This document shows positions 1 through 33,088 of a stretch of 33,088 nucleotides of DNA, piece by piece. The stretch comes from a virus, in the IMG/VR virus record IMGVR_UViG_3300032180_000027, positions 1 through 33,088 of that record; one strand, written 5' to 3'. Below the pieces are notes generated by a model, which saw only the letters and a list, made by a program, of their open reading frames with translations, did not search any database and was not told the origin of the DNA. A program made the translations under genes and the position numbers. The number at the start of each line of letters is the position of its first letter. Position 1 is the stretch's first letter.

Positions 1-177
1 CCGCTCTCCTATAACCAGCGTGGCACTCCCTCTACGCCTACGCCCGGAGCGGCACTTTCTACCGCTGCGGCAACCGTTACTATTTCGCAGACACCCGTGA
101 ATCAAGGCGGAGTGGGTGGCGGAGTTGGCGGTGGTGGAGGAATACCCGGAATTATCTCCAGAAAGTTGAGCCAGTAA
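1..177 (+). CDS. C-terminal end of a phage structural protein (partial)
   Basis: Frame 1 is open from the first base to a TAA at 175-177, giving the last 58 residues of a gene cut by the window edge. The visible part is rich in Pro, Thr, Ala and Ser and then in Gly, with a GGVGGGVGGGGG-like stretch before a short basic tail. Such Gly-rich linkers are common near the ends of phage tail or baseplate proteins. The next gene starts at the base after the stop. Family cannot be named from this fragment; its placement upstream of the fibre genes suggests a tail or baseplate component. Confidence 0.6.
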   Translation, partial: PLSYNQRGTPSTPTPGAALSTAAATVTISQTPVNQGGVGGGVGGGGGIPGIISRKLSQ

Positions 178-837
178 ATGCCGACGCCCTGTACTGTCTC
201 CGGCAACCTGCAAGCATTAACTTCCGGGCAGATAGCGCAAGGGCGTGTCATTTTCCAGCTTACGAACATTGGAATAGGCAATCCAGTAGGCGTCAGCGGA
301 ACAAGCATATTCCCAGCTTTAGTTTATAGCGTGATGACTGGGCTGGATGGCAGTTTTTCTGTGTCGCTCTGGGGTAACGACAATATCACGCCAGCGAACA
401 CACTTTATGCGGTAACTTTCCGCGACCCACAAGGCAACGAAGTTGGGCCGATTCTCTATAGCATTGTCGGCGCAACAGCGAACCTGAATACGCTGACTGC
501 CACGAGCACAACACTTCCGCCAGTTTTCATCACAGCCGGAAATCTTTCGCTGGCTATCTCGAATCAGAGCACAAATTTCACGATTGCCAACTTTGCAACG
601 CTCTACCGCGTGACGACAGCGGCTAGCACAATCACGGTAACGCTACCAACGGCGGTGGGTGTTCCGGGCCAGCTATTCATCGTGAAAAAGATTGATTCTG
701 GCGTGGGAACAGCCATACTGACGCCAGTTGGTGGGCAGACGATAGATACGCTTACAACTTTTACGCTTTCAGCACAAGGGCAGTTCATGGGATTGGTGAG
801 CAATGGGACGACTTGGGATATTTGGACTAGGAATTAG
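178..837 (+). CDS. Tail-fibre / baseplate-type beta-rich protein
   Basis: 219 residues, no signal peptide and only one cysteine, unlike the genes that follow. The first half reads as a carboxypeptidase-regulatory-like or baseplate-upper-type domain (GNLQ, GRVIFQLTN, GLDGSFSVSLWG, NTLYAVTFRDPQG), a pattern common at the start of phage fibre proteins. The C-terminal part (TTAASTITVTLPTA, GQLFIVKKID, GGQTIDT) matches the small beta-domain at the tip of many tail fibres. ATG directly follows the previous TAA. It overlaps the next gene by 35 bases. Role as a virion tail protein is inferred from domain style and position. Confidence 0.7.
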   Translation: MPTPCTVSGNLQALTSGQIAQGRVIFQLTNIGIGNPVGVSGTSIFPALVYSVMTGLDGSFSVSLWGNDNITPANTLYAVTFRDPQGNEVGPILYSIVGATANLNTLTATSTTLPPVFITAGNLSLAISNQSTNFTIANFATLYRVTTAASTITVTLPTAVGVPGQLFIVKKIDSGVGTAILTPVGGQTIDTLTTFTLSAQGQFMGLVSNGTTWDIWTRN

Positions 838-2566
838 CCTCTTTTTTCTGGCCTTGCCAGCGAGTGCACAGGTGTCTCAAAAGCCTTTACCAGGGCAGGA
901 TTTGGCAAATACTTGGACTAACACCAACACCTTCACCGGGGCGCTGAATTGCAAAACGCTAGATGCCATTATTTGCGCTGATGCTTACACCACCCCTGCG
1001 ACGGTCAATCCGCCCTCGACAAGTCCCGGTTTAACTTCTACTAGTACTAGCGGGTCAGTTGCAGCCAATACCTACGCCTGCGAAGTAACCTACAATGGCG
1101 CGACGACTGGAGAAACAACCGCCTCAAGTTCCAGTGGAACAGTTGTGACTAGCGGCGCAACAAGCACACTGTTTTGCGCTCCGAACGATGCCCCGGCTGG
1201 GGCACTTACCTACAACGTCTACTGGCAAACAGGTGGGGCTGGCTCTTTCTGGAAAGGTCACGCAAGCGTTGCTTTTGGCACGATGGACTCGCAAACAACA
1301 ACGCCGGCGACAAGCGGCACCAATCCTCCGGTATCGAATACAGCCACAGCAGTTCTCGCGGCGGCGCAAGCGGCACTTTCCGGTGGGCCGGGAGCGATTA
1401 TCATTCCATCACAACAGGCAGCCAATTCAGGCAATCCCGGCGATGCACCAGCACTCCAGCAAGTAATCATGGATTTCCGAAATGGGTCAATGTCTCTTTG
1501 GGGCACACTTCCGCCCTCGCATAACACGGAATCCGGCTCAGCTATGAACGATTCCTTTTTTGTGGACGTAAGGCCGCCCGTTCTTGGCATACGCCAACAA
1601 GTGAATTGCATACATGGGCAAATGATTCTAGGAACCCCAACGTGGGGGAATACGTTGCCGATCTCGGCAGGGAACTGCGGATTTTTCAGCACATATCGCT
1701 TTGGTTCGAGAGCAGAGTTGGCCTCAGCCGTGACCGCTGTTATTCTTTGTGCAAATCAGAATGCTGTGTGCGAGGGACAGGAAATTGACACCAACAATGC
1801 GAGCGGTTCCGATGCAACGACAGGAAATGGCGGCGTTGGACTAAACATCTTTTCGGTTGGCGCGAACAAGGCATGGATAGGATTAAATATCACGCCCTCT
1901 GCTCCCTCTGGAGGATTCGTGAGCGCCGCTCTAAACATCGGAGACGCTACTGGACAGGCCACTGCCCTAGCCGTTGGAGCGCAGGGTGGAGGCGCAGCGA
2001 GCAATGATTCGCAGGTAATCAATCTTGTGGCCGTAAATTCGGGGGCTACCCGTATTGCGGGCGCAATCAAAGCCACGCAATTTGGCGACATCAGCTTGGA
2101 CGCCAATAGCGGCTTCATCCTTGTGCAAAAGACGGGATCGCAAGTAGGGCGTCTAAACTTCAGTGGCAACACAGCACTTCGCACCTACGCCTTCCCTGAC
2201 ACCAGCGGACCAGTGCCCATAACACCAAATCTATTAATTTCAGCTACGGCTCCGATCATCGCAGCGGCAGGTTGCGGAGGCTCGGCGGCGACTGTAAACT
2301 TCCAGAATGGGACGGCAGCCTTTGAAATCAACGTAGGTACGGCTCCTAGTTCCGCTTGCACTATTACCATGCCAGCGGCAGCGCATCACTGGATTTGCGA
2401 TGCGAACGACATCACAACCAATTCAACGACAGTATTTTACCAGAAGCAATCACCCGCCGCTTCGCAAACCACGACGCAGGTTATGATTACAAATTTCAGC
2501 GATGTGGCAGCGGCCTCGGTATTCATTGCAAACGATTTGCTGGATGTGAGCTGCCATGCCATGTGA
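803..2566 (+). CDS. Tail-fibre-like protein with Sec signal peptide
   Basis: 587 residues. Residues 1-22 form a typical signal peptide ending LALPASA before Q, a signal peptidase I-like site. A short fibre motif follows (TWTNTNTFTG). Residues about 65-170 resemble a fibronectin-type or Ig-type beta domain. The C-terminal 100 residues match a domain seen at the end of phage receptor-binding proteins: a Gly/Asn-rich beta segment, then MPAAAHHWICDAND, then an ending like DLLDVSCHAM. The protein has about 12 cysteines. The start overlaps the preceding fibre gene. Probably a host-recognition or exported fibre; the signal peptide is unexpected for a virion part. Confidence 0.7.
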   Translation: MGRLGIFGLGISLFFLALPASAQVSQKPLPGQDLANTWTNTNTFTGALNCKTLDAIICADAYTTPATVNPPSTSPGLTSTSTSGSVAANTYACEVTYNGATTGETTASSSSGTVVTSGATSTLFCAPNDAPAGALTYNVYWQTGGAGSFWKGHASVAFGTMDSQTTTPATSGTNPPVSNTATAVLAAAQAALSGGPGAIIIPSQQAANSGNPGDAPALQQVIMDFRNGSMSLWGTLPPSHNTESGSAMNDSFFVDVRPPVLGIRQQVNCIHGQMILGTPTWGNTLPISAGNCGFFSTYRFGSRAELASAVTAVILCANQNAVCEGQEIDTNNASGSDATTGNGGVGLNIFSVGANKAWIGLNITPSAPSGGFVSAALNIGDATGQATALAVGAQGGGAASNDSQVINLVAVNSGATRIAGAIKATQFGDISLDANSGFILVQKTGSQVGRLNFSGNTALRTYAFPDTSGPVPITPNLLISATAPIIAAAGCGGSAATVNFQNGTAAFEINVGTAPSSACTITMPAAAHHWICDANDITTNSTTVFYQKQSPAASQTTTQVMITNFSDVAAASVFIANDLLDVSCHAM

Positions 2567-5500
2567 GGCTCTTGTGAGAAATCTACTCCTGGCTATTATC
2601 TTCCTGCTCGCAACGGGCTATTGCCATGCTCAAGGCATTCCCTACACGGCTGGGCCATTTCCGAATAGCAGCTATCTTTATGTTTGCCCTGCACCATCTG
2701 GTGGCACGCCATGCCCATCGCCAGTCTCGATATATTCCAATGTCACGCTGACCACGCCTGTAGCCAATCCTCTTTTTATCACATTTGGGAGCACTGTTAC
2801 TTTTTACATTGCACCTGGCACTTATACGATGGAGTTTCCTTCAGCCGGATATAGCGTAGTAGTCAGCATTGGCGGGTCCGGTGGAGGGGTTTCGATAACC
2901 ACGGTTTCAGGATTAGCCTCTGTGCCGGGAAAAACCAAGGGCACTCTCGCCGTAGTCACGGATGGCAATAGCGCCACAGATTGCACGACTGGTAGTGGCT
3001 CTACAGTGGTTATTTGCCAGTACAGCGGTAGCGTGTGGGCGCAAGCGGTGGCTGCCTCTAGTGGCTCAACGGCATGGAGTGCATTGACTTCGGGCACGAA
3101 TACTAATACCGGATTCGCGCTTTCTCCTGTAGCAACGGGTACCGTTCCCTTCACGCTAACTGCGCCATCGGGGCAGACCGTTGATATTTATGACTGGTTT
3201 CTGGCCGCTACGAAAGAAGTCTGGATAGACAGTGCTGGCATCATGCATTTTGCTCAGCCGCCTGTTGGGAGCGCGGCGAGCCTAACCAGTTTCCCAACGC
3301 TGAACCAAAACACAACAGGCACAGCATCAAACCTTTCTGGTACGCCAGCATTGCCTAATGGCACTACGGCGACAACGCAATCTCCCGGCGATAATACGAC
3401 AAAGCTGGCCACGGATGCTTTTGTGCTTGCGAACGCTATTACGAATCCAATGACCACGATTGGAGATATGATTGGCGGTGGAACCTCGGGAGTAGCTACG
3501 CGAATCGCCGGTGGCAAAACAGGCCAAGTACCAACGGCAACGAATGGCGCAACTCCGGGTTTCGTGTCTCCGGGCGTAGCTGATGGCAATGCCGCGGCCC
3601 ATGTTACGACGACACCTTACGTAGTCGCCTGTGACAGCTCCACAGCTATTCTTGACCGCGTAACCACTATCGTATTCGATAGCGGGGCCAGCATCATCAC
3701 CGCTCCCGATCATACCGCTACCGGCTGTGGCAGTAACATGGCATTTACGTTGGTCAACGAGAGCGGGAGCACGCTGACGGTGAATCGGGGTGGCACGGAT
3801 ACCTTCAATATCACTGGCAACGTAGCTAAGTCCATTGCGGCAACGAGTTTCACGATTCCAGACAGTGGCAGCGCAACCTTGAACAATGGTGAGGCTGGGA
3901 TATGGAACGTCCGAGTCCTTCAACCCGCTAGTGTCAATCGCCGGAACTGTTCACAGGACCCCGGGGCGGATGACGGCCTTAAACTTCAAGCCTGCTTAAT
4001 CGCTCTAAACTCAGCGAATTCACAAGCAGGAATTGCAGACGCCACGGATTTGAAAGGTCTGACTTGGAGCGTGAATCCATTCGCGGCAGCATCCCTACCG
4101 GCAAGCGGTGAAATTTGGCTGCCCCCCGGTGACACGGTTGTGAGTGTTCCCACGGTCATGCCGGATGCGTGGGTTATTAAAGGTATAGGCGGAAGGTCAG
4201 TAACCGCGCAGTACGGCTCAAACCTCAAGGCAAGCGCTTCTTGGCCTCCGACCTATTCGACAGGAACTATCACTAAGGGAACGGCTGGAGCCAATGATGT
4301 AATTACTGGCTCAGGCACTACTTGGAACTCCACAAATACACCAATAGGATGTGCTTTAGTTGGAGGCACTCAGCCTAACATAACTTACGGCATCATCTCC
4401 GCGATCGGCTCGACAACCAGCATCACTCTCAAGTGGGGTACGGACAATGGAACAGGCGCAGCGGCAGCAAGTGCCTATAACGTCTTTTGCCCAGTAGTTG
4501 TTATGGGTGGTGGTGGAGCTTCAAACGCTGGTGCTCAATTTGGCATCCAGCTTCGTAGCATGGGCGTGGATTGTAACAACATCGCTGGTTGCGTGGACGT
4601 TTTGAACTGGTACGCACAGCAACACAGCGAAATACATGACACAAGTTTCCGTGGTTTCACGAACATTGGTTTACTCATAGAAGGTCAGCCGCAAAATTCA
4701 GGACCATATGACAACATCAATCTTTCTCCTGGTTCAAGCTGCACAGCGGGAACAATTCCATTAGTGATACGGGCTGCATCCCAGTCTCTTGGGCAGTTCC
4801 ATCGGATTACGGCATCACAAGGTTCTTGCGCTACTAATCCAACGGTGGGGATTGACCTTCAAGGCAGTTTCACCGAACTAAATACGATTGACGTAGAGCA
4901 TGTGACCACGGGGATATCAGTGGGAGCGAATACCTCATGTCCTGTAACATGCGCGAATCCCACGAAACTGCCGACACAATTTCATATCGTCAACGCCTAT
5001 AACCCTTCAGGCTCAGGCACAACCGTAGTAGCAGTCAGCAACTTTAACGGATCGCCCACCGACTACTCGCTAACGAACATTCAGGGAAACGTAACTAATA
5101 CCTTCACAGATGCACAAAATTCCTGCACGGAAACGGCGACGAAGTTGGGTAGCTACATTGTTGACCACGCCGGAGCAATTAACGAATCGACTTCCACCAC
5201 GTCTGGATGCGCAACGGTTTACACCAAGAATTTGTCCAGCCTGACAATCGGATTTATGCCTAAGGCAACCAGTGCTACGGCTATTGGCAATTCCATCTGT
5301 GATGAAGCTATCACCACCGCCAACACTTTTACTTGTACCAACACGGCGGGAGCAGCCTTCACGGGCAGTTCGGTAAAAGTTGGTGCCAGCCCGCCCGCGC
5401 TAACCGGGAATGGAATCGGTGGCACAGAAACAACCGGACAGACTGGAGCCGCTAGTGCCGATATGCTCGCTTGGAACTCCACCGACCATTGCCCGCACGG

Positions 5501-5879
5501 AATCTATAACAACGTAGACCTTGGTTGCGTTGCCTCATCTCCACGCACGGCCTGTACCAATGGAGAGCTCGCATTGAGTGCAGGGTGGGGAACGACAGCG
5601 ACGGTGACGGCTGTAGCGGGAATCGGCTATACCTGTAAATGGACTCTCACTTCCAGCGGAACCGGACAGGCAGCTAACCCAACCATCACCGACACCTTTG
5701 TTGCCGCTAATGTTCTCCCCATTGGCACGATGCTCTGCGATATGCGAATGACGGGAGGAACGGGCACCACAACGCTGATAGATGAAACGACAGTCAGCGC
5801 GACGGCTCCCGTATTCACCTTTGGCGGGACTCCGGTTGCGGCTTCAACCTACATTGTGTTTCGGCGGTGCGGAGAATGA
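2556..5879 (+). CDS. Large tailspike/fibre-like protein with signal peptide, pectin-lyase-like region
   Basis: 1107 residues. The N-terminus has a hydrophobic signal (NLLLAIIFLLATGYCHA before Q). A GTG at 2574, five bases after GAGG, would give a cleaner signal peptide (MRNLLLAI) and may be the true start. Next is a domain common in tail proteins (VSIYSNVTLTTPVANPL, FYIAPGTYTMEF). Fibre repeats follow. Residues about 480-900 look like a right-handed beta-helix of the pectate-lyase/tailspike type (QDPGADDGLKLQACL, GEIWLPPGDTVVSV, WVIKGIGG). About 27 cysteines are present, far more than usual for a cytoplasmic protein. Probable polysaccharide-binding or depolymerising spike; no catalytic residues identified. 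Confidence 0.7.
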   Translation: MPCEALVRNLLLAIIFLLATGYCHAQGIPYTAGPFPNSSYLYVCPAPSGGTPCPSPVSIYSNVTLTTPVANPLFITFGSTVTFYIAPGTYTMEFPSAGYSVVVSIGGSGGGVSITTVSGLASVPGKTKGTLAVVTDGNSATDCTTGSGSTVVICQYSGSVWAQAVAASSGSTAWSALTSGTNTNTGFALSPVATGTVPFTLTAPSGQTVDIYDWFLAATKEVWIDSAGIMHFAQPPVGSAASLTSFPTLNQNTTGTASNLSGTPALPNGTTATTQSPGDNTTKLATDAFVLANAITNPMTTIGDMIGGGTSGVATRIAGGKTGQVPTATNGATPGFVSPGVADGNAAAHVTTTPYVVACDSSTAILDRVTTIVFDSGASIITAPDHTATGCGSNMAFTLVNESGSTLTVNRGGTDTFNITGNVAKSIAATSFTIPDSGSATLNNGEAGIWNVRVLQPASVNRRNCSQDPGADDGLKLQACLIALNSANSQAGIADATDLKGLTWSVNPFAAASLPASGEIWLPPGDTVVSVPTVMPDAWVIKGIGGRSVTAQYGSNLKASASWPPTYSTGTITKGTAGANDVITGSGTTWNSTNTPIGCALVGGTQPNITYGIISAIGSTTSITLKWGTDNGTGAAAASAYNVFCPVVVMGGGGASNAGAQFGIQLRSMGVDCNNIAGCVDVLNWYAQQHSEIHDTSFRGFTNIGLLIEGQPQNSGPYDNINLSPGSSCTAGTIPLVIRAASQSLGQFHRITASQGSCATNPTVGIDLQGSFTELNTIDVEHVTTGISVGANTSCPVTCANPTKLPTQFHIVNAYNPSGSGTTVVAVSNFNGSPTDYSLTNIQGNVTNTFTDAQNSCTETATKLGSYIVDHAGAINESTSTTSGCATVYTKNLSSLTIGFMPKATSATAIGNSICDEAITTANTFTCTNTAGAAFTGSSVKVGASPPALTGNGIGGTETTGQTGAASADMLAWNSTDHCPHGIYNNVDLGCVASSPRTACTNGELALSAGWGTTATVTAVAGIGYTCKWTLTSSGTGQAANPTITDTFVAANVLPIGTMLCDMRMTGGTGTTTLIDETTVSATAPVFTFGGTPVAASTYIVFRRCGE

Positions 5880-6133
5880 GCTTCAGGGCTTCAACGACAA
5901 CAGCGGCTTTAGGTGGCTCCTTACTCGCCATAGGTGCAACCGCCAGCATAACCGTCAGCGTTCCCGGTGCTCGTGCTGGAATGATGGTGAGCGTAACGCC
6001 AAATGCCGACCCTGGTCTCGGATGCATCTGGTACGGATTTGTTAGCGCAAACGATACCGTTACCGTTCGAGTTCTGGCCATTATCTCATTGACACCAGTC
6101 AGCACAACCTACACCGTGGTGGTGGAACAATGA
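5876..6133 (+). CDS. Small beta-domain structural protein
   Basis: 85 residues starting at the ATG that overlaps the previous TGA (ATGA), behind a GGAG-like site; a GTG at 5867 is also possible. The body (ITVSVPGARAGMMVSVTP, FVSANDTVTVRVLAI) fits a small beta-sandwich domain often found in phage decoration or tail-tip proteins, where a TVxVPGA-xGD pattern and an AYVSAxxTVTVR pattern recur. No clear signal peptide, although residues 8-28 are small and hydrophobic. It sits between two fibre-like genes and ends in another ATGA overlap, so it is probably translated with them. Exact virion role unknown. Confidence 0.65.
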   Translation: MSFRASTTTAALGGSLLAIGATASITVSVPGARAGMMVSVTPNADPGLGCIWYGFVSANDTVTVRVLAIISLTPVSTTYTVVVEQ

Positions 6134-6882
6134 GATTTATTCTCGCGCTAGTATTGATTTTGTGTCCGCAAGATGTGGTGAATGGCCCCACGAAAATCAA
6201 TGGCCCGACGATAATTAAAAGTGGTGTAGGCGGGTCGTCTATAGTTGTTACAGGGAAAACGTGCTTCGCTACGCAGAACTTCAGTGACCCAACCTGTACT
6301 TGGAGCGCGAATCCGTCCGTAGGCGAAACAATTCATTGTGGCGTGTCCAATCAGAACGGAACGCTGGGCACTCCGTTTTCGGTCTCAGACAATGCGAGTC
6401 CGGCGAACTCATACACGGCAAATGGCAGTTCGTTTCTCAGTGCTGACCTAAATGGCAGCTTCCAGTTTTTTGATTCATTCTCTATCACTCATTCCCCCTC
6501 GACAACAACTCTCACGACGACGGGAACCAATCAAAATATAACCGGAATCGGATGCATCAGTACGACAGGTGGCGTGGGTTCAGTGGATGCCGCCGTGGGG
6601 ACAGTCACAGGCAACACCGTAACCACTATGTCAGCAACGATAGTCCCCACAGGCAGTGCCGACTTGGCACTTTTTTGGGTTGCTACAAATAACGGCACAG
6701 CAGCGGCAACGTATACAGCGGGAAGCGGATTCACGCTTATCGGAACCACCCTGACAAGTTCGCGTTTCACTTATCAGATGGAGTACTCAGTTTTAAGCTC
6801 CTCCGGCTCACAATCTTGTCCCATCTCTTGGAACCAGTCTTCGACCAGTGGTAACGGCGGGATATGCGGGACGTGGAAATGA
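6130..6882 (+). CDS. Secreted-type Ig-like protein in tail cassette
   Basis: 250 residues. A short signal-like segment (MRFILALVLILCPQ) opens the protein; cleavage is less clear than in its neighbours. The rest is Ser/Thr/Gly-rich and beta-like, with VSDNASPANSYTANG resembling Ig-like or bacterial adhesin repeats, and seven cysteines. Start and stop both overlap neighbours by four bases (ATGA), so it belongs to the fibre operon. No enzyme motif seen. Most likely a fibre, chaperone or exported surface-binding protein; family not recognised. Confidence 0.6.
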   Translation: MRFILALVLILCPQDVVNGPTKINGPTIIKSGVGGSSIVVTGKTCFATQNFSDPTCTWSANPSVGETIHCGVSNQNGTLGTPFSVSDNASPANSYTANGSSFLSADLNGSFQFFDSFSITHSPSTTTLTTTGTNQNITGIGCISTTGGVGSVDAAVGTVTGNTVTTMSATIVPTGSADLALFWVATNNGTAAATYTAGSGFTLIGTTLTSSRFTYQMEYSVLSSSGSQSCPISWNQSSTSGNGGICGTWK

Positions 6883-9161
6883 AGCGGTTACGTTTACTTC
6901 CATTCTTATTCCTCACGCTTTCTACTCACGCGCAATCCTATACCGGGCTGATTGATAACACCCGTGCATCGGCAGGCGCGGGAGGATTAGGAACAAATGG
7001 TTGGGCACAAGCTGGTGTTACGGGAGGCATCCCTTCAAGCACATGGACGCAGTGCGGATCAACCATTGCCGCTTATTCAGGAACCACTGACACCATCAAC
7101 AACGCCATCGCTGCTTGCGGGACGAATCAGTATGTCCTGCTCGGCCCGGGGACATTCAACCTGACTTCCACTGGTACCGTATCTCCCGGTATCCGCATTA
7201 GGATTAATAACGTAGTTTTGCGTGGTAGTGGCGCTGACCAGACCTTTTTGGTGATGGCCTCAGGTGCAAAAGACGGTTGTACGGGCATCTCCGGCGCTAT
7301 CTGTTTGCAAAGCCCAACTGCGGGAAACCCGTTCAGCGACCCAACAGTGGCGTGGACAGCAGGCTATGCTCAAGGGTCAAATCAAGTTACGTTGGCGAGT
7401 ACAACCGGGGTCGTGCCAGGAACGACAGGGGTGGTGTTAAGCCAATGTTCCTTCGGTCTATCGGGAACCTCTTGCTCCGGCCCCAGCAACGAGGCTCCTG
7501 ACAATGGTAATTTTTGGGATTGCAACCAGGAATATACGACGGCATGGAACTCAAGCACGACCTACGGCGTAAATCAGCAGGTAACGTATGCGACTACCGG
7601 CCATTGGTATATAGCGCTTGGCACATCAACCAACGTACTCCCAACGGTTACTGCCTCATGGTCGGACCAAGGCGTGTATGCCAACGCAACCTTTGGTTGC
7701 GCGGTCAATGGGCCAGATAATGGAAATCAGCAGTTGAGCCGTCCGCAATCGGAAACTTTCGTAGTTTCCGCCGTGAACGCAGGCACCGGCGTTGTCACGC
7801 TCAACGGCACATTGAAAAATCCTAATTGGAACTCGGCAAATACGCCGACCGCGCTTATTGTCCCATTGCTGCAAAATAGCGGCGTCGAAAACTTGTCTTT
7901 GGACACGACCAGCGACAACTCCCTAGCTTCCATCAGTATGATTTACACGGCTGGATGCTGGTTCAAGGGTGTCCGATTTGTAAAGACACCTTCCTACGGC
8001 GTTTGGGCTATCGTATCTTCTCACGATACCTTTGAGCAAAACTATTTCTGGGGCACGACGCTAACGCCCGGGGCGGACAACTACGCATTCAATCTGACGT
8101 TTGGTACCGATGACCTCATCCAGAACAATATCATTCAGAATTTAGAAGGTACTTTGGTAGAGGAAGGCCCTGCAACCGGTAACGTCTTCGGCTATAATTT
8201 CAGCATCTTCGAGAACAACGGCAACAATTCAGGACTGAACCCAGCCTATTTTCCCCACGCGGGAAATCGGTACCAACTCTTTGAAGGCAATATCACCAAC
8301 GCATACTTTGGCGAAAACTTCCACGGCCCGAAGATTGCCGATACGCTCTATCGAAACTTTTTTACCGGCTGGGAGTCGGGAGCAAATCAACCAACACCCG
8401 TCGTCAAGAATAGCGGCACAACCGCCGTCAGGTTTATGCACCATAGCCGCTATCCAAACGTGATCGGGAATGTTCTTGGGACACCGACAGTATCCACCGC
8501 TGGCTACTCCACAACTGCTGGATTTGCCGTAGGTTTTATTTATGAAGTTGGCAGCAATGATCTAGCTCCCGCAGACCCGATTGTGGCATCTACGCGGTAC
8601 TTTTGGGGGAATTGGGACATCGTATCGAACGCAACCCGCTGGTGTGGCAGCGCTTCAGACACCGGCTGGGTGGCTGTTTGCGGCAGCATATCGGAAGTCC
8701 CCACTGGTATCGCCGTGATGCCACAATCATTACCGACAGTGGGCGATACCGGGGCTGGACAATCAGCGCTTCCGGCGTCACTGTATCTGGCCAGCAAGCC
8801 TTCATGGTTCCGCAATCTTCCCTTTCCATTGATTGGTCCCGATGTAGCCAGCGGCAATGTTGGCATGTGCTCGGGAACGATTGACACGGCAGGGAATTAC
8901 TCCGGCGTTCCGGCTGAAACCAGCGGACAATGTTCTCCTGGTCCGGCCCTCACATCCGCATGGGCAGGGCATGTCAACGCCAACCCGGCAATGGACTGTT
9001 TCCTCTCCGTGATGGGCGGCAAACCAGATGGTACAGGTACAAGCGCCTTGAGTTTCAACGCAAGTACTTGTTATTCAGGAACTACAGTTCAGCCAGTATC
9101 GGCCCCGGCTAAAACCATGTTTGCTGGCAATATGACTTCTAGTGGAGTAGCAGGAAACTAG
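6879..9161 (+). CDS. Pectate-lyase-like beta-helix protein with signal peptide and CBM-like insert
   Basis: 760 residues from the ATG that overlaps the previous TGA; an in-frame ATG lies at 6864. The signal peptide is MKRLRLLPFLFLTLSTHA before Q. The next part (TINNAIAACGTNQYVLLGPG) is the usual entry of a right-handed beta-helix. Near residues 220-265 an insert (WNSSTTYGVNQQVTYATTG, then W-S-D) resembles a family 5/12 carbohydrate-binding module. A long beta-helix with NNII/ENN turns follows. The C-terminal motif LPASLYLASKPSWF with IGPDV is a style I associate with secreted beta-helix proteins of soil bacteria. About 15 cysteines. Likely polysaccharide-targeting spike or secreted enzyme; catalysis unproven. 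Confidence 0.7.
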   Translation: MKRLRLLPFLFLTLSTHAQSYTGLIDNTRASAGAGGLGTNGWAQAGVTGGIPSSTWTQCGSTIAAYSGTTDTINNAIAACGTNQYVLLGPGTFNLTSTGTVSPGIRIRINNVVLRGSGADQTFLVMASGAKDGCTGISGAICLQSPTAGNPFSDPTVAWTAGYAQGSNQVTLASTTGVVPGTTGVVLSQCSFGLSGTSCSGPSNEAPDNGNFWDCNQEYTTAWNSSTTYGVNQQVTYATTGHWYIALGTSTNVLPTVTASWSDQGVYANATFGCAVNGPDNGNQQLSRPQSETFVVSAVNAGTGVVTLNGTLKNPNWNSANTPTALIVPLLQNSGVENLSLDTTSDNSLASISMIYTAGCWFKGVRFVKTPSYGVWAIVSSHDTFEQNYFWGTTLTPGADNYAFNLTFGTDDLIQNNIIQNLEGTLVEEGPATGNVFGYNFSIFENNGNNSGLNPAYFPHAGNRYQLFEGNITNAYFGENFHGPKIADTLYRNFFTGWESGANQPTPVVKNSGTTAVRFMHHSRYPNVIGNVLGTPTVSTAGYSTTAGFAVGFIYEVGSNDLAPADPIVASTRYFWGNWDIVSNATRWCGSASDTGWVAVCGSISEVPTGIAVMPQSLPTVGDTGAGQSALPASLYLASKPSWFRNLPFPLIGPDVASGNVGMCSGTIDTAGNYSGVPAETSGQCSPGPALTSAWAGHVNANPAMDCFLSVMGGKPDGTGTSALSFNASTCYSGTTVQPVSAPAKTMFAGNMTSSGVAGN

Positions 9162-9177
9162 GCAAAAGGAGGGGAAA

Positions 9178-9471
9178 TTGGGAAAACTTGATTGGGGACA
9201 CTGGCTGTTGGGCCTTTGGGCTGCTCTCATTGGCGGTGGCTCGACAGGCGTACTGAATAGCCTCACAGCTATGGGGTTGGACCCTGAGCACTTCAATCTC
9301 AATGGTGGCTTAAAGCACACGATGTACCTTTTTGGCGCTGGTTTCCTTGTGGCCGGAACTGTCTCTGTGTTCATGTATCTCAAGCAAAGTCCCATCCCTC
9401 AGCAAAAGGAAATCTGGACCGAGGAGCAACGCGCAGCCTACCGAAAAAGCCTTGCCGAGAAAGGAAATTAG
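9178..9471 (+). CDS. Small membrane protein, holin-like candidate
   Basis: 97 residues from a TTG start, chosen because AAAGGAGGGG lies immediately upstream at normal spacing and no ATG fits. Two probable membrane segments: residues about 8-30 (HWLLGLWAALIGGGSTG) and about 44-66 (MYLFGAGFLVAGTVSVFMYL), then a charged C-terminal tail (EEQRAAYRKSLAEK). Two helices plus a charged tail, placed right after the tail genes and before other small membrane proteins, fits a class II-like holin. Sequence alone cannot prove pore formation. Confidence 0.6.
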   Translation: MGKLDWGHWLLGLWAALIGGGSTGVLNSLTAMGLDPEHFNLNGGLKHTMYLFGAGFLVAGTVSVFMYLKQSPIPQQKEIWTEEQRAAYRKSLAEKGN

Positions 9472-9489
9472 CGTAATACTCAACGTAAA

Positions 9490-9846
9490 ATGGACCCTAC
9501 AGCCCAGAACGTAGGCGTTGGCGGGGTTCTATTCTTGGCAGCGCTTGGGATGTTTTTGAAATATCGCCCATGGGAACGCAAGAATGGTAATGGCGACGGA
9601 AGGCATTCAAAGGCTGGCGACCTAGACCCTGAAATATGGACCGCCAAGATTCGCAAGATTGTTCAGGATGAGAACGAAAATTTGATGCGGGATTTTAGGC
9701 TGCTCTTGGAAGCAAGAACGGGAACATTAGTGAAAGAGTTGCGCGAGCCGATTATGGAGAACATTGACCAGACGCGCCATGATTTACGGAACGATATGCA
9801 GACAGTTATCGGAACTGTGTATCAGGTAAGGAAGAAAACTGAGTAA
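9490..9846 (+). CDS. Single-pass membrane protein with coiled-coil tail
   Basis: 118 residues. One N-terminal membrane helix (VGVGGVLFLAALGMFLKY) is followed by a basic Gly/Asn-rich linker and a long charged helical part (KIRKIVQDENENLMRDF, LRNDMQTVIGTVYQVRKK) likely to form a coiled coil. It lies 18 bases after the holin-like gene. Topology resembles phage lysis accessory proteins or inner-membrane spanins, but no spanin partner with a lipobox was found. Function unassigned. Confidence 0.6.
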   Translation: MDPTAQNVGVGGVLFLAALGMFLKYRPWERKNGNGDGRHSKAGDLDPEIWTAKIRKIVQDENENLMRDFRLLLEARTGTLVKELREPIMENIDQTRHDLRNDMQTVIGTVYQVRKKTE

Positions 9847-9858
9847 GTCGGGGGCTTA

Positions 9859-10083
9859 GTGGAGACAGCAGCATGGGGAGCCGTAATCACCGCCTTTATC
9901 GGACTTATCGCCTTGATGTTCCGGCTCACCGTGGGCACTTTCCGGCGAGAGATTGCCGACCTCAAGAAGCACATTGACCGTGAGAACCTGGAAGCTGACA
10001 GGAAATACTTCAAATTTTACAGGGAATTCATCGCGCTTCGTATTAAGCTGGCAAAGCATATGGGAATCAACGGAGACGACTAG
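9859..10083 (+). CDS. Small membrane protein with coiled coil (haemolysin XhlA-like topology)
   Basis: 74 residues from a GTG 12 bases after the previous stop. Residues about 6-24 form a membrane helix (AVITAFIGLIALMFRL); the remainder is a charged helix (RREIADLKKHIDRENLEADRKYF) of coiled-coil type. Phage lysis cassettes often hold small proteins with one helix plus a coiled coil, such as XhlA, although there the membrane helix is usually C-terminal. It follows two other membrane-protein genes in the same direction. Assignment to lysis is by context. Confidence 0.55.
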   Translation: METAAWGAVITAFIGLIALMFRLTVGTFRREIADLKKHIDRENLEADRKYFKFYREFIALRIKLAKHMGINGDD

Positions 10084-10107
10084 CCGATAGGCTAAAGGAG
10101 AACTACT

Positions 10108-10305
10108 ATTTCAGGTGGACACCGCCCGGGTTTGGATGCAACTGTAACAGTGCTTCAGGTAACGGACAAAGGAATCTTCATTTCCTTTGCCGACGCCGAG
10201 GATGTTGAATACTTCAAAGTAGGAGGCCGTTTTGTCGCTTTCTTTACTCCTATTAGCGGCGATCTGGCTGGCGAAGCGAACACCAAACCAGAGTCCGGCG
10301 ATTAG
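10108..10305 (+). CDS. Small unknown protein with probable ATT start
   Basis: A 65-residue frame closed upstream by a TAA at 10093-10095. AAAGGAG at 10094-10100 is followed, seven bases later, by ATT at 10108; there is no ATG, and the later TTG (10132) and GTG (10150) are too far from this site. The product reads like a real protein (PGLDATVTVLQVTDKGIF, AEDVEYFKVGGRFVAFF, then an acidic tail). Either ATT is used as a rare start, as in infC, or the start ATG is mutated or misread. Family unknown. The next gene overlaps its 3' end. Confidence 0.55.
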   Translation: MSGGHRPGLDATVTVLQVTDKGIFISFADAEDVEYFKVGGRFVAFFTPISGDLAGEANTKPESGD

Positions 10306-10477
10306 GATTTGGTTCGAGACTCAGCTTTGGGGCACAGCCGTAATAGAGGCTTGCCAATTCATCCTCGGCTGGCAGCATCCAATTTACACGTTCATTTGGA
10401 TGGCTTACACGGCCATTATCCTTATAGCCTCCTCAATCGTGGTTTGGGAAGTATGGAATCTGCCGCAATCCTCGTAG
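10232..10477 (+). CDS. Small multi-pass membrane protein
   Basis: 81 residues from a TTG start; AGGAGG at 10221-10226 lies five bases upstream and decides the start. Predicted membrane segments are residues about 2-14 (LSLLLLAAIWLA), and about 50-74 (YTFIWMAYTAIILIASSIVVW), with a weaker middle one near 35-45. The gene overlaps its upstream neighbour by 74 bases in another frame and its downstream neighbour by 25. It belongs to the run of small membrane proteins that ends the rightward tail/lysis unit. Function unknown; accessory holin is possible. Confidence 0.55.
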   Translation: MSLSLLLLAAIWLAKRTPNQSPAIRIWFETQLWGTAVIEACQFILGWQHPIYTFIWMAYTAIILIASSIVVWEVWNLPQSS

Positions 10478-10719
10478 AAGGGCTGTTCTTGGCGTTGCTG
10501 GGCTTGCTAGCAATCGCAAGGACGCGCAAAGGGGTTGTGGCCACCCTCGGGCTATTGTGGCTGTCCTTGGCCCTCTTTGACTTTTCGCTCTTGCTGTTCC
10601 CCGGCTGGGAGACTTGGCGGGATTGTATGTCTTATATAATCTTCATCACGGCTATGCTGTGGCTGGCAACTAGTCGCTGGCGGCGCCCTCATCCCCCTGC
10701 TCAATCGCCCACGGAATAA
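10453..10719 (+). CDS. Small multi-pass membrane protein
   Basis: 88 residues from the ATG at 10453, preceded by a weak GGGAA site; longer upstream reading gives non-membrane, implausible sequence. Three likely helices: ESAAILVEGLFLALLGLLAI, ATLGLLWLSLALFDFSLLLF and MSYIIFITAMLWLA, with a basic/proline-rich C-terminal tail. It is the last gene of the rightward unit and its final 50 bases overlap the 3' end of the leftward Tlde1-like gene. Function unknown; its place among holin-like candidates next to a peptidoglycan-acting gene suggests a lysis role. Confidence 0.55.
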   Translation: MESAAILVEGLFLALLGLLAIARTRKGVVATLGLLWLSLALFDFSLLLFPGWETWRDCMSYIIFITAMLWLATSRWRRPHPPAQSPTE

Positions 10720-11074
10720 CCTGCAAGTCATGGTCGCCAGATTCCCAGATAGTCATTCTTGCTGACTTCGGCTGGATGATGCAGCCATCGCTCGCGGCTC
10801 CGGGATGCTCCAGCGAATCCCCGTGAATCATAAAGGCTGAACGACTGAACATCTCGTTGGCTGTGTCTGGCACTAAGTGCATGGCGTATGGACCATGCGA
10901 AGGCGAGTCAATCGGCTCGAGGATGGTGTACTTACCGCAAGGGATTGGCCCCATATTCGGGATGTGCTGGGCGCTCGGGTCGTTCTTGGCGATGCCTAGC
11001 CCTGAATAGCCGATAGCAAGCAAGTTCCCATCTGGCTTGAGCATTGCACCTGAATTTTGGATGTACGTAAACAT
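10670..11074 (-). CDS. Tlde1/DUF2778-type L,D-transpeptidase-like protein
   Basis: 134 residues. The pattern F-T-Y-x-Q-x-S-G at the start, ATGYSG-like IGYSGLG, NMGPIPCGKYTI, MHLVPD and then IHGDS with SDGCII is that of the Tlde1 domain (DUF2778), known from type VI secretion effectors that act as L,D-carboxypeptidase/transpeptidase on peptidoglycan. Candidate catalytic residues are His84 and Cys98. No signal peptide is seen, so export would need a holin or injection. It is the last gene of the long leftward operon but converges on the membrane-protein cluster, suggesting a lysis enzyme or an envelope-modifying factor. No SD site is visible before the start. Confidence 0.75.
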   Translation of the reverse strand: MFTYIQNSGAMLKPDGNLLAIGYSGLGIAKNDPSAQHIPNMGPIPCGKYTILEPIDSPSHGPYAMHLVPDTANEMFSRSAFMIHGDSLEHPGAASDGCIIQPKSARMTIWESGDHDLQVIPWAIEQGDEGAASD

Positions 11075-11088
11075 TGGCAGTTTTAAGA

Positions 11089-11121
11089 GGCCAGCAGGGG
11101 GTCTTCCAGACTTTGCTGGCC
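11089..11121 (-). other. Two-tier hairpin upstream of the Tlde1-like gene
   Basis: GGCCAGCA at 11089-11096 pairs perfectly with TGCTGGCC at 11114-11121, and inside it GTCT (11101-11104) pairs with AGAC (11108-11111) around a three-base loop. In the transcript of the leftward operon this folds 15 bases upstream of the Tlde1-like start codon, where no SD site is seen. No U-tract follows, so it is not a classic terminator. It may control translation of that gene or mRNA processing. Confidence 0.45.
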
Positions 11122-11242
11122 CCTAGGAAAAGACGGAACATACCCTCCTTGGACTGGGATTTTACTCACAAAACTTTTTAGGGCCAATCAAAGCTAGCCC
11201 CAGCAGGGATTCCAACCCGCCCTTCTAGCCTTGTCAGCCCTA

Positions 11243-11264
11243 TTCCCCGCTCTCGGGCAGGGAA
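11243..11264 (-). terminator. Hairpin just after the leftward 145-aa gene, terminator-like without U-tract
   Basis: On the minus strand TTCCCTGC pairs with GCGGGGAA (eight pairs including one G-U) around a six-base loop, beginning four bases after the TAA of the gene ending at 11268. The position fits a terminator or mRNA 3'-end protector, but there is no run of T after the stem. It would reduce read-through to the Tlde1-like gene. Confidence 0.35.
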
Positions 11265-11267
11265 CTC

Positions 11268-11705
11268 TTATGCGCTGGGCGGCGTAGCTGGGACGGTGAT
11301 GGAGTTCTGCAAGGCAACGATGGCATTCACAAGTCCTGCCTTTACGTCCGCGCTCACCGTAGCCGAGCCAGGGAAGTTATTCGCCACCCACTGGTCAAGC
11401 TCTGGCCCAATAGCCGCCACAACCGCCGAGAGCTTCTGTGAGCCTGCATTCGAGACATTCGTTAGCGCCGTCTCGCTCACCACCGCTTGCTGGAAAATCT
11501 TGCCAATGACCACCTGGAAACCCTGAATCAGCGGAGCCTCCGCCGGCAGGAGTAACGATGCCACGTTCGCCACTTGCGCCTCCGCATTCTGGACTTTCGC
11601 GCTGCCAAGGAAGCCAACTACGTCCTTGAGTCCGGTATAGATTGCGCTGCCTACGCGCTTTAGCCAACTGACGTGTCCTGCGGGAACTACTGGGGTTGTC
11701 GCCAT
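11268..11705 (-). CDS. Phage protein of unknown function, helix-rich
   Basis: 145 residues with a clear AAAGGAG site before the ATG. After a short start it has an amphipathic or weakly hydrophobic region (IYTGLKDVVGFLGSAKVQN) and Ala/Val-rich helices (EAQVANVASLLLPAEAPLIQ, QKLSAVVAAIGPELDQWV). No strong membrane helix and no catalytic motif. It is followed downstream by structured non-coding RNA and the Tlde1-like gene, and preceded by a membrane-anchored coiled-coil gene. That pair beside lysis genes suggests an envelope- or virion-associated role, but I do not recognise the family. Confidence 0.65.
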   Translation of the reverse strand: MATTPVVPAGHVSWLKRVGSAIYTGLKDVVGFLGSAKVQNAEAQVANVASLLLPAEAPLIQGFQVVIGKIFQQAVVSETALTNVSNAGSQKLSAVVAAIGPELDQWVANNFPGSATVSADVKAGLVNAIVALQNSITVPATPPSA

Positions 11706-11715
11706 TCCATCTCCT

Positions 11716-12369
11716 TTAGAATCCGTAAAGTCTGCCGATTAACTGGGCCGTGAAAAGAACAATCATTTTCGCCTTGTTGACAGGGGCCAGCAGCGTTTGC
11801 ACTTCCTTGTCTACTGCTATTCGCACATCTTTCATCGTTGCTGCCCCGTCCGCTGTGGCACTGGCGAGATTATTCGCTGATTCAGCCGTTGACGCAAGAG
11901 TTTCTTGTAGCTTTGGTGAAGAAATTACGGCATCGGCGTCTTCAATCGTTTTTTGTCCAGCCGCTGTTGCCTTGCTGAGGGCTAATAGGTTCTCCTGCAA
12001 GGCTGTCTGGGTCTTGGATAAAGACTGGTTTTGCTCTTTCACGCTGGCTACCAAACTCGGAAATACCGATTCGTTCAATGAGGCATCCGTCCGCTTTACA
12101 AGTGTTTGGATAGAGGCAGTAGTCTCCTTGATGGAGCCAAGGGCAAGAGTAGCGTATTGTGATTGTTTTTCGCTCGCTGTGTTCCATGTGGTAGCCGCCT
12201 TTCGTGTTTCATCCAAAGTCTGGCTCGTCTCGCGCAGCACCTTGTTTAGCTGGTCAAAGGTATATACGCTACGTTGTCGAGCATAGCGAATCGAATACGC
12301 ACCCTCAGCAGCCAGCCAAACCACAGCCAGCAAAGCCACACACCCTAGCCCTTGTAGGACCGTTTTCAC
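11716..12369 (-). CDS. Membrane-anchored coiled-coil protein
   Basis: 217 residues from a GTG at 12369 that overlaps the TGA of the upstream gene (GTGA), with AGGAAAGGAAG before it; an in-frame ATG at 12483 would add a segment that overlaps that gene and looks non-coding. One membrane helix lies at residues about 5-24 (LQGLGCVALLAVVWLAAE). A very long Ala/Thr/Ser/Gln-rich helical region follows (NKVLRETSQTLDETRKA, SLSKTQTALQENLLALSKA), typical of a coiled coil with methyl-accepting-like heptads. C-terminal residues are again hydrophobic (MIVLFTAQLIG). Probably an inner-membrane protein; function unknown. Confidence 0.65.
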   Translation of the reverse strand: MKTVLQGLGCVALLAVVWLAAEGAYSIRYARQRSVYTFDQLNKVLRETSQTLDETRKAATTWNTASEKQSQYATLALGSIKETTASIQTLVKRTDASLNESVFPSLVASVKEQNQSLSKTQTALQENLLALSKATAAGQKTIEDADAVISSPKLQETLASTAESANNLASATADGAATMKDVRIAVDKEVQTLLAPVNKAKMIVLFTAQLIGRLYGF

Positions 12370-12581
12370 TCGGGCTTCTTCCTTTCCTGAGGCGCTCCCG
12401 CCCGCTGCGTAAATTGCCCACAGCGACACAAGACGCAACCAATCTGTGTATGCCTGAAATCGCGATGCCCACAGGTCGAGCAAATATGTTTCTGCTCCCC
12501 TCGCTTGGCAAGCAAACCGATTATCCCAACGATGCAGATGAATATAAGCATCGAGAGGAACACTTGGGATTCATTGCTCAT
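12366..12581 (-). CDS. Membrane protein with zinc ribbon
   Basis: 71 residues. One N-terminal membrane helix (QVFLSMLIFICIVGIIGLLA) precedes a basic linker and a cysteine cluster: CSTCGH at about residues 34-39 and CVLCRC at 49-54, forming a likely zinc ribbon on the cytoplasmic side. The 3' end overlaps the next gene start by GTGA. A GAGGAA site lies somewhat far upstream. Family not recognised. Confidence 0.6.
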   Translation of the reverse strand: MSNESQVFLSMLIFICIVGIIGLLAKRGEQKHICSTCGHRDFRHTQIGCVLCRCGQFTQRAGAPQERKKPE

Positions 12582-12597
12582 CGCCCCGCCCGCTTCC

Positions 12598-12783
12598 TCA
12601 TGCGAATTTGTCCATCACGGTAATCATCGCCCATGCAATAAAGGACAGCCACACTAGTGCTCCGCAGATTCCCTTCCAACCGTAATCGAATGGCGCTTTG
12701 CGGTCGAGAAATAGGATAAGTTGCCCAACCCATGCACCACCTGCGAGAAGAAATACGATTCCCAATATCACCAAAAAGCTCAT
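12598..12783 (-). CDS. Two-pass small membrane protein
   Basis: 61 residues from an ATG with a purine-rich AAGGGAGGGGGAG site. Two membrane helices: residues about 2-24 (SFLVILGIVFLLAGGAWVG) and about 38-57 (CGALVWLSFIAWAMITVM), joined by a charged loop (DRKAPFDYG). It sits 16 bases upstream of the zinc-ribbon membrane protein. Function unknown; small hydrophobic proteins like this in early phage operons often interfere with host membrane functions. Confidence 0.6.
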   Translation of the reverse strand: MSFLVILGIVFLLAGGAWVGQLILFLDRKAPFDYGWKGICGALVWLSFIAWAMITVMDKFA

Positions 12784-12801
12784 CTCCCCCTCCCTTTCTA
12801 G

Positions 12802-12915
12802 CTACCCGCCTCGCCTGCTTGTAGGGCACTCGCTGGCCGCACCGTCTGGTCCGTACAGGCCCGTGGGAGCGAATGTCGGACACTGCGAGCACCCTATAAG
12901 CAAGCGAACCGTCAT
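12802..12915 (-). CDS. 37-aa cysteine-containing micro-protein
   Basis: The ATG overlaps the TGA of the upstream zinc-finger gene (ATGA), a coupling used throughout this operon. The product contains IGCSQCPTFAPTGLYGPDG and a later EC, so up to three cysteines in a compact, Pro/Gly-rich sequence. A competing frame through the same bases also looks open, so coding status rests on the coupling and sequence quality. Function unknown. Confidence 0.45.
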   Translation of the reverse strand: MTVRLLIGCSQCPTFAPTGLYGPDGAASECPTSRRGG

Positions 12916-13091
12916 CCTTTCCGCGTCCTCGCCAGCAAGTCGACGGCCCTAAACTTCCTACAATCTTCGCAATACGGGCAATGCTCGTATGAATACAATC
13001 GCTTTTGGCCAGCGGGAATCAAGTAGACTCCCTCGCAGTTAAGGCATCGCACTTGCCGCCACCGCTTACTTCCTCTCCCGCTCTGGGTCAT
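12912..13091 (-). CDS. Small zinc-ribbon protein
   Basis: 59 residues from the ATG that overlaps the previous TGA (ATGA), with GGAGG about six bases upstream. Cysteines at about 16 and 19 (VRCLNCEG) and 38, 41 and 44 (CPYCEDC) suggest one zinc ribbon; the rest is basic. A longer upstream start would overlap the neighbouring gene and lacks support. Probably a nucleic-acid or protein-binding early protein; no named family. Confidence 0.6.
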   Translation of the reverse strand: MTQSGRGSKRWRQVRCLNCEGVYLIPAGQKRLYSYEHCPYCEDCRKFRAVDLLARTRKG

Positions 13092-13348
13092 GGCTGGCCT
13101 CCCACCAATGCTCGAATATGTTCGCCAACTGTTCCAACGTGGCCGCCTGCATCGGCCCATGCATCTGCAAGTTCTGCGGTTTCTTCAATCAGTTTTTTGA
13201 TTGCCACCAACTGCGGGATAGTCCAAGACAATTCACCGTTGATTGATTGCATTTTTTCAAAGATTGGCGCGACTATGTGACAAGCGCACTCGCACTCTTT
13301 CCCGGGTTCAAGTTGATGGAAATTGGTGCAATAGAAGCAAACTTTCAT
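13088..13348 (-). CDS. Cysteine-rich small phage protein
   Basis: 86 residues with AAAGGAG nine bases before the ATG. The N-terminus has a CFYC pair and a CECAC cluster followed by His, a likely metal site. The C-terminal half is an acidic helix (IPQLVAIKKLIEETAELADAW) resembling nucleotide-pyrophosphohydrolase MazG-like or HTH-like helices, but without the MazG motif. ATGA overlap with the gene downstream. The upstream RBS region is part of a dispersed repeat shared with the methyltransferase gene. Function unknown. Confidence 0.6.
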   Translation of the reverse strand: MKVCFYCTNFHQLEPGKECECACHIVAPIFEKMQSINGELSWTIPQLVAIKKLIEETAELADAWADAGGHVGTVGEHIRALVGGQP

Positions 13349-13386
13349 TGTGCGCTCTCCTTTGCCGCTTTGCTCGGCCCCGCCAT
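13345..13386 (-). CDS. 13-codon mini-ORF with TGATG and ATGA couplings
   Basis: The ATG overlaps the TGA of the gene ending at 13386 (TGATG), and its own TGA overlaps the ATG of the gene starting at 13348 (AATGA). The peptide is MAGPSKAAKESAQ. The first 12 residues of the methyltransferase are MTQPSKAGKDSG, clearly related, and the DNA is nearly identical around the SD site. It may be a leader peptide for translational coupling, or a remnant left by recombination between RBS regions. Confidence 0.35.
   Translation of the reverse strand: MAGPSKAAKESAQ
13358..13378. repeat. Dispersed 21-bp repeat, copy 1 (RBS region)
   Basis: This 21-base stretch matches 15286-15306 at 20 of 21 positions. On the minus strand both copies carry AAAGGA at their downstream end and encode the related peptide start PSKAxK. 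Copy 1 lies before the gene starting at 13348. Confidence 0.7.
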
Positions 13387-13679
13387 CACTCGGCCTCTTT
13401 CCCTTCCAGGACCGCGACCAGCCGCGCCACGGGACATCCAGTTACATGTGCATGTGTCTTTGGTGATTCTGGCCGATGGCCGCAAGGACAGTGCGTCTCA
13501 ATTTCTGCTACGAGTTCTCGCATTTTAGCCTGCGCTGCTATGTGCGGAGCCAGCGCGTCGGCGTGCCATTTGTAGGTTTGCTCTTTATCGGCATTGTGGC
13601 CATGCCATTCCCTGCTGCGTTCTAGCCACTCCCGCTGCAATGCTTCCAACCCGCCCGCTGCTCGTTCGCCGGTGCTCAT
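13386..13679 (-). CDS. Helical small phage protein with Cys/His cluster
   Basis: 97 residues; the ATG overlaps the TGA of the upstream gene (ATGA). The first part is charged and helical (EALQREWLERSREWHG, EQTYKWHADALAPHIAA). The second half holds a CPCGHRPESPKTHAH stretch and a later C, a plausible metal-binding site of CxC/H type. Typical of short proteins that accumulate in phage early operons. Function unknown. Confidence 0.6.
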   Translation of the reverse strand: MSTGERAAGGLEALQREWLERSREWHGHNADKEQTYKWHADALAPHIAAQAKMRELVAEIETHCPCGHRPESPKTHAHVTGCPVARLVAVLEGKEAE

Positions 13680-14011
13680 TTGCTGGCCTCCAGTTCTGCT
13701 AGGCGCTTCTCAATCCACAGTTCGATTTCGTTGCAAACCGCCATTCTTGTGTGCTCTATGCTGTCGTTCAGCCCAGCTAAGGAAATAGCCACAACATCAA
13801 TGGCCAGCGATTCAGGAACAATCAGACCTACTCGTATCTTTTCTTGCTGGTCGCGCCGCACGGCCCGGAACTCTGCGGCAAGCGCTGGCGCAAAATTACG
13901 TCTGAGAGCATGGCGAAATGACTTCGCCTCTTCGCCCGAATAGTGGGCGCGAAACAATTCGTCAAGCGCTTTGTTCGCCCTCTCCAAGTCCACGTCCGGC
14001 TTGTCAGCCAC
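13676..14011 (-). CDS. Small helical phage protein
   Basis: 111 residues from the GTG at 14011, preferred because GGAGG lies five bases upstream; the in-frame ATG at 14068 would lengthen the overlap with the HNH gene. The sequence is charged and helical (DLERANKALDELFRAHYSG, PALAAEFRAVRRDQQEKI) and ends in an ATGA overlap with the next gene. No catalytic or metal motif. Function unknown. Confidence 0.55.
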   Translation of the reverse strand: MADKPDVDLERANKALDELFRAHYSGEEAKSFRHALRRNFAPALAAEFRAVRRDQQEKIRVGLIVPESLAIDVVAISLAGLNDSIEHTRMAVCNEIELWIEKRLAELEASK

Positions 14012-14411
14012 GGGCGGCCTCCATTCTTGCTCGACGTTCAGCCTTGTGCCGCTTCCAATGGCAGTCAATACACACCCAAATTACTTCCAACGGCTTGGTG
14101 TAATCCTCGTGGTGTCCATGAATTTCCCGTTTCTGCTTTCTCGCTCCGCAATCTTGGCAGACAGACGGTTTCTTGATAACTCCCCACCAGACTTTCCTGT
14201 GTAGAGTGGTGCGGGCATGCCACTTAACGGGGTCCTTTTTGTGACGTGCGCGTTCGTCTTTACTGCTCCGGTTTCTGGGATGCTTCTTCCTGTATTCCCT
14301 CTCATATTCCAGGACTTTCTCGGGGAAGCGCCATCTGTACTCCTGCATCTGAAGCCGATGCCTTTCTCGTTGCTCAGGAGTTCTCGGGTATTTTTTACGT
14401 TCACTTGCCAT
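14004..14411 (-). CDS. HNH endonuclease-like protein
   Basis: 135 residues with GAGGAGAG upstream of the ATG. The N-terminal 80 residues are strongly basic, as in nucleases with flexible DNA-binding arms. The C-terminal part has CQDCG (Cys85, Cys88), HGHHEDYTKPLEV (98-110) and CIDCHWKRH (114-122): an HNH fold with a structural zinc, close to the HGHHxDYxKPLxVxWxCxxCH pattern frequent in phage HNH proteins. It could be a free-standing homing nuclease, or a nicking enzyme for packaging or recombination. It overlaps the next gene by eight bases. Confidence 0.75.
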   Translation of the reverse strand: MASERKKYPRTPEQRERHRLQMQEYRWRFPEKVLEYEREYRKKHPRNRSSKDERARHKKDPVKWHARTTLHRKVWWGVIKKPSVCQDCGARKQKREIHGHHEDYTKPLEVIWVCIDCHWKRHKAERRARMEAARG

Positions 14412-14604
14412 CGCTCTCCTCGCTCCCGCCCAGCAAAACTCTCAGCGGTAACCTGCACCTAGCTAGCGTCCAGATGCTCCGGCGTGAGGTACTCGCTTTC
14501 GCGTTTCCCGCCAGCTCTGTATGACCGTCACCAGCTACCGCTTTGATGCCCCGAGCGCCGTATACACGGCTGACTCGCCCGGAGCAAAACTCGTTTACCC
14601 GCAC
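14401..14604 (-). CDS. Small unknown protein with GTG start in a repeated RBS
   Basis: 67 residues. The GTG at 14604 lies seven bases after GGAGG within the 28-bp direct repeat at 14602-14629, and the stop overlaps the HNH start by 11 bases. The N-terminal part (VNEFCSGRVSRVYGARG) reads well; the C-terminal part is less convincing. An alternative frame here ends in EYLTPEHLDAS, hinting at a frameshift near 14530. Family unknown. Confidence 0.4.
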   Translation of the reverse strand: MRVNEFCSGRVSRVYGARGIKAVAGDGHTELAGNAKASTSRRSIWTLARCRLPLRVLLGGSEESDGK

Positions 14605-15314
14605 TGGGATGCCTCCGCGCCCCGCCGTCTATTGAATTGCCTCGCAATATATTCGGAATAGGCGGGGGGAATAGCTTCCGCTATCTCTTTCCTACTTTTC
14701 ATCCAATGAATCCCCATTGCGTCTTGGTATATTGCCGCAGTTCCCATCTTCGGGTCGCGTTCAATCCCATGCGCGGCCAAAACTTTTCGAGAATTTCCGC
14801 ACATCGTTCCATCATGTACGCCAACATAGTCCACACCCTCAAGAAGTCCCTTGTGACTTTTGTGTTTCGGCTCCGCTACCGGGAAGCTGGTTTCAAAATA
14901 CCTATGACGCAAAACCCTAAGGCCGAATTGCAATCCGCATAACCTAACGGGATTTATCAAATGGTTTCTTGCATCCTCTACGTTCTCAATGACGTAATTG
15001 TATTTACCAATCCTGTCCCTCGTTTTCGCTATCAAGTCTTCATGCCGTTCCCTTGCGTGAAGTGCCGTGGAACGACTGTATTTTTGGCATGGTGGACTTG
15101 CCCACACAAAATCGAAGCCATAAGGGTCTACCTTTAAAGCATCTGCTTGAACAAAATGAAAGGGATAGCGTGGCTGCGGTTTAATATCAATACCCATAAT
15201 CCAAGTATTCGGGAAAGCGCGATGCAATCCCATTGCCGCACCGCCAGCACCGCAGAATAAGTCGAGCACTCTCATCGCCCCGCTGTCCTTTCCCGCTTTG
15301 CTCGGCTGGGTCAT
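14595..15314 (-). CDS. dcm-like: C5-cytosine DNA methyltransferase
   Basis: 239 residues. Motif I LDLFCGAGG (17-25), motif IV SPPCQ with catalytic Cys76, motif VI VIENVE (108-113), a motif VIII-like RHRYFE (137-142) and a C-terminal PPAYSEYIARQF of motifs IX-X are all present. At 239 residues it is short for the family, leaving little room for a target-recognition domain, as in many phage enzymes. It transfers a methyl group from S-adenosylmethionine to cytosine C5. No restriction enzyme is adjacent, so it probably protects phage DNA from host restriction. ATG at 15314 overlaps the upstream TGA; the ATG of motif I (15275) is an alternative start. Confidence 0.88.
   Translation of the reverse strand: MTQPSKAGKDSGAMRVLDLFCGAGGAAMGLHRAFPNTWIMGIDIKPQPRYPFHFVQADALKVDPYGFDFVWASPPCQKYSRSTALHARERHEDLIAKTRDRIGKYNYVIENVEDARNHLINPVRLCGLQFGLRVLRHRYFETSFPVAEPKHKSHKGLLEGVDYVGVHDGTMCGNSRKVLAAHGIERDPKMGTAAIYQDAMGIHWMKSRKEIAEAIPPAYSEYIARQFNRRRGAEASQCG
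14602..14629. repeat. 28-bp direct repeat, copy 1
   Basis: Identical over 28 bases to 15572-15599. On the minus strand each copy supplies GGAGG followed seven bases later by a GTG start, and overlaps the 3' end of a gene. It is thus a duplicated translation-start cassette at the 3' end of the methyltransferase. Confidence 0.85.
15286..15306. repeat. Dispersed 21-bp repeat, copy 2
   Basis: Matches 13358-13378 at 20 of 21 positions; here it encodes the N-terminal residues of the methyltransferase (PSKAGK) and an AAAGGA site before its internal ATG. Confidence 0.7.
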
Positions 15315-15523
15315 GCGCCACGCTCCCGGCGAGTGAGGGGGCGCAGGTCAGCTTCGTTCCACTTCCCGCTGAATCCCGGCGTCGCCATCTCGTATTGAAA
15401 CTGCCAAGTTGTTTGCAGGGTTTTGGGATAGATAGTGGCGATTTTCATCATATAAGTCTCATCGCTTTTCCACACCACCACCTGCCCCACCCGAAAACGG
15501 GCATTACGCTGCTTTGTTGGCAC
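15311..15523 (-). CDS. Small phage protein, SH3/KOW-like pattern
   Basis: 70 residues from a GTG with GAGAGGG five bases upstream. The sequence FRVGQVVVWKSDETYMMKIAT followed by YEMATPGFSGKWNEADLRPLT has the look of a small SH3-like beta barrel (a KxGDxV-type entry and a final ADLRP). Such mini-proteins are frequent in phage early regions. Its TGA overlaps the methyltransferase ATG, so they are probably translated together. Function unknown. Confidence 0.6.
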   Translation of the reverse strand: MPTKQRNARFRVGQVVVWKSDETYMMKIATIYPKTLQTTWQFQYEMATPGFSGKWNEADLRPLTRRERGA

Positions 15524-15571
15524 GATACCCTCTCAATCTGGCTGCGCGGCAAATCCGATCCGCTGCTCGCT

Positions 15572-15599
15572 CACTGGGATGCCTCCGCGCCCCGCCGTC
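15572..15599. repeat. 28-bp direct repeat, copy 2
   Basis: Identical to 14602-14629. On the minus strand it starts at the last bases of the gene ending at 15598 and provides GGAGG plus GTG for a 13-codon frame (MSEQRIGFAAQPD) that stops just before the start of the gene at 15523. Confidence 0.85.
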
Positions 15600-15798
15600 A
15601 TGACTTTGGCCACTGCCTGACGCGATAGGCGATTCCATTCAGCGTAACTTTCTCGCCGCCGCTGCTTTCTGGCGTGAATGTGATGGTTCCGTGCGAAATG
15701 TCCAGCAATTCCGCATTATTGAATATCTGGACTTCGTGCGGCTCAACCCCATTCACTTGTGGCCACCAGACAGTTATTTCGGTTCGATACTTTGCCAT
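15598..15798 (-). CDS. Small phage protein, beta-rich
   Basis: 66 residues; the ATG at 15798 is chosen because AAAGGAGG lies 12 bases upstream and the longer reading upstream overlaps another gene. The sequence (YRTEITVWWPQVNGVEPHEV, HGTITFTPESSGGEKVTLNG, YRVRQWP) suggests a small beta barrel. Its TGA overlaps an ATG in the following repeat. Function unknown. Confidence 0.6.
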   Translation of the reverse strand: MAKYRTEITVWWPQVNGVEPHEVQIFNNAELLDISHGTITFTPESSGGEKVTLNGIAYRVRQWPKS

Positions 15799-15844
15799 CG
15801 CTCGCTTCCTCCTTTGTTCCACCCCGCCCCCGCCGCGCAAATTC

Positions 15845-16261
15845 TTATTTAGCACAAACCGGGTTTGTGGCCGCGCTCGTTTGGGCGCTATCGCCATTTG
15901 CGGTTTCCTCAAGTTCAGGTGGCTCAACCGAACGAACCCAGTCGACGAGTTGGTCGAGAGTCCAATCCCCGAGCGTACAAACGTGGTGATTGAACATGTG
16001 CATGACCGCCCGATGCAGAGATGCGTTGCCATCGTGCGGCCATTCACCCTCATCTCTGCATCCACAGGGCACGGCAACTGTGAGCTTGTAGCCAAAACTC
16101 GCTTGCATGGCCGGGAGGTTTTCCAACCAATCCTTCCCACCATTGGCAGCTAAAGAAGCGAGCTGTAGAGCGCACCTGCGGTCAAAGCCAGTACCGCGAT
16201 TCCCCTTCTCCCACGGCAAACATAGTGTCCTTCCCAAAGCAATCGCGTCACTCAGTCTCAT
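15845..16261 (-). CDS. Conserved-type phage protein (LSDAIxLG start, W-x-x-x-Q/I-x-D-W-V end)
   Basis: 138 residues from the ATG at 16261 with AAAGGAG upstream. The start MRLSDAIALGRTL and the ending WTLDQLVDWVRSVEP match a pattern I know from uncharacterised phage proteins in which a cysteine knuckle precedes WTREQIADWV. Here the knuckle is reduced to VPCGCRDEG, followed by MHMFNHHVC. It may bind metal. A tail of Ala/Thr/Ser residues ends the protein. Function unknown. Confidence 0.65.
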   Translation of the reverse strand: MRLSDAIALGRTLCLPWEKGNRGTGFDRRCALQLASLAANGGKDWLENLPAMQASFGYKLTVAVPCGCRDEGEWPHDGNASLHRAVMHMFNHHVCTLGDWTLDQLVDWVRSVEPPELEETANGDSAQTSAATNPVCAK

Positions 16262-16419
16262 CGTTTTTCTCCTTTGAACTTTGCTACAAAATCCGCACCC
16301 CGGGCCGCCTACGTGCCTGAGCCGCCCGAAAATTCTTTTCACACAGCCCGGCGTGGGCAGCATCATGGCTATCGCGTCAATTCGTCGTTGCCGGATTGAG
16401 CATGATTCCATTCCACTGT

Positions 16420-16830
16420 TTAGGGAGAGGTGCGGGAGCCTTTGGCACGCCGTAGATAGCGCATCTTCTTTGCTTGCTCCTCGCGTTCGGCGCGTTCCTT
16501 CTTGCAGGCTTCTGATTCGCGGTTGTCAGTACCGCCTATGTTGTAGAAGCAAGAGGTCGCCACTGCATAACCAATCCCCGTTCCGTTTTCATAAAAATCA
16601 TCCGTGATTACCGAACTTGTAGCATCGGGGCTTCCGTAAGGAACGGTGAGGTAGTGGTAGCGAACTTTCTTTTGCATGAAGTCCCAATGGCGCTGGGCAT
16701 CTTGTAGCTGCTCCCACGCTTTCTTCACATCGCTCGCATCATCAGAAGAAAGCGACATCACTCTGGCCTGTTGCGCCAAGGCAGCAAATCCGAAAACAGC
16801 GATTAATACACCAACGATTATCTTTTTCAT
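16420..16830 (-). CDS. Secreted small protein with signal peptide
   Basis: 136 residues from the ATG at 16830, seven bases after AAAGGAG. Residues 1-19 form a classic signal peptide (KKIIVGVLIAVFGFAALA before QQ). The mature part begins with a helix (DASDVKKAWEQLQDAQRHW) and contains TSCFYNIGG and ESEACKKERAEREEQ, so two cysteines that could form a disulfide, then a basic tail. Export to the periplasm is likely. In an early phage operon this suggests superinfection exclusion or envelope modification, but nothing proves it. Confidence 0.65.
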   Translation of the reverse strand: MKKIIVGVLIAVFGFAALAQQARVMSLSSDDASDVKKAWEQLQDAQRHWDFMQKKVRYHYLTVPYGSPDATSSVITDDFYENGTGIGYAVATSCFYNIGGTDNRESEACKKERAEREEQAKKMRYLRRAKGSRTSP

Positions 16831-16944
16831 GGTCATCTCCTTTAAGTTAACTCCTTGATGCGATAGCCACCCAAGCTGCCCGCCGCTCGGTGGTCGCAAA
16901 AACTCTTAAGCCCTTTTCCACTTGGCGCTATCCCCGGCCCCGCG

Positions 16945-17220
16945 TCAGCTAATTCGGCGCATCGTAACTTTTTTGTTCCCGTTCGGTTGAGTCTCTTCGG
17001 TAATCGCCACCGCAAACGGCCTCTTCGGCCTAAGCAACTCATATGCCTTAAGCTGGTCGTACAGTGGCTCAAATTCGTCTTGGAGTTGCGCCGACGTGCA
17101 ACGCAAGTCCTCTCCTAGGGCAAAGTCGCACAGCATTGCAATCTTGTGCTCGCGGCAAATGTTGATAATCTGAGCCATCAAAGGATTAATTTGTTCGTCG
17201 TAAACGGATTCCTTGCTCAT
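16945..17220 (-). CDS. Conserved-type small phage protein
   Basis: 91 residues with AAAGGAG before the ATG. The N-terminal half (EQINPLMAQIINICREHKIAM, then LCDFALGED) is a pattern I have seen in uncharacterised phage proteins, where PLMAQIIxICKxHKI recurs; the C-terminal half ends in FAVAITEETQ and a basic tail. No cofactor motif. About 45 bases of non-coding sequence follow on each side, containing a shared GGCGCTATCCC word. Function unknown. Confidence 0.65.
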   Translation of the reverse strand: MSKESVYDEQINPLMAQIINICREHKIAMLCDFALGEDLRCTSAQLQDEFEPLYDQLKAYELLRPKRPFAVAITEETQPNGNKKVTMRRIS

Positions 17221-17266
17221 CGTCTACTTCTCCTTTCGAGGCGCTATCCCTGGCGCGGGGCCGCGC

Positions 17267-17536
17267 TTAGTCCATCTCCAGCATGTGCTCGCAAATTCCA
17301 TCGCCTGACGGCACACATCCCTTTTGGGTCAGCTTCTCGGTGGTCTTTTTAGTGTGGCTCCACAGTCGGCCTAAACATTCAGGGATGACTGACATGCGCA
17401 TGGAATTGGTAATTATTTCGACCTCCATCCCGACCAAACTCGCGCAAATAGCCGAACGCCTAGCGTCTTCCAAATGTATCTTGTGGAACTCGCACCACCT
17501 GTCTACTGGCGCAATTCTTACTTTTGCGATGGCCAT
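17267..17536 (-). CDS. Small unknown phage protein
   Basis: 89 residues starting at the ATG in a TGATG overlap with the upstream gene; GGAGG lies five bases before it. Mixed alpha/beta sequence (AKVRIAPVDRWCEFHKIHLE, VGMEVEIITNSMRMSVIPE) with several cysteines near the end (GCVPSGDGICEHML). No known motif. Function unknown. Confidence 0.6.
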   Translation of the reverse strand: MAIAKVRIAPVDRWCEFHKIHLEDARRSAICASLVGMEVEIITNSMRMSVIPECLGRLWSHTKKTTEKLTQKGCVPSGDGICEHMLEMD

Positions 17537-17703
17537 CAGGGCCTCCACTTCCTTAAAGCATTCCTACTCGTCACCGCTCGAAACCCATCCAAGAACTCTA
17601 CTGAGCAAGAATTCATCTTGCCGCGCACTAACACCCTGCAAAGCTGGCCCTTGCGCCCCATGCGATTCCAGCGGTAAACGTAAAGCTGCTCGTTTGCGGC
17701 CAT
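17536..17703 (-). CDS. Conserved phage mini-protein (YVYRWNRMGRKGQ motif)
   Basis: 55 residues from the ATG at 17703; a TTG at 17751 would overlap the upstream gene and is weaker. The sequence LYVYRWNRMGRKGQLCRVL, then MNSCSVEFLDGFRAVTSRNA, is a highly recognisable phage mini-protein: strongly basic, one SH3-like beta fold, also seen in phages of other hosts. Its function is not established; a nucleic-acid-binding role is plausible. TGATG coupling to the next gene. Confidence 0.75.
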   Translation of the reverse strand: MAANEQLYVYRWNRMGRKGQLCRVLVRGKMNSCSVEFLDGFRAVTSRNALRKWRP

Positions 17704-17707
17704 GTGG

Positions 17708-18034
17708 CTACACACCCTCCAGACTGCCCAACTCGCGCACGCTTTCGCCAAAATAAGGCATGTGCTCTCCTACGCTGACCATGTGGCAACCAGCCACTTT
17801 GCAGTGCCACACAATCCGCGTTCCTTCCCTTAATGCCCCTGTAGTTGCCCAGACCGGGAGCTTTTGCTTTTCCTTGCGCATGGCTCTTGAGGGATGCTTT
17901 GGGCACCTTGGAGCGGCATGTTTAGCCCAACGAGGGAAAAACCTGCGTTTGCCCTCACCTTCACCCCCAATATCCGGGGGAATTGCCTTGCTCCTTTGTG
18001 CCTTAGCCTCGCCGCCAGCAGACACGCTTCGCAT
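17708..18034 (-). CDS. Unknown protein, may be the 3' part of a frameshifted gene
   Basis: 108 residues from an ATG eight bases after AAGGA. The C-terminal half (RCPKHPSRAMRKEKQKL, REGTRIVWHCKVAGCHMVSV, EHMPYFGESVREL) reads as a real protein with a Cys/His metal site. The first 40 residues are less convincing and overlap a frame that encodes a good zinc-finger start (17830-18123). So either this is a separate gene, or one gene has suffered a one-base shift near 18000. Function unknown. Confidence 0.5.
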   Translation of the reverse strand: MRSVSAGGEAKAQRSKAIPPDIGGEGEGKRRFFPRWAKHAAPRCPKHPSRAMRKEKQKLPVWATTGALREGTRIVWHCKVAGCHMVSVGEHMPYFGESVRELGSLEGV

Positions 18035-18123
18035 TGGCTAAATCCTTCCTTTGCCATCCGGCTCGGATGGTTGATGCACTCGCCCAACTTCAGTCTCGCC
18101 TTGCGGTACTTTGCTGCTGGCAC
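17830..18123 (-). CDS. Zinc-finger-type protein, C-terminal half doubtful
   Basis: 97 residues from a GTG six bases after GGAGGT, a strong start. The N-terminal 45 residues hold a finger-like pattern (GECINHPSRMAKEGFSQCEAC), as in small phage zinc proteins. Beyond about residue 48 the sequence loses protein-like character and overlaps the frame of 17708-18034, which is better there. A one-base shift near 18000 would join the good halves. Function unknown. Confidence 0.45.
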   Translation of the reverse strand: MPAAKYRKARLKLGECINHPSRMAKEGFSQCEACLLAARLRHKGARQFPRILGVKVRANAGFSLVGLNMPLQGAQSIPQEPCARKSKSSRSGQLQGH

Positions 18124-18211
18124 CTAGCACCTCCACTTCGTAGAATGTTTCGCCTCGTGATTCGCTGTAAATCTTGTCCTTAATTCGCAGAATATAGGCT
18201 ATTTGCTACAT
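18038..18211 (-). pseudogene. Small gene with an in-frame TAG as second codon
   Basis: ATG at 18211 follows GGAGG by eight bases, but codon two is TAG. The same frame then stays open for 55 codons and reads well at first (IAYILRIKDKIYSESRGE, TFYEVEVLG), ending in TAG three bases before the ATG at 18034. TAG is used as a normal stop elsewhere here, so reassignment is unlikely. A nonsense mutation, a sequencing error, or an ATG-stop regulatory element are possible. The later half overlaps the gene starting at 18123. Confidence 0.4.
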
Positions 18212-18510
18212 CTCACCGTCCTCCCGTGCTTTTTGATGTGGCACGCTCGGCATAGCCACTGAAGGTTATGCATACAGGAACACCTTGCGAATTTTCGACC
18301 GCCATGCAAATGGTCCATTTCCCCGTATTCCCAACTGGCGGCACTGCCACACTCCCGACAGCTAGGCCCATCCCTTTCAAACACTGCTTGACGGCGGCTT
18401 CGCATGTCCTTGCCAAAGAGAAACTCATGTCCGCCATTCGTAACATAGCTTCTAGGGTCTGCGTATTCTCGCGCTTCTGTCGCTTGCTCATCTCTGTGAT
18501 TCTCCAACAC
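18199..18510 (-). CDS. HNH endonuclease
   Basis: 103 residues from a GTG with GGAGA upstream. The HNH core is complete: RRQAVFERDG, CRECG (Cys51, Cys54), EMDHLHGGRKF with Asp66-His67, CSCMHNLQWLC with Asn82, and CRACHIKKH (Cys90, His91, His95). The catalytic His is His67 and the zinc-binding cysteines form the usual treble clef. Differs from the HNH gene at 14004 by its N-terminus. Phage HNH proteins act as homing nucleases or with terminase; distance from terminase here favours the former. Confidence 0.8.
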   Translation of the reverse strand: MLENHRDEQATEAREYADPRSYVTNGGHEFLFGKDMRSRRQAVFERDGPSCRECGSAASWEYGEMDHLHGGRKFARCSCMHNLQWLCRACHIKKHGRTVRCSK

Positions 18511-18814
18511 TTTGTTTCTCCAACCAGCCCTTTAGATCAAATTCCTTCATCGCCTCAACTACGCCATACACTGCCCTTGTAGGGTCGTCGCCACAAACTA
18601 GCTTGTACGCCTCGAACATCGCATGGAACTCGCTGAAATTCTGCTCATCCGTAACTATCACAATGCGCTTGCTCTTGCGCTCGTTGCTGACCCGCTTCTT
18701 GGCCTCCTGCCGAGGAAAGCGTATCTGCGACCATGGCTCATCGTCCGGCACCCGTTCCACCCGTTCCAAGCACCTCTGGAGGTATTCTTTTAGCTCCTGT
18801 TTGCCGCGTGGCAT
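18488..18814 (-). CDS. Helical small phage protein
   Basis: 108 residues; ATG overlaps the TAA of the upstream gene (TAATG). Basic N-terminal helix (KQELKEYLQRCLERVERV), a central beta segment (SKRIVIVTDEQNFSEFHAMF) and a C-terminal helix (AVYGVVEAMKEFDLKGWLEK). No catalytic motif. Sits between the RecT/Cys-protein pair and the HNH gene, whose start lies within its 3' end. Function unknown. Confidence 0.65.
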   Translation of the reverse strand: MPRGKQELKEYLQRCLERVERVPDDEPWSQIRFPRQEAKKRVSNERKSKRIVIVTDEQNFSEFHAMFEAYKLVCGDDPTRAVYGVVEAMKEFDLKGWLEKQSVGESQR

Positions 18815-18996
18815 TAGGTATCTGTTTCCCTTCTAAGCTGCAATTTCCCGCACTTGCTGCAAATCCGCCTTTGCCGAATAAATCTACCGCTCAGGAACTT
18901 CTCACTCTCGGCCAGTTTCTCTCCATGCAAGGAATACTCAGTGCGTAGATACCCCTCTTCAAAAGTTTCCCATTTGGCCCATTTGTGCCAGCACAT
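18814..18996 (-). CDS. Small zinc-ribbon protein (MCWHKW start)
   Basis: 60 residues from the ATG at 18996, with GAGAGG eight bases before it, just two bases after the TGA of the Bet/RecT gene. The start MCWHKWAKWE and end RRICSKCGKLQL match a recurring small phage protein with a split metal site (Cys2-His4 and CSKC). Probably a tiny zinc ribbon. Next to the annealing gene, it may take part in DNA metabolism; not proven. Confidence 0.65.
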   Translation of the reverse strand: MCWHKWAKWETFEEGYLRTEYSLHGEKLAESEKFLSGRFIRQRRICSKCGKLQLRRETDT

Positions 18997-18997
18997 G

Positions 18998-19981
18998 TCA
19001 GCTTGCCTCTCGCTCCGTGGAGTGCTTCTCGCCCTTTGGCCATAGCTCGCCAATAGCTGGTTGCTGAGATTTAGGAGCGATTTCAGCCACTTTAGGCTCC
19101 GTCTTGGGTAAAGAGGCTTGCAGGAGAATCTCTTCGGCTGTGCGCCCCGCTTCGATTTCCGCCATCTGCTGCTCAGAAGGCAGTTTCCCGCCGTTGAGTG
19201 CCTGAAAATGAGTCACTTTCTCTTCGATCAACATCACTTTGGCTTCGCTGGCCTTTGCCTCGGGGCTTGGCTCGTATGGCTCAACCATGAATTCTTCCTG
19301 CACGTACAGCCCATCTGTCGCCGGATATGCCTTCCTGACCGCCTGCGCCGTTGCACACTTGCCTAGCATCAAGCGGGGCATCTGACGGACTAGCGGCGCA
19401 TTATCCACATTCGGGTAAATCTCCTCCCAGAACACTTGGCCCACGGTCGGCATCGGGTCACCCTTCTTGTAAACATTCACCTCAGCCCATTCTGGCACGC
19501 GAATCTTGTGCTTGCCCTTATTGACGGACTGGCCATCCACCCAGGTCCATTCGTTCCATTCCACGTCAATCATCGGGCCAAAGCTGACTTTGCTGATGGA
19601 GCCAAAGTACTTTTTGTGGTCCCGCGCCGCGATATGCAAAAGCCCGTTGATGCCGACTATGGGAATCCAGCGATAGCCCTTCACCCATTTCTTCGTTACA
19701 GGGTCTTTCTTGTCCAAGTTGCGGTCGGCGCGCTTCACGAACCAAATCTGGCCACGAAACGGGTCTAGCTTGTAGCGCCGAGCCACACCCAAGCAGAATT
19801 GCAACTCATCATCGGTAGCGCCCTTGGCTATATGCCCCTTAACTAGGTCCACTTCGGCGGCTGTCAGTTCCCACGGCTTTTTAGTCGGAGCAGGGATTAC
19901 GATGGCCGGAGGCTCTTTGACTTTGACCTTGCGTTGGCGCTTCGGCTTTACTTCCGCCGCTTTTGTTTCTTCGCTCGGCAT
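18998..19981 (-). CDS. bet: Bet/RecT-type single-strand annealing protein
   Basis: 327 residues. After a basic Lys/Pro-rich N-terminus, the annealing core is recognisable: LQFCLGVARRYKLDPFRGQIWF, RWIPIVGINGLLHIA and a second motif RLMLGKCATAQAVRKAYP. This is the phage recombination protein Bet (lambda Red beta / RecT superfamily), which coats single-stranded DNA and anneals complementary strands in the cytoplasm. The usual partner exonuclease is not recognisable nearby; the PD-(D/E)xK-like gene at 21305 is transcribed in the other direction. The C-terminal 90 residues are variable and charged, as in other Bet proteins. AAAGGAG lies ten bases before the ATG. Confidence 0.88.
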   Translation of the reverse strand: MPSEETKAAEVKPKRQRKVKVKEPPAIVIPAPTKKPWELTAAEVDLVKGHIAKGATDDELQFCLGVARRYKLDPFRGQIWFVKRADRNLDKKDPVTKKWVKGYRWIPIVGINGLLHIAARDHKKYFGSISKVSFGPMIDVEWNEWTWVDGQSVNKGKHKIRVPEWAEVNVYKKGDPMPTVGQVFWEEIYPNVDNAPLVRQMPRLMLGKCATAQAVRKAYPATDGLYVQEEFMVEPYEPSPEAKASEAKVMLIEEKVTHFQALNGGKLPSEQQMAEIEAGRTAEEILLQASLPKTEPKVAEIAPKSQQPAIGELWPKGEKHSTEREAS

Positions 19982-20343
19982 GGCTTCGTTGCTCCTTTCG
20001 CATTGGCTTTGAATTGCTGGAGCAAGAGTGCTCCCTGTATGGAATCCAACTTGGCTTGAAAACTGGCCATCACGGTCCCCATGAGGTCGATTTGCTGAGT
20101 CATTTCCAAATGATTTGCATCTATCCTGTCCGGTTCATCGCCACCGTTCAACATATGGTCCAGCCGTTCTAGCAAAACGCCTTGCCCCTGCTCAATAGCT
20201 GCCAAGCGAGACTCGACTTCTTTAGTAGCATTGGCCCAATGTATGACTGTAATTTTTAAGCTTTCATCGCGCTGGCTGCTGGCATGATTTCCGCCACTTA
20301 CTAGCCCGAGAATTTCAGCAAACTGCTCGGCATTAATTCGCAT
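19948..20343 (-). CDS. Coiled-coil protein upstream of Bet
   Basis: 131 residues from the ATG in a TGATG overlap with the upstream gene; GGAGG is four bases before. The body is a likely coiled coil (TKEVESRLAAIEQGQGVLLE, LEMTQQIDLMGTVMASFQAK) with a very basic Lys/Arg C-terminus (RAKKQKRRK). It overlaps the Bet start by 34 bases. The basic tail suggests nucleic-acid binding, perhaps with Bet; unproven. Confidence 0.6.
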   Translation of the reverse strand: MRINAEQFAEILGLVSGGNHASSQRDESLKITVIHWANATKEVESRLAAIEQGQGVLLERLDHMLNGGDEPDRIDANHLEMTQQIDLMGTVMASFQAKLDSIQGALLLQQFKANAKGATKPCRAKKQKRRK

Positions 20344-20462
20344 CAATCCTCCAGCCACCAATCCATTGCTTTGCCCATCAGCCATAGAACGCCTGCCACC
20401 AGCAAACAACTACCGCCAAATATCACTGCCCACAGCAGCACAGTAAACAGGCCCTCTACCAC
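20343..20462 (-). CDS. 39-aa single-pass membrane protein
   Basis: Start set at GTG 20462 because the residues upstream do not look coding. One strong membrane helix (LFTVLLWAVIFGGSCLLVAG, continuing to LWLM) and a short charged tail (KAMDWWLED). Its TGA overlaps the next ATG. The preceding gene is another tiny membrane protein, and the two overlap by seven bases. Function unknown; an early inhibitor or regulator of a membrane process is possible. Confidence 0.5.
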   Translation of the reverse strand: MVEGLFTVLLWAVIFGGSCLLVAGVLWLMGKAMDWWLED

Positions 20463-20548
20463 GTCAGCATCCCCAGTAGAATCGCTGCCGCAATGATGCA
20501 GCCCATCGCGCCCCACAGCAGGGCCATGCGTGAGATTCCCGGCTTCAT
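20456..20548 (-). CDS. 30-aa membrane micro-protein
   Basis: ATG overlaps the TGA of the upstream gene (ATGA). The 30 residues start KPGISRMALLWG and continue as a hydrophobic helix (GCIIAAAILLGMLTW), enough for one membrane span with a positively charged N-terminus. TAG lies just inside the next small membrane gene. Supported by coupling on both sides and by composition; function unknown. Confidence 0.5.
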   Translation of the reverse strand: MKPGISRMALLWGAMGCIIAAAILLGMLTW

Positions 20549-20796
20549 GGCCGGAAAACGCCGTTCTTGCGGAGCGCGGCAAACAACATATCCGTCCCTG
20601 CCTTGACGCTGCGGCTGGCGGCTAGGATTCCATAAGGGTCTCTCAAGAACTGGCCTAGCGAATCCTGCTCGGCAATAACATCACGCGCTTCGTCCAGCTC
20701 ATCTTCACGCCGGATATCTTCTAGCTCGATGTCGTGTTCCGTTTCGCACGCCCCGCCGTGCGCCGTGTCGTTGGTTGCGTAATCTTCCCAGGTCAT
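20545..20796 (-). CDS. Acidic small phage protein
   Basis: 83 residues from the ATG at 20796 in an ATGA overlap; GAGGTGA precedes it. The first half is very acidic (DIELEDIRREDELDEARDVI), the second reads FLRDPYGILAASRSVKAGT and ends basic. A strongly acidic surface is seen in DNA-mimic and anti-restriction proteins, but the size and pattern do not match one I can name. Second gene of the leftward operon. Confidence 0.6.
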   Translation of the reverse strand: MTWEDYATNDTAHGGACETEHDIELEDIRREDELDEARDVIAEQDSLGQFLRDPYGILAASRSVKAGTDMLFAALRKNGVFRP

Positions 20797-20999
20797 ATAG
20801 TCACCTCGATGGATTGAAGTTTCTCTTCCTTTGCAATCATCTTGAGCAAGCAATCCTTGTGAACCTGAATGAAGTTGCGCTGTTCGTAACTGCGGCCTGA
20901 AGTCCACATATCCACCAGCGGGCGATCTGGATAACTAGGCTTGCGGCACTTATCACAGAGTTCTTTCTCGCCATGCTTGATTTGAAGGTTGAAGCTCAT
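20793..20999 (-). CDS. First gene of the leftward operon, small Cys-containing protein
   Basis: 68 residues from the ATG at 20999, six bases after a perfect AGGAGG. The sequence has CDKCRKPSYPDRP, then VHKDCLLKMIAKEEK, forming a likely three-Cys plus His metal site. It lies about 15 bases downstream of the predicted transcription start of promoter 21021-21049. Probably expressed early; function unknown. Confidence 0.65.
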   Translation of the reverse strand: MSFNLQIKHGEKELCDKCRKPSYPDRPLVDMWTSGRSYEQRNFIQVHKDCLLKMIAKEEKLQSIEVTI

Positions 21000-21020
21000 G
21001 TTCTGCCTCCTAACAACGCG

Positions 21021-21049
21021 AATATCGCAAACTTTGAATTGCCTGTCAA
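21021..21049 (-). promoter_or_regulatory. Sigma-70-type promoter for the leftward operon
   Basis: On the minus strand TTGACA (21044-21049) and GATATT (21021-21026) are separated by 17 bases. The -35 is perfect and the -10 matches four of six. Start of transcription would fall near 21014, giving a short leader with AGGAGG (21006-21011) before the ATG at 20999. It faces away from the rightward HTH gene, forming a divergent switch. Confidence 0.65.
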
Positions 21050-21107
21050 GTGGTATTTTACACTTCGTTTCGCCAGCCTGTGGAAAACTGTCCAAGGCCT
21101 CTTGACA
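21044..21107. promoter_or_regulatory. Inverted TGTCAAG / CTTGACA pair between divergent promoters (possible operators)
   Basis: TGTCAAG at 21044-21050 and CTTGACA at 21101-21107 are exact inverted copies, 50 bases apart, in the divergent regulatory region. One overlaps the leftward -35 box and the other lies just before the rightward -10. A small HTH regulator encoded alongside could bind both. The similarity to a -35 consensus makes this tentative. Confidence 0.35.
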
Positions 21108-21114
21108 TATGCCT

Positions 21115-21120
21115 TATAAT
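21115..21120 (+). promoter_or_regulatory. -10 element of a leaderless rightward promoter
   Basis: A perfect TATAAT ends seven bases before the ATG of the HTH gene, so transcription would begin at or next to that ATG. No SD site exists there. No good -35 lies 17 bases upstream; TTGACA at 21102-21107 is only seven bases away and cannot pair with it. Like lambda cI from its maintenance promoter, this could be an activated, leaderless promoter. Confidence 0.5.
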
Positions 21121-21126
21121 GATTGC

Positions 21127-21315
21127 ATGGATATACCGAAACTACTGGAGAAGCGCAAGGGCGAACGCAGTTGGGGCGATTTGTCGGCTGAGTTGGGCGT
21201 ATCGCGGATGACGCTCTACAACATCTACAACGGCTTTACGGAGCCGAGCAATAAGCTATTGAAGGCTTTGGGCTTAAAGAGGGTGCAGAAAGTGGTGCGA
21301 GCAAATGGCACCTAA
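21127..21315 (+). CDS. Small HTH regulator (Cro/CI-like)
   Basis: 62 residues from the ATG at 21127. Residues about 16-38 form a helix-turn-helix (WGDLSAELGVSRMTLYNIY, then NGFTEPS), typical of Xre/Cro-type repressors; the protein lacks any dimerisation or cleavage domain. It is the first gene of the rightward unit and lies back-to-back with the leftward operon, the usual position of a phage early switch regulator. ATG and TATAAT spacing imply a leaderless mRNA. Its 3' end overlaps the next gene by 11 bases. Confidence 0.75.
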   Translation: MDIPKLLEKRKGERSWGDLSAELGVSRMTLYNIYNGFTEPSNKLLKALGLKRVQKVVRANGT

Positions 21316-21646
21316 GCTAACTGTTGCTCAAGAGTTGCTTCGGATTCACCTGCGAGAGCTAGGGATTGATACACGGCCCGAGTTTCGCTTCTCGCTGGAC
21401 CGTAAGTTTAGGTTCGATCTATATGCTGAATCGCTACGGATGGGTTTTGAGGTTAACGGCCACTTTCAGGGCAAGCATGGTGCTGGCTGGTCGAGCGATG
21501 CTGAGAAGATGAACCTGGCGCAGATGATGGGATACCGGGTAATGGTGTTCAGTAATAAGCAGGTGGAGCGAGGCGAAGCCAGAGCCTTTCTTGAGCAATG
21601 GCTAGCAGGAGATTGCCGCCAGAGCGCGGCTACCAAACGGGCCTAG
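21305..21646 (+). CDS. PD-(D/E)xK-like small endonuclease
   Basis: 113 residues. The pattern EFRFSLDRKFRFDLY, MGFEVNGHFQGKHG, SSDAEKMNLAQMMGYRVMVF matches small phage nucleases related to VRR-NUC/Holliday-junction-resolvase folds. Candidate active-site residues are Asp38 and Glu49; the usual ExK lysine is replaced by Asn51, and Lys68 in DAEKMN may take its place. It would act on branched or broken phage DNA, possibly supplying ends for Bet. ATG overlaps the HTH gene. Confidence 0.65.
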   Translation: MAPKLTVAQELLRIHLRELGIDTRPEFRFSLDRKFRFDLYAESLRMGFEVNGHFQGKHGAGWSSDAEKMNLAQMMGYRVMVFSNKQVERGEARAFLEQWLAGDCRQSAATKRA

Positions 21647-21666
21647 CTAGGACAGGGGGTCCTCCG

Positions 21667-21864
21667 ATGAGCATAAAAGTAACGAAACACACAATCCTGC
21701 TCTGCAATTTTTGCGGGACAGGGCAGGAGTTAGAAGCGGATGGCAAAGGCTGGACAGAGCTGCGCAGCATGACGAAGCGAAAAGGGAAAAGACAGATAGA
21801 ACATGCCTGCCTTAAATGTACTGCCAGAATTGCCGGTTTAAAACCAGTTGACACGAAGGAGTAA
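21667..21864 (+). CDS. Small zinc-ribbon protein
   Basis: 65 residues from the ATG at 21667; a longer reading upstream is not supported. Two Cys pairs, CNFCG and CLKC, about 40 residues apart, frame an acidic then basic middle part (GQELEADGKGWTEL, MTKRKGKRQIEH), fitting a single zinc ribbon. Follows the nuclease gene by 20 bases. Function unknown. Confidence 0.65.
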   Translation: MSIKVTKHTILLCNFCGTGQELEADGKGWTELRSMTKRKGKRQIEHACLKCTARIAGLKPVDTKE

Positions 21865-21865
21865 A

Positions 21866-22351
21866 TTGGCTTATAAAACCACTAGGAATTCCTCGGGGCG
21901 GGCCGGTGAGTATGCCACCTTTCACCGGGTTCGCTCGCCACTCGCCCCGAATGAATTCTTAGAAGGACCCGGTGAATTCACAACTGCGTTTTTCCAAGTC
22001 TACTTGCTTCACTCTTGGCGCTTCGGCGCGAATGAAGTGGAACGGCCCAATCTGGGCAAGCTGGCTGACTCTTGCCTCACCTCTGCTTTGCTCCATGCTG
22101 CATCGAACTCCGGGTTCTCCGGTTTTGCAGATAGTTGGCTCCAGAGCAGAGCTGAAACAAGAGACAGCGCAGCGTATTTCCCACAACACGGAAAGAAAAC
22201 TCCCGAGCAACCCGGTGACAGCGTATTCACCCCTTACGTCTGCGTGGCTTATCGGGAGGGGTGTTGCCAAGCATTAAGCCGCCAGTTCAAAGGAATACTT
22301 AGTGATGTTGCGCTGCACGCGGCTAAGAAACAGCAAAACCTTCTTGGGTGA
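21866..22351 (+). CDS. Unknown protein with TTG start
   Basis: 161 residues. TTG at 21866 lies five bases after AAGGAG and two bases after the previous stop, which argues for translation. The frame is open for 161 codons, but two other frames on this stretch are also unusually open and the sequence has no recognisable motif (FTTAFFQVYLLHSWRFGANE, FKGILSDVALHAAKKQQN). The first 70 bases contain a strong nested stem-loop. It may be a fast-evolving protein or a structured RNA with chance reading frames. Confidence 0.4.
   Translation: MAYKTTRNSSGRAGEYATFHRVRSPLAPNEFLEGPGEFTTAFFQVYLLHSWRFGANEVERPNLGKLADSCLTSALLHAASNSGFSGFADSWLQSRAETRDSAAYFPQHGKKTPEQPGDSVFTPYVCVAYREGCCQALSRQFKGILSDVALHAAKKQQNLLG
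21886..21958 (+). other. Nested stem-loop element
   Basis: Three perfect stems nest: GAATTC (21886-21891 with 21953-21958), CGGGGCG (21894-21900) with CGCCCCG (21943-21949), and CGGTGA (21904-21909) with TCACCG (21922-21927). Nearby, GTGAATTCAC (21972-21981) is a 10-base palindrome and GGTGA/TCACC recurs at 22214-22231. Together they suggest a folded RNA or a protein-binding DNA site. Confidence 0.45.
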
Positions 22352-22500
22352 GGGAAGTTAGGGGTGTCGGGCAGGGTAAACAATAGGGGGCGAACAGCTC
22401 GACATAGTTCCGAGCAAAGGAAGGACTTGGATTGCCTTCCAGCCCCCTCAAAAGAACTCGCAGAACTAAACATTCCACGAACAAAAGGAAATTGGGAGCC
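22352..22500. other. Non-coding gap with one hairpin
   Basis: No convincing gene in these 149 bases. GGAAGG and CCTTCC near 22420-22441 can form a six-pair hairpin with a ten-base loop, and an AAAGGAA...GGGAG region precedes the next ATG. No promoter-like pair was found. Confidence 0.4.
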
Positions 22501-22680
22501 ATGAAAGCTACAGTCAGGTTTAATGCTTCAAAGGAATTAGTTTTCGAGCATGTAATGGGCATTTCCACAAACGCAGAGACGTTGATTCTAACGGTCTCCT
22601 ATGTGCCGTGTGATTCGCCGAATCCAGTTGACAAGTATTTCGTCAATGGAGAATGGCAAAAATTGGAAGTTGAACCGTGA
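22501..22680 (+). CDS. Small unknown phage protein
   Basis: 59 residues from the ATG at 22501, with GGGAG just upstream; extension further up does not look coding. A compact alpha/beta sequence (KATVRFNASKELVFEHVMG, ETLILTVSYVPCDS, VNGEWQKLE) with a C-terminal beta hairpin. The TGA overlaps the next GTG (GTGA). Function unknown. Confidence 0.6.
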   Translation: MKATVRFNASKELVFEHVMGISTNAETLILTVSYVPCDSPNPVDKYFVNGEWQKLEVEP

Positions 22681-22910
22681 AATACGATGAGGTGAACGGT
22701 GGCTTCAAAATCCAGCAAGACGCAGAAGGAAGCGAAAGCCCTGATTCGCTTCTACGAAAAGAGGAAGCGGAATTGGGCCGAAGCCTTGGAGTTCTTGCTG
22801 CACAGTCGGAACGGCACTATCCCGCCGATGATAATCCGTACAAGGGTTGGAGCGCCGAGCAACTACAGGCGGAAGTCGAAAGCCTTAAAGGCGGAGCAGC
22901 CAAGCCATGA
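22677..22910 (+). CDS. Small acidic protein, overlaps another frame
   Basis: 77 residues from a GTG in a GTGA overlap, with GGAAG upstream. The ending (DNPYKGWSAEQLQAEVESLKG) reads as a genuine helix; the beginning is less convincing. A second frame (22699-22917) has its own good start and a better N-terminal half. Either the two genes overlap, or one gene carries a one-base shift near 22800. TGA overlaps the next ATG (ATGA). Confidence 0.5.
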   Translation: MKYDEVNGGFKIQQDAEGSESPDSLLRKEEAELGRSLGVLAAQSERHYPADDNPYKGWSAEQLQAEVESLKGGAAKP

Positions 22911-22917
22911 CCGATAA
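22699..22917 (+). CDS. Small basic protein in an overlapping frame
   Basis: 72 residues from a GTG preceded by GAGGTGA. The first half (KSSKTQKEAKALIRFYEKRK, then RNWAEALEF) looks like a real basic helix; the second half (RVGAPSNYRRKSKALKAEQ) is basic but low in character and overlaps the better ending of the frame at 22677. See the entry for that frame for the frameshift alternative. Confidence 0.4.
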   Translation: MASKSSKTQKEAKALIRFYEKRKRNWAEALEFLLHSRNGTIPPMIIRTRVGAPSNYRRKSKALKAEQPSHDR

Positions 22918-23032
22918 ACCCAAGAACCCTGCAGCTGTAGCCTTGGGCAAGATAAAAAGCGATAAGAAGGCAGCCAGCTCGCGGCGAAACGGCAAATTGG
23001 GCGGCCGCCCAAAGGCAAAGCATGGAGCATAA
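22907..23032 (+). CDS. 41-aa basic protein (RRNGKLGGRPK motif)
   Basis: ATG overlaps the previous TGA (ATGA). The product ends SSRRNGKLGGRPKAKHGA, a motif found in many tiny phage and plasmid proteins and in DNA-binding tails; it is very basic with an Ala/Lys helix before it. Its stop overlaps the start of the next gene by 11 bases. Probably binds nucleic acid. Confidence 0.65.
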   Translation: MTDKPKNPAAVALGKIKSDKKAASSRRNGKLGGRPKAKHGA

Positions 23033-23213
23033 TTGCCGAGTAATCTATGACCCCACAGTGGCAGCAAGGCCATACGGATGCTGGTGTGAGCAATGCGGAA
23101 AGCTCATCGGCGCCTGCCAAAGCCAAGCTGATGCAGAGGACGTAGGCGCAAATCACGAGGCTTGGCAGCAACTTAGAGCAGACTTCGACCGCAAGGCACA
23201 GCGCAAAGTTTAG
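23022..23213 (+). CDS. Small Cys-containing protein
   Basis: 63 residues. Cysteines at the start (HNCRVIYD), a CWCEQCG cluster and a later GACQ suggest one metal site. A charged helix ends it (HEAWQQLRADFDRKAQRK). ATG lies within the last codons of the previous gene. About 70 bases of non-coding sequence with a promoter follow. Function unknown. Confidence 0.6.
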   Translation: MEHNCRVIYDPTVAARPYGCWCEQCGKLIGACQSQADAEDVGANHEAWQQLRADFDRKAQRKV

Positions 23214-23245
23214 GCCCTTCGAGCCACTTTCAGCCAATCAGCCCC

Positions 23246-23275
23246 TTGACCAGCAAACCAGATCGGCGTTACACT
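23246..23275 (+). promoter_or_regulatory. Promoter with -10 six bases before the start codon
   Basis: TTGACC (23246-23251) and TACACT (23270-23275) are 18 bases apart, matching five and four of six consensus positions. Only CAGCGC separates the -10 from the ATG at 23282, so the mRNA would start at the ATG. No SD site is present. Confidence 0.5.
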
Positions 23276-23281
23276 CAGCGC

Positions 23282-23464
23282 ATGGCCACAGACTTACCAT
23301 TTGATGCAAGCGGCTTACAAGACAAGCTTAAGGTAAGAATCCGCAAACTGTTTTGTGTTATGAACATAAACAGGGAAGTACGGCTTAGGCGGAAAGTGGA
23401 ATATCGCGCACTATACAAAGGCCAGAAACACTTCTTTGCGAGGCAGCATGGCCAGTCAGAATAG
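23282..23464 (+). CDS. Small basic protein, probably leaderless
   Basis: 60 residues from the ATG at 23282. After an acidic start (ATDLPFDASGLQDKLKVRI) the protein becomes very basic (INREVRLRRKVEYRALYKG, FARQHGQ). No motif recognised; basic character suggests nucleic-acid binding. Start codon sits at the predicted transcription start of promoter 23246-23275. Overlaps the next gene by 17 bases. Confidence 0.55.
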   Translation: MATDLPFDASGLQDKLKVRIRKLFCVMNINREVRLRRKVEYRALYKGQKHFFARQHGQSE

Positions 23465-23693
23465 CCCTCTAAAAGTTCCTCCTGGATGGCGGCTAGACGA
23501 TAGTTGTGGCTGGACGTGGGCTAAATCCCCAGGAAGCCAGAAAAAAGTATGCTTTTGGGTCAAGGATAATCCAAGCTGTACAAAGCACTTACGGCTAGCA
23601 GTCCGCATTACTGAGACTGACGACCTCTCAGCTAAGCTAGCCGAAGCAGAAAAGCAATTCCTCAAAGGGTGCGGATGCAATGGCCAGCACTAA
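23448..23693 (+). CDS. Small Cys-containing phage protein
   Basis: 81 residues from the ATG at 23448, preceded by GAGG. It starts PPGWRLDDSCGWTWAK, has KVCFWVKDNPSCTKH, and ends FLKGCGCNGQH: five cysteines and several Trp, suggesting a small metal- or disulfide-stabilised fold. Ends within the start of the terminase-small-like gene. Function unknown. Confidence 0.6.
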   Translation: MASQNSPLKVPPGWRLDDSCGWTWAKSPGSQKKVCFWVKDNPSCTKHLRLAVRITETDDLSAKLAEAEKQFLKGCGCNGQH

Positions 23694-24198
23694 TCCTACA
23701 GATAGCCTAGAAGCCCCTCCACAGCCCCGTACAGCCTACAAACCCAAAAGAACGCGCAAAGCACCAGCCATTCAATCAGCCATCCTAGCTAAAAGAGCCA
23801 GTGGCCACTCCAAAGCAAAGATTGCAAAAGAATTAGACATCGCCATAAATACCGTCACAAATGTAATCGAGCTAAACGATTTCGATAGAACTCTCCAAAC
23901 CGAGCAAGGAAAGAGCTTAGGTTTGATTCCTCGCGCAATTCAAGTGGCTCACGACCGGCTCACAAAGGGTTCAGAGAATATGGCCATCAAAGTCCTCGAA
24001 AACACAATATGGCCTTTGAATGCAAAGACTTCCAAGCAGCAAGACCCGCATCTCACGCTAGCAATACAGAACTTAATGGGCAATGTAACAGTAGGCCAGT
24101 CTGGTGCTCAGCCAGCAGCGAATCAGCCACAAACCACAACTAATGGTGTTTTGCCTGAATCCAGCGACACGTCAACTAAGCCAACTAGCGATAAGTAG
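23680..24198 (+). CDS. HTH protein, possible terminase small subunit
   Basis: 172 residues. Basic N-terminus (RTAYKPKRTRKAP), then a helix-turn-helix at about residues 42-63 (GHSKAKIAKELDIAINTVTN), a helical middle region (RAIQVAHDRLTKGSENMAIK) and a Gln/Thr/Ser-rich C-terminal tail. Small terminase subunits have an N-terminal HTH that binds the packaging site, an oligomerisation core and a flexible tail, which fits. It lies 780 bases upstream of the large subunit and just before a non-coding region with repeats. No direct family match can be claimed. Confidence 0.5.
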   Translation: MASTNPTDSLEAPPQPRTAYKPKRTRKAPAIQSAILAKRASGHSKAKIAKELDIAINTVTNVIELNDFDRTLQTEQGKSLGLIPRAIQVAHDRLTKGSENMAIKVLENTIWPLNAKTSKQQDPHLTLAIQNLMGNVTVGQSGAQPAANQPQTTTNGVLPESSDTSTKPTSDK

Positions 24199-24205
24199 CA
24201 CAATA

Positions 24206-24254
24206 CCTATAACTTAGCTAGTACTACAACTTGGTACATAATGGGTGTTATAGG
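24206..24254. repeat. 8-bp inverted repeat in the pre-terminase gap
   Basis: CCTATAAC (24206-24213) and GTTATAGG (24247-24254) are perfect inverted copies 33 bases apart, eight bases after the stop of the HTH gene. Without a T-run it is not a standard terminator; it may be a protein-binding or packaging-initiation site. Confidence 0.45.
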
Positions 24255-24345
24255 ACACTGGCATACCGGGTGGGGACAAGCAGGCGATGAGAGGCCGGGT
24301 GTCGAAACTATTGTATCTATGCATATATAATTTTTAGGGTTTTCG

Positions 24346-24396
24346 GTGGTCCCATGAAACACTTGACAACGTGGTCCCATCTGCTAACGTGGTCCC
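24346..24396. repeat. Three direct GTGGTCCC repeats (possible operator)
   Basis: Copies lie at 24346-24353, 24371-24378 and 24389-24396, with unit spacings of 25 and 18 bases; the last two share ACGTGGTCCC. They flank and overlap the promoter-like elements at 24363-24390 and end at the GTG start of a ribbon-helix-helix gene, the usual place for an autoregulatory operator. Confidence 0.55.
24363..24390 (+). promoter_or_regulatory. Possible leaderless promoter of the RHH gene
   Basis: TTGACA (24363-24368) is perfect; TAACGT (24385-24390) is a poor -10, 16 bases away. Six bases then separate it from the GTG at 24397, the same geometry as the other leaderless candidates. The GTGGTCCC repeats overlap it. 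Confidence 0.35.
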
Positions 24397-24720
24397 GTGA
24401 GATTCAACGACCGGAAGCTGTTGAAAGTGTATATCGAGAACGACGATTTAACGAAGTTAACTGGGTTGGCGAAGGACGCCGGTAAGGTGGTTGGTGAGTA
24501 CGTTAGGGATTTGATTTTAGAGACGGTAGCGGAGGCTGAGGCAGGCAATGGCGGTGGAAGTAAAACTAGTGAAGACGTGCCACGGGTACGAGAGCTATCT
24601 GTTGGTGCACGGGGTGCTGATGAGAGTGGAGGATTCTTTGGACCTCCGGCTTATCAAGAGCACGCGAAGAGTTGCCATTGTGGGGTGTGCGAGTTTGCGA
24701 GAGGAGCGGGACTCAAATGA
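24397..24720 (+). CDS. Ribbon-helix-helix protein with C-terminal Cys cluster
   Basis: 107 residues from a GTG. The N-terminal 45 residues fit the Arc/CopG ribbon-helix-helix fold: a beta strand (LLKVYIENDD), then two helices (LTKLTGLAKDAG, VGEYVRDLILETVAEAE). The C-terminal part has CHCGVC, a likely metal-binding knuckle. RHH proteins bind short direct repeats, and three GTGGTCCC repeats lie just upstream, suggesting autoregulation of the terminase unit. TGA overlaps the next ATG. Another frame (24548-24760) is open inside it. Confidence 0.65.
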   Translation: MRFNDRKLLKVYIENDDLTKLTGLAKDAGKVVGEYVRDLILETVAEAEAGNGGGSKTSEDVPRVRELSVGARGADESGGFFGPPAYQEHAKSCHCGVCEFARGAGLK

Positions 24721-24893
24721 AATTTCCGAGGGTGCCGGGGTTGGAGTACAAAGAGATTAACGAGCATGTAGCGGAATCGAAGTGGCAGTTTTGCAATTGC
24801 CAGACGTGCCAAGAGAAGCGGTTTAAGCTGGATTCAATGCCTGGGCCTAAGATTGACTATCAGACGTTTAGGCTAAAAGACGAGAGGTACTAG
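24717..24893 (+). CDS. Small Cys-containing protein before terminase
   Basis: 58 residues from the ATG in an ATGA overlap. The sequence FPRVPGLEYKEINEHVAESK, then CNCQTC and FKLDSMPGPKIDYQT, resembles the Cys-knuckle end of the upstream RHH protein (CHCGVC versus CNCQTC), so the two may be related by duplication of a knuckle. Function unknown. Confidence 0.6.
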   Translation: MKFPRVPGLEYKEINEHVAESKWQFCNCQTCQEKRFKLDSMPGPKIDYQTFRLKDERY

Positions 24894-24895
24894 AC

Positions 24896-24970
24896 ATGCT
24901 GATATTTCTGCTTTTGCTATATTTGGCGCTGAGTCCGCTGTGGGATGACGTTCGGCCGCGGAAGGTATAG
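24896..24970 (+). CDS. 24-aa membrane micro-protein
   Basis: ATG two bases after the previous stop, eight bases after GAGG. The peptide is LIFLLLLYLALSPLW followed by a charged end (DDVRPRKV), enough for one membrane span. It ends nine bases before the terminase start. Coding is supported by the SD site and composition only. Confidence 0.4.
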   Translation: MLIFLLLLYLALSPLWDDVRPRKV

Positions 24971-24979
24971 ACTCGCCGC

Positions 24980-26473
24980 ATGGGCTACTGGCAAGGCGAG
25001 CTGGAACTAGCTGACGCGATTGCTGGGCTTGAGCGGATGCCCAAGCAGAAAGAATTTGTAACCTCCACGCACTTTGCCGCTGCCTATGTTGGCGGTGAAG
25101 GAGCCGGGAAATCCGTAGCCCTCTGCACCTCGTGCATCTGTAACGCCATCATAGAGCCAAATGGATTTTCCCTTCTCGGGCGTCTCAATATGCCCGCACT
25201 GGAATCCACCACCATGAAGACGTTTTTGGAGCTTGTTCCAGCTTCAATGGGCGAGTGGGCTGAGGCTAAAAAGACCTGGACATTCAATAGCGGGCATCAA
25301 GTTATCTTCCGGCACCTAGATATTTCAGAGCCAAAGGTCATGGGGCATATCCGGTCGCTCAACTTGAGTTTTGCCGGTGTGGATGAGGCTTCGGAGGTAT
25401 CCGAGGAAGTGTTTTTGATGCTCACGGGCCGCCTCCGGCGCAAGGGTGTCAATCGGCGGTTTTACCGTTCTTCGTCAAATCCTGCTGGCCATGACTATCA
25501 GTGGCGGTATTTCTTCGATCATAAGCGCTCTCCCGAGATGAAAGGTTTAAATCTCGGTATTGGCGCTTCCTCGATGGATAACGTATTCCTGCCGGAGGAG
25601 TACCACATCCGCAGGAAGTGTCTATATCCGCCAGATTGGTATGACCGCTTCGTTTTAGGCAGTTTTTCGGACTTCACCGACCTCATCTACAAGGAATTTA
25701 GCGAGCCTACGCACGTTTGGGATGATTCTGAGAAGTGGGAAATCTTCGGTGGAAGGTCCACTCCTCCGCCAGAATGGCCTGTTTATGTGGGCGTGGACGT
25801 GGGTGGCGGTGAGGAAGGAGACCCGTGGGCTATCCAGTTTGCCTCGCTTGGCCCTGACGGCAATCTTTACGAATTTGCCGAGATTTACGGCTCGGATTTG
25901 AGGTTAGCCCCCATTGCCGACCAGTGGCACACGATTATGCAGGGTCGGATGCTGGAAGGCATGGCTTACGACTACGCTCAAAGAGCGGCTGCGATTGAGC
26001 TTGAGGAGTACAACATCGGCGGTCAGTCAGCCAATAAGGAAGTCAAGCCCGGTTTATTCAAATGCGCCCAATATTTCCACATCGACCCACGCCTTAAGCA
26101 CCCTTTTAACCCGAATATCGAAGGCTCTCCACGGTATTTTGTCGCAAAATCCAATGTGAACTCCATTCGCGAATTAGGCACTTATAAGTGGGCAAAGGAT
26201 AGGTCTGGCGAAGCTAAAAACGAGCCAAGCCACGAAAATTCCCACTCGAACGATGCTCGCCGTTATCTCATTCACACCTTCCGGCCACTGCCCGCCGACC
26301 TGCCAAAGCCTGAAATCTGGATGAAAGAAGGCATAGACTTGAATAGCCGCATCTACTGGCAAAAGAAAAAAGAACAGGAAGAAAAAGAGCAGCACGCCAA
26401 GGCTCTCGGCAAATCTTCTTTGCTATTTCACAGAAAAGGCGTAATGTTCGGTCCTAGAAAGGTAGCGCAATGA
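24980..26473 (+). CDS. terL: Terminase large subunit
   Basis: 497 residues. The ATPase has Walker A GGEGAGKS (38-45), Walker B LSFAGVDEA (129-137) and a coupling motif SSSNPAG (164-170). The RNase H-like nuclease has VGVDVGGGEEGDPWA with Asp273, MAYDYA with Asp331, and SHSNDARRYL with Asp425. It cuts and pumps phage DNA into the prohead through the portal. Length is usual for the family. No strong SD before the ATG; a weak TATAGA lies eight bases upstream. Stop overlaps the next gene (ATGA). Confidence 0.93.
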   Translation: MGYWQGELELADAIAGLERMPKQKEFVTSTHFAAAYVGGEGAGKSVALCTSCICNAIIEPNGFSLLGRLNMPALESTTMKTFLELVPASMGEWAEAKKTWTFNSGHQVIFRHLDISEPKVMGHIRSLNLSFAGVDEASEVSEEVFLMLTGRLRRKGVNRRFYRSSSNPAGHDYQWRYFFDHKRSPEMKGLNLGIGASSMDNVFLPEEYHIRRKCLYPPDWYDRFVLGSFSDFTDLIYKEFSEPTHVWDDSEKWEIFGGRSTPPPEWPVYVGVDVGGGEEGDPWAIQFASLGPDGNLYEFAEIYGSDLRLAPIADQWHTIMQGRMLEGMAYDYAQRAAAIELEEYNIGGQSANKEVKPGLFKCAQYFHIDPRLKHPFNPNIEGSPRYFVAKSNVNSIRELGTYKWAKDRSGEAKNEPSHENSHSNDARRYLIHTFRPLPADLPKPEIWMKEGIDLNSRIYWQKKKEQEEKEQHAKALGKSSLLFHRKGVMFGPRKVAQ

Positions 26474-26736
26474 TACAGGCTCCGGCCCCGCCAGAATTGA
26501 ACCCTCTAGTCGATGCCCTCTTTGACGCTTTCCCCGAGCCGGATGGTTTTGAATTCGATGTGCATGACGGACACTACCTATGGCCTGTATTCGGGCAGGA
26601 TAGCTGGCGGCTGATTATGAAGCGTGGCGACGAAACCGTGCCTGTGTTCATTCCCGGCAACATCATACGTTTTCTGGCGAATGCTCTTATTACCGTTGAA
26701 GCGGAAATAAGGAAGGCGGTGCCGCCATCCCTATGA
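26470..26736 (+). CDS. Unknown phage protein downstream of terminase
   Basis: 88 residues, coupled to the terminase by ATGA. Pro-rich start (IQAPAPPELNPLVDALFDAF), then an acidic/aromatic middle (GFEFDVHDGHYLWPVFG) and a hydrophobic C-terminal helix (IIRFLANALITVEAEIRKA). No recognised motif. Position between terminase and portal suggests a head-assembly or packaging accessory protein. Confidence 0.65.
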   Translation: MIQAPAPPELNPLVDALFDAFPEPDGFEFDVHDGHYLWPVFGQDSWRLIMKRGDETVPVFIPGNIIRFLANALITVEAEIRKAVPPSL

Positions 26737-26981
26737 ATCGCCGCTCGTTTTTCAAAACAATGGTTGGAGGGGTTGCCGTAACTGCGGCAGTCAGGACTTG
26801 GCCTTTCCGCGTTTTTAGTTTCCCTTCAGAGATAAAAATTGTTCCTGCTAGTAATGTTCTGACTGCAGAAATGCTTCGCCGTGCCGTCGAGTTAATGAAG
26901 CAATCTATGGTTCCTATACAACCAGTCACTTATTGGGTTCATCCGCGAGATGAAAAGCGATTTAAGGAGATGTTTGTTTGA
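26733..26981 (+). CDS. Small protein with twin-arginine (Tat) motif
   Basis: 82 residues, ATGA-coupled. It starts MNRRSFFK, a close match to the Tat consensus (S/T-R-R-x-F-L-K), followed by a modestly hydrophobic stretch (TMVGGVAVTAAV). The remaining 60 residues are mixed (VPASNVLTAEMLRRAVELMK, TYWVHPRDEKRFKEMF). Tat signals export folded proteins and are unexpected in a packaging/head operon. Either it is exported, or the motif is coincidental. Function unknown. Confidence 0.65.
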   Translation: MNRRSFFKTMVGGVAVTAAVRTWPFRVFSFPSEIKIVPASNVLTAEMLRRAVELMKQSMVPIQPVTYWVHPRDEKRFKEMFV

Positions 26982-27625
26982 GTCGCGCTAACCTAAAAAT
27001 CGAAGACGGCGGATTCCCGATTTACCAGTCGAAGAATCTATCGAAAATCAACGCTATGCGTATGGCTTTTTCTGCTCCCGAGTCGGATGAGCCTGTAATC
27101 AACACTAAAGGCGAAGCGCTTTTCACCACCGCCGAGGAAATGAATTATGAGCCTGCCTCCTGCTACAACTGCCAGTTCTACAACGAAAAAGGGGAGACGT
27201 GCGGGCTTATCGGCAAACGCCTCACTATCAAGAAAATTATCTGGCCTAAAGAAGCGACCCCCGATGCCAAACAGATAGAATATTGGCCCTGCTGCTCGAT
27301 GCAGCTCTATGGCGAGCCGAATAAGGGCGAAGCTATTTATCGCGCCACTTCCGACCCCGACAATTTAGGGCTTCTCTGGATAAATGCTCCGAAAGTCGGG
27401 CAGGAATATGGTGGAGCGAACTGCGGGGGAGTTGAGGGCGGAGATGATTGCGACCACTACAAAACCGATGGCGATGAGCCAAAATGGGAATCGGTGACGG
27501 GATTCTGCCGCGCTTTACAGACACGTGTAGCCGCTGGGGATATTTGCTCGCAATGGCGCGACGATGACAAACTAGAATGGCAGGATGCACAACGCCTGAT
27601 AAGGGAACTCAATGGGACAAGCTGA
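26978..27625 (+). CDS. Cysteine-rich phage protein of the head region
   Basis: 215 residues from a TTG in a TTGA overlap, six bases after AAGGAGATG, which decides the start. Several cysteines are grouped: ASCYNCQFYNEKGETCG, then WPCCSMQLYGEP, later ANCGG, DDCDHY, GFCRAL and DICSQW. The first group resembles an iron-sulfur (HiPIP-like) or zinc site. The end is acidic and helical (WQDAQRLIRELNG). Found between terminase and portal; may be a head accessory or redox-sensing protein. Family not named. Confidence 0.65.
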   Translation: MSRANLKIEDGGFPIYQSKNLSKINAMRMAFSAPESDEPVINTKGEALFTTAEEMNYEPASCYNCQFYNEKGETCGLIGKRLTIKKIIWPKEATPDAKQIEYWPCCSMQLYGEPNKGEAIYRATSDPDNLGLLWINAPKVGQEYGGANCGGVEGGDDCDHYKTDGDEPKWESVTGFCRALQTRVAAGDICSQWRDDDKLEWQDAQRLIRELNGTS

Positions 27626-27770
27626 CCTGAGCAGCATGGGACCGCTAGCAAAGCCGCTGATGATGGCGGCAATCAAACTGTCGAATAAGGGCAAGTCCGG
27701 CGAAAAGACCAAGAAAAAAGCCGAAGTTAAAATGAAGCAAAAGATTTCGGTGAAGGTTAAACATGGCTGA
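27612..27770 (+). CDS. 52-aa lysine-rich protein
   Basis: ATG lies inside the 3' end of the previous gene and TGA overlaps the next ATG region. The first part is hydrophobic (SSMGPLAKPLMMAAIKLS), the rest very basic (KGKSGEKTKKKAEVKMKQ), typical of small nucleic-acid-binding or head proteins. Function unknown. Confidence 0.55.
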   Translation: MGQADLSSMGPLAKPLMMAAIKLSNKGKSGEKTKKKAEVKMKQKISVKVKHG

Positions 27771-27999
27771 AGAACTTCCAAGAACGGAACTAGAAGCGCA
27801 GATAGCGCAGGAAAAGGCGGAACTGGATGCTGTGCCAAAAATTCCGATTGCTCGTTTTATGGGCATGGGCTTGCGCTGTCATCTATGCGGCAAAGTGGTT
27901 TCGATAGCGGAATTGCAGCCGTTCGACACGCACATCCCGAACACACCGGCACGCATGGCTTGTGCTTCTTGCCACCCTGATAGGGGGAATAATGCCTAA
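27763..27999 (+). CDS. Small zinc-ribbon protein
   Basis: 78 residues. An acidic helix (EELPRTELEAQIAQEKAELD) is followed by RCHLCGKVV and, after about 30 residues, ACASCHPDRG: a CxxC...CxxC zinc ribbon. Start ATG overlaps the previous stop. Position among packaging genes suggests a protein- or DNA-binding head accessory. Function unknown. Confidence 0.65.
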   Translation: MAEELPRTELEAQIAQEKAELDAVPKIPIARFMGMGLRCHLCGKVVSIAELQPFDTHIPNTPARMACASCHPDRGNNA

Positions 28000-28183
28000 A
28001 GAGGAAGAACTGCAAGGCGAAGACATCTGGGACGATTACACGAAGGAGGAATTGCGTGGAGTTGCACCTGCAATCATTGCTCTTGCCCGGCGTACTGGCC
28101 ACATTGCTGATTCTGAGGGAGTGGCAGAACAGCCGAACGATAAAGCATCTGCTGGACAGGCTGCTAGCAAAACACGGGATTGA
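27992..28183 (+). CDS. Small acidic protein, overlaps next gene
   Basis: 63 residues from the ATG at 27992 with GGGGG-type SD. The first 30 residues (PKEEELQGEDIWDDYTKEEL, RGVAPAIIALA) look real and acidic; the rest overlaps the frame of the next gene by 128 bases and is less convincing. Function unknown. Confidence 0.45.
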   Translation: MPKEEELQGEDIWDDYTKEELRGVAPAIIALARRTGHIADSEGVAEQPNDKASAGQAASKTRD

Positions 28184-28367
28184 CCCACTGCCCGACGAGC
28201 ATCCGCTGGCCGGACCTATCAAGGAATTGCTTCCCGAGCGCGAGGAGTGGCCGCCAAAGGAATTAGGAACGACGAAGGCACAGCGGCGCGACAAGGTTAC
28301 GGTAAAGTTTCCGGTGCCTGGAATGGACGTGCTTAAGGCGATGCTGAACAAAGAGAATCCTCAATGA
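28056..28367 (+). CDS. Single-pass membrane protein of the head region
   Basis: 103 residues from a GTG six bases after AAGGAGG, a strong start. An N-terminal membrane helix (LHLQSLLLPGVLATLLIL) leads into a helical charged region (KHLLDRLLAKHGIDPLPDE, LAGPIKELLPEREEW) and ends KFPVPGMDVLKAMLNKE. Its TGA overlaps the LAGLIDADG gene start. Membrane proteins in this region are unusual; it may anchor assembly intermediates or be an early exclusion factor. Confidence 0.6.
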   Translation: MELHLQSLLLPGVLATLLILREWQNSRTIKHLLDRLLAKHGIDPLPDEHPLAGPIKELLPEREEWPPKELGTTKAQRRDKVTVKFPVPGMDVLKAMLNKENPQ

Positions 28368-28774
28368 TGAACTGGTCTTACATAGGCGGCTTTTTCGATG
28401 GAGAAGGAACTATTTCTGTGCCTATGGGCTACGAAAAATTAAAGAGGCCAGTAGTTATTATTTATCAGTCGGAAAAGGCACCATTGTTAGCTATCCAGCA
28501 ATTCATGGTTGATTTTGGGATTGAATGCTATCTTCACGAGACGCATTATAAAAACAACTGGACAAAAAAGGCAATCTTCAGATTGCAACCAAAAACGCTA
28601 AACGATGTTAGGAAATTTCTGTACCACGTTTTCCCGCATTTAATACTAAAGCGCCAACTAGCAGAGGATTCGTGGAGATGGGCAAGAGCCTATCCGGCTT
28701 TAACTAGACGGCAAAACGGAAGAATGCAGACCGCCGCTAAAATGGAATATCTGAGGAAACGATGGGCGCGTTAG
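28364..28774 (+). CDS. LAGLIDADG homing endonuclease
   Basis: 136 residues with one LAGLIDADG motif at the start, SYIGGFFDGEGTI (5-17), the catalytic acid being Asp12 or Glu14. One motif implies it works as a homodimer. The rest has the usual saddle fold features (KRPVVIIYQSEKAPLLAI, FGIECYLHET, AIFRLQPKTLNDVRKFL) and a basic C-terminus. It is free-standing, squeezed between a small gene and the portal with overlaps on both sides, a typical site for mobile nuclease insertion. No intron or intein sequence surrounds it. Confidence 0.85.
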   Translation: MMNWSYIGGFFDGEGTISVPMGYEKLKRPVVIIYQSEKAPLLAIQQFMVDFGIECYLHETHYKNNWTKKAIFRLQPKTLNDVRKFLYHVFPHLILKRQLAEDSWRWARAYPALTRRQNGRMQTAAKMEYLRKRWAR

Positions 28775-31128
28775 GCGGAATGCTTGGCGGTCTACGTTCC
28801 ATATTCAAAGGCGGGGATAAACCTGTTCGGGATGAGCTTTCTAAAGAACCAAAAAAGCCGCTAGAGGGTTATCCAAATTTCAAAGATAAGAGAGAAAGAA
28901 TCAAATGGTTGATAGACCATTTTTACTTTGAATGCGCCTACGAAAAGATTCAGCTACACAGGAAATGGTTTCGCAATCGCCTGTTTTTTGGCGGCTATCA
29001 CGATAATGTTCTATCAGATGTGGGGATGAGTTTCGATGCCATCGGCATCAACTCCGGGGAATACTCTTTTGCTTCCAACTACTATCGCAGTTACATCCGC
29101 TACGGAGCGGCGATGTACGTGCAGACGGCCCCTGAGTTCATAGCGCAACCGACAAGCGGTGACCCGGAATCGCAAGGCGTAGCGGAAGCGGCGCGGGCCG
29201 TGCTTGACATCCAGAAAGAGAATGTGGGCTATGACGCTATCCGAGCAATGGAAGCGTTCAACCTTCGGACGGATGGCAACTCTTTCCGCTATTCTTACTA
29301 CTCTGTTGACCCACGCTATGGCTTTCAGACCGTTCCTGTTTATGAGGATGTGGAAGTCGAGATAGACGGCGGTACATGGCAGTGCCCAGTTTGCCAAATG
29401 CAAGGCGAAGGGCATCAGGAGGTTTGCCCGAATTGCGGACCTGGCTCACCCTACCCGATTCAGAATAATCCGCCGACAAAGGCCACGATTCCAGCGGTTA
29501 AAGGAAAAGTAGCTTACCCGCGAGGGCAGGAAGTCTGCGAAGTCGTTAACTCTTTCGAGGTATATGTCCGCTCGTCTGTAAAAACGCTATGGCAGGCTCC
29601 GTATCTACTTCGCGTGAGGATGGTAGATAATGTAGCTCTACAAGCCACATTTCCAAAATCTACGATTACAAGCGGCTACGTTCCTGGCGACACAGTGAAT
29701 GCTTCCGAGGACATCGGGCTAATCTACCAGCAAGCCATTCCGGATTTGCCGAATGACCCAACCCAATATCCCGGCTGGTATGAACGCTCGACGGCGCAAT
29801 CGAAAACTCCCCTCATTGAGGGCTGGCTGCGGCCCAGCCAGTATTACTTCGACAAGGAACTCATAAAGGAGTTCCCTGATGGCATGTATGCGGCAAAAGC
29901 CGAAGATAATCTGCTAACAACCCGCAACGAGTCGATGGACGACCACTGGACACATTTCAAGCATATCCCAGTGGATGGAAGGTTCTGGGGCGATGGTGAC
30001 GACGATCTAATTCCCGAGCAGATGCTTTACGATGCCACCGACCGTATGCTTTTGCGCCATGTAGACTTCAACACTATGCCGCTCATGATGATTGACGCGC
30101 AGCGCAGCGACAAGAATTCCTGGATTAACGATGCTGCAAATATAGTGGAATTGAAGAATCTTGGCACAAAGAGCATCGAGCAGGCTGCAAAGTGGTTTCC
30201 GGGCGGACAGATTTCCTCGGATGTATGGAACTGGCGGCAAACCCGCTTGCAGAATATGCAGTTCCACAGCGGGGTATCTCCTGCCGCAATTGGCCAGCCA
30301 GCTCCCGGCAATCCTACCTTTGGTGGGCAGGAAAATGCTGTAGCACGAAGCCAATCCATGCTGGGACCGCTCCAGCTTCTCTATAAAGAGGCAAACGAAC
30401 TTTGGGCCGTGCAGATGTTGAAGCTTGCGGCAAACAACTGGCTAGATGACCGCGTACAGGCCACGATGGGCGTTAATGGCCAGTGGGAATTCAAGAAGTT
30501 GCGCGGTGAATTGCTGGATATGGACCGGGTGCGGGTTCAGGCGAGAATCATTCCATTTGACCCATCAAAGGTGGATACGTTCAATCAGGCGATTGCCGTT
30601 GGAGCCTTTAATCCCCAGTTGCCTCCAGTAGTCCGCAGAAAGGCTTTGGAGCTTCACCAGTTGCCGGTCGAACTCGATGAATTCAATGAGGATGCGAAGG
30701 TACAGCAAAAGGAAATAGAGCAAATCAAGCAAGGCGGCAAACCCCAGCCTATTCCCTTTGTTCAGAACGATATGGCGCATATGCAAACGCTGAAGAACTG
30801 GATGAACTCGGATGAATACGACACCCAGCCGCCCGAAGTAAAAGCCGAGGCGTTCAATCACTTCACGATGCATATGCGGAACATGCAAACCGCGCAGCAA
30901 GCGATGGCGGCGATTCAAGGAACTCAGGAGCAGCAACCCGGGCAAGGCCAAGAACAGAATCCTAATGCCAACCCACAGTTTCGTCACGATAGGGCAGTAA
31001 AAGGACAAGCAGCTAAACCAAATAGGCCGCAACCGCCTGGTGGCAACCAGAACGGAGCGCAGAATGGTGGACGGCGCGGTATGAGCGAGAGCGCCCAGCA
31101 GAAACGTAGAAACGGGCACACCCGATGA
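28762..31128 (+). CDS. Portal protein with inserted zinc ribbon
   Basis: 788 residues, long for a portal. The order (head-proximal basic start, then FECAYEKIQLHRKWFRNRLFF, YRSYIRYGAAMYVQTAPEF, a middle clip/stem region, SGVSPAAIGQ and a long Gln/Asn-rich C-terminal tail) fits a dodecameric portal of the SPP1/podovirus type. Within residues 206-227 lies a zinc ribbon: CPVC (208-211) and CPNC (222-225). It forms the DNA entry channel at one vertex of the capsid and docks terminase. Position after terminase and before scaffold and capsid supports the call. ATG overlaps the LAGLIDADG gene. Confidence 0.85.
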   Translation: MGALGGMLGGLRSIFKGGDKPVRDELSKEPKKPLEGYPNFKDKRERIKWLIDHFYFECAYEKIQLHRKWFRNRLFFGGYHDNVLSDVGMSFDAIGINSGEYSFASNYYRSYIRYGAAMYVQTAPEFIAQPTSGDPESQGVAEAARAVLDIQKENVGYDAIRAMEAFNLRTDGNSFRYSYYSVDPRYGFQTVPVYEDVEVEIDGGTWQCPVCQMQGEGHQEVCPNCGPGSPYPIQNNPPTKATIPAVKGKVAYPRGQEVCEVVNSFEVYVRSSVKTLWQAPYLLRVRMVDNVALQATFPKSTITSGYVPGDTVNASEDIGLIYQQAIPDLPNDPTQYPGWYERSTAQSKTPLIEGWLRPSQYYFDKELIKEFPDGMYAAKAEDNLLTTRNESMDDHWTHFKHIPVDGRFWGDGDDDLIPEQMLYDATDRMLLRHVDFNTMPLMMIDAQRSDKNSWINDAANIVELKNLGTKSIEQAAKWFPGGQISSDVWNWRQTRLQNMQFHSGVSPAAIGQPAPGNPTFGGQENAVARSQSMLGPLQLLYKEANELWAVQMLKLAANNWLDDRVQATMGVNGQWEFKKLRGELLDMDRVRVQARIIPFDPSKVDTFNQAIAVGAFNPQLPPVVRRKALELHQLPVELDEFNEDAKVQQKEIEQIKQGGKPQPIPFVQNDMAHMQTLKNWMNSDEYDTQPPEVKAEAFNHFTMHMRNMQTAQQAMAAIQGTQEQQPGQGQEQNPNANPQFRHDRAVKGQAAKPNRPQPPGGNQNGAQNGGRRGMSESAQQKRRNGHTR

Positions 31129-31134
31129 AATTTC

Positions 31135-31164
31135 TTGACTTACCGTTTGAAAGGAGTCTATAAC
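31135..31164 (+). promoter_or_regulatory. Promoter for scaffold/capsid genes
   Basis: TTGACT (31135-31140) and TATAAC (31159-31164), 18 bases apart, match five of six consensus positions each. Seven bases separate the -10 from the ATG at 31172, so the mRNA should start at or next to that ATG. AAAGGAG at 31150-31156 is too far upstream to serve as SD and would not be in the transcript. Confidence 0.65.
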
Positions 31165-31171
31165 TTAGCCC

Positions 31172-32053
31172 ATGAGTGAAGCCCTGAGCTTTACCGAGTT
31201 GGAATCCACAGCAAAGTCTGCGACCTCTGAAACGCAGACCACGACTGCGGAAACGTCCAAAGCCACCGAAGTTGCGGTTGAGGACAGCAAATCCCAATTC
31301 ACCGAAGCGGACGTTTTAGCCTACCAGCAACTCGTTGCTGCCGGGATAACACCCGAAACAGCCGAGCAGTTCAAGCAGGCAAAGACGGCGATGGATAACC
31401 TTCCTTCGCTGCTCAAGAACAATCCCGATGCCTTGCTTGATGAGATTCAGAAGAACGACCCGGCTCTGCACGACGAGCTGATTACGCGAATCTCTGACCG
31501 CTGGTTTGAGCAAAAAGGCAAACGCGAGTACGAAGCCCTCCAGAAAAAGAACGGCAACGGGAGCAGAGTTGCCGAATCGGAACCGGACCCACGGGTTGAC
31601 AAGCTAGAACGAGAAGTAGCCGCGATGAAGGCCAAGGAGCAGGCCGACCTCACCGCCCGCCAGCAAGCGCAAATCAGCGAAAGCTATAACAAGGCGTTTG
31701 ACGGATTGGTGGCGAAGTTGCCTGAAAATCTTGGCGAAGACAAGCGCGATTACATCCGCTTGAAAGCGGAAAAGCTGCTGTGGAACGACCCCGCAGCCCG
31801 CGAGCGAGTCAACAAAGGCGTGTTTACCGACGTTCCGAAATACTTCGCTGAAGCATCCAAGCGCGTAACTGCTGAAACCAAGACCGCTGCAAACAAAGAG
31901 CATGAAGCCCGCCAAGGCGTTGAAGCGCGTGGAGCTAGAAGTGTCGTTCCCGCAGCCGAAAACGTAGCAGGCGCGGCCAAGGAAAATGCTCCCGGCGTTG
32001 ACCCCATCTGGGGCGACATCACCGCCGACGAAATCAAGAACGCCTACAAATAG
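31172..32053 (+). CDS. Head scaffolding protein
   Basis: 293 residues, Ala/Glu/Lys-rich and mostly helical, as expected of a scaffold. The N-terminus is Thr/Ser/Glu-rich; the middle has FTEADVLAYQQLVAAG, a coiled-coil stretch (VDKLEREVAAMKAKEQADLT) and the C-terminus is basic to mixed, ending WGDITADEIKNAYK, the end usually contacting capsid protein. Placed between portal and capsid, the standard order. Scaffold guides capsid assembly and then leaves. Translation probably begins on a leaderless mRNA from promoter 31135-31164. Confidence 0.8.
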   Translation: MSEALSFTELESTAKSATSETQTTTAETSKATEVAVEDSKSQFTEADVLAYQQLVAAGITPETAEQFKQAKTAMDNLPSLLKNNPDALLDEIQKNDPALHDELITRISDRWFEQKGKREYEALQKKNGNGSRVAESEPDPRVDKLEREVAAMKAKEQADLTARQQAQISESYNKAFDGLVAKLPENLGEDKRDYIRLKAEKLLWNDPAARERVNKGVFTDVPKYFAEASKRVTAETKTAANKEHEARQGVEARGARSVVPAAENVAGAAKENAPGVDPIWGDITADEIKNAYK

Positions 32054-32075
32054 CAGCGGCCTCTAGCAGGCCCAA

Positions 32076-33088
32076 ATGGGACAATTCGATCTTTCCGCAG
32101 CAGACCCAATCTTCAAGACTGTCTTTTCTCCCCGTGTGACAAAGCAATTCAACACGGCACCTGTGCTTTGGAACGATGTATTTGAAGGCACGGGCACGAT
32201 GATTTCCAACCGTGGGCTTGAAATTCCCGTCCACATGGCGCCTAACGGGGCGCATACCTGGTACGCCGATGGCGGCGCATTGCCTGGTGGGGATTCTGAA
32301 AAGCTCTCCCGTGCGCTTGTGGGCTTCTATAGCTATGCCAAAACAATTCAGTTCACTGGCGCAGCTTTGGATGCTGGAGGGGGTGGCGATGCAACCAATT
32401 ATGTGAAGTCGCTCGGTTTCAACGTCAGGAACGGCGTTGTGCAGGCCATAAAAGAACTCAACTACTACAGCTTCCTTGATGGCACGGGCATTTTGGGCAA
32501 GATGAACAACACCACCACGCCCTCGACAGTGGCAAACACCACGCTCGACGTGACGGGAACGGGTGACGGCGCAAGGTATCTGCGGTCCGGGCAATTCATC
32601 AACGTCTATACCGGCACCACGACCCCGGTGAAGTTTTCGGCGCAGATTGTTAGCGTGAACAACACACTTGGCGCGGCTGGCACGATTGCGAATACTTCGG
32701 CTGGCGGCAACGTCACGATCACGATTGGTCCCGCATCTTCGGCAACGGCGATTGCGGTCGGCGATGCGATTGTTTCCGCTTCTGGCGCTACGGCTGGCTC
32801 CGCCGACTCCTTCAACAAGGCAATGGCGGGACTTAAGGTAATTGTGGACAACGGCACATTTGCCGTGAACTTCCAGAACATCAACCGGGTAAACAACCCG
32901 CAATACAACGCAAACGTCATTCCGCTTTCGGGAACTCCGGCGCTGACACGCGACCATCTGCGGCGCGGTATCTGGCTTATTCAGCAGGCACGCGGCGCGG
33001 TGGACTTGAATAAGCTGCGCATCTGGAGCCACGGCGCCCAGCTTCATGCCTATGCGGATATGGGTTGGACGCTCAAGCAGTTCAATGG
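32076..33088 (+). CDS. Major capsid protein (partial, runs off the window)
   Basis: 337 residues visible, no stop. The start GQFDLSAADPIFKTVFSP and VLWNDVFEGTG read as a capsid N-terminus; YFxF-like middle (LVGFYSYAKTIQFTGAALDA), VVQAIKELNYYSFLDGTG, then a beta-rich insert at about residues 155-240, and DHLRRGIWLIQQARGAVDLN follow, in keeping with an HK97-like fold. Position directly after scaffold supports it. No SD precedes the ATG, so translation may be coupled to the scaffold gene 22 bases upstream. Confidence 0.8.
   Translation, partial: MGQFDLSAADPIFKTVFSPRVTKQFNTAPVLWNDVFEGTGTMISNRGLEIPVHMAPNGAHTWYADGGALPGGDSEKLSRALVGFYSYAKTIQFTGAALDAGGGGDATNYVKSLGFNVRNGVVQAIKELNYYSFLDGTGILGKMNNTTTPSTVANTTLDVTGTGDGARYLRSGQFINVYTGTTTPVKFSAQIVSVNNTLGAAGTIANTSAGGNVTITIGPASSATAIAVGDAIVSASGATAGSADSFNKAMAGLKVIVDNGTFAVNFQNINRVNNPQYNANVIPLSGTPALTRDHLRRGIWLIQQARGAVDLNKLRIWSHGAQLHAYADMGWTLKQFN

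Follow-up and report, generated by a model that had tools for sequence, protein, structure and literature searches.

Candidate exported, cysteine-rich tailspike-like proteins in the fibre operon of a tailed phage with a probable acidobacterial host

Phage depolymerases are usually regarded as virion spikes that are assembled in the cytoplasm. The question raised by the locus described here is why several proteins of a phage fibre cassette begin with Sec signal peptides and are rich in cysteine. The window, i.e., the whole stretch of DNA that was analysed, is a 33,088-base linear IMG/VR fragment of a tailed soil phage, with the following genes outside the cassette:

24980–26473, terminase large subunit (PHROGs)
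28762–31128, presumed portal (gene position and conserved family)
32076, start of the major head protein gene (PHROGs)

The host is probably an acidobacterium, because all seven portal-protein relatives in genome_contigs are found in Acidobacteria genomes or MAGs (23–43% identity). As a separate observation, a small Tlde1-domain protein, perhaps a lysis enzyme, is encoded downstream of the fibre operon (10670–11074, minus strand; PF10908, E = 1e-13; phrog_24118); crAss001 gp30 is annotated as an L,D-carboxypeptidase/transpeptidase.

Genes and signal peptides of the fibre cassette

The cassette genes abut or overlap as one operon together with the fibre gene, and the features below are named by the start of their gene (2574 for the gene with two candidate starts).

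178–837 (+), short fibre protein without signal peptide, 219 aa, 1 Cys; conserved first cassette gene
803–2566 (+), fibre-like Cys-rich protein with signal peptide, 587 aa, 12 Cys
803–868 (+), Sec signal peptide of the 803 protein, MGRLGIFGLGISLFFLALPASA, predicted cut before Q (scorer; 0.42% of shuffles pass)
2556–5879 (+), fibre-like Cys-rich protein with signal peptide, start at ATG 2556 or GTG 2574, 1101 aa, 27 Cys
2574–2630 (+), Sec signal peptide of the 2574 protein, MRNLLLAIIFLLATGYCHA, predicted cut before QG (leader and +1 Gln aligned in 27 of 27 relatives)
2631–2885 (+), "A1", the N-terminal beta-sandwich domain of the 2574 protein, whose Cys pair C38/C47 is conserved in all 27 aligned sequences
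5547–5870 (+), C-terminal module of the 2574 protein, common to fibres of relatives that have no signal peptide
5867–6133 (+), 88-aa protein, the same module as the C-terminus of the provirus signal-peptide fibre L145 (55% identity over 80 aa)
6130–6882 (+), 250-aa protein, 7 Cys, hydrophobic start MRFILALVLILCPQD without clear cleavage site
6879–9161 (+), right-handed beta-helix protein with signal peptide, 760 aa, 15 Cys; related to a secreted protein encoded in host exopolysaccharide loci
6879–6932 (+), Sec signal peptide of the 6879 protein, MKRLRLLPFLFLTLSTHA, predicted cut before Q (this Q is also invariant in the host homologues)
7047–8618 (+), beta-helix region of the 6879 protein, aligning to depolymerases, lyases and epimerases (VIA-align Z 20–22.6; confident only in part)

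The 178 protein, with homologues in nine of 14 related virus records and a weak match of its C-terminal part to an E. coli phage "head-binding domain-containing protein", is likely to be bound to the virion. For the 2574 protein, a start at ATG 2556 would prepend MPCEAL and raise the Cys count to 28, and TGAGG sits 8 nt 5' of GTG 2574. Pfam and PHROGs gave no useful match for the 803, 2574 or 6130 proteins; IMG/VR single-protein scans with 803 and with 6879 returned no match, and tblastn was equally negative against phages (6879 and 2574 as queries) and against plasmids (6879).

Leaders were evaluated with our own n-, h- and c-region scorer, not SignalP, calibrated on shuffled sequences and known phages. 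A positive n-region, an uncharged hydrophobic core and small residues at –3/–1, the hallmarks of type I Sec signals, are present in the 803, 2574 and 6879 proteins, and all three leaders end at an A-x-A-like site before Gln, as the original prediction had stated. A fourth signal peptide had been expected on the 6130 protein; since its hydrophobic start has no acceptable cleavage site for type I Sec, this candidate was rejected and the total corrected to three. The 6130 start may represent a signal anchor or a leader that has decayed, and no relatives of the protein were found among the loci compared. The same prediction had allowed for leaders that act as membrane anchors, a role not favoured here because they appear to finish in conserved A-x-A/Q sites, while its cysteine numbers (about 12, 27, 7 and 15 for 803, 2574, 6130 and 6879, and a single one in the leaderless 178 protein) were reproduced by the count.

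The scorer passes 0.14–0.42% of shuffles of these cassette proteins and 0.56% of shuffled N-termini of genes of ≥200 aa. In lambda both positive controls, Lom and the Rz anchor, were recovered, and of the proteins of ≥400 aa encoded by lambda, P22 and half of crAss001, 27 in total, none passes. In the phage family of the window the corresponding figure, with a 60-codon start search, is 15 of 128 genes of ≥200 aa, most of which encode large Cys-rich or cassette proteins, and the predicted signal peptides of the cassette stand far above chance. Among proteins of ≥400 aa, Cys content is 2.24% with a signal peptide versus 0.73% without. A gain of Cys in the shared C-terminal module of the signal-peptide fibres (4, 2, 2 and 2, versus 1, 2 and 1 in fibres without signal) was also considered, and was set aside as based on too few sequences.

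Recurrence in related phages, proviruses and cultured isolates

A search for the same arrangement in phages of Acidobacteria had been suggested at the outset, and Cys-rich proteins with signal peptides do recur in relatives of this phage, in proviruses and in the cultured phages Tunturi_1 and Tunturi_2. Among the relatives, a large protein of this kind is encoded directly after the 178 homologue in G001, G002, G007 and G012 and about 2 kb downstream of it in G014; G003 has one long fibre without signal peptide at this position, and the contig of G006 stops too early to show the gene. The A1 domain of the 2574 protein is common to G001, G002 and G012, preceded every time by a signal peptide. 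An A1 HMM matches 74 of 399 genomes (class of a Granulicella genome) at E ≤ 0.01, about 50 of them strongly. In the fetched loci A1 belongs to Cys-rich proteins of 580–1445 aa, mostly with a portal relative some 6–7 kb upstream, and in an alignment of 27 divergent sequences the leader, the +1 Gln and two Cys are kept in all 27. Because the signal-peptide fibre in L137 has a head protein and virion structural proteins among its neighbours, the A1-bearing loci are read as proviruses and not as host surface loci. The 178-type domain, too, is found behind a signal peptide (L146–L148), in L146 and L148 within structural operons of other prophage types.

Some further observations can be recorded here. 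In about one sixth of the sampled genomes of the class an A1-type signal-peptide fibre is present, usually as one copy with a portal relative upstream (L126–L144), and these loci are either intact proviruses or a domesticated phage element. An unrelated phage has a signal peptide fused straight to a 178-type domain in a protein of 659 aa with 14 Cys (L037 of G004, 1705–3684; L039 of G005, 1029–3008). Finally, in L148 (2094–7887) terminase-like and portal-like provirus genes are directly followed by a signal-peptide protein of 594 aa, outside a fibre cassette.

Cultured examples are available too. Tunturi_1 and Tunturi_2 are podoviruses of Tunturiibacter (Acidobacteriota), isolated as plaque formers, in a paper whose main text does not contain the term "signal peptide" (PMC11924767). 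Their fibre cassette encodes signal peptides on gp12, gp13, gp14, gp16 and gp17, four large ones of which have 10–34 Cys; the cassette thus resembles that of the window in its signal-peptide proteins and differs from it in their sequences. No signal peptide is present on the fibres of Tunturi_3 or, in the first 50 kb of each record, on those of Tunturi_4 and Tunturi_5. Since Tunturi_3 grows on the same host strain as Tunturi_1 and Tunturi_2, the trait appears to be a property of certain phages, not of all that grow in that host.

In Tunturi_1 and Tunturi_2 every large fibre-like protein bears a signal peptide and an evident spike without one is lacking, which suggests that some of these signal-peptide proteins are virion spikes. 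They would then pass into the periplasm, acquire their fold and disulfides there, and attach to tails once lysis brings the compartments together, much as P22 tailspikes can join finished heads last. Several other findings point the same way: in provirus L137 the signal-peptide fibre is the evident fibre candidate beside the head and structural genes, signal peptides are fused to the 178-type domain in G004 and L146–L148, one C-terminal module is found in fibres with and without signal, and the A1 model weakly resembles the tailspike-anchoring domains of P22, Sf6, Pam1 and Pan3. However, this fold match (Z 5–7) is in the noise range for beta-sandwiches, A1 also matches the exported host-type enzyme WceF (Z 4.7), the window already encodes a fibre without signal peptide, 178, and docking after lysis is undocumented for these phages. 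The A1 fold is, in addition, weakly CnaB-like. We regard virion spikes of this kind as unlikely, while still the main rival explanation. It is likewise unlikely that tailed phages of Acidobacteriota split their assembly, with heads and tails made in the cytoplasm and Cys-rich spikes exported, oxidised in the periplasm and docked at lysis; such a route of virion maturation, if true, would be new for tailed phages.

The occurrence of A1-type signal-peptide proteins in proviruses of Acidobacteriota chromosomes raises another possibility, that the cassette proteins are products of lysogenic-conversion genes (morons), expressed by the prophage and altering the host surface. Surface modification by prophages is common, with lambda Lom and Bor as examples of lysogenic-conversion proteins. 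This explanation is quite improbable for the cassette, whose genes form a single late operon with the fibre gene, their ends overlapping or adjoining; no integrase was found among the window proteins scanned, and Tunturi_1 and Tunturi_2, with the same trait, are plaque-forming isolates.

Very improbable, finally, are leaders that are not used at all, i.e., signal peptides left as relics of captured host genes on ordinary spikes that assemble in the cytoplasm. Fast trimer folding might outrun export, and similar spikes in Tunturi_3 to Tunturi_5, lambda, P22 and crAss001 do without a signal, but a relic would not be expected to keep its n-, h- and c-regions intact in relatives at 22–43% identity, nor to be present in several unrelated proteins and phage types, and the conserved Cys pairs fit an oxidising compartment.

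The 6879 protein and host exopolysaccharide loci

What the exported proteins might act upon is suggested by the 6879 protein, relatives of which were found in 43 of 398 genomes by whole-genome search. Many of them can be aligned from the leader almost to the C-terminus (29–39% identity), and the homology to this host secreted family is full-length, leader included. By their gene content, 13 of the 16 host loci read are polysaccharide biosynthesis clusters, as in L179, where Pfam confirmed a GDP-mannose/UDP-glucose dehydrogenase, a Wzx-like flippase, glycosyltransferases, an MBOAT acyltransferase and a polysaccharide deacetylase. Of the 55 positions at which 13 host proteins are identical, the phage protein has the same residue at 53; it also has a Cys in 12 of the 13 columns that are commonly Cys in the host family. 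Its departures from host-invariant Asp, D188S and D479E, could touch the active site, and for this reason 6879 may have an altered enzymatic activity or none. Since its gene is placed in the phage fibre operon and not in a polysaccharide cluster, 6879 is considered a phage relative of the family and not a cluster member.

For the 803 and 2574 proteins no full-length host relatives were found in the genomes searched, 803 having a single weak relative, to its C-terminal part, among 200 genomes. The signal-peptide proteins of G007 and G014 gave module-level matches or none in 61 genomes.

Structure prediction, which had also been proposed originally, yielded for 6879 a model (mean pLDDT 56) in which the right-handed beta-helix core is predicted with good confidence and the ends poorly, and for the A1 domain of 2574 a beta-sandwich with weak matches. 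With the 6879 model, the best Foldseek hit is the Klebsiella K1 capsule lyase (7w1c, E = 6e-11), phage depolymerases being weaker, and VIA-align gives Z 20–22.6 with phage depolymerases, alginate epimerases (AlgE4) and the periplasmic depolymerase VexL. The beta-helix fold is common to many sugar-active enzymes and therefore indicates the class of the protein, not its substrate. A PDB profile search with 6879 found no sequence link to solved structures, WceF included. No N-terminal virion-anchoring domain is recognised in 6879, which has the architecture of the host protein with nothing added, an argument against its being a virion spike.

A second connection of this type is provided by Tunturi_1 gp14 ("tail spike"), of which residues 15–898 of 919 align to chromosomal proteins with their own leaders (38%, E = 1e-140). 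The corresponding host loci (L215–L219) contain glycosyltransferases, a Wza-type export protein and a WecG-type transferase. As gp14 and 6879 are unrelated in sequence, gp14 appears to be an independent second case of a link between phages and host polysaccharide loci. A second pect-lyase-like paralogue, which also matches gp14, is present beside the gp14 relative in host polysaccharide loci (L216, 5979–7961; L217, 16163–18139).

Proposed role and comparison with known systems

Taken together, it seems fairly probable that the phage exports disulfide-bonded tailspike-like proteins that cut or bind host exopolysaccharide late in infection. The late fibre operon would encode at least three such Sec-exported proteins in addition to a conventional fibre without signal peptide, and their production late, alongside the virion genes, is likely given that their genes share an operon with the fibre gene and overlap or directly adjoin one another. 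From the leaders we infer passage through the inner membrane via Sec and cleavage before Gln; disulfides would form in the periplasm, and there, or after release, the proteins would cut or bind host exopolysaccharide. In this scheme 6879 would be the phage's counterpart to a beta-helix protein exported by the host from its exopolysaccharide clusters, and it is because of this relationship to a secreted protein of host slime clusters that the phage probably sends modifiers of the sugar coat out of the cell. The likely benefits would be progeny freed from slime, stripping or masking of the polysaccharide needed by later phages, and an envelope weakened for lysis. The action on exopolysaccharide is argued from the homology and predicted fold of 6879, and the case is weaker for 803 and 2574, since they have no full-length host relatives. 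The original idea of exported, spike-like proteins acting on polysaccharide is thus supported in part, its core being well supported, by inference, from the conserved leaders, the host homology of 6879 and the depolymerase-like model.

These findings are of interest since in one phylum, and in several phage types, spike-like proteins repeatedly carry conserved export signals, a trait present in the cultured Tunturi_1 and Tunturi_2. As 6879 and Tunturi_1 gp14 are each related over their full length to secreted proteins of host exopolysaccharide loci, host slime enzymes and phage spikes appear linked in evolution and in location.

The individual ingredients, i.e., phage depolymerases, exported beta-helix enzymes of host slime loci (WceF, VexL) and Sec-exported phage proteins (Lom, Lys44), are known already. 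In the open-access literature, an incomplete sample with most subscription journals outside it, no report was found of signal peptides on tail-fibre proteins, nor of fibre-cassette proteins that combine conserved signal peptides with a relationship to host exopolysaccharide-locus proteins. The Klebsiella K1 capsule lyase, LKA1 gp49 and KP34p57 have the fold of 6879, but phage capsule depolymerases are classically virion spikes. To our knowledge, no Sec signal peptide is known in phage capsule depolymerases such as LKA1 gp49 and KP34p57. Lambda Lom and Bor and the endolysin Lys44 of oenophage fOg44 (PMC6116005) are, as proposed for the cassette proteins, Sec-exported during infection or lysogeny; they are, however, outer-membrane proteins or a lysin and not large fibre-like polysaccharide proteins. 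VexL (6fi2), the periplasmic depolymerase of the Vi capsule, is a beta-helix like 6879 (Z 20.1) and an exported enzyme of a polysaccharide locus, but it is host-encoded and no phage copy has been shown. In Pantoea stewartii, an exopolysaccharide-cluster gene encodes WceF, an exported, tailspike-like right-handed beta-helix glycosidase with a head domain resembling that of the P22 tailspike (PMC7949094). WceF shares with 6879 the beta-helix and the link to exopolysaccharide, whereas it is encoded by the host and carries a Tat, not a Sec, signal.
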